Position numbers and translations under genes: made by a program. A stretch of 64,000 nt of DNA from an uncultured Acidobacteriia bacterium (lineage in GTDB: Bacteria; Acidobacteriota; Terriglobia; Bryobacterales; Bryobacteraceae). The notes below the pieces were generated by a model that was given only the letters and a program-made list of their open reading frames with translations, was not told the origin of the DNA and ran no database searches. Within the stretch, counting starts at the first letter, position 1. Every line of letters begins with the position of its first letter. The DNA lies in NCBI GenBank assembly GCA_903825445.1, contig CAIKAS010000277.1, positions 20,639 to 84,638 of the forward strand, given 5' to 3'. Shown here in pieces: positions 1 through 64,000 of this stretch.

Positions 1-1020
1 ACCGGCATCGCGCGTTTGCCACAACAGCACGCAATCAGCCGGATCGCTGTCTCGACCCGCTCGACCAGCCTCCTGGTAATACTGCTCAATCGATTTCGGC
101 AGCGCCAGATGGATGACGGCGCGCACACCGGGCTTGTTGATGCCGAGACCAAACGCGATGGTCCCCACCAACACACGGACCTCGTCTGACATCCAGCGTT
201 CCTGATTCTGGCTGCGGTCGGCCGCATCCATCTTGCCGTGATACGGCACGGCTGCAATTCCCTGCCCGCCGAGGAACGCGACCGTTTCTTCCACGCGGGC
301 GATGGTGGGCGCGTAGATGATCATCGTGGATCCGGAATAGGCCTCGACAGCCGCTGTCAGCAGCTGTTGCTGCAACGCCCCGTCGCAGGCGCGAACGAAG
401 TAGTTGAGATTTGGCCGGTGGAAACTCGCGATGTACTTGTGAGGATCGCGCAGGCTGAGTTGCCGCAGAATGTCGTGCCGGACACGCTGGGTTGCACTTG
501 CGGTGAACGCGGCGATGGGCTGATCGGGGAAAAGTTCGCGAAGGCGCCGCAGTTGACGGTACTCGGGGCGGAACTCGTGGCCCCATTCGGATATGCAGTG
601 GGCTTCATCGATGGCGAAGAAGGCCACCGGCACGCGGCTCAGGTAGTCGATGAATTCGTCGCGGAGCAGGCGCTCGGGGGAGACGTAGAGCAGGCGGTAC
701 TCGCCATTCACGGCGCGTCTCATGACGTTTTGCTGTTCCGACCAGGGGATCTGGCTGTTCAGTGCCGCAGCGGGAATGCCCATCTGCTCGAGTTGCGCCG
801 CCTGGTCCTGCATGAGGGCGATCAGCGGCGAGACGACTACGGCCGTGCGCCCGGAAACTACCGCCGGCAACTGGTAGCACAATGACTTTCCGCCGCCAGT
901 CGGCATGACGACGCAGACATCATTGCCGGCGATGAGACTTTCCACGATTCGGCCCTGCAAAGGCCGGAAGTGATCGTAGCCCCAATACTTCCTGAGGACG
1001 GCGTGAAGATCTGGTGTCAC
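1..1020 (-). CDS. recQ: ATP-dependent DNA helicase RecQ (N-terminal part, cut by window edge)
   Basis: This frame runs off the left end, so the ORF track lists only its shadows. Read on the minus strand from a GTG 8 bases after the lysE-like stop, it gives about 340 residues of a superfamily 2 helicase. Visible motifs are a Walker A (MPTGGGKS), the DEAH box in the RecQ context (DEAHCISEWGHEFRPEY), the SAT-type motif (AFTASAT) and motifs V-VI (GLGINKP, QEAGRAGRD). RecQ unwinds DNA 3' to 5' in recombination and repair. The zinc-binding and HRDC regions would lie outside the window, so full length and integrity cannot be judged. It closes a minus-strand run of tightly spaced genes starting at ftsH. 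Confidence 0.93.
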   Translation of the reverse strand, partial: MTPDLHAVLRKYWGYDHFRPLQGRIVESLIAGNDVCVVMPTGGGKSLCYQLPAVVSGRTAVVVSPLIALMQDQAAQLEQMGIPAAALNSQIPWSEQQNVMRRAVNGEYRLLYVSPERLLRDEFIDYLSRVPVAFFAIDEAHCISEWGHEFRPEYRQLRRLRELFPDQPIAAFTASATQRVRHDILRQLSLRDPHKYIASFHRPNLNYFVRACDGALQQQLLTAAVEAYSGSTMIIYAPTIARVEETVAFLGGQGIAAVPYHGKMDAADRSQNQERWMSDEVRVLVGTIAFGLGINKPGVRAVIHLALPKSIEQYYQEAGRAGRDSDPADCVLLWQTRDAG

Positions 1021-1028
1021 TCGCGGGG

Positions 1029-1658
1029 TTATCGCTTCCCGGGCAAGGCGAGCCACAGGCCGAGGCCGGCGAAGACGCCCCCGGTCATCCAACGAAGAAC
1101 AGGCACTCCGGAGTCACGGGACTCCATGCGGCGGCGAAGAGCGCCGCCCACGGCACTGGCCGTAAAGGCCACCAGAATATTGAACAGGGTGCCGGAGACA
1201 TCGAAGATGAGACCGAGCCGGACGGTCTGCCCGAAGGCTCCGCCCTGAGGCGAGATGAACTGGGGGAGAAACGCGAGAAAGAAGAGGGCGACCTTCGGGT
1301 TGAGAATATTCGTGAGGGCGCCCTGCAGGAAGATGCGGGAAAGACTTGTCCGGGCCAGCGCCGGCTCGCGGGTTCCGGCACCGTGCGAAGTAATGGTGCG
1401 GTAACCGAGATAGATCAGGTAAACGGCGCCCGCATAGCGAACTGCGTTATATGCCGCCGGGACTGCACGGAGCAACTGGGCCAGGCCGAAGGCCACTGCG
1501 AAGATGTGAAAGAAGCAGCCGGCACCGATGCCTATAGCGGAGGCCAATCCTGCTGCCCTGCCCTGACCAATCGATCGGGCAATGATGTACAACATGTCAG
1601 GGCCAGGGGTAATGAACAGAAGAACCATTGCCGCGTAGAACACCGGCAGCGGAGTCAT
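1029..1658 (-). CDS. LysE/RhtB family amino-acid exporter
   Basis: The 209-residue hydrophobic protein has the N-terminal LysE-family signature (FITPGPDMLYI) followed by about six membrane segments with Gly-rich turns. Members export amino acids such as lysine, homoserine or threonine, or other small metabolites, across the inner membrane; the substrate here is not readable. The ATG overlaps the stop of the upstream SGNH-like gene in an ATGA, suggesting translational coupling, and recQ follows after 8 bases. Length is normal for the family. Confidence 0.88.
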   Translation of the reverse strand: MTPLPVFYAAMVLLFITPGPDMLYIIARSIGQGRAAGLASAIGIGAGCFFHIFAVAFGLAQLLRAVPAAYNAVRYAGAVYLIYLGYRTITSHGAGTREPALARTSLSRIFLQGALTNILNPKVALFFLAFLPQFISPQGGAFGQTVRLGLIFDVSGTLFNILVAFTASAVGGALRRRMESRDSGVPVLRWMTGGVFAGLGLWLALPGKR

Positions 1659-2752
1659 TTCGCCGCAACCGGCAGGGGTCGCCGATGTACTTTGGACGGA
1701 TCTTCGGGGGCGGCCAACATGATGCGCAGACGCTCGACGGCGTCGAGAACTATTGGCGACATAATGCGGTAGCCACGGGCGTTAGGATTCACGCCATCGT
1801 CGGAGAACTCGGGCTTCATCATGCCTTTGTCGTCGGCCATGGCGGAGAAGTAATCGATGTAGATGAAGTTCTCGCGAATGCAGTAATCGCGGATCCAGGT
1901 GTTCACCTTCTTGATGGCCTCGGGGGTGCGGATCTTTGCGGCATCGCCGCCGACCGGCAGCAGGGAGGCAAACATCGGCTGGACGCCATGCGCCTTCGCA
2001 ACGTCGCCCATCATGACGAGGTTATCGGCGGTTGCCGACGGGGCGATGCCACGCGCGACGTCTTCCGACCCGGCGAGGACAACGACGGCGAGCGGGCGGA
2101 GAGCCACAACGTCAGCCAGAAACCGGGTCAGGATCTGATTGGTGGTTTGCCCGGCGATGCCGCGACCCACGAAGTCCTGCAGAGTGAAATACTCGTTGAG
2201 ACGCCAAAAGTCCGTCGCGGAATCGCCGAGGAATACGTAGCGGGACTTCGATGCTATGGGCGGGGGAAACTTCGAATTCACCGCGGCATAGCGCTTCAGG
2301 TTGTTGGGATCGGCTGCGGTGGCACGTATTTCCGCCTGCGCGGCGCCGAGCAGGACAGCGAAATGGCGATCCAGCCGCTGCAGGTTGTCGCGCAACTCGA
2401 GGAATTGTTGGGAGGCTGTGGGCGGAAAGAAGTCGGGGCGCGGCAAGGTATCTGCCAGCGCAAGATAGGCACGGATCTGATTACTGAACTGGAGGGTTAG
2501 GGAGGGGTCGCGTTGGGACTTGCCGAGGGCGGTCGCGGTGGCCTGCGCATTCTGCCGGAGCTGTTCGCTGGCGCGAACGAGGCCAGGCACCGCAACCGCA
2601 GTCGACTCCATCAACTGCATTACCCGCGTGGCCGTGAGCTGAGTTTCCGCGGGGCTGAGCAGAGCATTGGCCGGACTCTGCGCGAAAGCGGCGGTGGAAA
2701 AAAACTGCAGGAAAGCCACCGCTAAAACCGGAGCTACTCGGGTGCGTCGCAT
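1655..2752 (-). CDS. Secreted SGNH/GDSL-like protein with degenerate catalytic blocks
   Basis: The ORF extends upstream of 2752, but the ATG at 2752 is preferred: it starts directly with a signal peptide (VAFLQFFSTAAFAQ) and lies 4 bases after the DUF3108 stop. About 365 residues. The N-terminal third is helical and unassigned. The C-terminal part is SGNH-like: block I GDSATDF keeps the nucleophile Ser, and block II has the expected Gly (RGIAGQTT). Block III reads GSED where GxND is usual, and block V reads DGVNPNARGY where DxxHPN is usual, so the catalytic His is replaced by Asn. It may be a non-catalytic carbohydrate-binding relative or use altered chemistry. The neighbouring DUF3108 protein is also predicted to be exported. 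Confidence 0.75.
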   Translation of the reverse strand: MRRTRVAPVLAVAFLQFFSTAAFAQSPANALLSPAETQLTATRVMQLMESTAVAVPGLVRASEQLRQNAQATATALGKSQRDPSLTLQFSNQIRAYLALADTLPRPDFFPPTASQQFLELRDNLQRLDRHFAVLLGAAQAEIRATAADPNNLKRYAAVNSKFPPPIASKSRYVFLGDSATDFWRLNEYFTLQDFVGRGIAGQTTNQILTRFLADVVALRPLAVVVLAGSEDVARGIAPSATADNLVMMGDVAKAHGVQPMFASLLPVGGDAAKIRTPEAIKKVNTWIRDYCIRENFIYIDYFSAMADDKGMMKPEFSDDGVNPNARGYRIMSPIVLDAVERLRIMLAAPEDPSKVHRRPLPVAAK

Positions 2753-2756
2753 ATCT

Positions 2757-3572
2757 CTATTTTGCACCCGGAACGGGCACGGCGGAAGGGGGTTTTTCCA
2801 TGCGAAAGGTAATAGTGCCGATGGCGATCTGAAGGCGGACCTGGAGCTGAATGGGCAGGCGCTTGTCATCGTCGGTAATCCAGACGTGCAGATGACCGGA
2901 CCGCCGGAACAGCACGTTATCGAAAAGATAGATTTCGTAGAGGATGGTGTTGACGGTGCCGAAATCGGTCTTGAGGGCCTCGCGGCGCTGGGCCTCCACT
3001 TTGGCCATGACGAACTTCTTGCCGTCACTTACCGGAATCAGAGCGGACTTGCCGGGATCGAGGCGTAGATAGCGGAGGGAGATGAGGCCACCGATCAGAT
3101 CGTGAACGCAGCCGGGGATCGTCACTTCCTGAGTCACGGTGGAGTTCCTGGTCAGGTCCTTTTCGAGGTAGCTTGCTTTGTGGGCCGCCGAGTCATAGGT
3201 GATGCGGGTCTCCTTATGACGGCCACCTTCCTGCGCCTGAATCAGGGAACTTTGGGCGCAGAAACCAGGCGCGAGGGATGCGGTGTACTCGTCGTTGACC
3301 AGGTAGAGTCGCGAGACAAGACCGGCGGATTCGACGTGGAGGCGGACATCGCCCGCCTCAGGACCGGCTGAAGGGGAGGCGTTCCATTCGAGGTGAGCCT
3401 TTCCTGCTGTGATCAGACGCCATTCGATGGCGTAGTCGAACGCTTCGTGAGCGGGAGGAACGAGGGCAGGCGCGGCGTTAAAGGCTGCCTGCGGGGTGGC
3501 TAACGCTGGAAGGAAGATTGCGATGGCCAGCAGTGGCGCGACGCGGCGTGTAATCGGGGGCCATCTGGACAT
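2757..3572 (-). CDS. DUF3108 family exported protein
   Basis: 271 residues with an N-terminal hydrophobic signal segment (VAPLLAIAIFLPALATPQAA) and a beta-rich body resembling DUF3108. Typical features are FDYAIEWRLITAGKAHLEW near the start, the YLVNDEYTASL segment and TVNTILYEIYLFD later. DUF3108 proteins are probably periplasmic or lipid-associated beta proteins of unknown biochemical role. The gene sits 16 bases after the HAD phosphatase and 4 bases before the SGNH-like gene, so it is likely co-transcribed with both. ATG start with the signal peptide immediately after it. Confidence 0.75.
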   Translation of the reverse strand: MSRWPPITRRVAPLLAIAIFLPALATPQAAFNAAPALVPPAHEAFDYAIEWRLITAGKAHLEWNASPSAGPEAGDVRLHVESAGLVSRLYLVNDEYTASLAPGFCAQSSLIQAQEGGRHKETRITYDSAAHKASYLEKDLTRNSTVTQEVTIPGCVHDLIGGLISLRYLRLDPGKSALIPVSDGKKFVMAKVEAQRREALKTDFGTVNTILYEIYLFDNVLFRRSGHLHVWITDDDKRLPIQLQVRLQIAIGTITFRMEKPPSAVPVPGAK

Positions 3573-3588
3573 CCAATGGTTCAGTTTC

Positions 3589-4237
3589 TCATATTGCGAT
3601 CAGTTCACGGGGGTGAGTGATCCAGTAGTCGGGAGACCATTTTGCCATGTCCTCGCGGTTGCCGTAGCCGTAGAGGACGGCGCAAGTGCGCATTCCGGCG
3701 CGGCGACCGGCTTCCATGTCGGCGGCGGAGTCACCTACGAAGAGGCAGTCGTCGGGCTTCGCGCCCACTGCTTCCATGGAGCGCAAGAGGACGTCCGGTT
3801 CGGGCTTGCAGGGGAAACCGTCTGTGCCCTGGACGTGATCGAAATGGGGCAGGAGTCCAAACATTTCGAGGACAATGCGGGTGGTGGGAGTGCCTTTGGT
3901 GGTGGCGGTAGACTTGCGGCCGGGTAACGCCGCCAGCGTTTCCTTCACGCCGGGGTAGAGTTTCGTGGAGGCATGTCCGCGACCCGTATAGACTGCGCGG
4001 TATTGCTGGATGAGGTCGTTGAGCTGTTCGCGATTGAAATCCGGACGGACTTCCTGGAAGCAGACATCGAGGTGGTAGCCGATGAAGCTGCGCAGGTACT
4101 CGAATTCGAGTGGCTGCGGAGCGTGTGGAGAAAGCACCTGGTGGATTGCGCCGCAGATGTCCGCGGCGGAATCGAGCAGTGTCCCGTCCACATCGAAAAT
4201 GTAGACGGGGAAGGCAGGGATATTTGCGGTCGACAAG

Positions 4238-4260
<23 letters not shown>
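3589..4260 (-). CDS. HAD-superfamily phosphatase, phosphoglycolate-phosphatase-like
   Basis: 223 residues. HAD motif I is [10 protein letters not shown] (nucleophile Asp about residue 23), motif III Lys lies near [10 protein letters not shown], and motif IV is [13 protein letters not shown] small helical cap is expected between motif I and the core ([10 protein letters not shown]...PDFNREQ). This matches the Gph/PhoB-like branch that removes phosphate from 2-phosphoglycolate or similar small metabolites; the substrate is an inference. The start codon lies 23 bases inside the ftsH 3' end, a typical operon overlap. Confidence 0.82.
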
Positions 4261-6151
<1,891 letters not shown>

Positions 6152-6257
6152 AAAACCTCATTTACCGATCTCGTCTATTACGCCCGAACAGCTGTACGCC
6201 GAATAAGCCCTGCAATTTCAGCGCCGCTTGACATCAAAAAAGACCCGCGCTATTGGT

Positions 6258-7613
6258 TTAGACGTTTCGGCGGACCGATTCGATTCCAACTGAAGCCAAA
6301 TCCCGTACCAAAAGGATAGATTCGCTATCCGTCGTTGCAGCAAAATTCCTGTTTGCACCAAATCTTCGGGTCCAGACGATTGCGTCTCCCATCACAATGA
6401 CGGGCCATCTGCGCCGTTCCCAAAGTGGAATCCGGAAATCCTGAAACAAGGTCTTGATTTTGACCGCTCCAGGATGACCGTACCGTTCGAACTGGTCTCC
6501 GGGGCGCCAGTTGCGGAGGTGCAATGAACCAAGGCACTTTGCCTGGTCCAAAGCGTTCACGTCACTATTATATACGCCATCGGGGGTGACGAGTTCCATC
6601 TCAATGGTTAAGCGGCGGTCCGGGAGGCTGGTGAGGCCTGGAACGGACAGGGGAACTTCGAAATTTCGCTCTATCCGGGCGTCGAAACCCTGGGGGGCGA
6701 GGCGGAGCTGGTCGAAGGAGCGGTAGACGTCGAGATCCGGCAACTGGATGCGACCGCTGCCTTCGCGGGTGGCCATGAGGGCGCGGATACCCTCTATATG
6801 GTGGAAGCCGATGGCCCGGAGGTGGCCGCGGACGCGTTCGACGGCGCGGCGGAGCAGGCGGCGCTGGGCGGCGAGAGGAAGTTCGACGAAAGGCTCGATG
6901 TTGAGCAGGACGGTTTCGGGCGCGGTTTGGAGATACAGAGGTTCCAGCAGGTCGAGTTCGGTAGTCCAGTAGTCTTCTTCGGCGCGCGCCCATTCAGCAG
7001 TGGAGGCGAGGACTTCGGGAAGCGCGGGGTTCAGCTGCGTGAGTTCCGGTAAGATGTTGTGCCGGATACGGTTGCGCTGGTAGTCGGTATTGGCGTTGGA
7101 CGCGTCTTCGCGCCATTCGATATTACGGGTCTTTAGGTATTCGCGAATTTCGGCGCGGCGGATGGAGAGTAGCGGGCGGATGGTGCCGGTGGCGGTTTCG
7201 GGGCGAATGCCGCTGAGGCCGGCGGAACCGGAGCCGCGCAGGAAACGGAAGAGGACGGTTTCGGCCTGGTCGTCCAATGTGTGGCCGGTGGCGACGGTGT
7301 CGCAGATGCCCTGGCTAATGCAATCGGAAAAGAATTGGTAGCGCAGGCGGCGGGCTTCCTGTTCGGTGTTGCCCTCAGCGGGCGGGAGAGTGGCCACGTG
7401 GCAGGAGAGGTCTGCGGCGGCGGCGAGGGCGCGAACGAAGGCTTCATCGGCGTCGGATTCGGGGCCGCGAAGTTTGTGGTTGACGTGGAGGATAGCGGCG
7501 GCGACGTTGAGTTCGCGGAGGACGGTCAAGAGGAAGACAGAATCTGCACCACCAGACACAGCTACGCCGATGCGTTTGTGGTCGGCGACGGCAGTGGAGA
7601 TGCGGGTGAACAC
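6258..7613 (-). CDS. tilS: tRNA(Ile)-lysidine synthase
   Basis: 451 residues. The PP-loop ATP-pyrophosphatase motif SGGADS is at about 20-25, followed by the family signature ILHVNHKLRG and TGHTLDDQAETVLFR. The C-terminal part includes the TilS substrate-binding domain (RNWRPGDQF, KIKTLFQDFRIP). It converts cytidine 34 of the CAU-anticodon tRNA(Ile) to lysidine so that AUA is read as Ile. A gap of about 100 bases separates it from ftsH downstream; I see no convincing terminator there. Essential housekeeping gene and the last conserved gene before the accessory island. Confidence 0.96.
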   Translation of the reverse strand: MFTRISTAVADHKRIGVAVSGGADSVFLLTVLRELNVAAAILHVNHKLRGPESDADEAFVRALAAAADLSCHVATLPPAEGNTEQEARRLRYQFFSDCISQGICDTVATGHTLDDQAETVLFRFLRGSGSAGLSGIRPETATGTIRPLLSIRRAEIREYLKTRNIEWREDASNANTDYQRNRIRHNILPELTQLNPALPEVLASTAEWARAEEDYWTTELDLLEPLYLQTAPETVLLNIEPFVELPLAAQRRLLRRAVERVRGHLRAIGFHHIEGIRALMATREGSGRIQLPDLDVYRSFDQLRLAPQGFDARIERNFEVPLSVPGLTSLPDRRLTIEMELVTPDGVYNSDVNALDQAKCLGSLHLRNWRPGDQFERYGHPGAVKIKTLFQDFRIPLWERRRWPVIVMGDAIVWTRRFGANRNFAATTDSESILLVRDLASVGIESVRRNV

Positions 7614-7668
7614 AATCTGATCTTAATAGCCGTCGACAAACGCCGATGGACGCCGATAGCGCAAAAAG

Positions 7669-8364
7669 CTAGGCGGCATGCTGCATTGGGGCCGCGTTTT
7701 TTGCGTCGCGGGGCGTTTTACAAAACGAAGCCGATTCGCTGGATGACGGCAGTGGGGCGGCGAGCATGGCGTCGATTCGCAGCGTTTCCCGGAGCCCTTC
7801 GAGGCGGAATTCAGCTGCGGATTGTTGGGTGAGTTGCTTTTCGATGGATCGCCAGTCGCAGATGCCCATATAAGAGAGATCCGTGCCGTCTTCGGTGGAT
7901 TCGTTGCGGTAGAGGCGATCGGTCTGGAGTTTTCGGAGTTCGGCGGTGCATTTGTGCATGAGGCGGTGGGCCTGGGAGCGGGCGCGGTCGACGGAGATCT
8001 GGAGTTTGGCCTGGGATTCTACCTGCATGGGGTCGGGGATGTTGCCGGTATCGTCGCCTGTTTCGTGGTCGGTGGGGACCATGCTGGCTTCGACGAGACC
8101 GCAGCGGCGGAGACGCCACATGGCGCGGCGGATTTCGTTGACCAGTTCGTGTTCGAGCATGCCTTGCGGGGCTAGGTCGTGGTTAAGGGCCTTGTCGAGG
8201 TCGGCGTAGGCGGATTGCTCGGCGGGGCGGATGAAGTCGTGGTCGGTGAAGAGGCCGTGGGTGGTGGCGTTCTTCGAGGATGTTGTTTTGCCTTCTTCGG
8301 TGCGGGGTCCGGTGGAGGATCGGGCGTTGATCGCGTTGGCGATGCTTTGCGCGGGACTGGACAT
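7669..8364 (-). CDS. STGPRT...NA..HGL-type protein, function unknown
   Basis: The track ORF is longer, but the ATG at 8364 is the sensible start. A GGAAC-type ribosome-binding site precedes it and the conserved part begins there. 231 residues. The N-terminus carries the motif STGPRTEEGK followed by KNATTHGLF, the hallmark of a protein group that occurs in many copies in Acidobacteria and some Planctomycetes and is normally annotated hypothetical. The rest is helical and charged (HELVNEIRRAMWRLRRC) with no recognisable active site. It lies in the lower-GC island between tilS and the reverse-transcriptase cassette. Function unknown; a DNA-binding role is only a guess from the basic helical N-terminus. 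Confidence 0.7.
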   Translation of the reverse strand: MSSPAQSIANAINARSSTGPRTEEGKTTSSKNATTHGLFTDHDFIRPAEQSAYADLDKALNHDLAPQGMLEHELVNEIRRAMWRLRRCGLVEASMVPTDHETGDDTGNIPDPMQVESQAKLQISVDRARSQAHRLMHKCTAELRKLQTDRLYRNESTEDGTDLSYMGICDWRSIEKQLTQQSAAEFRLEGLRETLRIDAMLAAPLPSSSESASFCKTPRDAKNAAPMQHAA

Positions 8365-8639
8365 TTTCTGGTTCCTTTTTTCGGCGTGAATTGGGGAGCG
8401 AATGCGGCGGCTCTCCTGGAGACAGAGTTGCATGCTGGAAGGGGGTCGAAAGGCGGGAGGGCGGTAAGGTGATGAAAACAGGGTGACGATATATTTTGAA
8501 ATCTGTGACTCACCCACGACCGGGCTTCGCTCCGGCCACAACGAGGGCTGACATGGGGATGAGAGGACGCAGCTATGGAGTGCGTAAAGGGTAGTTCCGC
8601 CTAACGTGTCTTGACCAAAGCTTATGGACACTAACGCAG

Positions 8640-9359
8640 TCAGCCAGTTCTGTATCTACTGAAGGGCTCGGCGATATAATTAACAATCTCAGATAGCACA
8701 ACCGCCGCCGTCATACCTGCCGTCGTCATGCATAACGTTTCGAGATCATCCTCAAGGTAAATTCCAGACCGAGGGTTAACCAAACAGACTGTTTTAATAT
8801 CGTATTTCTTTATGCTGAAATTAAGAGCACAGTAGCAAAGCAACTGTCTGATATCAGCGCCGCGAAATTGCCGTTCACCGGCCTTCACCTCGAAGAGTGT
8901 GTAATCTCCGAGCACATCGCCTACCGCTTCGTCGAGCCACCCACATCCGGGAAAAGACGGCTTAGCAAGAAGGTTTCTTATAGGGCGGCCAGAAAAAAAT
9001 GCGCTTAGACTCTTTGCAACCGTTGCTGCCTCGCGTAATCCATATTTACCCATCGGCTGCGGAGGCAGTCCAGAAGAGTGCGGCATTTTGGCAATGTAGG
9101 CCAAGGCTTCGCTCGCACACTGGGAGATAAGATTCTCGGGAAGATCTGGCACTGGGACTGATAGCCGCAGTGATGCAGCGAATAATAGAAAAGCACATTC
9201 GTTAACCAAACCCCTCTGGTCAGGCGGAACCAGCGAGTACAGGGGAGCGGCAAATCGGCATAACCTCACGTTGCGCGTCCGAATGTAAGGCTCCTCCATG
9301 GGTAACAGGGAGTTCCAGAAGGCAGAATGGGAAAGAGAGAAGCGCTTTTCGCTTATCAT
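8640..9359 (-). CDS. PD-(D/E)XK nuclease-like protein coupled to the reverse transcriptase
   Basis: 239 residues; no family name recognised. The C-terminal half contains a pattern expected of the restriction-endonuclease-like fold: GDVLGDYTLFEVKAG (candidate Asp148, Glu157 and Lys159), then a helix with RQLLCYCAL (Gln172), then a strand ending CLVNPRSG. The N-terminal half (about 1-110) is helical and may bind a partner or nucleic acid. The ATG overlaps the reverse-transcriptase stop in an ATGA, so the two proteins are probably made together at a fixed ratio. No signal peptide or membrane segment. Inference: effector or processing nuclease of an RT-based defence module. The motif is readable by eye, but fold membership needs a structure or profile comparison. 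Confidence 0.72.
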   Translation of the reverse strand: MISEKRFSLSHSAFWNSLLPMEEPYIRTRNVRLCRFAAPLYSLVPPDQRGLVNECAFLLFAASLRLSVPVPDLPENLISQCASEALAYIAKMPHSSGLPPQPMGKYGLREAATVAKSLSAFFSGRPIRNLLAKPSFPGCGWLDEAVGDVLGDYTLFEVKAGERQFRGADIRQLLCYCALNFSIKKYDIKTVCLVNPRSGIYLEDDLETLCMTTAGMTAAVVLSEIVNYIAEPFSRYRTG

Positions 9360-11152
9360 AATGGCAAATCCCAGGTACGCCCATTGTTCTTCTCACCCAC
9401 CCACTTCATGAACTCCGAATCGGTTTCGCTGAATTCATCCCGAAACCTATGCCTCCAGTGTCTTCCCTCATCCCCTAAGATGTACGACGCTACGATTAGT
9501 GCCCGCTTTTCCCAAGGCGTCAGGATCGCAAAACGTTTCAGCTGTTCCGAAAGCCAATAGTCCACGCGTCGGCGAGTCATCGCGAGTAATACATCCCGTT
9601 TCACCATCATGTCGGTCTTTGGCCGGTGGTAGACGTCGATGAGCAATGCGTCTGTTTCCTCCGCGCGATCAAACGCCAAAATGTGAATTGCAAAACTGAG
9701 GTTCGCGGGAACCAAAAAAATATGCGAATTCTGGACGATAAGGTTACGAATCGTTTCAAACACTTCGAGCCTGATCTCCTCTGATAGCTCGTCTAACAGA
9801 CGGTGCAACACGATCGCGACGCTCGGGAAAATAGGATACAGTATCCGGAGGTTTCGTACTACTGAACGCGCTGCCGCATCACGAAGCAGTGGAGGAAGGA
9901 AGCGAATTGACTTCACGAGTTGGCGTGTGAGGCCTTCATCAATCCTGCTTTTGTTTAGCTCCCGCGACAGCATGCCCGTAATATCAAAGCGTGCAAGCTC
10001 CTCTCGGAGTTGCTCGTATTGCGCGTCTGCGGTAGGTGAATACGGATCGTACGCCAAGCGAAGGCCTAGGAACTCTTTTGCCGTTGCCTCATCTACAGAA
10101 TCGGCCGCTACTGGTTCTGCCATCGGCGATGATCGGGTGAATTCAGCCTTGGACATGAGCCGTGTCTTAGCCCGTGCGAGCGTGAGACCCTCATTGGCCA
10201 AGAGAACCTCACTAAGCTGTACGAGCGCGCTCTGTGCGGATGTGGCAGAATCAGCAAAGATCAGATAGTCATCAACAAACCTGCAAAAGCGAATGCCCGC
10301 GGCAAGTAGTAACCGATCTGTTCTGTTGAGCAGGAGTTCCGCGAGCAGACGAGCCGCGTTACCGCCTACGGGCAGACCGTAAGACGGGCCACCGGACAAA
10401 CGCTTCAGGATTTCCATGACTCGTTTGACCGCCTCAGTCTCCGTCGTAGCCTGCTTGAGCGCGTTCTCTAGTCGATGATGATAAATGCGCGGATAGAAGT
10501 CTGATATGTCGGTCGATATAACGAACTCAGCTGAATTGACGTATTCGAGAGCCGTGCGATGGAACATCGCCCAGCCGATTTCAGGATTGAAAAGTGTGTT
10601 GCGTTCATTAGAGAGATTGAATCGGTACGAGAAAATGATCTTTTTTTCGACTGGAAGTCGAGCTTTCTCAATATCGCTCCCAATTTCAATGAGTAACGCC
10701 AGAAGATATGCATTCCATATTGGGTCAATTTGAGACGCGGCACGAAATCCGTGGTAGCCGACACTCGCCAGGCCTGTGGAAAAATTTACGGGATACGTTC
10801 TTAGCCAGCGGTCAAAGTCCGCATCCAGAGACATCAGGAGCCGGGTAACAGCCTCTTCATCATCGTGAAACCAATGGTTCTCAAGCGGAAAGGGAAATAC
10901 GTCCGTGTCGCCGTGGTGGGCAACGTTACGAACGGCAAAAAGGGCGCTCTCTTTGCTTATAGCCATCAGGTCGAGTTCCTTCGGTTCGAACAACTGGGCC
11001 CCGTATTTGCAAGCTGCTCCAAACTGGCGGGACCGCGACGCTTTTGCTAGTTCATCTAACCGATCATAGCGACGTATTCGGCGGTCATGTCTCCTATCCC
11101 ATTGAACTTTCAGGAAACGGGACGACTGCGTCGCCGGGAACGGTTTCGACAA
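9356..11152 (-). CDS. Reverse transcriptase of the Abi/UG (defence-associated) type
   Basis: 598 residues. Palm motifs: motif A STDISDFYPRIY (Asp215), motif B GLPVGGNAARLLAEL (about 259-273) and motif C CRFVDDYLIFADS, with FVDD at 292-295 in place of YADD. The following LTLARAKTRL fits motif D. The region after about residue 400 is long and helical (roughly 200 residues), like the alpha-repeat tails of abortive-infection and unknown-group reverse transcriptases. I see no intron maturase, HNH or retron-specific region. The only long-ORF start is TTG at 11152, inside a broken DUF433-like reading frame, so the true N-terminus is uncertain. The coding DNA is visibly lower in GC than its neighbours (47% over line 10501 versus 65% over line 13501, counted by hand). 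Downstream is the overlapping nuclease-like gene. Confidence 0.88.
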   Translation of the reverse strand: MSKPFPATQSSRFLKVQWDRRHDRRIRRYDRLDELAKASRSRQFGAACKYGAQLFEPKELDLMAISKESALFAVRNVAHHGDTDVFPFPLENHWFHDDEEAVTRLLMSLDADFDRWLRTYPVNFSTGLASVGYHGFRAASQIDPIWNAYLLALLIEIGSDIEKARLPVEKKIIFSYRFNLSNERNTLFNPEIGWAMFHRTALEYVNSAEFVISTDISDFYPRIYHHRLENALKQATTETEAVKRVMEILKRLSGGPSYGLPVGGNAARLLAELLLNRTDRLLLAAGIRFCRFVDDYLIFADSATSAQSALVQLSEVLLANEGLTLARAKTRLMSKAEFTRSSPMAEPVAADSVDEATAKEFLGLRLAYDPYSPTADAQYEQLREELARFDITGMLSRELNKSRIDEGLTRQLVKSIRFLPPLLRDAAARSVVRNLRILYPIFPSVAIVLHRLLDELSEEIRLEVFETIRNLIVQNSHIFLVPANLSFAIHILAFDRAEETDALLIDVYHRPKTDMMVKRDVLLAMTRRRVDYWLSEQLKRFAILTPWEKRALIVASYILGDEGRHWRHRFRDEFSETDSEFMKWVGEKNNGRTWDLPL

Positions 11153-11180
11153 GCGGACAGCCCGACCAGTTCACATCCAT
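11094..11180 (-). pseudogene. Truncated DUF433-like antitoxin fragment
   Basis: A short frame not in the ORF track. It has a good ribosome-binding site (AGGAG 4 bases before the ATG at 11180) and encodes MDVNWSGCPLVETVPG, then 12 unrelated residues and a stop. The first 16 residues match the typical start of DUF433/VapB-like antitoxins (W-S-x-C-P-L-V-E-x-x-P-G), which normally continue with an SG.PV..GTR segment that is missing here. The break lies near position 11133. The reverse-transcriptase TTG start lies within this fragment in another frame. I infer that the cassette joined or replaced the rest of a DUF433 gene. Recognition rests on 16 residues only. Confidence 0.5.
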
Positions 11181-11457
11181 GTGGCTCCTATTCTGCGCGA
11201 CGGCGGCGACATCGATCCATGGCGGGTGATTCGTTCAAATCGACGGTATTGGGGGTACATGGGGATTTGAAGACGCTCTGGACTATCGAGTGTAACGTTA
11301 ACTATGTCCCCGGCTATACATGACGCGTACCGACCGGACAAAAAGTGGTACCGAACGGGGACATAGGTGAGAGGTAGTTCCGAAGCGGGCCTCAGACTGG
11401 CAGTGCCGACCCCGGCATGGGTCACGGGCTGCTGGACGGTTAAATTATCATGAGACA
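11181..11457. other. Non-coding leader region between the RT cassette and the metallophosphoesterase gene
   Basis: Together with the fragment above, this is the longest stretch without an intact gene in the window. It must hold the divergent promoters for the minus-strand cassette and the plus-strand phosphoesterase, though I cannot pick convincing -35/-10 pairs. It contains the inverted repeat listed separately. ORFs in the track here (such as 11171..11425 minus) show no family features. For the cassette this is the 5' leader, the place where several defence reverse transcriptases carry a structured template RNA. Confidence 0.5.
11302..11366. repeat. 11-bp perfect inverted repeat with internal direct repeats
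   Basis: CTATGTCCCCG at 11302-11312 is repeated in inverted form as CGGGGACATAG at 11356-11366, around a 43-base loop. Within it, GTACCGACCGG (11328) and GTACCGAACGG (11349) are near-identical direct repeats. The TGTCCCC end plus inner direct repeats resembles an insertion-sequence terminus (IS21-like ends carry such multiple repeats), so it may be a solo end or miniature remnant. It could instead be the stem of a structured RNA upstream of the reverse transcriptase. Confidence 0.55.
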
Positions 11458-12078
11458 GTGAAACTTTTGATTTTTTCGGATCTCCATGGCGACACTCTGG
11501 CGCTGAAGCGACTGATGGCGACGGAGGCCGACTATTACTTCTGCGCGGGGGATTTGGTGAATTTCGCGCGCGGGCTGGATGCGATGGGCGAGATTATGCA
11601 GGCCCGGGCGGATCACGTGTATGTGCTGCCAGGCAATCACGAATCGGCTGCGAACGTCTCGGAGCTCTGCGAGAAGTTCGGATTTCACGATTTCCATGGC
11701 GGGCGGATGCAGATCGATGGTTTCGAGGTGGTCGGGCTGGGGTATTCGAATCCAACACCGTTCGACACGCCAGGAGAGTATTCCGAAGAGGAACTCGAAA
11801 CGCGCCTGCATGCGTTCGACGGGCTGAAACCGATGATCGCGATCTGCCATGCGCCGCCGTTCGGGACGTCGCTCGACCGGATTACGAATCTGAAGCATGC
11901 GGGAAGCCGCGCCGTGCGCGAGTTTCTGAAGCGTGAACAGCCACGGTACTTTTTTTGCGGGCACATTCACGAAGCAGCGGGGGCACAGGACAAGCTGGGG
12001 GACACCTCCGCGATGAATGTTGGGAAGAAGGGCTATCTGCTGGATCTGAATCAACAAGCGGAATGGGGGCAAATCTGA
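11458..12078 (+). CDS. Calcineurin-like metallophosphoesterase
   Basis: 206 residues from a GTG start. The metal-binding blocks are in order: FSDLHGD, GDLVN, GNHE, CHAPP and GHIHE, which together define the calcineurin-like phosphoesterase fold with two metals. Substrate cannot be told; family members act on cyclic nucleotides, nucleic acids or phosphoproteins. No signal peptide, so probably cytoplasmic. It begins a plus-strand run in which the AhpD-like gene starts 1 base after its stop. Confidence 0.88.
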   Translation: MKLLIFSDLHGDTLALKRLMATEADYYFCAGDLVNFARGLDAMGEIMQARADHVYVLPGNHESAANVSELCEKFGFHDFHGGRMQIDGFEVVGLGYSNPTPFDTPGEYSEEELETRLHAFDGLKPMIAICHAPPFGTSLDRITNLKHAGSRAVREFLKREQPRYFFCGHIHEAAGAQDKLGDTSAMNVGKKGYLLDLNQQAEWGQI

Positions 12079-12079
12079 C

Positions 12080-12502
12080 ATGGCGACGCTGGGACTGGTG
12101 GAATATGCGGATGCGGGACCGGAGGTGCGCGCGGTTTACGACGACATCATGGCGACACGGAAGGTGGATTGGATCAATAATTTCTGGAAGGCGCTGGCGA
12201 ATGATCCAGTGACGCTGCGGCGGACGTGGGAGAGTATCAAGCAGATTATGGGGCCGGGTGCGCTGGATCCACTGACGAAAGAGCTGATTTACGTCGCAGT
12301 GAGCGCGACGAATCAGTGCGGGTACTGCATTGCGTCGCACACGGCGGGGGCGCGGAAGGCGGGGATGACGGACGCGATGTTCGCGGAACTGATGGCGGTG
12401 ACGGGGATGGCAAACGAGACGAACCGGCTGGCGAGCGGGTATCAGGTGGAGATCGACGAGAGGTTTCTAACGATTGGGTCGGCCGCTGGGGGGCGGCCTT
12501 AG
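12080..12502 (+). CDS. AhpD/carboxymuconolactone-decarboxylase-like protein
   Basis: 140 residues. The redox motif CGYCIASH (Cys80, Cys83, His87) is characteristic of the AhpD-like branch of the carboxymuconolactone decarboxylase family, small helical proteins acting as alkylhydroperoxide reductases or thiol relays. The ATG follows the phosphoesterase stop by one base and the alkyltransferase-like gene follows within 5 bases, so the three are likely one transcript. The pairing with DNA-repair genes suggests a stress-response grouping, which is inference. Confidence 0.87.
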   Translation: MATLGLVEYADAGPEVRAVYDDIMATRKVDWINNFWKALANDPVTLRRTWESIKQIMGPGALDPLTKELIYVAVSATNQCGYCIASHTAGARKAGMTDAMFAELMAVTGMANETNRLASGYQVEIDERFLTIGSAAGGRP

Positions 12503-12506
12503 GTAA

Positions 12507-12824
12507 GTGAAAGACGGCATGTTTTCGGAGATGCTGGCGCAGGTTCGGCGCATTCCGAAAGGACGAGTTTCCACGTACGGCGAAGTGGCCGCGGCTAGCG
12601 GGCATCCCGGCGCGGCGCGGCAGGTGGTGTGGGCGTTGCGTGCTGCAGATAATGCTCCGTGGCATCGCGTGGTGGGCGCTGGCGGGCGCATACGGCTCAC
12701 GGGCGAGAGTGGATTTGAACAACGACTGCGACTGCGCGCGGAGGGTGTTGCGATCGCGGGCGACAAGATCGACCTGCGGAGCTACGGCCATCAGTTTAAA
12801 CTAAAAAAGCTTGGAAAATCGTGA
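12507..12824 (+). CDS. Alkyltransferase-like (ATL) DNA-binding protein
   Basis: 105 residues, matching the C-terminal domain of O6-alkylguanine-DNA methyltransferase. It has the helix-turn-helix with arginine finger region (GAARQVVWAL) and the active-site loop PWHRVVGAGG. The catalytic Cys of PCHRVV is Trp52, the hallmark of ATL proteins, which bind and flip alkylated guanines and recruit nucleotide excision repair rather than removing the lesion. GTG start at 12507; an in-frame ATG lies four codons on. The 3' end overlaps the polX start, giving a coupled repair pair. Confidence 0.88.
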   Translation: MKDGMFSEMLAQVRRIPKGRVSTYGEVAAASGHPGAARQVVWALRAADNAPWHRVVGAGGRIRLTGESGFEQRLRLRAEGVAIAGDKIDLRSYGHQFKLKKLGKS

Positions 12825-14538
12825 CTTTGCACGCGTCCTCTATGAAACCGCCGATCTGATGGAGATCGCCGGCGATGACAGCTTTCGTATTCGCAGCTAT
12901 CGCAACGGCGCTTCGACTATTGAAGGTTATCCCGAACGCATCGCGGATATTCTGGCGAATCCAGAGGCGAAGATTACCGATGTGCCGGGCATTGGCAAGG
13001 GCCTGGCTGTGGTGCTGGCCGAAATCGAAAAGACTGGTAGTTGCGAGCGCCGCGACGAACTGCTGAAGAAGTTTACCCCCGCCGCGCTCGACTTCCTGAA
13101 GATCCAGGGGCTTGGGCCGAAGACCATCGCGACGCTGATCGAACATTTCCAAATCACCACCATCGACCAGTTGGAACAGCTTTGCAAAGATCAGAAGCTG
13201 CGTGAACTGCCGCGCATGGGCGCGAAGCTGGAGGAGAAGGTGCTTCGGGGGATCGCTCAACTGCGCGAGCACAGCGGACGCTTCCTGTTGAACTTCGCGG
13301 ACAATGCGGCGCGCGAAATCATGGAGCATCTGCGCGCGCTGGAAGGATTGGAGCAGATTGCGGTTGCCGGAAGCCTGCGGCGAGGGAAGGAAACCATCGG
13401 CGATGTGGATCTGCTGGTGACGGGTCCAAATGCGGTGGCTGCGCTGGAGCGCGTGGCGACTTATCCGCGCGTGCATGAGGTGCTGGGCCGGGGCGCGAAT
13501 AAGACGAGCGTGAAACTGGGCCGTGAAGGGCTGCAGGTGGATGTGCGCGCGCTGGAGCACGAGAGTTTTGGCGCGGCGATGCAGTATTTCACGGGCAGCA
13601 AGGAGCACAACATCGCGCTACGGCAGCGCGCGTTGCGGTTGGGGCTGACGCTCAACGAGTACGGTCTCTTCCGGCTCGATGACAACACGCGTGTGGCCGG
13701 TGAGACCGAAGAAGGCGTCTACAAGGCGCTCGGACTCGACTGGATTCCGCCGGAGCTGCGCGAGAACCAGGGGGAAATCGAACTGGCGGAGGCGCATCAG
13801 TTGCCGGTGCTGGTGGAGCAGCGCGACATTCGCGGCGATCTTCACATGCACACGACGGCGACGGACGGTCGCGCGACTCTTGAAGAGATGGCGGAGGCGG
13901 CGCGGGCGCTCGGATACGAGTACGTCGCGATTACGGACCACTCGAAGGCGCTCTCCATGGCTTTTGGACTGGACGAGAAGCGCGTGACGGATTTCGCGGG
14001 CACGGTGCGGAAGATCAACGAACGGGGCGAGCTGGGGATTCGGATCTTCTCGGGACTTGAGTGCGACATCCTTAAAGATGGAACGATGGACATCGAATGG
14101 GATGCACTGGCCGAGCTGGATCTGGTGATTGCGAGCGTCCACAGCCATATGAATCTGGAACCAGCTGCAATGACGGACCGGCTGCTCCGCACGCTTGAAT
14201 GCCCCCAGATCACGGCGCTGGGGCATCCGACGGGACGACTGCTGCTGCATCGCGACCCGTTTCCGTTCGATTTCGACAAAGTGGTGGATGAGGCGGTGAA
14301 ACGCGGGGTCGCGATGGAGATCAATGGCAGCCCGGAGCGATTGGATCTGAGCGCGACGCATGTGCGGGCGGCGAAGGCGAAGGGCGCGAAGTTCATCGTG
14401 TCGACGGATGCGCATCATCCAAAGCACCTGGACAACATGCGTTATGGAATCCTGACGGCGCGACGCGGAGGACTTGTGGCTGCCGATATTTTGAATACTT
14501 ACGCGACGGATCGATTCGCAAAGTCGCTTCGCGCGTAG
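12811..14538 (+). CDS. polX: DNA polymerase/3'-5' exonuclease PolX
   Basis: 575 residues from a TTG inside the 3' end of the ATL gene. Order of domains: N-terminal helix-hairpin-helix region (DVPGIGKGLA, IQGLGPKTI), the polymerase-beta nucleotidyltransferase core with GSLRRGKETIGDVDLLVT carrying the catalytic Asp pair, and a C-terminal PHP domain starting DLHMHTTATDG and ending STDAHHPKHLD. Bacterial PolX fills short gaps in base excision repair and uses the PHP domain as a manganese-dependent exonuclease. Length is typical. Overlap with the ATL gene suggests a shared repair role. Confidence 0.96.
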   Translation: MENRDFARVLYETADLMEIAGDDSFRIRSYRNGASTIEGYPERIADILANPEAKITDVPGIGKGLAVVLAEIEKTGSCERRDELLKKFTPAALDFLKIQGLGPKTIATLIEHFQITTIDQLEQLCKDQKLRELPRMGAKLEEKVLRGIAQLREHSGRFLLNFADNAAREIMEHLRALEGLEQIAVAGSLRRGKETIGDVDLLVTGPNAVAALERVATYPRVHEVLGRGANKTSVKLGREGLQVDVRALEHESFGAAMQYFTGSKEHNIALRQRALRLGLTLNEYGLFRLDDNTRVAGETEEGVYKALGLDWIPPELRENQGEIELAEAHQLPVLVEQRDIRGDLHMHTTATDGRATLEEMAEAARALGYEYVAITDHSKALSMAFGLDEKRVTDFAGTVRKINERGELGIRIFSGLECDILKDGTMDIEWDALAELDLVIASVHSHMNLEPAAMTDRLLRTLECPQITALGHPTGRLLLHRDPFPFDFDKVVDEAVKRGVAMEINGSPERLDLSATHVRAAKAKGAKFIVSTDAHHPKHLDNMRYGILTARRGGLVAADILNTYATDRFAKSLRA

Positions 14539-14561
14539 ACGAGAAACGGAGATTGTTCCCT

Positions 14562-15077
14562 ATGAAGATTGTGTCGTCCAAAGAAGTGTTCGCGTGTAGC
14601 CTGTTCCGCGTCACTGAAAACGAAGCTACGGATAAGACCGGCTTTAAGATTCGGCGGTTCGTGGTGCGCCACAACGGATCGGCTGTGATTATGCCGGTGG
14701 ATGCGAAGAACCGCGTGCTGCTGGTGAGGCAGTATCGATTGCCGGCGGACAAATACTTGTGGGAGCTTCCCGCAGGCAAGATCGACGACGGAGAGACGGC
14801 GCTGCAGGCATCGAAGCGCGAACTGGTGGAGGAAACGGGGTTACGGGCGAAGAAATGGAAAAAACTGGCGATGTTCTATCCGAGCCCGGGCTTCCTGGAA
14901 GAAGCCATGACGATCTACCTGGCCACTGAACTCACGGTGGGAGCAGCGCAACCGATGGAAGATGAACGCATTGAAACGCGATGGTTCGGGAAGAAGGAAC
15001 TGCGGGAAATGATCCGGACGAATGCGATTGCGGATGCCAAGACGATGATTGGATTTCTACACTGGGACAGGCTCTGA
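14562..15077 (+). CDS. Nudix hydrolase, ADP-ribose pyrophosphatase type
   Basis: 171 residues from the ATG at 14562; the TTG at 14553 in the track lies too close to the GGAG ribosome-binding site. The Nudix box GX5EX7REUXEEXGU is complete (starting GKIDDGETALQ and ending RELVEETGL). The Pro-rich YPSPGFLEEAM segment fits the ADP-ribose pyrophosphatase (NudF) group, which cleaves ADP-ribose to AMP and ribose-5-phosphate. Substrate is inferred from this resemblance. It follows polX after about 23 bases. Confidence 0.88.
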   Translation: MKIVSSKEVFACSLFRVTENEATDKTGFKIRRFVVRHNGSAVIMPVDAKNRVLLVRQYRLPADKYLWELPAGKIDDGETALQASKRELVEETGLRAKKWKKLAMFYPSPGFLEEAMTIYLATELTVGAAQPMEDERIETRWFGKKELREMIRTNAIADAKTMIGFLHWDRL

Positions 15078-15127
15078 AGGCCTGATTGGCGGGCCTGAAA
15101 CGCATATCCGAGGATGGCCTTAAAAGC

Positions 15128-15152
15128 AAAAACGCAGATCCGAAGATCTGCG
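15128..15152 (-). terminator. Second intrinsic terminator of the Lys/Ala-rich peptide gene
   Basis: On the minus strand CGCAGATC and GATCTGCG form an 8-bp perfect stem closed by a TTCG tetraloop and followed by TTTTT. The U-run exists only in the minus direction, so it serves the small gene at 15203-15280, not the Nudix gene. Confidence 0.8.
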
Positions 15153-15163
15153 TCATGAACATC

Positions 15164-15196
15164 AAAAAGAAAAAGGGCAGATCCGAAGACCTGCCC
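15164..15196 (-). terminator. First intrinsic terminator of the Lys/Ala-rich peptide gene
   Basis: On the minus strand GGGCAGGTC and GATCTGCCC pair (one G-T wobble) around a TTCG tetraloop, followed by TTTTTCTTTTT. It begins 6 bases after the stop codon of the 25-residue peptide gene. Loop and inner stem resemble the second terminator, so the pair looks like a duplicated element. Confidence 0.85.
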
Positions 15197-15202
15197 TGGA
15201 GG

Positions 15203-15280
15203 CTACTTTTTCTTTGCAGCCTTTTTCTTTGCGACTGCCTTCTTAGGGGCGGCCTTCTTTGCGGCTTTCTTTGTTGCCAT
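15203..15280 (-). CDS. 25-residue Lys/Ala-rich histone-H1-tail-like peptide
   Basis: Not in the ORF track because it is short. ATG at 15280, TAG at 15205-15203. The sequence is almost only Lys and Ala with one Pro (MATKKAAKKAAPKKAVA and so on), like the tails of histone H1 or bacterial AlgP/HU-type proteins that bind DNA or RNA through charge. Support for a real gene: GGGAG ribosome-binding site 10 bases upstream, a plausible promoter above it and two tandem intrinsic terminators just after the stop. I infer a highly expressed nucleic-acid-binding peptide. No homologue can be named. Confidence 0.72.
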   Translation of the reverse strand: MATKKAAKKAAPKKAVAKKKAAKKK

Positions 15281-15302
15281 GTTGTTAATTCTCCCGTCCT
15301 CT

Positions 15303-15330
15303 ATTATGTAACATCTTTGGCAAAAGTAAA
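15303..15330 (-). promoter_or_regulatory. Candidate sigma-70-type promoter of the Lys/Ala peptide gene
   Basis: Minus strand: TTTACT (15330-15325), 16-base spacer, CATAAT (15308-15303), about 22 bases before the ATG. Upstream lies an AT-rich tract (TTTTTGCATTTTTTTG) reminiscent of an UP element. Match is by eye only. Confidence 0.45.
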
Positions 15331-15402
15331 ACAAAAAAATGCAAAAATGTTTTGGGGGTGGTACCATGCGCCGCGGGTGGCCGGATGGTACAAGGGTACT
15401 CA

Positions 15403-15846
15403 GTGAAGAAAATTCAACTCATAACGGATGGTGCGTGCCTCGGAAACCCGGGACCTGGAGGATGGGCAGCCATCCTTTTGCATGGCGAACATCGCAAGGA
15501 ATTATTCGGCTGCGAAGCGCACACAACAAACAATCGAATGGAGCTCACGGCTGCGATTGAAGGGCTGCGCGCGCTGCGCGAACGCTGCGACGTGGAAGTG
15601 GTGACGGATTCCGAGTACATGAAGAACGGCATCACACTTTGGATCACGAACTGGAAGAAGCGCGGGTGGATGACGTCGCAGAAGAAGCCAGTGGTCAACC
15701 GCGATCTGTGGGAATTGCTGGATCACGAGACGACGCGCCACGCGACGCGATGGAGTTGGACGAAGGGGCATGCGTCGCACGCGGACAACAATCGCGCGGA
15801 TGTACTGGCATCGCTCGCCGCGAAGGAACAGCGTTCGTCGGAGTGA
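15403..15846 (+). CDS. rnhA: Ribonuclease HI
   Basis: 147 residues from the GTG at 15403, which has CAAGGG six bases upstream and begins in register with the family (KKIQLITDGACLGNPG); the track start at 15352 adds an unconserved leader. Catalytic residues are visible: Asp in ITDGA, Glu in NNRMELTAAI, Asp in VTDSEY and the distal Asp in NNRADVLA, plus the basic handle KKRGW. RNase HI removes RNA from RNA-DNA hybrids, including R-loops and primer remnants. Confidence 0.95.
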   Translation: MKKIQLITDGACLGNPGPGGWAAILLHGEHRKELFGCEAHTTNNRMELTAAIEGLRALRERCDVEVVTDSEYMKNGITLWITNWKKRGWMTSQKKPVVNRDLWELLDHETTRHATRWSWTKGHASHADNNRADVLASLAAKEQRSSE

Positions 15847-15856
15847 GTTCGGCAGA

Positions 15857-16960
15857 TTACGCCGCGAGACGCGCTACTGCTGCTTCATTCCAATCCACGC
15901 CTCCGCCAATTGCGCCGTCGACGCTGGCCATCCCGTTTGCGACCTGCAGCGGTTCGGCGACGATCGGGTTCCACCAATCGGCGTACTCGAGATAATGAGC
16001 GGTTGGGGTGGCGCACATCAACTGCGCGCTCAGTTCCGGCCACAAATGGTTTGAGACGGGGATGGAGTGCGCTTCAGCCAGTGCGGTGGCACGAAGCCAA
16101 CCGGTCACTCCGCCGATCTTCATCACATCAGGCATGACGTAGTCCGAGGCGCGTGCTTCAATTGCCTGTCGCATATCCTGCGGCCCCCACCAGTTTTCTC
16201 CGCATTGAATGGGAGTGCGGATGGCCTGCGCAACGGTTGCATGCCCGGAGTAATCGTGCGCGAGGACGGGTTCTTCGATCCATGTGAGGCCTTCGTCGTC
16301 GAGTTTGCGCAGTCGCTCAATGGCGGTGGGCGGAGTGAGCGACTGGTTGTAATCGACCATGATGGCCAGTTCACCGCCAGTTGCCGTGCGAACGGCGCGC
16401 ACCACGGCCAGGTCTTCGTCGGCGGCAGGATAGCCGATCTTGATCTTGACTCCTTTGAAGCCGCGCTTTGCCCATTGCTCCGCGACTCTGGCGGAACCGG
16501 CAACTCCGTCATAACCTACAGCTCCGTAGGCGAGAACCGGTTTTGGGGCACTCCCGACCAGGCGCACAATCGACGTCTGGTGAATCCGGGCGAGTGCATC
16601 CCACAGCGCCATGTCAATGCCGGCTATCGCCATGCCGAGGAGCCCTTTGGTGCCGAGAAGCCTGAAGCGTGAGGCGAACCTGTCGAAGATATCGGCGGGG
16701 GCGAGCGGTTCCCCCTGAATTGAGAGCAGCAAACTACTGATCAGATCGGCGGTTGGCTTCAGAGCGATGGCTGTGTAGGTAAAAGTGATGCTGTGACCGA
16801 CGACACCCTCGCTGGTGACGATATCGGTGAGAACGAGGGGCGATTCGGTGACGGAGCCACTGGCGGTCCGGTGCGGTTCTGACATGGGGACGCGGACTGC
16901 GCGGACATTGAAACCGGTGATTGTTGCGGGCAGACGGTGTGTGCGGGAAGGATCACTCAT
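15857..16960 (-). CDS. Mandelate racemase/muconate-lactonizing enzyme family protein
   Basis: 367 residues of the enolase superfamily. The N-terminal capping domain is followed by the barrel with the base pair KIKIG (KxK), metal ligands in MVDYN, WIEEP and CGENW, and the second base SNHLWPE with PDVMKIGG before it. The KxK plus His pattern is that of mandelate-racemase-type enzymes, which abstract a proton alpha to a carboxylate in racemases or sugar-acid dehydratases; the exact substrate is not readable. Transcribed divergently from a TetR regulator with a palindrome in the 52-base gap, so probably under its control. Confidence 0.87.
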   Translation of the reverse strand: MSDPSRTHRLPATITGFNVRAVRVPMSEPHRTASGSVTESPLVLTDIVTSEGVVGHSITFTYTAIALKPTADLISSLLLSIQGEPLAPADIFDRFASRFRLLGTKGLLGMAIAGIDMALWDALARIHQTSIVRLVGSAPKPVLAYGAVGYDGVAGSARVAEQWAKRGFKGVKIKIGYPAADEDLAVVRAVRTATGGELAIMVDYNQSLTPPTAIERLRKLDDEGLTWIEEPVLAHDYSGHATVAQAIRTPIQCGENWWGPQDMRQAIEARASDYVMPDVMKIGGVTGWLRATALAEAHSIPVSNHLWPELSAQLMCATPTAHYLEYADWWNPIVAEPLQVANGMASVDGAIGGGVDWNEAAVARLAA

Positions 16961-16990
16961 GTGGCGATGATCGTATGCCGGAGGACCTTT

Positions 16991-17012
16991 GTAAACTCAC
17001 TTGTGGGTATAC
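16991..17012. promoter_or_regulatory. Probable TetR-family operator palindrome
   Basis: GTAAACTCAC-TT-GTGGGTATAC forms a 22-base palindrome in which 8 of 10 positions per arm match. It lies between the divergent racemase-family gene and the TetR gene, directly against the ATG of the latter. Position and symmetry are what an autoregulated TetR operator would show; binding is inferred. Confidence 0.6.
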
Positions 17013-17621
17013 ATGCCCAGACAAAACAAAAATATGCGGGCAGTGATCGTGGACGCGGCCTATCGTGTGTTCTATAAGGAAGGCTTCGGACGCGCCCGGC
17101 TGGACGTTATTGCCGAAGCTGCGGGTGTGTCAAAGCGGACCCTGTACTATCACTTCGACAGCAAGGATGAGTTGCTTGCCGCAGTGCTGGAAGCGCAGCA
17201 TGAACTTGTATTTGCAAGCGTGCGGGGCTGGGCCGATGGTCCCGATGTGGCGCCGGAGGATCTGGTGCGCCGTTTGTTTGACAAGTATGGCGCCTGGAGT
17301 CGTCAGCCAGGGTGGCAAGGATCAGGATTCACGCGGTCGGTGATGGAACTGGCGGATTTGCCGGGTCATCCGGCGAGGGCTGTCGCGCGTCGGCATAAAA
17401 CGGCGATTGAAGACTGGCTGACACACCAACTGACCGGTTACGGCGCAATGCGACCCGAACAGGTCGCACGACAGATTATGTTGCTCATTGAAGGATGCCA
17501 CTCGCTGATCCTGATTCATGGCGATTCGGACTACGCAGAAGCGGCGTCGGATGCCGCGGTGCTTCTGGTACGACAGACATGTCTGAGGAAAGACGGCGCT
17601 CAGACTCCACCCGCACGCTAA
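17013..17621 (+). CDS. TetR-family transcriptional regulator
   Basis: About 202 residues from the ATG at 17013; the track start at 17001 lies inside the palindrome, and a further ATG at 17034 is possible if transcription starts downstream of the operator. The N-terminal helix-turn-helix is clear (YKEGFGRARLDVIAEAAGVSKRTLYYHFDSK split over two helices). The C-terminal ligand domain is helical and unassigned. Likely a repressor of itself and of the divergent enolase-superfamily gene, released by a related metabolite. Confidence 0.88.
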   Translation: MPRQNKNMRAVIVDAAYRVFYKEGFGRARLDVIAEAAGVSKRTLYYHFDSKDELLAAVLEAQHELVFASVRGWADGPDVAPEDLVRRLFDKYGAWSRQPGWQGSGFTRSVMELADLPGHPARAVARRHKTAIEDWLTHQLTGYGAMRPEQVARQIMLLIEGCHSLILIHGDSDYAEAASDAAVLLVRQTCLRKDGAQTPPAR

Positions 17622-17630
17622 AATTGCTTT

Positions 17631-18119
17631 ATGGCAACTGAAACGTACGCGGTGTTCGACACAACTGAAGGCCGCTTCAAAATTAAGCTTTTCGACGACA
17701 AAGCGCCCAACACCGTGAAGAACTTCACCGATCTGGCTGAAGGCATCAAGACGGGTAAGCCTTTTTACGATGGACTCGTCTTCCATCGCGTGATTCCGGA
17801 CTTCATGATTCAGGGCGGCTGCCCTCAGGGCACAGGCCGCGGCGGACCCGGCTACAACTTTGCGGACGAGTTCCACCCTTCGCTGAAGCATTCGAAGCCG
17901 GGGCTGCTCTCTATGGCTAATGCCGGCCCCAACACGAATGGCAGCCAGTTCTTCGTCACCGTTGCGGCGACGCCCTGGCTCGACAACCGGCATACTATTT
18001 TCGGTGAAGTCATCGAAGGCTACGATGTGGCAGAGAAGATCTCCAAAGTCCCGAAGGATTCGTCTGACCGTCCGAAGAAAGAAGTCCGGATCAACACCGT
18101 GACCATCGAACGGGTTTGA
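17631..18119 (+). CDS. ppiB: Cyclophilin-type peptidyl-prolyl cis-trans isomerase
   Basis: 162 residues without a signal peptide, so cytoplasmic. The cyclophilin core is complete: [14 protein letters not shown] carries the catalytic Arg, followed by [29 protein letters not shown] in two pieces with the Phe and Trp of the active site. It catalyses proline isomerisation during folding. The stop codon overlaps the TTG start candidate of nadD. Confidence 0.95.
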
Positions 18120-18811
18120 TTCCAGCTGCAACAATGCCGGAAGCCGACTCCGGCAGCGCGCGACCTGACTGCGGGAAGCAACCGGGCGCTGTTGCCGAGA
18201 AGCTTGACGCCGCAGGACCCACCGTCCGCGCGCTGAAGGCACATACCGCGCTGTTTGGCGGCACGTTCGATCCGATTCACAACGCACACCTGGCGATGGC
18301 ACGCGCCGCGCGCGATCAATTCGCGTTGCGGCGCGTGCTGTTTGTGCCGGCGGCAAATCCTCCGCACAAGAGGGGCAGTTCGATGGCCGCTTACGAAGAT
18401 CGCGTGCGCATGGTGGAACTGGCGTGCGCGGGGGAACCGTCGTTTGAAGTTTCGCGAATCGAGCAGGATGCGGTACCCAGCTATTCGATCCTGACGATCG
18501 AACGTCTGCTGGCATCCGGGGCAGGTCCGCTGGCATTCCTGATCGGCGCCGACGCATTCGCCGAAATACGAACGTGGCATCGATGGAAGGACGTGGTGCG
18601 ACTGGTGGAGTTCATTGTTGTTACGAGGCCCGGGTCGGAATACGAGATTCCGGAAGGTGCGCGGGCTTATCAACTGGAAGGGCTGGAACTTCCGGTATCG
18701 TCGTCTGAAGTGCGGGAACAGATTGCGGGCGGTGACAGCCAGGTGGCGGTCCCGGAAGCTGTGTTTCGCTACATTCGCGAGAACCGACTCTATCAGTCAC
18801 AACTTTCGTAG
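18116..18811 (+). CDS. nadD: Nicotinate-nucleotide adenylyltransferase
   Basis: The nucleotidyltransferase core starts at about residue 43 with [13 protein letters not shown], where HNAH stands for the usual (T/H)xGH, and ends with the VSSSEVRE motif (ISSTxIR-like). NadD converts nicotinate mononucleotide to deamido-NAD in NAD synthesis. The 231-residue frame has roughly 40 N-terminal residues that are not part of the family, so the start is uncertain: TTG 18116 overlaps the ppiB stop and ATG 18134 is an alternative; neither has a strong ribosome-binding site. Confidence 0.9.
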
Positions 18812-18914
18812 AAAAATCTTACGCCTAACCATTGCATTGAGTTAGCGGCAAACCAGCCAAATTTGCGCGCCGGATTTGCGGCGCGGGGATGGTACTGCTG
18901 TTGCCAGGAGCAGC

Positions 18915-21779
18915 ATGCGATCTCAAAGAAAAAAACTCACATTGCTGGGCCCGGCCATCATTCTTGCGTCGGTGCTCTGCGGAACAATCTGGGGCCAGAG
19001 CGCCCTCACTACAATTCAGGACACTCTGTTCGATGCGGACGGCCAGCGGTACTATGGCTCGCTCACTATCCAATGGAGTACATTCGACACGAACAATCCG
19101 GGCACTATCGTGCAGCAGAGCCGAACTGTTCAGGTGGTCAACGGCAATCTGCTGGTTCAACTGGCGCCGAACAGCGCAGCCACGCCACCGGCAAACGTCT
19201 ACTCAGTCCTTTATCAAAGCGACGGAGATCAGCAGTACACCGAGACGTGGACGGTTCCGGTGAGCGCGACGCCACTACGAGTGGCGCAGGTGAGAACGGG
19301 AGCGGGCGTAGCGGGCTCGGGATCAGCAGGCGGGCTAACGGGCGGGAGTACAGGAACGGTGACGGAAGCGTCAGTAACCAACCTTGTATCCGACCTGAAT
19401 GCGCGGCCGATTAAGGGACCGGGTTACGGCACGAATGCTGTAGCGGTGGTCGACCAGAACGGACTCCTGGAAACAGCGGTGGGCAATCTGGGTGACTGTC
19501 TATTCGTCGATGGGACGACAGGACCGTGTACCTCCGGGCTCATACTGCCAACGTTCATTAACGGTGAGGTGCCTGGCGGCCTGGTGAATGGATTGAACGC
19601 CACGTTTACGCTGGCGAACACTCCTAGCGGAACCAGTCTTCTGCTGTTTCGCAATGGCATCCTGTTGCAGGCAGGAACAGACTATGCACTCACAGGCTCA
19701 ACTGTTCAGTTTGCGAGTGGCGCGATTCCACAGCCACAGGATACGCTGATGGCAACTTATCGACTCGACTCCGGTTCGAGTGGCAGTTCCGGGAGCCCGG
19801 CAACAGGGCCGAGCGGCGTGCCTGGCATCAACGGATGCGGCGCGGTGGGGACGGCGAGCAAGAGCGCAGCGTACCAGATACAGGCGTCGGACAACGGCTA
19901 TCTGCTCATTCAGACTACGAGCGCCGGTTTCGCGCTTCCCGTGACAGTTCCGGCTGTCGGCTGGTGCGCGGTGTTGCTAAACACGAACTCCGGCAGCATT
20001 GCGGTTAGCAACAATGGCAATGCGATCAACGGAGTGGTTGGAGCGTACGCGCTTGCGTCCACGAACGCGGTCGCTATGATTTCGGACGGGACGCGCTATT
20101 GGACGTCGGGCGCGAATGGACAGCAGGGTCCAACGGGCGCCACAGGCATACAAGGTGTGGCGGGGGCAACGGGGCCAAGTGGCGCGCAGGGTATTGCTGG
20201 TCCGACTGGCACTGCGGGTGCAGCTGGGGTTGCCGGCGCCACCGGACCACAGGGTGCGGTGGGAGCTACAGGGCTGAGTGGCGCGCAGGGTATCGCTGGT
20301 CCCACCGGCACAGCAGGGACCGCCGGTGTTGCCGGTGTTGCCGGTGCAACCGGACCACAAGGCGTAGCGGGAGCTACGGGATCAACGGGCGCGCAGGGAA
20401 TCGCTGGTCCTGCTGGCACCGGGGGTGCGACCGGTGCGGCAGGTCCCACCGGATCAGTGGGCGCAACCGGCGCTTCGCTTGTTTCACCAACTGCCAATCT
20501 GTTTACGGAAGTGACTCCGACGGTCCGCTACGTTGCATCGTCACTCACGTACGCCAATGGCTCAACCGTGAGTACATGGTCGGATTCCAGCGGTCATGGA
20601 AACAACGCTTCGCTTACAAGCGGTGCACCGGTGATGAATCGCCAGACCACCAGCGGGGTTCCGGCGGTACATTTCGGTGGGTCCGACTGGATGGGGATTC
20701 CCGGCAGCGCGAGTTTCAATCAGCAGTCCGCAACGGTGTGTACGGTTATCGAGAACATCAATCCGAGCAGCGCGACGATGGTCTACCTGAACCTTGGGTC
20801 GGGCGGCTCGGGTCCGGCGGACTGGTACCTGCAATCGGAGTCCAGCGGGCTTTACACAATTTCCGACGAGTATATGGCCGGAGAGAACACGGTGGCTTCC
20901 CTCGGCGTGCATCCGGCAGCGATGAGCGCGAGTTGCACGGCCATGAGTTCCAGCGCGGTAACTGCATACCGGCCGGACGGTTCGGTATACACTGGATCCG
21001 CTCTTGCCTCTGGCAGCGTAACGGGCGGGCAGATCGCCTCATGGACGACGGGCGGCAGCTATCAGTATGCGGGCAACATGTACGAGATCGACGTCTTTCC
21101 TTCAGCGTTGACCTTAAATCAGATTCAGGAGTGGTTCGCTTATTCGCGCGCCACTTACGGAACACCGCAGTACGGCGGACAAGTCGTAAGGATAACTAAA
21201 ACCGGCGACTCCATCACGGCTGGCGTCAACAGCACACTGGAGCTGAATATTCAGAATCAATCCTACCCGAACTGGAAATCAGGCCAGTTTATTCCTGTGG
21301 AACTAAACTATGGCCAGGGCGGCCAGACGCTTCAGGCGGTATCGGCTGGCACGGTGGCTGCGATCACTGCTGCATACAATTCCGGCTATGCGCTGAATGT
21401 TCTGGAGATCAGCTACGGATTCAACGATATTGTGCTGAACGCCGCCACTGCGGCAAGCGTGGAAGGTTACCTGAATACGTACATCTCGTCCATTCATACA
21501 GCCCAGCCCGGATGGATGATCCTGGTTGACACGGTGACGCCGTACAACGTGGCCGGGTGTGCTACCGATTCGATTCGAAATACGTTCAATTCGTGGCTTT
21601 TGGCCTCCCTGCCTGCGAACGTGAACGGGATCGTTAATTACACGGTGGATTCAGTAATGAATACATGTCAGGCGACGAACTCCATGTACTACACCGGCTA
21701 TCATCCGACGAATTCCGGGTACGAAAGACTGGCGAGGATCAGGCGTAATTATTTGGATCTGTTTATTGCCACGCACTAA
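18915..21779 (+). CDS. Secreted modular protein: collagen-like repeats, LamG-like region, SGNH hydrolase domain
   Basis: 954 residues from the ATG at 18915 (CAGGAG just upstream), which begins a signal peptide ([21 protein letters not shown]). Parts in order: an N-terminal beta domain (about 30-200); a Ser/Gly-rich middle; collagen-like G-x-y triplets (about 405-520) rich in GAT, GPT and GPQ; a beta-rich LamG-like region (about 525-755, starting near [12 protein letters not shown]); and a C-terminal SGNH domain with GDSITAG (764-770), [13 protein letters not shown] (Asn837) and YHPTNSGY (His930). The Asp usual three residues before that His is absent. Inference: extracellular fibrous adhesin or stalk carrying an esterase that acts on polysaccharide. 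No anchor seen. Confidence 0.85.
20127..20474 (+). repeat. Collagen-like coding repeats with near-identical DNA units
   Basis: Uninterrupted Gly-x-y codons. At the DNA level the segment beginning GGCGCGCAGGG recurs at 20181, 20280 and 20388, spacing 99 and 108 bases (33 and 36 residues), with only synonymous or conservative changes. Such arrays expand and contract by slippage or recombination. Not a CRISPR: units are in frame and coding, with no unique spacers. Confidence 0.85.
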
Positions 21780-21804
21780 GGTTGCGTGTGGAACGAATAG
21801 CTCA

Positions 21805-21840
21805 CCGTTCGGATGGTTCCGCGGGGGGACCATCCGACGG
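21805..21840. other. Strong hairpin after the collagen-like gene
   Basis: TCGGATGGTTCC (21809-21820) pairs with GGGACCATCCGA (21826-21837) around a 5-base loop, and the stem continues outward after a one-base bulge (CCG/CGG). No U-run follows, so it is either a weak or factor-dependent terminator or an mRNA-stabilising or attenuating structure before the small gene at 21889. Confidence 0.55.
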
Positions 21841-21888
21841 GGCTTCCTACTCGCTTCCGCGCACAACAACGTAAAAGGAGGAGACAAC

Positions 21889-22182
21889 GTGGATAACACA
21901 CCTGGGTGGAACGGTTTTGGATACTGGATTTTAGTTCATCTGAGGGCTGCAGTGGCTACCGTGGGATTAACCGGGTGCGGGGTTGGTTTCGTCAAGTTCC
22001 TGCGCCACGCGCCGGCACCCCGAAAAGGCTCAGTCTGGGCGGGTTGCCTTTTCGACACGTTTCAGGATCTGGCGAGCAATGATTCACGCATCGGCGAGCG
22101 CCGCGATGAGAGCGGACGGGCAGCGGCGTCCGAACCGACCCCACAGTATTCTTCAGGGCCAGCGCCGCCTCCACGGCAATAG
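21889..22182 (+). CDS. Small protein of unknown function (97 aa)
   Basis: A GTG at 21889 is preceded by AAAGGAGGAGACAAC, one of the strongest Shine-Dalgarno sites in the window, and opens a frame of 97 residues inside the longer track ORF. The N-terminal half contains one hydrophobic stretch (GYWILVHLRAAVATVGLTG) that could be a membrane segment; the rest is polar with a Pro-rich end (SSGPAPPPRQ). No family recognised. It lies between a hairpin and mscL. The ribosome-binding site is the main support; the amino-acid composition is not decisive. Confidence 0.45.
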   Translation: MDNTPGWNGFGYWILVHLRAAVATVGLTGCGVGFVKFLRHAPAPRKGSVWAGCLFDTFQDLASNDSRIGERRDESGRAAASEPTPQYSSGPAPPPRQ

Positions 22183-22223
22183 ACCGTCAGGGACCGTTTA
22201 TATTGGTCGAAGGAGAAAATGCG

Positions 22224-22625
22224 ATGGCTGGCGGTTTCAAACAGTTCTTGTTACGCGGGAATGTAGTGGATTTAGCAGTCGGCGTTGTGGTGGGGGCAGC
22301 ATTTGGCGCCGTCGTGACGGAGTTCACGAAAGACCTGCTGACACCGCTGATCGCGGCGGTAGTTGGTAAGCCGGACTTTTCCAACATTCACTTCGAAGTG
22401 AATGGCAGCAAGTTCTTGGTGGGGAGCTTTTTCAATGCGATTATCTCATTTTTACTGATATCGACAGCGGTCTATTTCTTTGTAGTGCTGCCGGTTAATG
22501 CGCTGATGACGCGCGCTAAAAATGAACCGCCCCCGCCCGACCCCACGACTAAGAAATGCCCGGAGTGTCTCAGCGAGATTCCCATCGCCGCGAAACGCTG
22601 CGCTTTCTGCACCTCGCAGATATAG
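22224..22625 (+). CDS. mscL: Large-conductance mechanosensitive channel with C-terminal zinc ribbon
   Basis: 133 residues from the ATG at 22224 (GAAGGAG 8 bases upstream). MscL features: amphipathic N-terminus and TM1 (FLLRGNVVDLAVGVVVGAAFG, in two parts) and TM2 (FFNAIISFLLISTAVYFFVV). The usual cytoplasmic helix is replaced or followed by a Pro-rich linker and CPECLSEIPIAAKRCAFC, two CxxC knuckles of a small zinc ribbon. MscL opens under membrane tension to release solutes during hypo-osmotic shock. The zinc-ribbon tail is a variant seen in some bacteria. Confidence 0.93.
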   Translation: MAGGFKQFLLRGNVVDLAVGVVVGAAFGAVVTEFTKDLLTPLIAAVVGKPDFSNIHFEVNGSKFLVGSFFNAIISFLLISTAVYFFVVLPVNALMTRAKNEPPPPDPTTKKCPECLSEIPIAAKRCAFCTSQI

Positions 22626-22711
22626 AAACAGTGTGGCAATGAGTGCGCGCGTGCCCGAAATTTCGCGCGACTGCCTGCACGGTGTGTTACGGTAGTGGTT
22701 TCCACCCGGCC

Positions 22712-23425
22712 ATGAATTTCGACCGCAGTATCGCGCGTCTTATCGACCACACTATTCTCAAACCGGAAGCACTCCGGAACGATGTGAAAACCGTCTGCGA
22801 TGAGGCTCTGCGGTTCGGTTTCGCGAGCGTTTGCGTAAACCCGTTCTGGGTGCCGCTGGTAGCGGCGCAACTCAAGGGTTCTGTAGTTCGCGTTTGTACG
22901 GTTTCTGGATTTCCGCTCGGCGCGACGAGCACTGCTGCCAAGACTGCCGAGACGATAGCCGCGTTATCGGATGGCGCGGAGGAAATCGACATGGTCATCA
23001 ACGTGGGTGCGCTCCTGGGGGGCGAAACCGCCGTGGTGGATTCGGACATCCGGGCCGTGGCGGAGGCCAGTCACGCACGCGGCGCCATCCTCAAAGTAAT
23101 TATCGAGACCGCGCTGCTCACCGACGAAGCGAAGGTCCTCGCGTGTCGGATTGCGCAGAGCGCAGGGGCAGATTTTGTGAAGACCTCGACTGGTTTCAGC
23201 AAGTCCGGCGCCACGGTTGAAGATATTGCCCTGATGCGCAGGACTGTTGGACCATCAATGGGCGTGAAAGCCTCGGGCGGAATCAGAACGCTTGAGGATC
23301 TGAAGGCGATGGTGGCAGCAGGCGCCACCCGCGTGGGAGCGAGCGCGAGCGTTCGGATCGTCGAGTCCACCGCGGTTTCCGGCGGCGCCAAAGCCGCAGA
23401 CGGCGGAGCGCCGTCCTCTTACTAG
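22712..23425 (+). CDS. deoC: Deoxyribose-phosphate aldolase
   Basis: 237 residues from ATG 22712, where the family begins ([14 protein letters not shown]); the upstream extension in the track is not conserved. Signature pieces: [23 protein letters not shown], the Schiff-base Lys region [10 protein letters not shown] and VKASGGIRT. DeoC cleaves 2-deoxyribose-5-phosphate to glyceraldehyde-3-phosphate and acetaldehyde in deoxynucleoside catabolism. The phosphatase gene follows with only one base between stop and ATG. Confidence 0.95.
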
Positions 23426-23426
23426 C

Positions 23427-25202
23427 ATGCGTTCGCCCAGCGCCAGAACCCAGTTCCGCGAACGCACGGATCTGCTTGATTTCCTTCTGGAAGTTTCCAC
23501 CGTTATGGCAGAGACGCTGGACCTGGACGAATTGCTGGCCAGCGTGGCGGGCATCGTCCAGCGCGTCATACCGTACGATCTGTTCGCCATTCTGCTTTAC
23601 AACGATAAACGTCAGGACCTTCGAATCCGGCGCGCAGTTGGCCATCGCGAGGACGTGGTTCGAAATCTTTCGCTGCGACTCGGTGAAGGAATTGTGGGAA
23701 CGGCCGCGCAAACACGCGAACCGATTTTGGCGACAGACACTTCTCTGGATCCACGATATCTGCCAACATCCGACGTCGTGCGATGCGAACTCAGCGTGCC
23801 TATGATCGCGCGGAAGCGACTAGTGGGCGTAATCGACGTTCAATCGGCGCGGCCGGGCGCATATTCCGATTACGACAGAGCGCTCTTGCGGCTGATTGGT
23901 AGTCGTGTTGGCGCCGCTATCGACAATGCGCAGTTATATCGTCGGGCCGAACGGCAGTACAGAACCATCCGGGCGCTCTCACGCATTTCTCATGAATTCT
24001 CTTCAATCCTTGATCTGGACGAACTTCTTGGCAAGATCGCGTCGAGCGTGCGCACGCTGATCGATTACAGTGCGTTCAGCATACTGCTGGTGGATGAAGA
24101 GCGTAAATTCCTGCGCCATCGGTTCAGCCTGCGCTACGACGAGCGAGTGAGCATCGACAATATTCCGATGGGAAAAGGCATCACCGGTGCAGCGGCGGTG
24201 GGGCGGGAGATTGTACGGGTTCACGATACCGCCGTGGACCCGCGTTACATCGCGACGGATTCCGGTATCCACAGTGAGCTTGCCGTGCCGCTGATGGTGC
24301 ATGACGTTGTGATCGGCGTGATGAATCTGGAAAGTGAACGCATTGGATTCTTCACCGAAGACCATGCACGCACGATGAGCCTGCTGGCACCGTCGGTTGC
24401 TATTGCGGTCGAAAATGCACGACTCTATCAGGAAATTGGCGAGCGCGAGCGGCTGATGCAGGAGGATCTGCGCGCCGCCTTCGACTTGCAGACTGTGCTT
24501 CTGCCGCAGGAGGCACCGGAAGTTGAGGGACTGGAGATAGCGATCGGCCTGCGGCCGGCCCGCGAAATCAGCGGAGATCTTTACGACTTTTTCGGACACA
24601 ACGACGGGCAAATGCAAATCGCGTTCGGCGATTCCAGCGGTAAGGGAGCCGCTGCTGCGCTGTTCGGCGCCATGGTCAGTGGACTCATGCGCACATTGGC
24701 GCCCCGCCGCCGTAAGCCGGCGGAACTGATGAAGTCCCTGAACGAAGCGCTGGTCAACCGCAAGGTGGATGGCCGCTATCTGACGCTGCTCATGATGTTA
24801 TGGGATCCCAAAACGATGGCGTTCACGATGGCGAATGCGGGTGGTTCACCGCCGATGATTTGCCGGGGCGGCGAGATCATCAACCCGCACCTTGAGGGCG
24901 TACCGCTCGGCCTGTTGCCAGATCGCGATTACGAAGAGCAATCCTTCGACACCCGGCCCGGGGATCTGGTGGTTTTGTTCTCCGACGGCGTTTCCGATCA
25001 CATATCAGGAGCCGGCGAAGACTACGGGTCGGTGCGACTCGGCCGGATCCTGCAACGTTACAACAAGCTCACGCCGCGGCAACTGGTAAAAAAAATCTTC
25101 GCGGATCTGGACGCGTTTAACACGGTGCGGTTCGACGACCAAACCCTGATCGTGATGCGCGTGAAGCCGCCGACAAGCCCCGAAGCAATAAGGATCAGGT
25201 AA
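23427..25202 (+). CDS. GAF-GAF-SpoIIE (PP2C-type) serine phosphatase
   Basis: 591 soluble residues. Two GAF sensor domains (about 15-175 and 185-345) are joined by a short helix and followed by a linker coiled coil (IGERERLMQEDLRAAFDLQ). The SpoIIE/RsbU phosphatase starts at REISGDLYDFF and FGDSSGKGAAAA and ends with VLFSDGVSDH and DDQTLIVMRV, keeping the metal-binding Asp residues. RsbU-like enzymes dephosphorylate anti-anti-sigma factors and control partner-switching stress responses. No kinase or antagonist is nearby, so the target is encoded elsewhere. The lysA ATG follows its stop codon directly. Confidence 0.92.
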   Translation: MRSPSARTQFRERTDLLDFLLEVSTVMAETLDLDELLASVAGIVQRVIPYDLFAILLYNDKRQDLRIRRAVGHREDVVRNLSLRLGEGIVGTAAQTREPILATDTSLDPRYLPTSDVVRCELSVPMIARKRLVGVIDVQSARPGAYSDYDRALLRLIGSRVGAAIDNAQLYRRAERQYRTIRALSRISHEFSSILDLDELLGKIASSVRTLIDYSAFSILLVDEERKFLRHRFSLRYDERVSIDNIPMGKGITGAAAVGREIVRVHDTAVDPRYIATDSGIHSELAVPLMVHDVVIGVMNLESERIGFFTEDHARTMSLLAPSVAIAVENARLYQEIGERERLMQEDLRAAFDLQTVLLPQEAPEVEGLEIAIGLRPAREISGDLYDFFGHNDGQMQIAFGDSSGKGAAAALFGAMVSGLMRTLAPRRRKPAELMKSLNEALVNRKVDGRYLTLLMMLWDPKTMAFTMANAGGSPPMICRGGEIINPHLEGVPLGLLPDRDYEEQSFDTRPGDLVVLFSDGVSDHISGAGEDYGSVRLGRILQRYNKLTPRQLVKKIFADLDAFNTVRFDDQTLIVMRVKPPTSPEAIRIR

Positions 25203-26441
25203 ATGTATCGGTACGACAATGGCAGTTTGTTTTGCGAACAGGTGAATCTTGAGGAGATTGCCCGCAGTGTGGGCACGCCCTGTTACGTTTACTCTTCGCG
25301 TTCGATATTGAATGCCTGGCGGGCTTATGACGAAGCATTCGGCGACATTCCTCACGTGGTTTGCTATGCAGTCAAAGCTAACTCATCGCTGGCGGTTTTG
25401 TCGATGCTTGCCAAAGCAGGCTCAGGCTTTGATATCGTTTCGGGCGGCGAGTTATTTCGTGTGCTGAAGGCAGGAGGAGATCCCGCGCGCGTCGTGTTCT
25501 CCGGGGTCGGTAAGACCGCGACCGAAATCGAAGCAGCGCTGCGGTCCGGTATTCGGAACTTCAACTGTGAATCCGAAGGCGAACTGAATGAGATCGATTC
25601 GGTAGCCGGGAAGCTCGGCGTAACCGCGCAATTCTCTTTGCGCGTGAACCCGGATGTGGATGCCGTCACCCATCCTTACATCAGTACGGGGCTGAGGGAC
25701 CACAAGTTCGGTATCGACATTGCCGCCGCATCCGACGTGTACCGCCGGACCCGCAGCCTTAGCAATGTTCGCGCATCCGGAGTTAGTTGCCACATCGGCT
25801 CGCAGATACTGGATTATTCTCCTATTTTGGAGGCAGCCGGCAAGGTACTTAACCTGATCGAATCGCTGCAGGCAGAGGGCCTCCCGATCGATCACGTGGA
25901 CCTCGGCGGAGGACTCGGCATTGCGTATCAACCGGGCGACGAAGCGCCGGGAATACGGGATTTCATCACGGACATGCGCGAGCGGATCGGCCGCGCCCGG
26001 TTGACGGTGATGATCGAACCCGGACGGTCTATCGCGGGACCGGCTGGCGTTCTGTTGACGCGTGTGTTGTATCGCAAGAAAAGCCCGGCAAAAGAATTTA
26101 TCGTGGTGGATGCCGCCATGAACGATTTGATTCGCCCGGCACTCTACAAAGCGCACCATGAAATCAGGCCCCTCCGGCAAACCGAAGGCAAGACTGTCAT
26201 TGCCGATGTGGTGGGTCCAGTCTGCGAAACAGGCGACTTCCTTGCCCGTGATCGCGAAATGGCCGACGTACAACCGGACGACTGGCTCGCAGTCTCTTCG
26301 GCCGGAGCATATGGATTCGTGCAGGCGTCCAACTACAATTCGCGCCCACGCGGCGCCGAGGTATTAGTGGAAGACGACAAGTGGCGGGTAATCCGCACGC
26401 GTGAGACGTACGAAGACCTCATCCACGGAGAAACGATGTGA
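25203..26441 (+). CDS. lysA: Diaminopimelate decarboxylase
   Basis: 412 residues of a fold-III PLP enzyme. The PLP Lys lies in CYAVKANS (about Lys58); CHIGSQI, the glycine loop GGGLGI and PGRSIAGPAG bind cofactor phosphate, and GPVCETGDF carries the active-site Cys that pairs with meso-diaminopimelate. It makes lysine from meso-diaminopimelate, the last step of lysine synthesis. Start follows the preceding stop without a gap; the 3' end overlaps the YfiT-like gene by four bases. Confidence 0.97.
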   Translation: MYRYDNGSLFCEQVNLEEIARSVGTPCYVYSSRSILNAWRAYDEAFGDIPHVVCYAVKANSSLAVLSMLAKAGSGFDIVSGGELFRVLKAGGDPARVVFSGVGKTATEIEAALRSGIRNFNCESEGELNEIDSVAGKLGVTAQFSLRVNPDVDAVTHPYISTGLRDHKFGIDIAAASDVYRRTRSLSNVRASGVSCHIGSQILDYSPILEAAGKVLNLIESLQAEGLPIDHVDLGGGLGIAYQPGDEAPGIRDFITDMRERIGRARLTVMIEPGRSIAGPAGVLLTRVLYRKKSPAKEFIVVDAAMNDLIRPALYKAHHEIRPLRQTEGKTVIADVVGPVCETGDFLARDREMADVQPDDWLAVSSAGAYGFVQASNYNSRPRGAEVLVEDDKWRVIRTRETYEDLIHGETM

Positions 26442-26974
26442 GTTCGGCTACGAAGCGGCGCCCTGGCGGCGATCCGCGATATCCGATCGGATGCTTTCAG
26501 TTCCCGCAATCGGTATCGGCGACTGAACGGGAAGACTTTCTGCTGCGTCTCGTGGGGGCGCCGGCGCGGCTACGGGTTGCCGTCACAGGACTTTCGGAAA
26601 AACAACTCGAAACACCGTACCGGGAAGGTGGCTGGACCGTGAGGCAAGTGATCCATCATGTTCCGGACAGTCACATGAATAGTTACGTACGCTTCAAGCT
26701 GGCGTTGACAGAAAACGAGCCGACGATCAAGCCTTACGACGAGGCGGCGTGGGCATCGCTCAAGGACAGCGCGGAGACTCCCGTGGAAACGTCGCTGCTC
26801 CTGCTGGAATCGCTGCACGAGCGCTGGGTGACGTTATTGCGCGGCCTTACGGAAGAGCAGTGGGCGCGGACGATGCGTCACCCTGAAATCGGCCTTCTTC
26901 GGCTCGACCAGGTATTAGCCCTCTACGCGTGGCATGGCGATCACCACACCGCTCACATCCGGAACGCCTTTTAG
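26438..26974 (+). CDS. YfiT/DinB-superfamily metal-dependent S-transferase-like protein
   Basis: 178 residues. It has the YfiT N-terminal region (DPRYPIGCFQFPQ, GWTVRQVIHHVPDSHMN) and the metal His cluster WHGDHHTAHI. The superfamily uses three His around a metal; YfiT/BstA members are linked to bacillithiol S-transfer, while relatives use other thiols. Which thiol is used here is unknown. GTG start overlapping the lysA stop indicates translational coupling. It ends convergently, one base from the next minus-strand stop. Confidence 0.85.
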   Translation: MSSATKRRPGGDPRYPIGCFQFPQSVSATEREDFLLRLVGAPARLRVAVTGLSEKQLETPYREGGWTVRQVIHHVPDSHMNSYVRFKLALTENEPTIKPYDEAAWASLKDSAETPVETSLLLLESLHERWVTLLRGLTEEQWARTMRHPEIGLLRLDQVLALYAWHGDHHTAHIRNAF

Positions 26975-26975
26975 C

Positions 26976-28700
26976 TCAGGGAAGGATTTCAAAAGACGCC
27001 TGTGTGCGGCGCCATTCGCCGTCACAGAGGCGTATGCGGCGCACCTGTACGACACCGCGTTCAGCGTCCTGCGTGATCGTTGGGTGGCACCTTCCATCGG
27101 CATCGAGCGTGCACCAGTTTTTCCATATTCCGGAACGCGCTAATTCGTCATCCGGAAGTCTGTACTCAACGTCCAGACGGCAAGAAGGAAACCCCGGCAC
27201 TTCAACTGAGACCTGTCGGCTACGATTGACGCTTTGCGGAGTAATAGCGATTCTCGTCCAGGGATTCCGGGATATTGGTACTCCTGGCAAGACGCGTATC
27301 GGAACCGCCCCGGCGTGAATGACGACGGCATATTCGGAGAGATCCGTGGTGTCAAACGAGCCGCCTAACTGGGACGGACGATCCACCCAGAGCGTGGCAT
27401 CACGCCACGCAAGGCGTATCAGAAACAATTGGGTCCATTCAACAGAAGGCAATTGGTCGTCGGCAACCAAGACCCGGCTCCCGGACTGAAGGTTCGGATT
27501 GGCGCGCGTCAGCGCATCTGCAAGAGCACGCAGCCCGTGTTGCTGTGGAAGCAGTGAGTCGCCCATATGGGCTGCGGCGTCACGTTGCCCGGCATAGAGA
27601 CCGACAACAAGGACGACGAAACACCAGGATGCCGCGGTTTCCCGCCGTCGGCAAACTGAGATGTCACCTCCGCCGAATCTCTGCGCGCTCAAGTCGATAA
27701 CTCGAGCAAGAAAGGCACCCGCATAGAGCGACCAGCCCAGCCAGGGTATGTACCAGACGAAACCGAATCGACCGGGGATGACTAATAGCGGCAGCAGTGC
27801 GATATTCGCAAACAGGATTCCGAAGACCATCGGCCGGCTGCGTAGCAGGATTCCGACCAACAATAAGAAGGCAAGACAGACCAAGAGATACCCCGTATCG
27901 ATCACCATGTTTCTCAAGAGGATCGAATAGTAGTGGTTGAGTTGCTGACCAGCGTAGGCCAGTGACATTCGCGGGACATAATCCGGAGTAATGCTCATCT
28001 GGTTCGGCACCTGCGTCTTCACAAGGCCGTAGAGGATTGCGATCACGGCCGCGACGGCGATGGGGATCGATCGGGCTCGCCACCGATTCAGATGGCAGTG
28101 GAAGACGATCTCGTAAGCCGCAAGCAACGCGGGCCATGCGACCGCCATTTCCTTACTATCGAGTGCGAGGCAATAAAGTGCGAGGAAGACCGCGAGGTGG
28201 CGGCCGTTGAGGTCTGCGTCATGACTACGTACTCGGACGTAGACAATCAGCGCGGATATGCCGCACGTAAAACAAAGAATGTCATAAAGAGTCCCTGTGT
28301 TGAAATAGAGTCCGCCCATGCACGCGTTGACAGCACAAATCAGCGCCGACAGGGTCGCGGTGGTGGCGGATCTTGCCACGTTCCTGACCAACAGCCAGGC
28401 CAGAGAAAGATTCAGCAACAGGCAAAGATAGCAAAACACGCGGAAGGGAACGGGGTCGAGCCCGAACGTGGCGAATAGAATCCGATAAACAACACCGCCG
28501 AACGGGCGATACTCCGGAGTGACCACCACGGCGGTGTGTACCAGCAGCATCGCCAGAGAACGCTGTCCAAAACCGTGAAGAAACTGAATATTTGTGAGGT
28601 CGTCGCCAGTGAAATACGCGGTAAGACCCCGCCATGTCAGCGCCAGAAAGTAGGTCGCGATCAGAGCAGTTGCACCTATGAGCTTTTGAACGCGCGTCAT
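26976..28700 (-). CDS. Multi-spanning GT-C-type glycosyltransferase-like membrane protein
   Basis: 574 residues with about ten membrane segments in the first 390 and a soluble C-terminal portion of about 190 residues. Near the N-terminus, after TM1, FTGDDLTNIQFL holds an acidic pair as in GT-C enzymes that use lipid-linked sugars. It is the downstream member of the exopolysaccharide cluster, 92 bases after the tyrosine kinase. I infer a role in modifying or polymerising the exported glycan. No precise family can be named. Confidence 0.65.
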   Translation of the reverse strand: MTRVQKLIGATALIATYFLALTWRGLTAYFTGDDLTNIQFLHGFGQRSLAMLLVHTAVVVTPEYRPFGGVVYRILFATFGLDPVPFRVFCYLCLLLNLSLAWLLVRNVARSATTATLSALICAVNACMGGLYFNTGTLYDILCFTCGISALIVYVRVRSHDADLNGRHLAVFLALYCLALDSKEMAVAWPALLAAYEIVFHCHLNRWRARSIPIAVAAVIAILYGLVKTQVPNQMSITPDYVPRMSLAYAGQQLNHYYSILLRNMVIDTGYLLVCLAFLLLVGILLRSRPMVFGILFANIALLPLLVIPGRFGFVWYIPWLGWSLYAGAFLARVIDLSAQRFGGGDISVCRRRETAASWCFVVLVVGLYAGQRDAAAHMGDSLLPQQHGLRALADALTRANPNLQSGSRVLVADDQLPSVEWTQLFLIRLAWRDATLWVDRPSQLGGSFDTTDLSEYAVVIHAGAVPIRVLPGVPISRNPWTRIAITPQSVNRSRQVSVEVPGFPSCRLDVEYRLPDDELARSGIWKNWCTLDADGRCHPTITQDAERGVVQVRRIRLCDGEWRRTQASFEILP

Positions 28701-28792
28701 GGCCTGATCTATGTTAGTCGCTCGCGTCGCGTTACGAGATCAGCACTAAGTATGACAGCCGTCTCCGGCAGTTCAGGAGGGACCGTCCCGGT

Positions 28793-30100
28793 CTAGTTCC
28801 AGCCGTCGTCATCGTCGTTATCGCCATCTGATACAACGGGCTTGGCTTTCACCTTTTCCGGTTTGGCTTTTGGCGGCTTGTCTTTCGATTTAAAGCGCGA
28901 GAAGAAACCACCCTTGGGTTTTGCAGGTTGTTCGCCCGCCTCCGCAGCAACGAAACCGTCACTCCTGCTACTCGGCCCGCGCGGCGGCGCATCGGTAGCT
29001 TCTTCGCCTGTCGCAATTTTCGGAAACTGCTGAGCTCTCTCGTCATCATCGGATTCGCCGGCAATCTCAGGTTGGGCTTCGGCGTCGACGGACTCAACTC
29101 CAGCACGCTCTTCGGCCTCACCAGCGTCGTCCGTTTCCTCGCGCCCATCGTCGTCTTCGTCTTCGGCAGGCACATCGTCAACGTTCTCGGACTTCGTGTA
29201 ATAGTACGTGTACTTGCTATAAAGTTCGCCGGCACGAGCGCCGTTCGCGACGATTCCCAACACGTTGTTTTCGCAAAGTGTCTGAATGGCGCGCACAACA
29301 CTGTCGTAAGTGGTGGAGCCGATGCGCACTACCAAAATGATGCCGTCCGTGATGGTTGCGAGCAGATTCGCGTCCGCCGAAAACAGCAGGGGAGGCGTAT
29401 CCAGAATCACCCAGTTAAAAACCTTCCGGAACGAATCGAGCGTGTAACGCACCGGTCGCATGTTCAGAAGTTCCAGGGGATTTCGGACGGCCGAACCGGC
29501 GGGCAGAATGTAGAGGTTGGTACCCTCGACGTGTCGAATACACTCTTCGAGCGATTTCTCACCGAGCAGGAAGTCCGAAAAACCCGGTGTTCGCTCACAC
29601 TGGAACTGCTGATGCACAACGGGGCGACGAAGATCGAGATCGGCCAGCAACACCGGAAGTTCCAGTTGAGCCTGCGCCAGCGCCAGATTACACGCGGTGA
29701 AAGTCTTACCCTCGGCGGGAGAGGCACTGGTACAGACCACTACGCGTAGATCCTGCTGCGCCTGCATATGATTGAGCCTGGTGCGCAGGCTGCGGAACTC
29801 TTCGGACGCCCCGTCGTGCGGTTCATCCGGATTAATGAGGTGAGCTTCTGGTGCGGGACGGAACGGAATTGTCTTGCAGCGGGCGAGGAAGGCGCGCGCG
29901 TCGATCTGGAGGCCGCCAGTCTCCGGACGCATGAGTCCTCGAGATGGTGCGGAGGGCGGCACTTCAACCGAATCGGCACCTGCGAGTCCACCTTCTTCTT
30001 TGACGACAAGCGCACGCCCGTCACCTTCAGTCGACGGCGCGTCAAGCGTCCCTTCCAGCATTTGCTCCGCACGGCGAAGCGCATCATGTACGCGGCTCAT
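28793..30100 (-). CDS. BY-kinase-type tyrosine autokinase domain protein (CpsD/Wzc C-terminal-like)
   Basis: 435 residues without membrane segments. Walker A SASPAEGKT (125-133), Walker A' VLLADLDLRRP (about 150-160) and Walker B WVILDTPP (about 230) define the bacterial tyrosine-kinase P-loop fold, followed by a Tyr cluster YSKYTYYYTK for autophosphorylation. It pairs with the separately encoded Wzz-like protein just upstream (8-base gap), the split CpsC-CpsD arrangement. Unusual: the Tyr cluster is not terminal but followed by some 130 residues that are strongly acidic (Asp/Glu runs), then Lys/Pro-rich, then a DDDDGWN end. Regulates glycan chain length and export. Confidence 0.9.
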   Translation of the reverse strand: MSRVHDALRRAEQMLEGTLDAPSTEGDGRALVVKEEGGLAGADSVEVPPSAPSRGLMRPETGGLQIDARAFLARCKTIPFRPAPEAHLINPDEPHDGASEEFRSLRTRLNHMQAQQDLRVVVCTSASPAEGKTFTACNLALAQAQLELPVLLADLDLRRPVVHQQFQCERTPGFSDFLLGEKSLEECIRHVEGTNLYILPAGSAVRNPLELLNMRPVRYTLDSFRKVFNWVILDTPPLLFSADANLLATITDGIILVVRIGSTTYDSVVRAIQTLCENNVLGIVANGARAGELYSKYTYYYTKSENVDDVPAEDEDDDGREETDDAGEAEERAGVESVDAEAQPEIAGESDDDERAQQFPKIATGEEATDAPPRGPSSRSDGFVAAEAGEQPAKPKGGFFSRFKSKDKPPKAKPEKVKAKPVVSDGDNDDDDGWN

Positions 30101-30107
30101 ATTTTCC

Positions 30108-31802
30108 TTAGGTCTTCAGCGTGACCGAGTAGTAATAAACAACCGCCCCGGTGACGGCCGCCGCACCGACAATCACGGCTGCCGACCATGCAAGGTAAGT
30201 CAGACGCCGCTTTCGCTTGACCAACATCGTGTTTTCGAGAAGAGGAATGCTACAGAGAACGGGAAGGTTGGTGTAGGCACGTACATCTTTCAGGTTCTTC
30301 AGCGACGTATCCTTGGCTTCCTGCAATCCTGCCATACCGGCGCCCAGAATCAACGAAAGTGCAAATCCCGCGCCAATGATCATGTAGCGGTTCGGCTTAG
30401 TGGGCTGCATCGGCAGGGATGCGTTATCGAGGACATCCAGGTTTTCTCCGGCTTTCCGTTGCAGCAATTGGCTGTTGGCATCCGCGATGTCCTGCTTATG
30501 CAGCAAATCCTGGTAGTTCGTGTCTTTCATTTTCTGCGTCTGCAGCAGGTCCTGGTATGGCGCCTCCAGGCCCGTGCTGTCTTTCAGCATCTGGTTGAGC
30601 GCGTCGCTTTCCTTCTTGTAGTCCGCGACTTCCTTTTCGTTGCGTTCGATGTCGGCCAGGATCTGCTTCTCCGCGGTATCGATCCGCGCCAGGTCCATAT
30701 TGATCTCCTGACGCTTACTCTCCAGCGCAAGATTCGGCTGTTTCTTGGGAGCGTCCTTCGGCTTGGCTGCTTCTGCCTCGGCCTTAGCTCGCAACTGCTC
30801 TGCCAATTGGTCCCGTTTGGCTTTATAGAGGTCCAGTTGATTCTTGAGGTTTTTCACCTCCGGGTGTATATCCGAATATTGCTTGCGGGCTTGCTGGAGA
30901 TTGAACTCTAACGCATCGACGTCTCTGTTGAGCTTTAGCAACTCGTCGTTCTGTTTGGCCGCGGGGCTTCCGGGCATCGCGGCTTCCACTTCACTATCCG
31001 ACTGATCGAAAAAATCGAGCCGGGCTTTCGCAGCAGTCCGATTAGAGGCAAGTGTGCTGAGGGCATTCTTATCTGCGAAAATTCTGTCCGAGTCGGCCGA
31101 GATCTTGGTCGTCAGCGCGGCCTCGCGCGCGATATTTAGCTGTGTTGACTCCGGCAATTTGCCGACATTGGCTTCTTTGAACGCGGTCAGCGCGTCGTTC
31201 GCAGCGCCGAGATCGGCCTTTGCTTTGTTCAACTCGTCGCCCACAAAACCTTTGACCGCATCCTGCTGTGTCTTCTGAGTGCTGAGGTTCACTTCGTCGA
31301 ACTTATTCATCAGGATCCCGACGGTCTGTTGAGCCTTAAAACGATCCGAATAAGTAAAGGAGATATCGAACGCCGATGCTCGTTTGCCCATAGCGCCAGG
31401 CAGGGCCACAATATCAATTCTGATTGCTTTCTTCATGTCCTCGATAACGTCTTCGAGGGGTTTGGTTTTGAGATCCTCTTTATAAAGCAACAGACGCGGG
31501 TCGTTAATGATAGAAGAAAGTTCCGTACGGCTCAGAATCTGCGTCTGCATTTGCATGACACGCTCGTTGAGCGCTGTACTGACTGTCGACTGAACCATAG
31601 CTTCAGAGATCTGCGCCGGCGTGATCTGCATCGTCGCTTTCGATGTGTACTCGTTCGGCAGCAAAAAGGCGACGCAAATTGACACGATGATGCCGAAAAA
31701 CGTAGGGCCTGCGATCCAGCCCGCGTGTCTCCGGCCGATATCGATGTAGTCTTCGACATCCAGAGTGCGTCTTGAAATGCTGAAAGATTGTGTCGGTACC
31801 AT
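30108..31802 (-). CDS. Wzz/GNVR-type polysaccharide co-polymerase
   Basis: 564 residues. An N-terminal membrane segment (about 30-50) is followed by a long periplasmic coiled-coil region (about 80-460) rich in Lys/Glu/Ala/Gln. A second segment follows PTKPNRYMIIG, whose Pro-rich entry is the family hallmark. A cytoplasmic piece with NLPVLCSIPLLE and a third hydrophobic segment end the protein. Such proteins set polymer length and connect the inner-membrane synthesis complex to the Wza-type exporter. Partner genes flank it on both sides. Confidence 0.9.
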   Translation of the reverse strand: MVPTQSFSISRRTLDVEDYIDIGRRHAGWIAGPTFFGIIVSICVAFLLPNEYTSKATMQITPAQISEAMVQSTVSTALNERVMQMQTQILSRTELSSIINDPRLLLYKEDLKTKPLEDVIEDMKKAIRIDIVALPGAMGKRASAFDISFTYSDRFKAQQTVGILMNKFDEVNLSTQKTQQDAVKGFVGDELNKAKADLGAANDALTAFKEANVGKLPESTQLNIAREAALTTKISADSDRIFADKNALSTLASNRTAAKARLDFFDQSDSEVEAAMPGSPAAKQNDELLKLNRDVDALEFNLQQARKQYSDIHPEVKNLKNQLDLYKAKRDQLAEQLRAKAEAEAAKPKDAPKKQPNLALESKRQEINMDLARIDTAEKQILADIERNEKEVADYKKESDALNQMLKDSTGLEAPYQDLLQTQKMKDTNYQDLLHKQDIADANSQLLQRKAGENLDVLDNASLPMQPTKPNRYMIIGAGFALSLILGAGMAGLQEAKDTSLKNLKDVRAYTNLPVLCSIPLLENTMLVKRKRRLTYLAWSAAVIVGAAAVTGAVVYYYSVTLKT

Positions 31803-31813
31803 CGCTTACTCCG

Positions 31814-32752
31814 CTACTCTCCGGGCACGAAGATGATATCCCCGTCTTCGAGGGTGATGTTCTGTTCCATGTGCTGGCCCTTCATGACCTCTTTGTTGTT
31901 GAACATGAATGTTTTCTTGCCGCGCATGATCTTCACTTTCGTCTGCTTCGCGAAATCTCTAAATCCACCTGCCATAGCTATCGCGTCGAGCATCGTGGTT
32001 TCCTGCAAAAGGGGATAAGGTCCTGGCTTATTCACGGCTCCCACGAGGGTATATTTTTTGCTGTTGTTGCGCAGCAACTGAACGTTGACGATCGGCTCGT
32101 TGTAAAAGTCCTTGAGCTTCGCTGTGATCAGATCTTCGAGTTGGGGTATCGTGTACCCGGTGGCCTTGAAATCGCGTATCAGCGACATGGACATCCTGCC
32201 ATCGGGCCCGATAGTATAAGTACCGGTAAGGTTCTTGTCACCCCAGACACTAACGCTCACCACATCGTTCGCGCCCAGTATGTATCTGGCTGAGTCTCCC
32301 TTGGCTGCCGCGGGCTTTGCCGACCCGGCACTTGTCGCGCCCGGCGTGCTTTTCTCTTTCTTCTCATCGGTAACATCCGTGGATTTTGCAGTTGTTGCAA
32401 CAGGTGCGGCCGTTTGCGGTGCGGGGCGCACCGGATCCGGGACGAGAGCCTCCGGCACTTCCGGCGTGGTGAGCGCCAACCCGCTTGGCTTCACATCGAC
32501 CGGCGCGACCGGCGCAGTGGCAGGGGTTTGCGCAGCCGCCGGTTGTGCAGATGGTTGCACGGCAGTTTGGCCGGCGGGTTGCGCCGGCGGTGAAGAAGGA
32601 GCCAATGGGGAAGCCGGCTGCGCAGCGGCAGACTCACCAGCAGCGACTGGCACCTGGATAGCTGGCGGATTATTCGATGGCGGCGCGGTCTGAGCGACGC
32701 TAAGGCGCACCACCACCACGAGCGCGGTGGCAAGCCTGGACCACAAATTCAT
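31814..32752 (-). CDS. Wza-type polysaccharide export protein
   Basis: 312 residues from the ATG at 32752, which starts a signal peptide (LATALVVVVRLSVAQ); the longer track ORF begins in unconserved sequence. After a Pro/Ala-rich linker of about 110 residues comes the poly-export domain (YILGANDVVSVSVWGD, TIGPDGRMSMSLI) and an SLBB domain (YTLVGAVNKPGPYPL, MLDAIAMAGGF). There is no lipobox Cys, unlike classical Wza. First gene of the export transcript: exporter, co-polymerase, kinase. Confidence 0.9.
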   Translation of the reverse strand: MNLWSRLATALVVVVRLSVAQTAPPSNNPPAIQVPVAAGESAAAQPASPLAPSSPPAQPAGQTAVQPSAQPAAAQTPATAPVAPVDVKPSGLALTTPEVPEALVPDPVRPAPQTAAPVATTAKSTDVTDEKKEKSTPGATSAGSAKPAAAKGDSARYILGANDVVSVSVWGDKNLTGTYTIGPDGRMSMSLIRDFKATGYTIPQLEDLITAKLKDFYNEPIVNVQLLRNNSKKYTLVGAVNKPGPYPLLQETTMLDAIAMAGGFRDFAKQTKVKIMRGKKTFMFNNKEVMKGQHMEQNITLEDGDIIFVPGE

Positions 32753-32808
32753 ACCCACTTTATCAATCGTAGCAAGACCATAACCACTCAGATAATATAC
32801 TTCGGTAA

Positions 32809-33243
32809 ATGAGACATGGTACTCTACCCAGACGTTCTTGGTTCCTCGCAAAAACCGACCCGGAAACGTACTCAATCGAACAGTTCGCAAAAGAGCGACG
32901 AACGGTGTGGGATGGCGTTCGCAATCCGCAGGCGTTGCGGGCGATTCGGGAGATGCGGTCAGGCGACGGGGTATTCATTTACCACAGCATGGGTGATTCG
33001 GCTGTAGTCGGGCTCGCGGAAGTCATCGGCGATGGCTGCCCCGACCCGTCGAATCCGAAATTGGCCGTTGCGGAGTTTCGATTTGTTTGCCGCATCGAGC
33101 CGCCGGTCACGCTGCGCGAAATCAAGGAGAGCGGGGAGTTTGCGGACTGGTCCCTGGTTCGGCAAAGCCGATTGTCGACAATGACGGCTCCTGCGGAATT
33201 CGTCGAGTGGATCCGCCGGAAACGCCCTGAAGTTGAGTTCTAA
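32809..33243 (+). CDS. EVE-domain protein
   Basis: 144 residues forming a single EVE domain. The start WFLAKTDPETYSIEQF corresponds to the family's W-L-x-K-S-E-P-x-x-Y-S, and VWDGVRNPQALRAIREM plus GDGVFIYHSM complete the PUA-like barrel. EVE domains recognise modified bases in DNA or RNA and often appear in restriction or defence settings; bacterial stand-alone copies have unclear roles. Divergent from the wza-like gene. ATG 32809 lacks a strong ribosome-binding site. Confidence 0.87.
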   Translation: MRHGTLPRRSWFLAKTDPETYSIEQFAKERRTVWDGVRNPQALRAIREMRSGDGVFIYHSMGDSAVVGLAEVIGDGCPDPSNPKLAVAEFRFVCRIEPPVTLREIKESGEFADWSLVRQSRLSTMTAPAEFVEWIRRKRPEVEF

Positions 33244-33271
33244 ACATAGTACTTGTGGGTCGCGCCCCTGA

Positions 33272-33297
33272 CAAATATTCCAAAAATGGAATATTTG
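33272..33297. promoter_or_regulatory. AT-rich perfect palindrome between the EVE and kinase genes
   Basis: CAAATATTCCA and TGGAATATTTG are perfect 11-base arms around AAAA, in a 188-base gap of otherwise GC-rich DNA. No U-run follows on either strand, so it is not a clear terminator. It could be an operator upstream of the kinase-regulator pair or a transcript-ending hairpin of the EVE gene. Confidence 0.5.
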
Positions 33298-33431
33298 ATA
33301 AATGCTCGCATCCTAACATCCTTGTTTTCAGTGGTTCTTCCTCATCGGATATACCGTCCTCTGGCATCTGAACTGCACGTAGAATAATAATGTGCCAGTG
33401 TCTCTGAAGTTCTGGCGCAAACGGCACTGCC

Positions 33432-36338
33432 ATGCTTCAGGAACTGAGATTCCAGCTTTCGACTGCTCTTCTGACGGTCATCACCATCGCGGCGGCGATC
33501 GCTGCCGGGGTGAACTATGAGCTGAATCATAAGTTCAGATTGCCGGATGACGGCGTCGTATGGGCTGATCGCGCCGACGGAGTGGTGGCGGCAAAGGTGG
33601 TGCCCGACGGTCCCGCTGACCGGGCGGGCATTAGGACCGGCGACGTTCTCGTATCGATTCAAAGCGGTTCAATTCTCCATGCCGACGACGTTCCGCGCAC
33701 GCTGGCGGCGATCGGAGCGTGGGGGAAAGCGGTTTACGACCTTGGACGCAGCGGAGTGGATATAACCGCGACCGTCTACATCGGAGAAGTGGCGCGTGGC
33801 GTTCCGCTTTCGTACCAGTACCTGGTGGGCGCAGCTTATCTGGCCATAGGACTTTTTATTTATTTCCGGCGCGGCAGCGCTCCGAAAGCGCGGCACTTCT
33901 ACATTTTTTGCCTCGCCTCTTTTGTTTTTTCATGCTTCCACTACACCGGCAAGCTGAACGCATTCGACCAGGTGATGTACTGGGGCAATGTCGTAGCGAA
34001 CTGGCTTGCTCCAGCGCTGTTTCTGCATTTTTGTCTAGGCTTCCCGGAGCCGCGTCCGTGGCAGCGCCGGTGGATGCTGGCAGCGATCTACTCTCCGGGA
34101 GCCGTGCTGACGCTGATTACCGCGGGATTCGCATCCGGTGTTCTTTCCGCGCCCGGTTTTGCCGCGGTGGAGGTGAGATACACACTGGATCGATGCTGGA
34201 TGAGTCTGCTGACGTTCGCCTACATCGTGAGCGGCGTGATTCTGCAGAGCGGCTATATGAAGGCCGAGGATACCGTAGTCCGCCAGCAGATCAAGTGGCT
34301 GCGCAACGGAGTGCTGTTCGGATTCGCTCCCTTCGCGGTGCTTTATGCTATCCCGTGGATACTCGACATGCCGTTCAGCCCGTACCAGAATTATGCGGTA
34401 CTCACGCTGCCACTGATGCCGCTGACCATTGCGTATGCGATCGTCCGCTACCGACTGATGGACGTGGACGTAATTTTCCGTCGCGGCTACGCCTACACGC
34501 TGGCCACCTTGTGCGTGCTGGCGGCATTTTACGCAATCGTGCTGGGCGTGAGCCAACTGGTGCGAGTCAGCATCAAGGACGTGAGCAGCACCAACCTTGT
34601 CATCGTGATGCTCATTGCGACGTTCTTATTTCAGCCGATCCGCACCTGGATACAGGAACGGCTGGACCGCTACTTTTATCGCGACCGCTACGATTATCGG
34701 CGAACACTTATTGAATTCGCCCGGGAACTTAATTCGGAATCCGACCTTGCCCCGATGCTGCAATCCGTCGCGGACCGGCTAATGCAAACTCTCTCAATCC
34801 GCCATGCGGCGTTTTTTTTGGCAGAGGAGACGGCGATCACCACGGGCATTGGCGAGGGCAACCGAGACAACAGCGGCGATACTGCCCCGGCAGAACCGGA
34901 GACTCGCTGGCAACTTCGAATGGCCATGGGCTCCGGCGCACGGGCCATGGAGTCCGGCGAGCCGTTTGACCTGAGCTTTCTTAGCTGGCCCCAAAAAGGC
35001 CCGTACCTGTTTTTTGAAAGAACCCGCTACCATCTCGACGTCATTGCGAGCGGCTGGCCTGCTTCGGTTCGTAAAACCATCGCAGATCTGGATCTGAATT
35101 ATTACCTTCCGTGCTCGGTGCGTGGCAGGACTATCGCCTATATGGGTGTGAGCCGCACCGAGACCGGAGAGTTCCTTTCGAGCGATGACGTGGAACTGCT
35201 GCTGACCCTTGCCAATTACGTCGGCATAGCCATCGAGAATACCAATCTCTACAGGTCGCTGAAAGAGAAGGCCGATGAGTACGAACGACTCAAGGAGTTC
35301 AGCGAGAACATTGTCGAATCGATCAATGTTGGCGTACTCGCAGCCGATCTGGAGGACCGCGTGGAAAGCTGGAACACGCAGATGGAGCGGCTGAGCGGTA
35401 TTGGACGTGCGGATGCGCTGGGACGGCGGCTCTCGGAACTGTTTCCCACCGCGCTGGTGGAGCAACTCGACCGGACACGGGGAGAAATACGCATTCAGCA
35501 CCTCGATAAGTTCACGCTGGATTCCACGCATGGCGAGGCGACGGTGAACATCGCCATCGCACCGCTGGTCTCGCGCGATTTGGAACAAATTGGCCGTTTG
35601 GTAATTTTCGACGACATTACCGCGCGCGCCGAACTGGAGCGCAGACTGGTTCAGGCGGATAAACTCTCGAGCATCGGCCTGCTGGCAGCGGGCGTAGCGC
35701 ACGAAGTGAATACGCCTCTCGCCGTGATTTCCAATTACGCTCAGATGCTGACCAAGCAGGTAGCGGGCGATGAGCAGAAGTCGCGGATGCTCGAAAAGAT
35801 CTCGCGCCAGACGTTCCGAGCCAGTGAAATCGTGAATTCACTCCTGAATTTCTCGCGCACGTGGACGACGGAGCTGGCTGAAGTCCAGGTGAATGCCGTG
35901 ATTCAGGAAACGCTGGCACTGCTGGAACACCAGTTGCGCAAGGCCGGTGTGGAGGTGCGGACGGATCTGGACCGCACACTGGAACCGATCAAAGGCAATC
36001 AGGGAAAGCTCCAACAGGTATTTCTGAATCTGTTCCTCAATGCGCGCGACGCTATGGAGCCATCAGGCGTTCTCCATGTGATCACCCGCCGGAACGATAA
36101 GGGCATCGAAGTAGACGTGATCGACACGGGGCACGGGATCGCGCCAGAGCATATGGGCAGGATCTACGACCCCTTCTTCACGACCAAAGGGGTCAAGAAG
36201 GGCACCGGCCTCGGCCTGTCCGTGACATATGGCATCATTCAGGAGCATGGTGGCGCCATTGAGGCAGTTTCAAAACCGGGCGAAGGAACCTGCTTCCATT
36301 TGGAGTTTCCCGTTGTCCGGAAGGCGGTGAATGCATGA
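33432..36338 (+). CDS. Membrane histidine kinase with periplasmic PDZ, GAF and PAS domains
   Basis: 968 residues. TM1 (about 10-28) leads to a PDZ-like domain (about 40-120, with VVPDGPADRAGIRTGDVLVSI in two pieces), then about seven membrane helices (125-390). The cytoplasmic part has a GAF domain (about 430-605), a PAS domain (about 620-730), a HisKA helix with phospho-acceptor His757 in AHEVNTPL, and an HATPase domain with DTGHGIAPEH and GTGLGLSVTYGI. The order recalls PrsK-like kinases. Stop and next start overlap (ATGA), so it forms a two-component pair with the sigma-54 regulator. The PDZ on the outside suggests sensing of protein termini or envelope state. Confidence 0.92.
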   Translation: MLQELRFQLSTALLTVITIAAAIAAGVNYELNHKFRLPDDGVVWADRADGVVAAKVVPDGPADRAGIRTGDVLVSIQSGSILHADDVPRTLAAIGAWGKAVYDLGRSGVDITATVYIGEVARGVPLSYQYLVGAAYLAIGLFIYFRRGSAPKARHFYIFCLASFVFSCFHYTGKLNAFDQVMYWGNVVANWLAPALFLHFCLGFPEPRPWQRRWMLAAIYSPGAVLTLITAGFASGVLSAPGFAAVEVRYTLDRCWMSLLTFAYIVSGVILQSGYMKAEDTVVRQQIKWLRNGVLFGFAPFAVLYAIPWILDMPFSPYQNYAVLTLPLMPLTIAYAIVRYRLMDVDVIFRRGYAYTLATLCVLAAFYAIVLGVSQLVRVSIKDVSSTNLVIVMLIATFLFQPIRTWIQERLDRYFYRDRYDYRRTLIEFARELNSESDLAPMLQSVADRLMQTLSIRHAAFFLAEETAITTGIGEGNRDNSGDTAPAEPETRWQLRMAMGSGARAMESGEPFDLSFLSWPQKGPYLFFERTRYHLDVIASGWPASVRKTIADLDLNYYLPCSVRGRTIAYMGVSRTETGEFLSSDDVELLLTLANYVGIAIENTNLYRSLKEKADEYERLKEFSENIVESINVGVLAADLEDRVESWNTQMERLSGIGRADALGRRLSELFPTALVEQLDRTRGEIRIQHLDKFTLDSTHGEATVNIAIAPLVSRDLEQIGRLVIFDDITARAELERRLVQADKLSSIGLLAAGVAHEVNTPLAVISNYAQMLTKQVAGDEQKSRMLEKISRQTFRASEIVNSLLNFSRTWTTELAEVQVNAVIQETLALLEHQLRKAGVEVRTDLDRTLEPIKGNQGKLQQVFLNLFLNARDAMEPSGVLHVITRRNDKGIEVDVIDTGHGIAPEHMGRIYDPFFTTKGVKKGTGLGLSVTYGIIQEHGGAIEAVSKPGEGTCFHLEFPVVRKAVNA

Positions 36339-37846
36339 CGCCTGGGCATGAGATTGACGAAACACCGGATGCGGGCAGCGCCGCAGGGGGCAATACGCAG
36401 ATTCGACAAGGTGGTCCCGCAAAGGGCCGAATTCTTATCATTGACGACGAACTCGAGATCAGGGAGAGTCTGGAAGCGCTGCTGACATCGGAAGGCTATG
36501 AGGTTGTACTCGCCCCCAATGCTACCGAAGGCGAACGTGAACTTGAATCGCGGGCCTGGGATCTGGTGTTGCTGGATCTGATGATGCCGGACAAATCCGG
36601 TATGGAAGTATTGCGCGACGTCCGCGAGCGCGACCGCCATACGCCGATCTTCATGATCACGGCCTGGGGCAGCGTGGAAGCGGCGGTACAGGCAGTTAAG
36701 CTCGGCGCTAACGATTATGTGTCGAAGCCGTGGGATAACGACAAGCTCGTAATCGAAATAGACCGCGCCATATCCGGCCAGCGGCTGATCGATGAAAACA
36801 CGCAACTCAAGCGCACTCTGAAACAGCGCTACAGTTTTCCCAACATCGTCGGCAAGAGTGACCGCATGCTGAAGGTGCTGGATCTTGTCTCGCAGGTGGC
36901 GTCGAGCCGTTCCACTATTTTGATCACGGGCGACACAGGCACAGGGAAGGAACTCATAGCTAAGGCAATTCATTCCAATTCGCCCCGCGTGGACTACGCT
37001 TTTGTGGCGGTTAACAGCGGTTCGCTGCCCACCGATCTGCTGGAGTCAACTTTGTTCGGACACGTGAAGGGTGCGTTTACCTCGGCGATCCAGAACAAGA
37101 AGGGCGCGTTTGAGGTTGCGAACAAGGGCACCATCTTCTTCGACGAGGTGGGAACGATCGGGCCGGAGACGCAGGCCAAGCTGTTGCGCGTAATTCAGGA
37201 AAAGGAATTCACACCACTCGGATCGAACGAAGTAATGAAGGTTGACGTCAGGATTCTGGCTGCGACCAACGCCGATCTTCGCAAGATGGTGGAAGAGAAA
37301 AAATTCCGCGAAGATCTTTACTATCGGCTCAACGTCATCAACATCAATTTGCCGCCCCTGCGGGAGCGCCGCGAGGATATTCCGGCGCTGATCCACCACT
37401 TCCTGGAACGGTTCTGCAAAGAGAATGAGAAGTATCTCGACGATGATGGCCGAACATTACTGCGCTTTGAACCGGAAGCGATGCAGTTGCTGCTCGACCA
37501 CAGCTGGCCAGGGAATGTTCGCGAACTGGAAAATGTGGTGGAACGTGCGGTGGTACTCGCGTCGGTGCCCTTGATTACCGTGGACGTTCTGCCCGACTAT
37601 CTGGTGCAGGCCTCCGGCATCCGCACGCGTCCAAGCGAGAACGGCGCGATGCCGGCAGACGCATCGTTGTTTGAGATCGTGGCTGAATTCGAACGTCGCA
37701 CGATCACGGAGTATCTGGACCGTTTCAATGGCAGCCAGACAGAGGCGGCAGAGGCGCTGCGCGTACCGCTTTCCACCTTGAACCAGAAGATCAAACGCCT
37801 GAATATCGACGTAAAAAAGCGCGGCGATAAAGCGCCAGCTGCGTAA
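36335..37846 (+). CDS. NtrC-type sigma-54-dependent response regulator
   Basis: 503 residues. Receiver domain with phospho-acceptor Asp81 (LLDLMMPDKSG) and the conserved Lys in YVSKPW. AAA+ domain with Walker A GDTGTGKE, the sigma-54 contact loop GAFTSA (246-251; the fifth residue is Ser where Gly is usual) and the [15 protein letters not shown] motif. Fis-type helix-turn-helix at the C-terminus (GSQTEAAEALRVPLSTLNQKI). It activates RNA polymerase-sigma54 promoters once phosphorylated by the overlapping kinase gene upstream. Targets not identified. Confidence 0.94.
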   Translation: MTPGHEIDETPDAGSAAGGNTQIRQGGPAKGRILIIDDELEIRESLEALLTSEGYEVVLAPNATEGERELESRAWDLVLLDLMMPDKSGMEVLRDVRERDRHTPIFMITAWGSVEAAVQAVKLGANDYVSKPWDNDKLVIEIDRAISGQRLIDENTQLKRTLKQRYSFPNIVGKSDRMLKVLDLVSQVASSRSTILITGDTGTGKELIAKAIHSNSPRVDYAFVAVNSGSLPTDLLESTLFGHVKGAFTSAIQNKKGAFEVANKGTIFFDEVGTIGPETQAKLLRVIQEKEFTPLGSNEVMKVDVRILAATNADLRKMVEEKKFREDLYYRLNVININLPPLRERREDIPALIHHFLERFCKENEKYLDDDGRTLLRFEPEAMQLLLDHSWPGNVRELENVVERAVVLASVPLITVDVLPDYLVQASGIRTRPSENGAMPADASLFEIVAEFERRTITEYLDRFNGSQTEAAEALRVPLSTLNQKIKRLNIDVKKRGDKAPAA

Positions 37847-37887
37847 ATGCTACAGCCGGTGTTCGGGCTCTCGCTACAGTAGTAATA

Positions 37888-39048
37888 GTGGCTTCACCGA
37901 GGGAATTTGGCTCACGATTCTGGGCTCTGATAGGCGCGACATTTCTGGGGTTTGTGGGAATGGGTACCGTGTTGCCCGCGTTAGCGCCGCACGTCCGCTA
38001 CGACCTGGGCGGCACCGATCGCACGGTCGGTTTTGTGATCGGCATCTTTTCCGTTGTGGCGCTGGCCGGGCGTTTGTTTTCAGGGCCGCTGGCCGATGGT
38101 CGCGGCCGCAAGGTCGCTTTTCTCACAGGTCTCGGCAGTTGCACACTGGCGGGAGCGATTTATTTGCTGCCCCTCGGTCTGACCGGCATCTGGATCGGGC
38201 GCTGCTTCCAGGGTCTGGGCGAGGCATGCCTGTACACGGGTGCGGCAGCATGGGCAGTGGAACTCGCGGGCACGCACCGCAGCGCGCAGGCGCTGGGTTA
38301 TCTGAGCAGCGGCATCTGGGGAGGCTTGTCCGCCGGACCCGCCCTAGGCCAGTGGCTCGTGACCTTTCAACACGCGGCAATGTTCCAGTTGTTGGCGGGT
38401 GCAGCGGGATTCGCGATGCTCTGGCGAATACCAGAGCACTTCACTCCGCACAAGGACGGAGGTAACTTCAAGTGGCCGTCGCGTTCCCTCATCATGCCTG
38501 GACTCGCCGTAGGCTTTGTCAACGTGCACTATCCGGTGGTCGTCGGCTTTCTGGTATTGCATCTGGCGCACTATGGAAATTCAGGTAAAGCTGCGCTGAG
38601 CGCGTACGCCGGCGCCATGCTGTGTTCGCGATTCTTCCTGGGAGGCCTGCCGGATCGCGTGCATCCGCGCATCACCTATTACTTTGGGTTAACCGCAATG
38701 GCATCGGGCCTGTTGACGCTGGCCTCTGGACCGCGACCCGCTATTGCCATCGCAAGCGCGGCGCTGCTCGGTCTCGGATTCTCGTTTCCGTTTTCCTCCA
38801 TCGCGTCGACCGTCATGCGGCGGGCGCCGGATCATGAGCGAGGTTACACAGTAGGAATTCTGAGCGCGTTTTACGATTTCTTCGTGGGAAGCGGCTCGTT
38901 TGCGGCTGGCGCGATATCCCATCGATTTGGGTATCCGGCGGCATTCGTGATGGCGGCCGCAGCGCTCGTGGCATCTGCGGGTTTTGCATGGTTCGTGCTG
39001 CCTGCTACGAACGAGAGTAGCCTGCTTCAGCCCAGCAATGCGGTGTAG
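37888..39048 (+). CDS. MFS transporter
   Basis: 386 residues with about twelve membrane helices and the inter-helix motif LADGRGRK between TM2 and TM3 (the A-motif of the major facilitator superfamily). GTG start; no strong ribosome-binding site seen. Substrate unknown; the compact size fits drug or sugar efflux-type members. The 3' end overlaps the dGTPase gene on the other strand by 22 bases. Confidence 0.85.
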   Translation: MASPREFGSRFWALIGATFLGFVGMGTVLPALAPHVRYDLGGTDRTVGFVIGIFSVVALAGRLFSGPLADGRGRKVAFLTGLGSCTLAGAIYLLPLGLTGIWIGRCFQGLGEACLYTGAAAWAVELAGTHRSAQALGYLSSGIWGGLSAGPALGQWLVTFQHAAMFQLLAGAAGFAMLWRIPEHFTPHKDGGNFKWPSRSLIMPGLAVGFVNVHYPVVVGFLVLHLAHYGNSGKAALSAYAGAMLCSRFFLGGLPDRVHPRITYYFGLTAMASGLLTLASGPRPAIAIASAALLGLGFSFPFSSIASTVMRRAPDHERGYTVGILSAFYDFFVGSGSFAAGAISHRFGYPAAFVMAAAALVASAGFAWFVLPATNESSLLQPSNAV

Positions 39049-40151
39049 ACACGATGAAAGTAGCCATCGGTCATGCCTGCTATGTAATCGCAGACGGCCC
39101 GATGCCGGGGCGTTGTCTCTGCGCCCGACTCTGACTCCACGCCATCGCCGTGTGGCACGAGTTCCGGATGCGCCATCAGATGTGCGAATAAGAGAGCAAG
39201 CCTTTCAATCGAGTGCCTGCGATCCTCCGCCAGGGCGTGAGAGGAGTACACATGCCGGAGGAGGAAGCTCTTGAGTTCGCGGCTGGTCGCGGCCGCAACT
39301 TCGGTAAACCGAACGACGCGCGCGGGTAGCCGGCGGACTGCTTCCACGTCCTTAGCACCCGAGGCACGGGCACAACTCACGGTGCCTTCGATCAGGCCGG
39401 AAACCAGGCCATCGATCAAATGGCGAACCGATTCCTGGAAACGCTCGCGTTCTGTTGCACCCGGAAAGCTGGTTTCCACTCCATCGAGGATCTCGGCGTA
39501 GACGGGCACGGCATCCGCAATTTGTCCGGGGCGCAGCAAGCCAGCTTCGTACGCATCATCCAGGTCTGCGGCGTTGTATGCAATTTCATCGGCAAGATCG
39601 ATGAGCTGTGCTTCCACTGGCGGACGGAGGCCGGGGAGGTATTGATCGAGCGTGGAGGATTCACCCGGGATGAGGTCGCGCGAATGCTTAACGATGCCTT
39701 CGCGGACTTCAAAGGTCAGATTGAGCCCCGGAAAACGCGGATAGCGTCGCTCGAGTGAATCGACCAGACGCAGCGACTGCACGTTGTGATTAAAGCGCTC
39801 GCCATACTTCCTCATCTCGTGATCGAGTGCGTCCTCGCCTGCATGGGCGAATGGTGGATGACCGACATCGTGCACAAGGGCGAGAGCCTCGGTGAGATCT
39901 TCGTTCAATCCAAGTACGTTTGCTACTGTGCGCGCGATCTGGGAGACTTCGATCGTGTGGGTCAGACGATTGCGGAAGTGATCGGACAGGCCTGGCGCGA
40001 AGACCTGGGTCTTGTTCTCAAGACGGCGGAACGCGCGGGCATGGATTATGCGGTCGCGGTCGCGCTGAAAGGGATTGCGATAGGAGTGCTCAGGCTCAGG
40101 ATAGCGGCGGCCTCGTGAACGTTCGCTCGAAAACCGGAGGTGGCTGAGCAT
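39027..40151 (-). CDS. dgt: dGTPase-like HD-domain triphosphohydrolase
   Basis: 374 residues. The HD metal site is visible in RLTHTIEVSQIAR and LVHDVGHPPFAHAGE, with further elements FNHNVQSLRLVD and LIDLADEIAYNAADLDD typical of deoxyguanosinetriphosphate triphosphohydrolase-like proteins. The family releases triphosphate from dGTP or other dNTPs, keeps pools balanced and in some cases limits phage replication. Convergent with the MFS gene. Confidence 0.93.
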   Translation of the reverse strand: MLSHLRFSSERSRGRRYPEPEHSYRNPFQRDRDRIIHARAFRRLENKTQVFAPGLSDHFRNRLTHTIEVSQIARTVANVLGLNEDLTEALALVHDVGHPPFAHAGEDALDHEMRKYGERFNHNVQSLRLVDSLERRYPRFPGLNLTFEVREGIVKHSRDLIPGESSTLDQYLPGLRPPVEAQLIDLADEIAYNAADLDDAYEAGLLRPGQIADAVPVYAEILDGVETSFPGATERERFQESVRHLIDGLVSGLIEGTVSCARASGAKDVEAVRRLPARVVRFTEVAAATSRELKSFLLRHVYSSHALAEDRRHSIERLALLFAHLMAHPELVPHGDGVESESGAETTPRHRAVCDYIAGMTDGYFHRVYTALLG

Positions 40152-40188
40152 ATTCTGTGGCGCCGCGCGGCGTCGAAAGGGATCCGGA

Positions 40189-40905
40189 CTACTTTGCCTG
40201 AGGCAACTGCGCCATCAAGGTCACTGCTATCTGGCTCACATCGCTTGACTGGGCACCCTGCGCCGCTATGGGTATCAGGAGCTTACGCGCTTCTTCCGGC
40301 TGCTTGTCGGCAATGCCTTTAGCAAGAACAATGGCGGCCTGGTCTTTGGAAACCATCGCCGTCGGATTGGCCATCAGGTCTTTCAGTAGCGCGCTCGCGC
40401 CATCGGGGTTGCCAAGGGAGAACTGCAGTTGGGCCTTGGCGAGCTTGGCCAGCGACGCATAGTCCGCGCCAGCGTTGGCTGCAACGTCGTCGTACTTCTT
40501 CGAGCCATCGTCGAGCTTGCCATCGGCCACGTCCATGCCGGCCAAATAGTACTCAGCTGCGTAAGCTTCGTTCGATCCGCCGTTCTGGCTGACAATCGTA
40601 TTGAATGCCTTACGGACGGCCTCTTCTTTGGCGGTGTCCGTAGTAAAGCTGGGGCCGCCGGTCGGGTTGTCAGCGCCGACTGGGGCGCTCTGAAGCGTGA
40701 TAGCGGACGCCAGGGCCTGCTCGCGCGCGTCACGACGGGAACTGATGAAGAACCACGAACCGAGACCGATGACGAGCACAGCAAGGACCGCGATCCCGCC
40801 GCGAATCGCCTGCGTGCGGTGGGTCACGAGAAAATGCGCCGTCTCTTCGACTTTAAGCGCAACATTATCCTGCTTTAACTCTTTACGGCTCAGATGATCG
40901 GACAC
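40189..40905 (-). CDS. YfgM-like single-pass TPR protein
   Basis: 238 residues. A short cytoplasmic N-terminus precedes one membrane helix (GGIAVLAVLVIGLGSWFF, about 36-53), followed by TPR-like helical repeats outside. Layout matches YfgM/TPR_21 proteins, which assist proteins leaving the Sec translocon. The C-terminal repeats (SLGNPDGASALLKDLMAN) are regular. Role is inferred from this layout. Confidence 0.75.
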   Translation of the reverse strand: MSDHLSRKELKQDNVALKVEETAHFLVTHRTQAIRGGIAVLAVLVIGLGSWFFISSRRDAREQALASAITLQSAPVGADNPTGGPSFTTDTAKEEAVRKAFNTIVSQNGGSNEAYAAEYYLAGMDVADGKLDDGSKKYDDVAANAGADYASLAKLAKAQLQFSLGNPDGASALLKDLMANPTAMVSKDQAAIVLAKGIADKQPEEARKLLIPIAAQGAQSSDVSQIAVTLMAQLPQAK

Positions 40906-40955
40906 GGAAACCTCTGGATGGACTTACCTCATGATATTAACATGTGGGTTAGGCC

Positions 40956-42242
40956 ATGCCCCACGTTCTGCTGACCACATTCGGCTCCCTTGGCGATCTG
41001 CACCCCTATATCGCAGTCGGTCTGGGCCTGCGGAATCGGGGCCATCGGGTGACCATCGCGACCTCCGAGGGGTACCGCGCGAAGGTGGAGGGCGAAGGCC
41101 TGGGTTTCCGTGCGGTGCGGCCCGACATTGGCACGCTAATCGCCGATCCCGAGGTAATGGCCCGGGCTTTTCACCCGCGCACGGGTACCGAGTATGTGAT
41201 CCGGCGCATGTTTCTGCCGTATCTCGAACAATCTTATAGGGATCTTCTGACGATCGCGCGGGAAGCCGACCTCCTTGTCGGGCATCCGATCGCCTTCGCC
41301 ACACCGATTGTTGCCGAACAATTAGGGAAGCCATGGGTTTCAGTAGCATTACAACCGTCGGTGATGCTCTCAGCTTTCGATCCCCCTTCGATCTCAGGCC
41401 TGCCGTGGCTGGAATCGTTTCGCGGCTGCGGACCCGGCTTTTGGCGTCTGTTCTTCGGACTTGGGAGGCGAGTGGCGAGGGAATGGGGTACGCCGATCAA
41501 TGAGTTGCGTCGGAAGCTGGGGCTGCCAGATTCGCGCGATCCAGTACTTGACGGCATGTTCTCGCCTTTTGGGACGCAGGCCTGGTTTTCCCGCGTCATG
41601 GCCCGGCCCCAGGCCGATTGGCCGATGAAAACCGCAATCACTGGATTTCCGTTCTACGACAAGCTCACGCCGGGACAAGGGCTATCCGCCGATCTGGCCG
41701 GGTTCCTCGACGCCGGACCACCACCTGTGGTCTTCACGCTGGGATCAGCGGCCGTGCGCCATGCAGGGAAGTTCTACACAGAGAGCGCGGAGGCCGCGCG
41801 CACGCTGGGTTGCCGGGCTGTGTTGCTGATTGGCAGAGATGCCAGAAATGCGCCAAATGTCGCGCTGCCGGATGGAGTGATCGCGGCGGAGTATGCGCCG
41901 TATTCCGAGCTGTTTCCACGGGCAGCCGCCATCGTGCATCAGGGTGGCGCCGGGACTACGGCACAGGCATTAAGGGCCGGCGTGCCAATGTGCATGGTGC
42001 CCTTCAGCCACGATCAGCCGGATAACGCTCGTCGCTGCGCCGGACTGGGCGTGGCCAGGATCATCCCTCGAAAAAAGTACCGGAGCGCCCGGGCAGCGAA
42101 TGAGCTGGGGCGGTTGCTATCGGATGGGAACTACCGGACGGCGGCCCAAAACGTTGCCCTGGGATTGGCAAGAGAGGATGGTATTTCGGCGGCTTGCGAT
42201 GGAATGGACCGGACGCTGGGTGATTTCTTCGGGCAGGCATAG
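40956..42242 (+). CDS. UGT/MGT-type glycosyltransferase (GT1)
   Basis: 428 residues. The N-terminal acceptor domain opens TTFGSLGDLHPYIA, and the C-terminal nucleotide-sugar domain has the GT1 signature HQGGAGTTAQALRAGVP and PFSHDQPDNA. Such enzymes glycosylate lipids or secondary metabolites such as sterols and macrolides; acceptor unknown. The ATG is 51 bases from the divergent YfgM-like gene. MutL follows after 14 bases. Confidence 0.88.
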   Translation: MPHVLLTTFGSLGDLHPYIAVGLGLRNRGHRVTIATSEGYRAKVEGEGLGFRAVRPDIGTLIADPEVMARAFHPRTGTEYVIRRMFLPYLEQSYRDLLTIAREADLLVGHPIAFATPIVAEQLGKPWVSVALQPSVMLSAFDPPSISGLPWLESFRGCGPGFWRLFFGLGRRVAREWGTPINELRRKLGLPDSRDPVLDGMFSPFGTQAWFSRVMARPQADWPMKTAITGFPFYDKLTPGQGLSADLAGFLDAGPPPVVFTLGSAAVRHAGKFYTESAEAARTLGCRAVLLIGRDARNAPNVALPDGVIAAEYAPYSELFPRAAAIVHQGGAGTTAQALRAGVPMCMVPFSHDQPDNARRCAGLGVARIIPRKKYRSARAANELGRLLSDGNYRTAAQNVALGLAREDGISAACDGMDRTLGDFFGQA

Positions 42243-42256
42243 CTTAGAGTAATGAC

Positions 42257-44173
42257 GTGGGCCGCATCCGCGTTCTTTCCGACAACGTCGCTAACAAGAT
42301 TGCCGCCGGTGAGGTGGTAGAGCGCCCGGCGTCTGTCGTCAAGGAACTGCTGGAAAATTCACTCGATGCTGGTTCTACGAATATCCGGGTAGAGATCGAG
42401 AACGGAGGGCGGCGGCTGATCCGCGTCGCTGACGATGGCTGTGGCATGCTGCGCGATGATGCGCTGCTCGCCTTCGAACGCCACGCGACCAGCAAGCTCC
42501 ACGATGTGAGGGATCTGCTTACCATCGCTACGCTGGGGTTTCGCGGCGAAGCGTTGCCCTCGATTGCTTCCGTCTCACGACTGCTGCTGGAAACACGGTC
42601 GCCGGATGAGCAGACCGGCACCCGGGTCGAAATCGCTGGCGGCAAGATTCTGAGCTGCGAGGAAATCGCGCGCGGCAACGGGACTGCGATCACGATCCGG
42701 GATTTGTTCTTCAATGTACCCGCTCGCAAGAAGTTCCTGCGATCGGAGCAGACCGAGATGGCGCATATTGCGTCGCTTGTGACGCATTACAGCCTAGCGC
42801 ATCCGGACAAGACTTTTGAACTATGGAACGGCGGCATGAACCTGCTGCAGGCGACGCCGGTGGCGACACTGCGAGAACGCGTTTTTCAGGTATTTGGCAG
42901 TCAGATTCTGGAAGATCTAATCGATCTCGGCGAGCGAGAGAAGATTGTGCAGGCCGAGGACCCAAACGAGAATCCGAAGCGGTTCGCTGTACGCGGATTT
43001 GTGTCACGGCCGCAGGTGCAGAAGAACAACCGCAATTCGATCTTTATCTTCGTGAACGGTCGACTGATACGCGACCGGCTCATTCTGCATGCGCTTTCAG
43101 CCGCGTATCACAACCTGATGCCTTCCTCATGCTTTCCCTTCGCGCTTCTGTTCATCGAATGCGATTGCGAGGAGGTGGACGTGAACGTACATCCTTCGAA
43201 GACGGAGGTTCGGTTTCGACATCAATCGTGGGTGCACGATTTTGTGCGGGATTCAGTACGCGATCAATTGATGATGTCCCGGCCAGCACCTAGTTTCAGT
43301 CCGAATCCACAGGCTGCGGCTGCGCTGCCCTATTCGGATTTCTCGCAGATGATGCAGAACGACGCGGCCGCGCCGGAGTTTACATTGCATACGGTCCCGC
43401 CGCCGAACGCCCGCTTCGATTTTGGCGATGCTACCGTACCGACCACGATGCAGGCGCCGCCGCCCGTGGCGCGCTTGATTGAAACTTCGACATCGGCGCC
43501 TTCTTCGACTGGCTCGACGCTTAAGCTGCGCGTGCCGGATACACACGGAGGATTTCCACTGAACGCGGGGCCACTTGAAAACTCGATGGCGAACATCGGC
43601 GACCTGCGGCCATTGGGGCAGTTGCACAACAGCTTCATCATTGCGGCCGGGCGCGACGGGCTCTGGATCATCGACCAGCATGTGGCGCACGAACGCATAC
43701 TGTTCGAGCAGGTTTTGACGCAACAAGCCGCGGGGCGCGTGGAAACCCAACAATTGTTAATGCCCGCGATTCTGCAACTGACACCCGAGCAACAGATCGA
43801 GTATGCGCGGATTGAGGATGAGTTGCGGGCTTCAGGCTTCGACACGGAGCCGTTCGGCAACCGGACCATTGCCGTGAAGGGCGTGCCGGCGGCGCTGGGA
43901 CACGGCGACATCGAGCGGGTAATCTTCGAGATTCTGGAGATCGCGGAAGTAGAGTTGCGCGGAGTGTCGGTGTCGGATCTGCGGCGAGGAATTGCGGCGT
44001 CGCTGGCGTGCCGGGCGGCAATCAAGATCAATACACCGCTCGACCGCACGAAAATGGAGTGGATGCTGCGGGCGCTGGCGGCGACGGAGTATCCGATGGC
44101 TTGCCCGCACGGCAGGCCGGTGGCGCTGCAATACGGGATGCGCGAGATTTTACGGGCATTTCATCGGATCTAG
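42257..44173 (+). CDS. mutL: DNA mismatch repair protein MutL, endonuclease type
   Basis: 638 residues from a GTG that matches the family start (IRVLSDNVANKIAAGEVVERP over two pieces). The GHKL ATPase motifs are DAGSTNI, DDGCGM and GFRGEAL. The C-terminal domain has DQHVAHERILFE (about 473), the metal-binding endonuclease motif DQHA(x)2E(x)4E with Ala changed to Val, and ACRAAIKIN plus CPHGRP, the other parts of the zinc site. This is the nicking MutL used by bacteria without MutH. The linker (350-430) is Pro/Ala-rich. Confidence 0.96.
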   Translation: MGRIRVLSDNVANKIAAGEVVERPASVVKELLENSLDAGSTNIRVEIENGGRRLIRVADDGCGMLRDDALLAFERHATSKLHDVRDLLTIATLGFRGEALPSIASVSRLLLETRSPDEQTGTRVEIAGGKILSCEEIARGNGTAITIRDLFFNVPARKKFLRSEQTEMAHIASLVTHYSLAHPDKTFELWNGGMNLLQATPVATLRERVFQVFGSQILEDLIDLGEREKIVQAEDPNENPKRFAVRGFVSRPQVQKNNRNSIFIFVNGRLIRDRLILHALSAAYHNLMPSSCFPFALLFIECDCEEVDVNVHPSKTEVRFRHQSWVHDFVRDSVRDQLMMSRPAPSFSPNPQAAAALPYSDFSQMMQNDAAAPEFTLHTVPPPNARFDFGDATVPTTMQAPPPVARLIETSTSAPSSTGSTLKLRVPDTHGGFPLNAGPLENSMANIGDLRPLGQLHNSFIIAAGRDGLWIIDQHVAHERILFEQVLTQQAAGRVETQQLLMPAILQLTPEQQIEYARIEDELRASGFDTEPFGNRTIAVKGVPAALGHGDIERVIFEILEIAEVELRGVSVSDLRRGIAASLACRAAIKINTPLDRTKMEWMLRALAATEYPMACPHGRPVALQYGMREILRAFHRI

Positions 44174-44209
44174 AAAACTCTGGACAGCGCGTGTTAAAAA
44201 GGTCTGTTG

Positions 44210-44761
44210 ATGCCAATCACCGACGAAGTGCGCGGACGCGCAGCCAAAATCAAGATACTGCTGATGGACGTGGACGGCGTCCTGTGCGACAAGATGTACT
44301 TCATGCCGGATGCCTCCGGCAAAGTGATCGAGTTCAAAGGCTTCGATGCGCAGGACGGCATTGCGCTGCAGTGGTGTCAGTGGAAGGGCATGCGGACCGG
44401 CGTCATCAGTGGGCGCGACTCCCCATCAGTAGTCGAGCGCGCGCGGCAGTGCAGGATGGATTACGTTTATCAGGGCCACATCGAGAAAATTCCGATTCTC
44501 GAAGAGATCATGGCCGATGCGAGGGTGACGCCGGAAGAAGTTGCGTTCGTCGGCGACGATTTGACGGACATCGTGGTGATGCATCGCGTGGGGCTGGGAA
44601 TTGCAGTTGCAAATGCACGCGCCGAAGTGAAGGGCGAGGCGCATTACGTGACGGAAGCGCGCGGCGGACAGGGAGCGATCCGTGAAGTGATCGAGATGAT
44701 ACTCGAAGCCCGCGGGCAGTGGCGAGAGATTCTGGATAAGTACGAAGTGGGCCGCGGATAA
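44210..44761 (+). CDS. KdsC-like HAD phosphatase
   Basis: 183 residues from ATG 44210 (AAAAGG upstream; the track begins one codon earlier). Capless C0-type HAD: MDVDGVLCDK (nucleophile), ISGRDS, and FVGDDLTDIVVM. This matches 3-deoxy-D-manno-octulosonate-8-phosphate phosphatase, which frees KDO for lipopolysaccharide, or the related N-acetylneuraminate-9-phosphatase group. No kdsA or kdsB neighbour, so the substrate remains inferred. Confidence 0.82.
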   Translation: MPITDEVRGRAAKIKILLMDVDGVLCDKMYFMPDASGKVIEFKGFDAQDGIALQWCQWKGMRTGVISGRDSPSVVERARQCRMDYVYQGHIEKIPILEEIMADARVTPEEVAFVGDDLTDIVVMHRVGLGIAVANARAEVKGEAHYVTEARGGQGAIREVIEMILEARGQWREILDKYEVGRG

Positions 44762-44786
44762 AGGTACCGATCCGGCCAGAGCGGAA

Positions 44787-46487
44787 CTATATTTCTTCGT
44801 CGGTGACGCAGCCGTTACTGGCGCTTTTCACCAGCCGGATGTATTTGGCCAGCGTGCCTCGGGTCGCCTTATAGGGCGGCATCTTCCAGGCCGCGCGTCG
44901 AGCTTTCATTTCCGCTTCAGGAACATCGACATCGAGAATATTCTTCGTCGCGTCAATGGTAATGATTTCGCCATCGCGCACGAGGGCGATCGGCCCACCT
45001 TCCTGCGCTTCAGGTGTGATGTGTCCAACGATGAAGCCGTGCGAACCGCCGGAGAAACGACCGTCAGTAATGAGTGCGACATCTTTGCCGAGACCCGCAC
45101 CCATAATGGCGGATGTTGGAGTAAGCATTTCGGGCATGCCGGGCCCGCCCTTGGGGCCTTCGTAACGGATGACGAGCACGTCGCCCTTCTTGATTTCGCC
45201 ACGTTCGAGCGAGGCGAGCATGTGCTCCTCGGAATCGTAAACGCGGGCTGGGCCGGAGAAGCGGAGACCTTCTTTGCCGGTAATCTTGGCAACGGCGCCT
45301 TCCGGCGCCAATGTGCCATGCAGAATCTGAATGTGGCTGGTGGCCTTCAACGGGGCCGAGAGGGGATGCACGATCTGCTGGCCCGGGGTGAGGCCCGGGA
45401 GATCCTTCACGTTTTCGGCGTGGGTTTTGCCGGTTACGGTCATGCAGCTGCCATCGAACATTCCGGCCTCGATCAGCATCTTGATCACGGCGGGCGTACC
45501 ACCGACAGCGTGGAGATCCTCCATCACATACTTGCCGGAAGGCTTGAAATCCGCAAGGAACGGCGTGCGATCACTGACGCTCTGGAAGTCCTGAAGTGTC
45601 AGGTTCAGACCTACGGACCGCGCCATTGCGATGAGGTGCAGCACGGCGTTCGTGGAACCGCCGAGCACGCTCACGATGACCATCGCGTTTTCAAAAGCAG
45701 CGCGGGTCATAATGTCGCGGGGTTTGAGATCGAGTTCAAGCAGGTTTCGCATGGCGGCTCCGGCGGCGAAACATTCTTCGAGCTTCTGAGGATCCACGGC
45801 GGGGGTCGATGCGCTATACGGCAGCGACATGCCGAGAGCTTCAATCGCAGAGGCCATGGTGTTCGCGGTGTACATGCCGCCGCAGGCGCCCGCGCCCGGG
45901 CATGCGTGGCGGACGACGTCGCAACGGTCTTCTTCAGTCATGTTCCCGGCAATGAATTCGCCATAGCTCTGGAAGGCGCTGACGATATCCAGCGTTTTGC
46001 CCGGATTTGAACCAGCGTGCGAGTGGCCGGCGCGGATGGTGCCGCCGTAGACCATGATCGACGGACGGTTTTGCCGGCCCATCGCGATCACGCAACCAGG
46101 CATGTTCTTATCGCAGCCGGGCAGCGAGATGCAGCCGTCATACCACTGCCCGCCCATGATGGTTTCGATGGAATCAGCGATGAGGTCGCGGGACTGGAGC
46201 GAGAAGCTCATACCGTCCGTACCCATGGAGATTCCATCGGAAACACCGATAGTGTTGAAGCGCATGCCGACCATACCGGCGGCCTGGACGCCTTCACGAA
46301 CCTTGGCGCCGAGGTCGAGGAGGTGCATGTTGCAGGGGTTGCCTTCGTACCAGACGCTGGCGATGCCGACCTGCGCCTTGTTCATGTCTTCGGGGGTGAG
46401 GCCGGTGGCGTAAAGCATGGCCTGCGAAGCGCCCTGCGACTTAGGCTGCGTGATACGGGAAGAAATCTTATTAAGTTGGCTGGACAT
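44787..46487 (-). CDS. ilvD: Dihydroxy-acid dehydratase
   Basis: 566 residues, normal length. Iron-sulfur ligands are visible as GNPCN (Cys52), GCDKNMPGC (Cys125) and [11 protein letters not shown], followed by substrate- and magnesium-binding segments ([22 protein letters not shown]). Three Cys ligands suggest the [2Fe-2S] form. It makes 2-keto acids for valine, isoleucine and pantothenate synthesis. Stands alone, with no other ilv genes nearby. Divergent from rlpA. Confidence 0.97.
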
Positions 46488-46588
46488 GGGAATTCTCTAG
46501 TATATTGCGGGGGCTGAATTCTCGATTGTGCCCCGTCTTCACCGTATCTGGAATAGGATCGGCGCGAGACGGTAGGATAGATAAAACG

Positions 46589-47368
46589 ATGAGCCGGTTC
46601 GTGGTGGTTTTGGTTTGCGCCGTTGTTGCGCTGACTGGTTGCGGGAAGAAGAGGGCCAGGGTGCCTCCGCCTCCGCCCGCTCCGGCAGGAAGCCCGTCCA
46701 CTAACCCCACGGCCACTCCATCGACGAGCCCCACAAGTCCAGCGGGTCCGGCGCCTTCGCCTCCCACAACATCTCGTTCGCGCACGCCCGCGGCTCCGGC
46801 CATTCCGGCACCTGCTGCAGGAGCCACGGAGCGCGGGGTTGCCAGCTGGTACGGACATCCGTATCACGGCCGCCCAGCAGCCGATGGCGAGATTTACGAC
46901 ATGGAACAAATGGTCGCGGCCCATCGTACGCTGCCGTTTCAGACGATGGTGCGGGTGCGCAATCTCTCAAACGATAAGACCGTGGACGTGCGGATAATCG
47001 ACCGCGGCCCGTTTGTGGGAAACCGGATTATCGATTTGTCGCACGCGGCGGCGAAGGAAATCGAAATGATTGGGCCGGGCGTGGCGAATGTGGAACTGAC
47101 GATTCTGTCGTCTCCCGCGGGAATGGCACCAGCGGTATTTGCCGTACAGGTCGGGGCCTTCCGGGAGAAGGCGAATGCGGACCGGATGCAGCAGCGAATG
47201 ACGACGGAGTATGGGTCGGCGAAGCTGGTACTGCGACAGGGGGATCCCCCTCTCTGGCGGGTACTCGCGGGGAGGGAGGCGACGCAGGAGGCGGCTGAAA
47301 CGCTGGCGCGCCGAATCCGCCAGGAACAGGGTGTGGGTGCGGCGTTTGTGGTGCGGCTGGACCCATAG
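46589..47368 (+). CDS. rlpA: RlpA-family lipoprotein (DPBB and SPOR domains)
   Basis: 259 residues from ATG 46589 (GGTAGGA upstream). Signal peptide with lipobox ALTGC (Cys18), then a 70-residue Pro/Thr/Ser-rich linker. The double-psi beta-barrel follows (ERGVASWYGHPYHGRPAADGE, RTLPFQTMVRVRN in pieces) with the catalytic-type RIIDRGPFV, then a SPOR domain (VFAVQVGAFREKANADRM). RlpA binds denuded glycan at division sites and in some species cleaves it as a lytic transglycosylase. Confidence 0.92.
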   Translation: MSRFVVVLVCAVVALTGCGKKRARVPPPPPAPAGSPSTNPTATPSTSPTSPAGPAPSPPTTSRSRTPAAPAIPAPAAGATERGVASWYGHPYHGRPAADGEIYDMEQMVAAHRTLPFQTMVRVRNLSNDKTVDVRIIDRGPFVGNRIIDLSHAAAKEIEMIGPGVANVELTILSSPAGMAPAVFAVQVGAFREKANADRMQQRMTTEYGSAKLVLRQGDPPLWRVLAGREATQEAAETLARRIRQEQGVGAAFVVRLDP

Positions 47369-47442
47369 CGGGGTCGCCCCCGCAGGCGTTCGCCACATTT
47401 AAGTTGAGAAGATTTTCCCGTTTTGGCACTACTTGGCCAGCT

Positions 47443-48516
47443 ATGGGACTTCTCGGTCGTTCGCAGCGCATTGTACAGATTCGTTCCCAACTGGAAAGGC
47501 TGGGGCCGAGCCGCACTCCTGTCCTGATTCAGGGCGAGAGTGGAACGGGGAAGGAAGTAGCGGCTCGGGAGTTATTCGACTCCGCTCCACGGGGCCACTT
47601 TGTGCCGATCGATTGCGGATCGCTGGTAGGTCCGCTGATGGAGAGTGAGCTTTTCGGGCATACCCGCGGTGCGTTCACGGGTGCGGGCGAGGCGAAACGC
47701 GGGCTGATTGAATTGGCGAACGGAGGTACGGCATTCTTCGACGAAGTGGGCGATCTGCCGATTGACCTTCAGGTAAAACTGCTCCGGGTGCTGCAGGAAA
47801 GGGAGTTCCGGCCGGTTGGGTCGCTTCAACGAATCCAGGTCGACATACGGATTGTGGCGGCGACGCACAGGGACTTGCAGCGCGAGGTAAGGGCGGGCCG
47901 ATTCCGGGAAGATTTGTTCCATCGCCTTAACGTGATCCGGCTCACGCTGCCGCCCCTGCGGGAGCATAAAGAAGATATTCCGCAGCTTGCAGAACGTTTT
48001 CTGGATGCCACCGGACAACGCTACGTGATTGCGCCACCTGCAATGGACGCGATAATGGACTATGACTGGCCGGGAAATGTGCGGGAGCTGAAGAACTGCG
48101 TTGACCGGATGGTGGCGTTCAATTCGGGGCCTTTGCTGCACTTCGCCGACCTGCCGACCGCAGTGGTAAACAGCGTACAGGTACAGCAAAGAGGAGGACT
48201 GGCCATGGCAGCGGTAGCATCTGGCAGTTCGGGAGTCCGGTCGGTCACGGGCATCCGCTCGTTTCAGGCAATATCGTCGCAAACGGGAGTGTTGACACTG
48301 CACCAGGTGGAGAAGCGCGCGATTGAACAGGCGTTGAATTTCACTCGGGGCGACCGGACCACCGCCGCGCACATGCTGGGGATCGGCCGTACGACGCTCT
48401 ACCGAAAGCTGAAGGAATACGGGTATCCGCCGGGAGGGCATGGTTCGGCGGACGGAATGGCGACCGCATTACAGGGAGTCGGCGAGCGGCCTTCTGATAT
48501 TCCGCCAGCGGCCTGA
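47443..48516 (+). CDS. Sigma-54 activator lacking a receiver domain
   Basis: About 357 residues from ATG 47443, where the AAA+ domain begins; the track start TTG 47404 adds 13 residues and neither has a clear ribosome-binding site. Walker A GESGTGKE, intact GAFTGA loop, [26 protein letters not shown] and a Fis-type DNA-binding end ([21 protein letters not shown]). No receiver, GAF or PAS domain precedes it, so it resembles PspF, whose activity is set by a binding partner. Located just after rlpA, suggesting an envelope-stress link (inference). Confidence 0.9.
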
Positions 48517-48547
48517 CTGCGACTGAATGACCTGATACGCTCGGTAC

Positions 48548-49576
48548 TTGAGAATCGCTCTTGATGCCACCTATAGTTCGGGCGACGGACTTTCAGGCGT
48601 TGGAGTCTATTCACGCGAACTGATGAACGGCCTTGCCGCCAGCGGCTTCGCGGAAGGTTGGGATTGGTTCTACCGGTCACAACGGTATTGGCGGGCGCCT
48701 CGTCTTTCACTGCCGCCCAACGTGCGGATTCGTTTGCTTTCTGACGGCAGGGGTGATCGGTCGGCGGGACTTTTTCACGGCCTCAATCAGCGACTGCCGG
48801 AGCTGCGGTTCCGGAAACAAATTGCAACTTTTCACGATCTCTTCGTACTTTCCGGCGACTACAGCACCAGGGATTTTCGCGACAGGTTCGCGGCACAGGC
48901 GCGTGAGGCAGCGGCGGCGGCCGATCTAATTATTGCGGTGTCCGCGTTCACGGCATCCCAGGTGGAAAATTATCTCAATGTGCCTGCATCGCGCATCCGC
49001 GTGATTCATCACGGTGTTTTGCCGAGGCGTATTCCGGACCTGCCACGGGAGAATGTGATCCTGTGCGTGGGCGCTATTCAAAAGAGGAAGAACCAAGCCG
49101 CTTTGGTGCGGGCGTTTCGGGCCGCGCCAAAGGACTGGACATTGGTCCTGGCAGGTTCGCGCGAGGGTTACGAGGCAGAGGTGCAGCTGCAAGAAGTGGC
49201 CAACAGCCCGATAAACGACCGGATTCAGATTACAGGCTACATTTCGGACGACGAAATTGCCAGGTGGTACGCGCGGGCCAGCATTTTTGCATTTCCGTCG
49301 CTGGACGAAGGCTTTGGGATGCCTGCGTTGGAGGCGATGGCTGCGGGGGTACCTGTGATTGCTGGGAACAAGGCGGCATTGCCGGAAGTTTGCGGGGATG
49401 CGGCGCTATTGACAGACCCGAGAAGTGACGAAGAATTGACGGGCGCCATTAAATTGTTGACGGAAAATCGCGATTTGCGGCTACGGATGGCAGAATCGGG
49501 CAAGCGCCATGCGGATGGATTCCGATGGGAGCATGCGGTGACTGAGACGATTCAGGCTTACAAAGAGCTAGTCTGA
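48548..49576 (+). CDS. GT4-family glycosyltransferase
   Basis: 342 residues from a TTG. GT-B fold: the N-terminal domain opens MRIALDATYSS...GVGVYSREL, and the C-terminal domain has PSLDEGFGMPALEAMAAGVPV, the EX7E nucleotide-sugar motif of GT4. Likely uses an NDP-hexose in surface polysaccharide or glycolipid synthesis. It follows the sigma-54 activator closely and ends convergent with a small minus-strand gene. Confidence 0.9.
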   Translation: MRIALDATYSSGDGLSGVGVYSRELMNGLAASGFAEGWDWFYRSQRYWRAPRLSLPPNVRIRLLSDGRGDRSAGLFHGLNQRLPELRFRKQIATFHDLFVLSGDYSTRDFRDRFAAQAREAAAAADLIIAVSAFTASQVENYLNVPASRIRVIHHGVLPRRIPDLPRENVILCVGAIQKRKNQAALVRAFRAAPKDWTLVLAGSREGYEAEVQLQEVANSPINDRIQITGYISDDEIARWYARASIFAFPSLDEGFGMPALEAMAAGVPVIAGNKAALPEVCGDAALLTDPRSDEELTGAIKLLTENRDLRLRMAESGKRHADGFRWEHAVTETIQAYKELV

Positions 49577-49581
49577 GGCGA

Positions 49582-49884
49582 TTAAGCCTCTTCTTCGACA
49601 GTGATACGAAGCGCCTTCAGGAAACGCTGGTCCTGCGTTGTGAACCGGGCCTTACCAACCGACGTAAGTGGTGCAGCAGAAACGTTTGACGCCTCTTCGG
49701 AGGCCTCACCGTTCTCGAGTTCGTTCCGTTTGTTAAAGCCAATGGTCGCTTCCAGAACGAGGAAAATATCGTACCCGGCCTCTCTGATCTCGCCGATCGC
49801 TTCGGCAATGCGCTCGGAATCAGACAGCGACTCGTTGATCGCGTTCCCCAGATCCTGCATCAAGCCCTTCAGGCGTTCTTCCAA
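49582..49884 (-). CDS. Small acidic protein of unknown function (100 aa)
   Basis: TTG start with a good ribosome-binding site (AAAGGGGG) on the minus strand. The first 55 residues form amphipathic helices (ERLKGLMQDLGNAINESLSD, AIGEIREAGYDIFLVLEATIGF in pieces), then an acidic Ser/Ala-rich spacer and a conserved-looking end (FTTQDQRFLKALRI). No family or function recognised. The clean ribosome-binding site and 5-base gap to the convergent glycosyltransferase stop support it as real. Confidence 0.7.
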   Translation of the reverse strand: MEERLKGLMQDLGNAINESLSDSERIAEAIGEIREAGYDIFLVLEATIGFNKRNELENGEASEEASNVSAAPLTSVGKARFTTQDQRFLKALRITVEEEA

Positions 49885-50069
49885 ATGGGACCCCCTTTCA
49901 CTCTGGCGATTCCTTCCTTAACAGTTAAGATGCAACTTCGGGGCCAAACGTTCCCGACTTAGCCCAAATTTTACGTTCCGGTTTTACTGATTGTACAAGC
50001 GGACGATCCCGGAGACAACAGTCCACCGACGAATTCCCAACGGTCAGTGCGCTTGGTAGGATTAAATCT

Positions 50070-50408
50070 GTGGATAACGAACAACTTCGGGCGGCCGGGC
50101 GGGTTGCCGGAAAAATGGCGCGCCAGGCCGGGAAGGACTGGGCGCCTGCCGTCCGAAACTCCGGCAAATTCGTCAAACACGTGGTGCCGGCAGCGGTCAA
50201 ACCATTACATGCGCTGTGGCACGAAATACTGGGCTTCGTGTTCCTGTCGGGGGCAATCATGGTGGCCTTTAAGATGTGGCAGGAACGCGCCGATACTACG
50301 CCATTGATGATGGGACTGGCCGGATTCTTCGCGCTGATATTGACGGGGTACGGCGTTTCGTCGATTTTGAAGGCCAAGAGAATTACACGGTCGATTTCAC
50401 GGTCCTAG
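50070..50408 (+). CDS. Small two-helix membrane protein of unknown function
   Basis: 112 residues from a GTG with TAGGA eight bases upstream. A basic N-terminal half (KMARQAGKDWAPAVRNSGKF) precedes two membrane helices (ILGFVFLSGAIMVAF and LMMGLAGFFALILTGYGVSSIL) and a short basic tail. No family recognised. It lies 27 bases before the mutase gene, possibly on the same transcript. The preceding 185-base gap has no feature I can support. Confidence 0.65.
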   Translation: MDNEQLRAAGRVAGKMARQAGKDWAPAVRNSGKFVKHVVPAAVKPLHALWHEILGFVFLSGAIMVAFKMWQERADTTPLMMGLAGFFALILTGYGVSSILKAKRITRSISRS

Positions 50409-50435
50409 CAGCACTGTGCGTGTCCGCAGCCACTA

Positions 50436-51935
50436 ATGGATATCCCCCTCAAACCCGGTGAATTTCCTTTCACCCGGGGAATCTACGCCGGCATGTATCG
50501 TGACCGTCTGTGGACGATGCGGCAGTATGCCGGATTTGGATCGGCAGAGGAGAGCAACGCCCGCTATCGCTATCTGCTGCGCCAGGGAACTACAGGACTT
50601 TCCGTCGCCTTCGATCTGCCAACGCAGATAGGAATGGACCCGGACCATCCGCTGGCGGCGGGCGAGGTTGGCCGCGTGGGAGTTTCAATCGCGTCATTAG
50701 ACGACATGCGGCGATTGTTCGACGGCATATTGCTCGATAAGGTCTCCACGTCGATGACGATCAACTCGACGGCAGCGATCCTCCTCGCGTTCTACTTTCG
50801 TATCGCGAAGGAGCAGGGGGCTGATCCCCGCAGGATCAAGGGTACGATTCAGAACGACATTCTCAAGGAATATATCGCGCGCGGGACATACATATACCCG
50901 CCGCGGGCGGCGCTGCGGATCGTGACAGACGTCTTTAGTTGGGCGGTTCGCGAGGTTCCGGAATGGAACACAATTTCGATCAGCGGGTATCATATTCGCG
51001 AGGCGGGGTCGACGGCGGTGCAGGAGGTCGCCTTCGCCTTTGCGAATGCGATCGCTTACATCGACGCCGCGATAGCTGCGGGATTAGCGGTGGACGATTT
51101 CGCGCCGCGTCTTTCGTTCTTTTTCAACGCTCAGATGGACTTCCTGACGGAGATCGCGAAGTTCCGGGCAGCGCGGCGGATCTATGCGCGATTGATGAGG
51201 GACCGGTTCGGAGCAAAAAACGAGCGGTCCTGCATGTTGCGGTTTCATACGCAAACGGCGGGAGCGAGTCTGACGGCCCAGCAGCCTGATGTGAACATAG
51301 TCCGCACAACCGTTGAGGCGTTAGCTGCAGTACTTGGAGGGACGCAGTCACTTCATACCAACAGCCGCGATGAGGCGCTGGGGTTGCCGACTGAAGAATC
51401 GGCGCTGCTGGCGCTGCGGACGCAGCAGGTGATTGCGTATGAGAGCGGTGTGACGGCGGTGCCGGATCCTTTTGGCGGAAGCTACTATATCGAAGAACTG
51501 ACGGACCAGATCGAGCGTGAGGCGAATGAGTATATCGAACGCATCGATGGCATGGGCGGGGCACTGACGGCGATAGAGATGGGGTATCCACAGGCGCAGA
51601 TTCAGAATGCGGCTTACGAGTTTCAGCGGAGCGTGGAATCTGGTGCGCGGGTGGTGGTAGGGGTGAATCGGTTCCAATCGGAAGGGGGCGCGGACGTGCC
51701 GGTGTTCCGGGTGAACCCGGAAATTGAACGAACGCAGATCGCTCGGGTGATTGCACTGCGCTCAGCTCGGGATACCGGGGCCTGGCGGGCCAGTCTGGAA
51801 GCGCTGGAAGCTGCGGCGCGCGGAACGGAGAATTTAATGCCCCGAATTGTAGCGGCAGCGGAAGCCCTGGCTACAGTGGGGGAAATCTCGGATGCGTTGC
51901 GGCGCGTGTTTGGGGAATACCGGGAGGGGGGCTGA
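50436..51935 (+). CDS. Methylmalonyl-CoA mutase large-subunit-like protein without B12 domain
   Basis: 499 residues covering only the acyl-CoA barrel of the mutase family. Typical pieces are [61 protein letters not shown] and the closing [11 protein letters not shown] (shown in parts). The cobalamin-binding domain with DxHxxG is missing, as in families where it is a separate protein (MeaA/HcmB- or archaeal-type small subunit). No such small-subunit gene or GTPase chaperone lies in the window. It may isomerise methylmalonyl-CoA, ethylmalonyl-CoA or 2-hydroxyisobutyryl-CoA. Confidence 0.9.
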
Positions 51936-51943
51936 CGGGCAGG

Positions 51944-53638
51944 TTACTGTGCCGGAGTTCTGCCTGCAAGCCATGTTTGCGCGACAGAGTCGGTGGGGAA
52001 TTGCGCGAGTAAGTCCTGCGCGGTGCGCTGCAAGCCGGCGTTGTCGCCCAGATCGTGATAGATCCACATGAGCAGGTAGCGTGCATCGAGATACGCGGGA
52101 TTGTTCTCGATGTTGACGTTCAGATTCTGGATGGCCTCACTGTAACGGCCACGATCGCGTAACCAGGACGCGTAGAAATAGAGGGCCTGAGCGTCCTGAG
52201 GAGCGAGTTCAAGTGAACGAGCAAAGTGGCGCTCAGCTTCCCCATCGTTGTTCAACGCGCCGTTGGCAATACCTAGATTGATTTCCAACACGTAGTAGTC
52301 GGGGCTGTACTCCAGAGCGCGGGTGAAGTAGCTGAGCGCGCGAACGTAGTCGCCCTTTTCCATTTGCGTAAGCCCGTAGTTCATCAGGCCACGGCCGTTC
52401 CTGGGGCTCTTGATGGTGACGTCGTACCAGAGCGTCTCTTCGTTGTGCCAGACAATATTGCGCAGCCATGTCCCGTGTGCCGCCACTGCCAGAATTAGTG
52501 TGCAGACGGTAACCGTGGCGAAACGTCGCTTAGTGGAGCCGAAGGGTCGAACCAGAAGAGCTGCCGCGTAGACCAAACTGAGGACAAGGCCCACAAAGGG
52601 GAAGAACATGCGGTGGTCGTTCTCGATTTCGGCGAGAGGGAAAATCGAGGTGGGCAGGAGCGCGAGGAAGTACCAATAGATGCCGAAAGCGATGGGGCGC
52701 AACTGCCGACGGCGTCCGCAGGCGATGGCGATTGCGAGCAGCGCGATCACGAAGAGGACGCCCAGCCAGGCGTAGCCGTGGAAAACACTGGATTCGGCAA
52801 TGTGGTCGGTGTCGGCGGAGAGTTCAAGCGGCAGGAAGAAGTTGCGAAAATAACGCAGAGCGACGAGGGGTTGGGTGATCCGGTAGTCGTAAGCCGGCCA
52901 TGCGCCAGGATCGTAGCTCTTGGGAGTCATGGCGCCAGAGAGCGCTCCGAGCCCGATCGAAAGCAGCAGGGCCGGCATGGATCGGGCCAGCGCGCGTCCG
53001 GGCCGCAGGTCTTCGAACAGGACGAGATACGTGAACAGGATCACTGGAAAAACCAGGGCCGGTGGCTTACTGAGCAGGCCGAGCGCGACGGGAATCAGAT
53101 ACAACCCCTGGTGACGTCGGTCTGGCCACCGGATGTAGATGAGCAGGCCTGCTATAACTGCGAGCGTGGAGTAGATGTCACCACGCTGGATGATGTAGTT
53201 CACGGTTTCGGCGATCGCGGGATGGACGCCGTAAAGCGCGGTGGCGAATAGGGCGACGAATCGGTTCTGCGGACCGGGACCGGCGAAATCCAGAAGGTGG
53301 CGGAACAACGCGTACATCAGGCATAACTGCACCAGAAACCAGAAGAAATCGGAGGCCTGAAAATAGCCGGGCTTAAGGCCTTTCGCAATGAAATAGTCGA
53401 TGGCGAGCGAGGTGGTGACCAGTGGGCGCCAGCCGCGATTGGCGGGCAGGGTACTGAAGGTATCGGCATCTTTAAAAATGAGCGGGATGTTGCGGAGGTC
53501 GCGAATGTAGGGATTGGTAGTGACCGTGTGAAAATCGTCGAAATGGAAATCGTTGTGGAAATGATTGGCGTAGGTCAACGTGACCAGCACGAGGACGGCG
53601 AACAGAGGCAGGAGGACTTTGCGGCTGGGAATCGGCAT
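51944..53638 (-). CDS. TMTC-like membrane protein with C-terminal TPRs
   Basis: 564 residues. About ten membrane helices (up to residue 400) form a GT-C-like part with the early acidic loop FHFDDFHTVTTNPYIRDL and NYIIQRGDIYSTLAV. Four TPR units follow (NYGLTQMEKGDYVRALSYF, EAERHFARSLELAPQDAQAL and later copies). The combination resembles TMTC/PMT-type O-mannosyltransferases. Bacterial copies are common next to glycan genes; acceptor unknown. The GtrA gene lies 5 bases upstream. Confidence 0.8.
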   Translation of the reverse strand: MPIPSRKVLLPLFAVLVLVTLTYANHFHNDFHFDDFHTVTTNPYIRDLRNIPLIFKDADTFSTLPANRGWRPLVTTSLAIDYFIAKGLKPGYFQASDFFWFLVQLCLMYALFRHLLDFAGPGPQNRFVALFATALYGVHPAIAETVNYIIQRGDIYSTLAVIAGLLIYIRWPDRRHQGLYLIPVALGLLSKPPALVFPVILFTYLVLFEDLRPGRALARSMPALLLSIGLGALSGAMTPKSYDPGAWPAYDYRITQPLVALRYFRNFFLPLELSADTDHIAESSVFHGYAWLGVLFVIALLAIAIACGRRRQLRPIAFGIYWYFLALLPTSIFPLAEIENDHRMFFPFVGLVLSLVYAAALLVRPFGSTKRRFATVTVCTLILAVAAHGTWLRNIVWHNEETLWYDVTIKSPRNGRGLMNYGLTQMEKGDYVRALSYFTRALEYSPDYYVLEINLGIANGALNNDGEAERHFARSLELAPQDAQALYFYASWLRDRGRYSEAIQNLNVNIENNPAYLDARYLLMWIYHDLGDNAGLQRTAQDLLAQFPTDSVAQTWLAGRTPAQ

Positions 53639-53643
53639 GCTGG

Positions 53644-54108
53644 TCAGAGTGCGGGCTGCGTGCGGTGCTTGAAGACGAAGGCGCGCTGAACCGCAAAATT
53701 AGCGGCGAAGAGCAGAGTTTCGGCGGTGATTTTGGAAGCGAACACATTCAGAGGCGTGTAGGCGGTGAGCACACGAATCCCGGCGTACGAAAGGGCGGCG
53801 TTCACTGCTACCACAAGGAGATAGCGTGGCAGCGCGATCTTGTGGTGCTGTTCCGATATGAACACGGCTCGGTGGACGAGGAAGTAGTTGAACCCAACGG
53901 AAATAGTACGCGCCACGATCTGCGCCTCCGCGATGCTTCTTGTGGCGCGAAAAACGAAGTAGAAAATCAGGTTATCGACTGCCGCTGAAAGCAACGAAAT
54001 TGTACTGAAGCGTAGCAGCACGTGGTGAATACGCATGGAATCGCGCAGACCGTGGAAACGGGCGTGTGGATTGCCGACGGTTTGTAAAGGCCTCGCCGCT
54101 GAATTCAT
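53644..54108 (-). CDS. GtrA-family membrane protein
   Basis: About 154 residues if started at ATG 54108; other in-frame ATGs at 54036, 54129 and 54183 are possible and no ribosome-binding site decides. Four membrane helices and the family pattern FSTISLLSAAVDNLIFYFVF, ARTISVGFNYFLVHRAVF and a final FAVQRAFVFKH. GtrA-type proteins carry lipid-linked sugars across the membrane or assist such transfer, which suits the GT-C enzyme just downstream. Divergent from the gene at 54182. Confidence 0.82.
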   Translation of the reverse strand: MNSAARPLQTVGNPHARFHGLRDSMRIHHVLLRFSTISLLSAAVDNLIFYFVFRATRSIAEAQIVARTISVGFNYFLVHRAVFISEQHHKIALPRYLLVVAVNAALSYAGIRVLTAYTPLNVFASKITAETLLFAANFAVQRAFVFKHRTQPAL

Positions 54109-54181
54109 CTCGTCTGCACCATTGTCCATCCTGGATTTGTGCGGCGAAAGGATGGGATGCGCGCTTGTATTCTGGTAGGGC

Positions 54182-55390
54182 ATGTCAGGCCAGCGGATTC
54201 TCTTGATAGCGGTTGTTTTCGTGGCTTCGATGCTGCGCGTAATCAACCTGGGCAATGTAGTATCGCGTACACCAGATGAGAAGGTTTACACGTACCAGGC
54301 GCAAACATGGCTACAGTCGGGGCAAACGGGAATCCGGTCGCTGGTGGCGGAATACAAGAGCGATGCGGAAACGCGGCTTTATCCGCCACCAACGCGAGTG
54401 GGAATGATCCAACTGGTGGGGGATTTGATTCGGTGGACAAGCCGGAATGATGAGAGCGCAGGGGCGAGGATTTCGTGCGCGGCGAGTATCGGATCGCTGG
54501 TGGTGCTGGCGGTGATCGGGATTCGTATTCTGCCGCCGTGGGCGGCGCTGGCCGGAATGATGTTCTATGCCGTGCTCCCGGCGGAACTAGCGATTGCGCG
54601 GCGCACCTGGACAGATGCGCTCGTGGAGTTGGCTGGCCTACTGCTGATCTGGATGGCGTGCGAGATCACGCGGGGATCAAAGAGCTGGATTTGGTTTGCG
54701 CTGTTCGCGCTGACCGGGAGCGTGGGACTGCTTTTTAAAGAATCAATGCCGGTACCCTACGGGCTTTGTGCAGTCTGGATTCTCTGGGAACTGGCGCGGC
54801 GGCGCGAGTGGTCGAGTGCCGCGATTCTGATTGGGTCGACGGCGGTCGGGATGGGGATGAGTTTGCTCTGGCTCGGAGTGCAGGTCGGCAGTTTGGGCGA
54901 TTACGTGTCGATTGTGCTGGCGATTCCGAAAGTGAACGCGGCGAATCCGTATGCTCTGGAGTACGCGTCCGGGCCGCGATATTTGATGTTGCTGGCGTTC
55001 TGGATCATTGCCCCGGTGACCTCGCTATCGGCTGTGGCAGGACTGTTGTCGTTTTGGCGACGGCATGGGGAACGTGCCATGGCGTGGATGGCGGGTTTCA
55101 CCGTGGCATACATCGGGATTGCAATGGCAATGCCGCACTGGATCAATTTGCGATACGTCGGAAACACTTTCGGGCCCGTGTGCCTGCTTGCCGGACTGGG
55201 GTGCTGGTGGTTGATTACCGCAGTCGGCGGTTGGCTGGACGCGGCGGATCGCAGGCCGTTTGCCGTGGTTGCGATTGCAATCGTGCTGGGCAGTGCGGTG
55301 GCTGATTACCTGCGGTTCCAACGATACTTCGTGCGCGATGAAATGGTGGATTTGTCGATCAAGATGTTGATGGACGAGCGGGGAAGCTGA
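54182..55390 (+). CDS. GT39/ArnT-type membrane glycosyltransferase-like protein
   Basis: 402 residues with about ten membrane helices. After TM1 the loop SRTPDEKVYTYQAQTWL carries the Asp-Glu pair typical of GT39/ArnT-family enzymes, which take sugars from polyprenyl carriers. The C-terminus is short, without the soluble domain of ArnT. Acceptor unknown. Only plus-strand gene in this glycan cluster, convergent with the next gene by one base. Confidence 0.78.
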   Translation: MSGQRILLIAVVFVASMLRVINLGNVVSRTPDEKVYTYQAQTWLQSGQTGIRSLVAEYKSDAETRLYPPPTRVGMIQLVGDLIRWTSRNDESAGARISCAASIGSLVVLAVIGIRILPPWAALAGMMFYAVLPAELAIARRTWTDALVELAGLLLIWMACEITRGSKSWIWFALFALTGSVGLLFKESMPVPYGLCAVWILWELARRREWSSAAILIGSTAVGMGMSLLWLGVQVGSLGDYVSIVLAIPKVNAANPYALEYASGPRYLMLLAFWIIAPVTSLSAVAGLLSFWRRHGERAMAWMAGFTVAYIGIAMAMPHWINLRYVGNTFGPVCLLAGLGCWWLITAVGGWLDAADRRPFAVVAIAIVLGSAVADYLRFQRYFVRDEMVDLSIKMLMDERGS

Positions 55391-55391
55391 G

Positions 55392-56936
55392 CTACCTTCG
55401 GCTGAAGAGTTCGGCGAGGCTCGCGTTGGCTGTGGCATCATCCGGGGCTATGCGAACGGCGTTATGCGCCGCATTCAGCGCTTCGTCCCACCGTTCGAGC
55501 TTGATGCAGGCCCGTGCGAGATTGTTCCATGCATCAAGCAGAGATGGATCAAGCGCCACTCCGGTTCGCGCAGCTACGACAGCGTCGGTATAGCGACCTA
55601 GTTTGTAATAGGCCTGCGAGAGCATCGCGTATTCGCTGGCGTCGATCGACCGAAGCGCCGCGTGGTCGTTAGCTGGCGGATAGGTCCGGGCATCAGTGCG
55701 GGTGGCTTGCAACCATGCGGGGTAGATGATCAGAGGGATCGCGACGATCCCCAGCAGGATCTGCGTCCGCAGCGTCGGAAATGCCGCTTCCCTGCTCTTC
55801 CATCCCGTCCATGCCAGCACGATGACGGAGATCCAGCACAAGGTCAGCGGGTAATCGAGGTGCCCTGCGAAATCACCCACATAGTTGCTGTCGGCAAGAT
55901 ACCAGGGGAAACCGCCCGACCACCAGTTATAAACGACGAACAAGAACGCTCCGCTTGCCAAAGTGAAGAAGGCGACCGGTATGATGCCAAGGCCGATGGT
56001 CCACGGAACCAGCCATGCCAGGTACTGCACTCCGAAGCCGTTCGCGACAGCGAGGAAGAAGAAGAACGCGGCGCCGGTTTGGGCATAGAGAGTTGGCTTA
56101 TCGGAACGGCGATTGATGAGAAACGCCGCGACGGTGATGGTGGCGAGAACTACATACGCGCCGTAGTGCTGGAATGCATCGTGCCAGGAATCGCGGAAAA
56201 AAGGCAACTGGCAGACGAGCCATGTGAGACCCCAATGGCCGTAAATGCTTTGGTAGCCAATTACCTGGTGGAAGATCGGAAGCGGGTCGCGGAAGAGGTA
56301 TGGCGACCAACAGACGATCATCACGGCGGCCGCAGAGGCGAGAAAGACGACTCGACGGCGAAGACCGGAAAGATAGAAGAAGAACACCGGGAGGACGATT
56401 AGCGGCAGAATCTTGATACACATCGCAGCACCAACGGCTGCGCCCGGGGCCCAATCCGGAGACCTCTGCTGGATGCAATAGACGGCGAGCAGCAGGAAGA
56501 AGATGACAACTGGATCGGTATTCCCGTGGAAGCCTGAGACCAAGATCAGCGTCGGCGAGACTGCCAGTAATAGCAGCGCCCATCTCACGCTTACTTCATT
56601 GAGACGCGCCGCAAAGAGTCGATAGACGACCCAGAGGCTGGCAGTATCGGCGAGGATGGCGGGCAGACGCAGCCAGAAGGGAAAGGAGATGCCGGTTGTC
56701 TTTGCGAACCATGTCATGGCTGCCAGGACATGAATCATGGACGGGGGGTGGTTGAAGGCCAGGTCGATACTGTAGAGACCCGAGCCAAACAGGGCGGACC
56801 AGTGAGCGAAACGCTCCCAAGCATAGACGTCGTTGGTGCCGTAGGTATCGAGTGCCAGGAGGATTTTAACAATGAACGCGAAAGCCGCCGCCGAAACGAT
56901 GGCTATGCGCCAGCGACGCGGCAGGGCAGGCGTCAT
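55392..56936 (-). CDS. Multi-spanning GT-C-like protein with terminal TPRs
   Basis: 514 residues, about eleven membrane helices (to residue 420), then two TPR-like units (ASEYAMLSQAYYKLGRYTDAV, LDAWNNLARACIKLERWDEAL) and a short end. The loop after TM1 (DTYGTNDVYAWERFAHWS) and NHPPSMIHVLAAM resemble GT-C enzymes of the mannosyltransferase sort (GT87/PIG-M-like). It shares the membrane-plus-TPR design with the gene at 51944, though at low sequence similarity. Three bases separate it from the GT2 fusion. Confidence 0.75.
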   Translation of the reverse strand: MTPALPRRWRIAIVSAAAFAFIVKILLALDTYGTNDVYAWERFAHWSALFGSGLYSIDLAFNHPPSMIHVLAAMTWFAKTTGISFPFWLRLPAILADTASLWVVYRLFAARLNEVSVRWALLLLAVSPTLILVSGFHGNTDPVVIFFLLLAVYCIQQRSPDWAPGAAVGAAMCIKILPLIVLPVFFFYLSGLRRRVVFLASAAAVMIVCWSPYLFRDPLPIFHQVIGYQSIYGHWGLTWLVCQLPFFRDSWHDAFQHYGAYVVLATITVAAFLINRRSDKPTLYAQTGAAFFFFLAVANGFGVQYLAWLVPWTIGLGIIPVAFFTLASGAFLFVVYNWWSGGFPWYLADSNYVGDFAGHLDYPLTLCWISVIVLAWTGWKSREAAFPTLRTQILLGIVAIPLIIYPAWLQATRTDARTYPPANDHAALRSIDASEYAMLSQAYYKLGRYTDAVVAARTGVALDPSLLDAWNNLARACIKLERWDEALNAAHNAVRIAPDDATANASLAELFSRR

Positions 56937-56939
56937 GAC

Positions 56940-58460
56940 TTACGACACGGATTGCAGTTCGCGAACCTTACGGTCGGATTCCGCGTGTGCGGCGTCCAGC
57001 AGGTACGCCACCGTGGGACGAGGTTTGATGCGCGCGAAAATCTGGTAGCCGAACAGGCCGCGAGATACCTTCATCAGCACCTGATTGATGCCCAGCAACA
57101 GGCGGCTCAGCCAGGTATCGCCGAGCGCCAGCGGGAATGGCCCGGGAACGGCTTTCATCTCCACCACGTCGAAGCCGCACTGTTCAAGCGAGCGGCGGAA
57201 CGACGCAAAGGTAAACAAGCGCGTGTGCGTCACGTCGAGAATGCCGCGCTTACCGTAGTTGAACTGCCCGATGAGCAACATGAGCCGCGGAATAATGAAG
57301 CCGATATTGGCTGTGCTGATGATGATCTGGATGTTCGGATTATGCGAAAGGCTCTCGTGCAACTGATCGAGGAAACGCTCAGGCGATGCCAGATGCTCAA
57401 TCACGTCGAGCATCAGAATAATGTCCTGCTCAGCGACGGGAAGCCCGTCGAGGCCTTCGTTGAGATCGCGGAGATAGAACTCGTCCAGCCGGACGCCTTC
57501 GAGCGGCCACGCATCGACGCCGGTCACGTAACAGCCCTTGCGTTCTTTCAATGCTGCCGCCATGTAACCACCGGCGCAGCCAAGATCGAGCACCCGGGAA
57601 TGTTCGGGTACAAGGTTAAAAGCGAATGAATGCGTGCTGGGGTATTCGAACTTCGGGGTATAGTGTTCCAGCGCGGCGGGCGCGCAATCGTAGCGGCGGT
57701 CGTAGAAAATACCTAGCTCCTGGAAGCGGGCCTTCAGGGTAGACAGAACCACATTGAGCGCATAACTCATGCCGTTGACACGACAGATCTCATCGCCGTA
57801 ATAAGTCGGGATAGGCAGTTCGCGTATTTCCCGCTTCGCGAAGAACATCAACTGGATGATGATCTCAGTATCAAAATGGAAATCGTTGGAATTGCGTTCG
57901 AATGGCACTGTCTTCAGTGCATCGACGGAATAGAGCCGGTACCCGGAGTGAAATTCGCTCAGGTGGGAGCGCAGCAGGCGGTTCTGCGTCCAGGTGAGAA
58001 TTTTGTTGCCAACGAACTTATAGAGCGGCATGCCTCCGCGCAGCGCCCCTGTCGGGGTGAGCATGCGTGAGCCGTAAACGGCAGCCGGATTGCCTTCGTT
58101 GAAGGCGGCAAGAAGGTCGGGCAGGCACTCGGGTGCGTATTGACCGTCACCGTGAAGCAGCGCCACGTAGTCATAGCCGCGTTCGATGGCGTAGCGATAA
58201 CCGATTTTCTGATTGCCTCCGTAACCCTGATTGACCGGATTAAAGAGCACACGCACATCGAACGGAATTCCGGCCTGTTGGGCGGCTTCGTGGCTTTTCG
58301 CAAACGTCAGGTCGCGGGACGAATCGTCGATGATGAGAACGTCGACGTCGTACGTGTCCTGCAGGCTGGCCGGAATCCGGCGGAGCACGCTGGCGATCGT
58401 CGTCTCAGCGTGGTACGCAGGGATGAAGATCAGGACCCGTTTTTTCAAGGATGCAGCCAC
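56940..58460 (-). CDS. GT2 glycosyltransferase fused to a SAM-dependent methyltransferase
   Basis: 506 residues. The N-terminal GT2 domain (about 1-230) resembles dolichol-phosphate mannosyltransferase: FIPAYHAETTIASVL, VLIIDDSS, ALLHGDGQYAPE (DxD-like), and GSRML. A second domain (about 285-400) is a class I methyltransferase with motif I VLDLGCAGGYMAAAL, IILMLDVIEHLASPERFL and a closing TRLFTFASFRRSLEQCGF. Inference: makes a polyprenyl-phosphate sugar and methylates it or a linked product. Probable provider of lipid-linked sugar for the GT-C proteins in this cluster. Confidence 0.9.
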   Translation of the reverse strand: MAASLKKRVLIFIPAYHAETTIASVLRRIPASLQDTYDVDVLIIDDSSRDLTFAKSHEAAQQAGIPFDVRVLFNPVNQGYGGNQKIGYRYAIERGYDYVALLHGDGQYAPECLPDLLAAFNEGNPAAVYGSRMLTPTGALRGGMPLYKFVGNKILTWTQNRLLRSHLSEFHSGYRLYSVDALKTVPFERNSNDFHFDTEIIIQLMFFAKREIRELPIPTYYGDEICRVNGMSYALNVVLSTLKARFQELGIFYDRRYDCAPAALEHYTPKFEYPSTHSFAFNLVPEHSRVLDLGCAGGYMAAALKERKGCYVTGVDAWPLEGVRLDEFYLRDLNEGLDGLPVAEQDIILMLDVIEHLASPERFLDQLHESLSHNPNIQIIISTANIGFIIPRLMLLIGQFNYGKRGILDVTHTRLFTFASFRRSLEQCGFDVVEMKAVPGPFPLALGDTWLSRLLLGINQVLMKVSRGLFGYQIFARIKPRPTVAYLLDAAHAESDRKVRELQSVS

Positions 58461-58501
58461 GTTTACCTAATTTATGATAGCGTTTTGTAACCCGCCGCAC
58501 T

Positions 58502-60658
58502 CTATCTGATGCTTGCCAGGCGCAGGGCGTTGCGCATGAGCTTTAAACCTGTGTCGTCATGCGCGGTCAGAATCGACTCCGGATGGAATTGCACGGCTTC
58601 GATGGGGAGTTCGCGATGGCGCACACCCATAATCACGCCGTCCTCTGTTTTGGCTGTCACTTCCAGACACTCAGGAAGATGCTCAGGGATGGCGTAAAGC
58701 GAGTGATATCGACCAACCTCGATCTCTTCGGGAAGGCCTTCGAAGACGCCCAAGCCATAATTCCGGACCAGCGACGGCTTGCCGTGGACGGGATAAGGCA
58801 ACACACCGAGTGCGCCGCCAAATGCCTCGACAATCCCCTGTAAACCAAGACACACACCGAAAACCGGAATGCCTGCCGCCGCCGCATGTTGCACCAGCGC
58901 CGGAACGCCGAAATCGACAGGCCGACCAGGGCCGGGTGAGATCAGGATCAGATCGGGTTTGACCTGATCCAGAACCTCGAACGGCACGCCAGCCCGATAG
59001 GTCACGACTTCAGCTCCGGCCTGACGCGCATAGTTCGCCAGCGTATGGATGAAGCAATCGTCGTTGTCGACGAGCAGCAGTCTCCGCTTCAGTTGTTCCA
59101 CCGCAGGTGCCGGGGCCGGAACCGCGGGCTTGGCACCGAGCAACCGGAAGAAACCTGTCGCCTTGAGACGAGTTTCCGCTTCTTCGGAAGCCGGATCGGA
59201 GTCGTATAGCAGGGTCGCTCCGGCCGGGTAGGTCGCGTAGCCATCGCGCAGATAGGTCGTCCGGATCAGGATGCCTGTGTTAATGTCGCCATTCAAAGAG
59301 AGCATCCCGACAGCGCCGCCATACCAGCCGCGCGCGGTCTTCTCGGCGTTCTCGATAGCGACCGCGGCGGCTTTCTTGGGTGCGCCAATCAGCGTAACCG
59401 CCCACATGTGCGTGAGGAAAGCATCGATCGAATCGAAACCTGCCGCGAGACGTCCCGTGACGTGATCGACGGTATGGAACAAGCCCGCATAGGATTCGAT
59501 GAGGCGGCGGCCGACTACCTGCACGGTGCCCGGGCGACAAACGCGGCTCTTGTCGTTACGGTCGACGTCGGTGCACATCGTCAGCTCGGATTCTTCCTTC
59601 GTGGAGTTGAGCAGGGCGCGGATGTTCTTTTCGTCCTGAAGAGGGTCACCGGAGCGGCGAGCGGTGCCGGCAATGGGGCAGGTTTCCACCAGATCGCCCT
59701 CGACGCGCACGAACATTTCCGGGGAGGCGCCGATGAGTTGCTCCTCGCCGAACTGTATGAGGAACTCGTAGGGGCTGGGATTCGCCTGCTGCATGAGGCC
59801 AAACAGGTCCGAAGCCTTGCCGGAGTAAGGCGTGCGGAAGGTCTGACGCAGCACAACTTCGTAGTAATCGCCCTTGCGCATACCTTCGCGCACGGTTTCG
59901 ACGTTGGCCATGTACTCGGCCTGAGTATGATCTGACGTGATAGGCCCGGGCTTGCGCTTTGGTGCGCGCGGAACGGCTTCGCTGGTACGCGGAAGGCCCC
60001 GTGTGGTCAACGCACCGGCGAGGTGTCCCGGGTCAGCGTCGAGGTCAAACTCCCACGAGTAGCGCTCAATCTGTTCGCGCTTCCGATCCATATAGATGAT
60101 GTCGTCGAACAGAAATAGCTGTAGATCCTTGCGCGCGTTACGGGGCAGGCGAAGGGGGATCGGCTCGAACTGAAACAGCAGATCGTAGCCGAATGCGCCG
60201 GCGAAGGCCAGCTTGTCGTCGGCGGCATTGCGAAACTCCTGGGTGAGGGCACGCAGGATGGAAAAAACCGAGGGCTGTTTGCTGCGTTCTTCCTCCGGGA
60301 AGATCGTGGGCATGGGCTTCAAAGTGCCGTGCAGTGTCCCGTTTTCTTCGCGGAAATCAGCCCAGTGCGGATGATCGCGCAGCACCGTGGCCAACATGCG
60401 GTTGATAGCGACACCGCGGTCGTTCAGAGGGCGGAACGTGACCTCGCGTTGAAAACTAACGAGTTCCAGTGGCGGACGGACGGCGACGATGTCCCAGCGC
60501 GAATAGCGCCCCGGATATTCGTAGCCGGAAGAAAGGTAGATGCCGCGATGCCGGTCGAGATCCCGGCGAAAACGGTCAAGTCCCTTCGCGAAGGGTAGTT
60601 TAGTGGTGGCGCGCGACACGCGAATGCCGCGCGGCGTCTGATACTGGACTTCCCGCAT
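58502..60658 (-). CDS. trpE(G): Fused anthranilate synthase, components I and II
   Basis: 718 residues. TrpE part (about 1-515): SSGYEYPGRYSRWD near the N-terminus, IAGTARRSGDP, DVDRNDKSRVC and the catalytic TLIGAPKKAA/YGGAVGMLSLNGD region. TrpG part (about 525-718): LLVDNDDCFIHTL, ISPGPGRPVDFG, nucleophile Cys in VFGVCLGLQG and the His-Glu pair in QFHPES. The SSGYEYPGRY type of N-terminus and the fusion match the TrpE(G) of Rhizobium and relatives rather than separate TrpE/TrpG. It makes anthranilate from chorismate and glutamine, the first step of tryptophan synthesis. No other trp genes in the window. Confidence 0.95.
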   Translation of the reverse strand: MREVQYQTPRGIRVSRATTKLPFAKGLDRFRRDLDRHRGIYLSSGYEYPGRYSRWDIVAVRPPLELVSFQREVTFRPLNDRGVAINRMLATVLRDHPHWADFREENGTLHGTLKPMPTIFPEEERSKQPSVFSILRALTQEFRNAADDKLAFAGAFGYDLLFQFEPIPLRLPRNARKDLQLFLFDDIIYMDRKREQIERYSWEFDLDADPGHLAGALTTRGLPRTSEAVPRAPKRKPGPITSDHTQAEYMANVETVREGMRKGDYYEVVLRQTFRTPYSGKASDLFGLMQQANPSPYEFLIQFGEEQLIGASPEMFVRVEGDLVETCPIAGTARRSGDPLQDEKNIRALLNSTKEESELTMCTDVDRNDKSRVCRPGTVQVVGRRLIESYAGLFHTVDHVTGRLAAGFDSIDAFLTHMWAVTLIGAPKKAAAVAIENAEKTARGWYGGAVGMLSLNGDINTGILIRTTYLRDGYATYPAGATLLYDSDPASEEAETRLKATGFFRLLGAKPAVPAPAPAVEQLKRRLLLVDNDDCFIHTLANYARQAGAEVVTYRAGVPFEVLDQVKPDLILISPGPGRPVDFGVPALVQHAAAAGIPVFGVCLGLQGIVEAFGGALGVLPYPVHGKPSLVRNYGLGVFEGLPEEIEVGRYHSLYAIPEHLPECLEVTAKTEDGVIMGVRHRELPIEAVQFHPESILTAHDDTGLKLMRNALRLASIR

Positions 60659-60719
60659 GATGTGTAGGGGTTAAGTACCAGTATCGCCGATGAGGCGTTT
60701 TGGACGGGATTTAGGTATC

Positions 60720-61946
60720 TCAGCGACCGGGACCAGCGGGACCGCCGACACCGGAAGCGCCAAAGCCACCACGGCCAAATCCGCCCGACCCGCCGCGTCC
60801 ACCACGACCAGATCCACCGAACGCAGCGCGCGGCGGCGTTGCCAGATAAGTCTCGATGTCGTGGGCAGCCTTAGTTGGCACACCGGGCTTTTGCAGGAAG
60901 CCGAGATCACGCATCCAGTCCACCATGCGGTTTTGCCAGGTACCGTAAGGGATGTTGTTGCGATCTGTCAAACCACCGCTCATACTGCTGCCGTCTTCCA
61001 GTTTGTCGCCGGGATGTTTACCTTGCGCGTAGAGATGGATTTCGATGTTCGGAATGCTCATCGCTATCATGGCGTTGAAGTAATCCAGCGCCCAAACAGC
61101 ATGGCCCTGATCGCCCGATGCCGCCCCCGCGATGAAAGCCGGTGGCGTGTTGCGGGGAATCGGCGGAGCAGTGCGTCCGCGTGCGAAGGGCGACGGCCCC
61201 GGATAGATGATACCCACGAAATCGGGCCGTGAACTAATTCCGGCCAAAGGGTCGCTGGGATCGTTGTTCTTCTTATCGAAGTCTTCGAAAAGCACAGCGG
61301 CCGGCGCGGAGAGTTCGGCGCCAGCCGAAAAGCCCATGATGCCGATCTTGTTCGGGTCGATGTTCCAGTCTTTCGCGTGCGCGCGGACCAGACGGATTGC
61401 CTGCTGCGCGTCGTTGACGGCGTCAACCTGAGGATTATAACCGCTGGTTCGGAGGCGATTCCGCAGAATCACGGTGTTCACACCGTAGTTGTAAAAAAAC
61501 GGAACGAAGTCACAGGCCTCAGAGCCGACGTTGAGCGTGTTGTGCCCGCCGCCCGCTGCGAGGATCATGACCGCACCGGTGTTGATTCCACGTTCCACCG
61601 CGTGGAATTCGATTGAGGGGTTATGGATATTGACCACGCTGCCAACCCGGCCGGGCACGGCGCCGCTCATGTTGTAAACCTCCGGCTCCTTTATGCGCGC
61701 CATATTCAGAAATAGCGAACCGGGCTGATAGAGCGGAATAACTACTCCACCAGGAAGAAGCGCCAGTGGGGCGTAAGGCTGGTCGGTTGCCGGACCCGGC
61801 TTGGGTACGGATTGCGGTGCGGGCAGTGGCGGCAGCGGCGCGCGATTGCCGACGGGCGCCGGCGCGTTCTGCGCAAGTGCAATGCTCAAAGCAATAGCGG
61901 CCAAAGGTACAACGGTAGCTGCTAAACGAAATGCGTTCTTCTTCAT
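60720..61946 (-). CDS. Secreted alpha/beta hydrolase (esterase) with Gly/Arg-rich tail
   Basis: 408 residues. Signal peptide (TVVPLAAIALSIALAQ), then a Pro-rich linker to about residue 60. The alpha/beta core shows AAGGGHNTL (oxyanion region), FFYNYGVNTVILRNRL and nucleophile elbow GFSAG (Ser207), with a His candidate in YAQGKHPGD, as in acetylxylan-esterase-like proteins. The last 40 residues are GGSGRGGRGGSGGFGRGGFG-like, unusual for an enzyme and possibly a surface-adhering segment. Alone between trpE(G) and the transpeptidase gene. Confidence 0.85.
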   Translation of the reverse strand: MKKNAFRLAATVVPLAAIALSIALAQNAPAPVGNRAPLPPLPAPQSVPKPGPATDQPYAPLALLPGGVVIPLYQPGSLFLNMARIKEPEVYNMSGAVPGRVGSVVNIHNPSIEFHAVERGINTGAVMILAAGGGHNTLNVGSEACDFVPFFYNYGVNTVILRNRLRTSGYNPQVDAVNDAQQAIRLVRAHAKDWNIDPNKIGIMGFSAGAELSAPAAVLFEDFDKKNNDPSDPLAGISSRPDFVGIIYPGPSPFARGRTAPPIPRNTPPAFIAGAASGDQGHAVWALDYFNAMIAMSIPNIEIHLYAQGKHPGDKLEDGSSMSGGLTDRNNIPYGTWQNRMVDWMRDLGFLQKPGVPTKAAHDIETYLATPPRAAFGGSGRGGRGGSGGFGRGGFGASGVGGPAGPGR

Positions 61947-62063
61947 ATGAAGTGACGACTCCCCTCGGGCCAGAAAACGGAATTCGGACAGTTTCTGGCG
62001 ACGATCGAACTAGATTCTATCACTGCAGACCGTTCCCGATGTCATCGGTCCGACCAAATGAGA

Positions 62064-63701
62064 TTAACGGCCAGAAGGGGATCTTGTCGCGATGATTTTT
62101 TCGAGGCGCGCATCTTCCTGGTAAATATCGTCGAGGAAATGCACTTCACCGCTGGCCAGGACGACCGCTGTGGAGTAAACAATCAGCACCGGAATCGGAG
62201 AGGAGAGTGTGACCTGGAACGTATCGTTGCCGTTCATGGCGTCGTGGATGCGTTCCGGTGTCCATTCTGGCTTTTCCGCCTGCAGAACCCACGCCGCCAG
62301 CCCCTCTGGATCTTCCACACGTATACATCCGTGACTGAAGTCGCGGCGGGTCTTCGCAAATAACTCCGTTGCCGGAGTCGAATGCAAATACACGTTGTGT
62401 TCATTCGGGAAGAGGAATTTAATAAGCCCGAGCGCATTTTCGGGTCCCGGCACTTGTCGAACACGCAATATTCCGCTGCGCAGTTGCGCGACAGTAGCGT
62501 CTGTCTGGCCCACCACCCCACCAGCGGCGCTCACAAGTTCATACCGGTTCTTTGCCAGATAGGCCCGGTCTTTCTCTATTTTTGGCGCGATTTCCGCCCG
62601 CGCGATGCTGAAAGGGACGTCCCAATAGGGGCGAAACACTACATATTTCATGTCCGCGGAAAACACGGGCGTCTTGTGGCCGCCGTAGGCGCTGCCCACG
62701 ACCACGTTCATTTCCAGGTCCGTCTGATAGGCCGAATTCAGGGTGCGCAAGCGAAACTCCGGAATGTTCACAACTACCGGAGGGCGCGGAAAGCTATGCG
62801 GAACCCAGCGCCAACGTTCCATGCTCAACTGCAATTGGAGGATGCGCCGGCTAATCGGAATATTGAGTTGTGCCAACGTCGTTTTCCCCAGACGACCGTC
62901 CGGCTCCAGACCATGACGTAACTGAAACTGCTTCACAGCGTCGACTAGCGGACTATCGTAAACGGCGGAACCGTTGGACAGCGTGGTGTTGGCTGGCAGG
63001 TCACCAAACCGGAGCAAAATAGCAGCAAGTTGCGCCGCCGCAGGATACGGCGCACCCGGCTCAACGGGTTTGGCGGTGCCTGGCAAGACCGGAAGTACGC
63101 CCAGATTCGCGAGCGCAAGATATTTCTCCAAAGCTTGTTGCGTCCGCCGATAGCCGGGAAACGGTGGTTCCAACCCTTCGAGCGCTGCCTTCACATCACT
63201 CCCTTCCGCCAGACGCTGACGCAGAAATGTCGGAAGGTCAGCAATTGCTTCGTCGCTATCCGTCGGCTTGTGAAACAATCCGGGATTCGCTCTGCCAAAA
63301 TGCAGATCGGAAACGTATCGCATGGCGGAAACGGTCAGCGCCAAATCGAAATCTGCAAGAGTGCCGTCGGAAAGACCGTAGAGGCGACCGTCCCAACGCG
63401 GGGCATCGTAGTCTTCGGAACGCAGGCCCTTGGCATCGGCACGCCGGAACGCCGCGATCATTGCCTTAGCCTGTTCCGTCGCAGCGCCGTCGCGGGTCCA
63501 CGCAAACGCATACGAGGAGGGCTCATAGAACTTACGGATTCGTTCGGTGTAATCGGAAAAGTCGGGCCACGCAAGGCTGGCCTGTCGACCGGACGTCACC
63601 AAACGGCACAGAGCCGTCTCGCAATTGCCGTTATCAGACGCCGCGGATGCAGGCGTTGCCCATGAAATACCCAATAACATCAAGAGAAATCCGCGATTCA
63701 C
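62064..63701 (-). CDS. L,D-transpeptidase, YcbB/LdtD-like
   Basis: 545 residues from a GTG. Signal peptide ends ATPASA. A helical scaffold (30-230), a peptidoglycan-binding domain (about 250-290, VDAVKQFQLRHGLEPDGRLG) and the YkuD catalytic domain follow, with NVYLHSTPATELF and SHGCIRVEDP (catalytic Cys near residue 459). These periplasmic enzymes form 3-3 cross-links in peptidoglycan or attach proteins to it. Domain order and length fit the YcbB group. The start overlaps a small upstream ORF. Confidence 0.93.
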   Translation of the reverse strand: MNRGFLLMLLGISWATPASAASDNGNCETALCRLVTSGRQASLAWPDFSDYTERIRKFYEPSSYAFAWTRDGAATEQAKAMIAAFRRADAKGLRSEDYDAPRWDGRLYGLSDGTLADFDLALTVSAMRYVSDLHFGRANPGLFHKPTDSDEAIADLPTFLRQRLAEGSDVKAALEGLEPPFPGYRRTQQALEKYLALANLGVLPVLPGTAKPVEPGAPYPAAAQLAAILLRFGDLPANTTLSNGSAVYDSPLVDAVKQFQLRHGLEPDGRLGKTTLAQLNIPISRRILQLQLSMERWRWVPHSFPRPPVVVNIPEFRLRTLNSAYQTDLEMNVVVGSAYGGHKTPVFSADMKYVVFRPYWDVPFSIARAEIAPKIEKDRAYLAKNRYELVSAAGGVVGQTDATVAQLRSGILRVRQVPGPENALGLIKFLFPNEHNVYLHSTPATELFAKTRRDFSHGCIRVEDPEGLAAWVLQAEKPEWTPERIHDAMNGNDTFQVTLSSPIPVLIVYSTAVVLASGEVHFLDDIYQEDARLEKIIATRSPSGR

Positions 63702-63967
63702 TCATTCGCCTCGTTCAGGCTGGGAGCATTCGGAGATCCAATCGGAAAGCCGCAGCACTCGCTTCTCGATGCCTCAGACGCCAGCGCCCTTGCGCGAAAT
63801 AACGCAATTTCCCACACAGCGCACCCCAGAATGAGCGCCGCGTGAGCAATATCATGAGGCGCAGCGCACAGGAACATCCGTTCGCCTTTGGCTGTGAACC
63901 TGCTAATCCAACCGTAGTATGTTGCCTTTTCAAAAGATACTTTTTCCAGTCGACTACTCCGATCCAT
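63698..63967 (-). CDS. Possible small protein upstream of the L,D-transpeptidase gene
   Basis: 89-residue ORF whose TGA overlaps the GTG of the transpeptidase gene (GTGA), the usual look of a coupled upstream gene. No family, signal peptide or strong ribosome-binding site is seen; it has three Cys and one moderately hydrophobic stretch (AALILGCAVWEIALF). It may be spurious; the overlap is the only support. Confidence 0.3.
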   Translation of the reverse strand: MDRSSRLEKVSFEKATYYGWISRFTAKGERMFLCAAPHDIAHAALILGCAVWEIALFRARALASEASRSECCGFPIGSPNAPSLNEANE

Positions 63968-64000
63968 GCCGTGCTGTGGTGCCTTACGTCAAGGAACTAC

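Follow-up and report, generated by a model that had tools for sequence, protein, structure and literature searches.

The region between a NUDIX hydrolase gene and an RNase HI gene in a 64-kb window of genome G000 (the window being the whole stretch of DNA analyzed, 64,000 nucleotides) raises the question of whether a 25-codon frame on its minus strand, coding almost only for Lys and Ala, is a gene and, if so, on what its product could act. An initial annotation had proposed a complete small transcription unit with promoter, ribosome-binding site (RBS), Lys/Ala frame, and twin terminators, and all of these elements were located on the minus strand (Table 1). The product contains 12 Lys, 9 Ala, and one each of Met, Thr, Pro, and Val, with no acidic residues. 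The hexamers TTTACT and CATAAT are separated by 16 bp, and transcription would start near position 15296, seven bases past the −10 element, giving a leader of ∼16 nt. By itself, the 9/12 promoter match was at chance level (1 found versus 0.6 expected in 2.5 kb); the stability of the peptide-gene RNA exceeded that of shuffled sequences (z, −3.4).

Table 1. Features of the Lys/Ala peptide gene and its neighbors (window coordinates)
Feature	Position	Strand	Remarks
Peptide CDS	15203..15280	−	ATG at 15280; 25 codons and a TAG stop, ending at 15203; product MATKKAAKKAAPKKAVAKKKAAKKK
A/T block AAACATTTTT	15343..15352	−	Invariant in 15/15 orthologous loci
TTTACT, −35 proposed in the initial annotation	15325..15330	−	Poorly conserved
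−10 element CATAAT	15303..15308	−	In 14/15 orthologues; TATAGT in the remaining one (G008)
RBS GGGAGAAT	15288..15295	−	GGGAG at 15291..15295; GGAGAAT invariant in 15/15; within the class-wide pattern
Intrinsic terminator 1	15174..15197	−	10-bp stem, TTCG loop, T-rich tail
Intrinsic terminator 2	15131..15154	−	10-bp stem, TTCG loop, T-rich tail; G000, G001, and G002 only
NUDIX hydrolase gene, convergent neighbor	14553..15077	+	Pfam PF00293 (E value, 4.7e−20)
RNase HI gene, divergent neighbor	15400..15846	+	Pfam PF00075 (E value, 1.3e−44)

RNase HI was located in 81 of 101 related genomes, and the 2 to 2.6 kb around it was taken in 70, with the upstream strand being read; the genomes compared were mostly metagenome bins. 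The window's genus was represented by 19 genomes, RNase HI being obtained from 18. A Lys/Ala frame starting with MAT lay between the NUDIX and RNase HI genes, which are also the neighbors in the orthologous loci, in 15 of the 19 genus genomes, and was absent from the loci outside the genus among the 70 that were read. Named records exist for five of the orthologues (CAIXXM010000052.1 and RGPS01000105.1 among them). Across the 15 genomes the products ranged from 23 to 148 aa, and length changes were always in frame. The short forms were of 23 aa (G007 and G009) or 25 aa (G000 and G001), followed by forms of 29 (G002), 37 (G005), 50 (G013), 60 (G012), 74 (G006), and 76 aa (G011) and by long forms of 83 (G010), 90 (G004), 97 (G003), 122 (G008), and 148 aa (G015). 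In a tree built from RNase HI and NUDIX sequences, the rooting of which was not strong, the four short forms made up one clade (support, 0.98) nested among the forms of 29 to 148 aa, so that the short state probably derives from longer forms by contraction.

The combination of A/T block, −10 element, and RBS occurred once per genome in 14 members of the genus and in none of the 82 other genomes searched. The A/T block AAACATTTTT lies between about −56 and −47 relative to the predicted transcription start and appears to resemble, in both position and sequence, the distal portion of an UP element, as judged from E. coli promoters. In an alignment of the 15 upstream regions TTTACT was not conserved, and it is probably not a critical promoter element, contrary to its earlier designation as the −35 sequence. 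A terminator followed the stop codon in most orthologues, with hairpins that varied in sequence and number. The twin terminators of the window were both confirmed, but only 3 of the 15 loci carried two and the others had one or a weak one, which undercuts the suggestion that double termination signals strong expression. Loss of the frame with retention of the hairpins had been named as the pattern that would speak against a peptide gene, and the opposite was found: frame and residues were conserved, and the hairpins varied.

Among the four short forms pN/pS was 0.07, synonymous differences far outnumbering amino acid changes. Since pairwise pN/pS sums are not independent of one another, two phylogenetically independent pairs were also compared, in which 9 of 11 changes were synonymous against an expectation of 23 to 28% (P = 8e−5 to 3e−4). 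Between G000 and G001, identity was 90% in the CDS and 84% in the promoter, and 62 to 64% in the flanking spacer and terminator region. The in-frame length changes together with the pN/pS of the short forms therefore establish that the gene is protein coding and under purifying selection, being neither RNA-only nor decaying. With frame, start region, RBS, and −10 element kept at the same locus in 15 genomes and with codon changes biased toward synonymous ones, the unit stands far above chance, and it is a real, monocistronic, self-contained minus-strand gene, as initially annotated. It has probably been missed so far; genes of such small size and low complexity are easily overlooked by gene callers.

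To define relatives of the gene, a pattern spanning the RBS and start region, GGAGAAT-N(2-9)-ATG-N(3-9)-ACN-AAR-AAR, was used, with the reversed pattern as control. It matched in 161 of 399 Terriglobia genomes, versus 1 control match, and 83 of the 90 loci fetched encode Lys/Ala peptides. Some matches were due to chance or repeats, such as the 25 copies of an unrelated sequence in G253, but most represent a sister gene of 12 to 27 codons, here termed the main form, encoding a tiny Lys/Ala peptide (e.g., MKNATKKAAKKAPAKKAAAKKKK). Beyond Terriglobia matches were near the control rate, with one convincing exception (G539, L356; MDMATKKKAAKKTTKKKAAKK). The main-form peptides had a median length of 21 aa (range, 12 to 76; 70/74 of ≤30 aa), and in the same 74 genes Lys made up 50% and Ala 30% of the residues, Asp and Glu being absent; aromatic residues were likewise lacking and arginine was very rare. 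Nearly all of the genes had a TTGACW hexamer exactly 17 bp from TATAWA or TATACM, a near-consensus σ70 promoter. A 5′-untranslated region (5′-UTR) hairpin was identified in 58 of 72 (10% in mononucleotide shuffles), and 3 of its 7 pairs showed compensatory changes. A strict intrinsic terminator within 110 nt was present in 60 of the 72, compared with 0.5% of shuffled sequences. Values of pN/pS were 0.05 to 0.11 in the five multigenome sets tested, and a main-form pair within the window's genus showed no amino acid change in 19 codons. As the neighbors differ, with RlpA and methyltransferase genes in many Bryobacterales and a thiolase gene in a second family, the main-form gene is free-standing. 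Bryobacterales bacterium F-183 (AP025252.1) is a named carrier. The shortest members, in L289 and L290, encode 12 aa (MATKKKAKKKKH) and retain promoter, leader hairpin, RBS, and terminator.

The window's genome carries the main form as well, encoding the 19-aa peptide MATKKKAAPKKKAAAKKKK (G000:C127; L226:1414-1573) behind a TTGACT-N17-TATATA promoter and a leader hairpin. The window's own gene fits the class-wide pattern, with GGAGAAT, 2 to 9 nt, ATG, 3 to 9 nt, and Thr-Lys-Lys codons followed by Lys/Ala only; the main form's TTGACW-N17-TATAWA promoter and 5′-UTR hairpin are lacking, its own promoter being different and its leader short. The two have in common their composition and a start region of the type GGAGAAT-N-ATG-(K-N)-A-T-K-K. 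The common start, GGAGAAT ... M-A-T-K-K, makes shared ancestry of the two likely; it falls short of proof, given that their promoters and leaders are different and that sequences of low complexity can converge. A third form was seen in L251 and L252 (G025 and G429), where Lys/Ala/Pro proteins of 100 to 114 aa have the same RBS and leader hairpin and a different promoter.

The gene joins a group of similarly tiny and strongly conserved genes across Terriglobia, the products of which probably bind DNA or another negatively charged polymer. It is proposed that the gene encodes a stand-alone, tail-only, histone H1-like polycationic microprotein, which would be unstructured in solution and made in quantity. 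By charge it would bind DNA, or nucleic acid generally, screening and bridging the backbone in the manner of the C-terminal tail of histone H1, chlamydial Hc2, and the KPAA tails of AlgP and PhaF, and it could thus act as a diffusible, partner-free counterion that compacts the nucleoid. High expression is suggested by the near-consensus promoters of the main form with their 17-bp spacing, disorder and polyanion binding are suggested by composition, and binding of DNA or RNA is plausible. That a free polycation of this kind binds DNA and acts on the nucleoid is, with its target deduced indirectly, about an even call. Lengths of 23 to 148 aa are tolerated at one locus, which fits a charge-based, nonstoichiometric action better than a fitted complex. 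Composition alone cannot tell a DNA target from RNA, the ribosome, or polyphosphate (polyP), and the neighbors (NUDIX and RNase HI genes here; often RlpA and methyltransferase genes for the main form) are uninformative on chromatin.

No Pfam, NCBIfam, or PDB match was obtained with the 25-aa peptide, including the HC2 model, NF038053, and NF050153, and no entry in these databases or in Rfam covers the short peptides. In the literature searched, which took in few subscription journals and was also searched for H1-like or small Acidobacteria proteins, no description of these peptides was found. The 60-aa orthologue matched HC2 (PF07382) with an E value of 1.6e−4 and 22.2 bits against a cutoff of 40, a match further weakened by the low-complexity sequence, and matched the Burkholderia histone H1-like family NF038053 (E value, 9e−4) and the Rv3852 family NF050153 (E value, 0.013) far below cutoff. 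The comparison with a histone H1 tail drawn in the initial annotation is apt by composition; the peptide would be H1-tail-like in its proposed working and is not classed as a member of the Hc2 family.

In composition and lysine spacing, the tail of mycobacterial HupB is alike. Tails of this type are attached to a globular DNA-binding domain, unlike the free peptide here, and the HU protein read from the window's genome had no Lys/Ala tail. Hc2 (HctB) of Chlamydia and BpH1 of Bordetella likewise contain Lys/Ala-rich repeats of variable number; another shared trait is that the short forms contain no further domain. Hc2 is 165 to 237 aa long, varying by its lysine-rich repeats (PMC2848022), against 23 to 148 aa at the present locus; with at least 165 aa and conserved ends it also differs from the shortest forms here, which are whole products of 12 to 27 residues. 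AlgP (AlgR3) and PhaF of Pseudomonas have a similar Lys/Ala/Pro-rich, H1-like tail, and peptides made of the KPAA repeats from AlgP bind DNA in vitro (PMC9239181). In those proteins the tail lies behind a folded N-terminal domain, whereas here, with the Lys/Ala tract beginning no more than five codons from the ATG and no such domain present, it is the entire protein.

The main rival to DNA as the target is RNA or the ribosome, the product being a small basic ribosome-associated or RNA-chaperone peptide, and this is considered unlikely but deserving of weight. In size and charge the peptides match small basic ribosome-bound peptides such as Thx of Thermus, which has about 26 aa, and the strength of the main-form promoters would suit a ribosome-associated product. 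A fitted ribosomal component would not, however, be expected to vary so widely in length between congeners, and the lack of aromatic residues, the scarcity of arginine, and the absence of a PDB chain match also argue against it. An improbable, lesser rival is that the peptide organizes polyP or another polyanion granule, as does the AlgP tail. The KPAA tail of AlgP is required for polyP granule spacing in Pseudomonas aeruginosa, and polyP forms condensates together with polycationic peptides (PMC9239181), but AlgP also needs its folded N-terminal domain, missing here, and no polyP gene adjoins the unit.

It is very improbable that the window's copy is a shrunken, functionless remnant of a longer H1-like protein: the nesting of the short clade makes contraction itself likely, but the strong purifying selection within that clade largely refutes a remnant, and promoter, RBS, and terminator are intact in all four short forms. 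A small regulatory RNA or attenuator leader peptide with an incidental Lys/Ala frame is scarcely credible despite the stable hairpins directly after the open reading frame and some compensatory changes in the main form's 5′-UTR hairpin, as amino acids are kept while codons drift, length changes preserve the frame, and neither the window nor 20 related loci gave an Rfam match at gathering score. For an attenuator there would be nothing to attenuate, since the next downstream gene, NUDIX, is on the opposite strand and no co-oriented gene follows the terminator.

The preferred reading, a free polycation acting on the nucleoid, would set these genes apart from the H1-like bacterial proteins described so far, which are tails on larger proteins or products of at least 165 aa. 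Here a gene with a promoter, RBS, and terminator of its own encodes nothing but the tail, 12 to 25 residues long, and such tail-only genes have been kept by selection throughout an abundant class of soil bacteria (Acidobacteriota). They offer a natural test of the minimal protein needed to act on the nucleoid (or on RNA or polyP), and the forms of 23 to 148 aa at a single locus offer a natural length series. More tentatively, and at rather less than even probability, Terriglobia may possess an ancient, almost universal complement of free polycation peptides with strong expression, reaching down to the 12 residues of MATKKKAKKKKH, which would be the smallest dedicated chromatin-type or counterion proteins known from bacteria. 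The window's gene would then represent a second locus of this type, specific to its genus, with a product that has been freely lengthened and shortened.

A further H1-tail-like protein is encoded elsewhere in the window's genome (L348:897-1637, plus strand; G000:C150). Its 246 aa comprise an N-terminal part that is acidic and an extended Lys/Ala tail, and similar proteins were found in G007 and G012. Within the window, positions 9356 to 11152 (minus strand) encode a 598-aa reverse transcriptase that matches the antiphage defense model Drt8 (PADLOC; E value, 5e−153) and is probably a DRT type 8 defense gene. Positions 18876 to 21779 (plus strand) encode a protein of 967 aa that combines collagen-like Gly-x-y repeats with a GDSL lipase-like domain at its C terminus.
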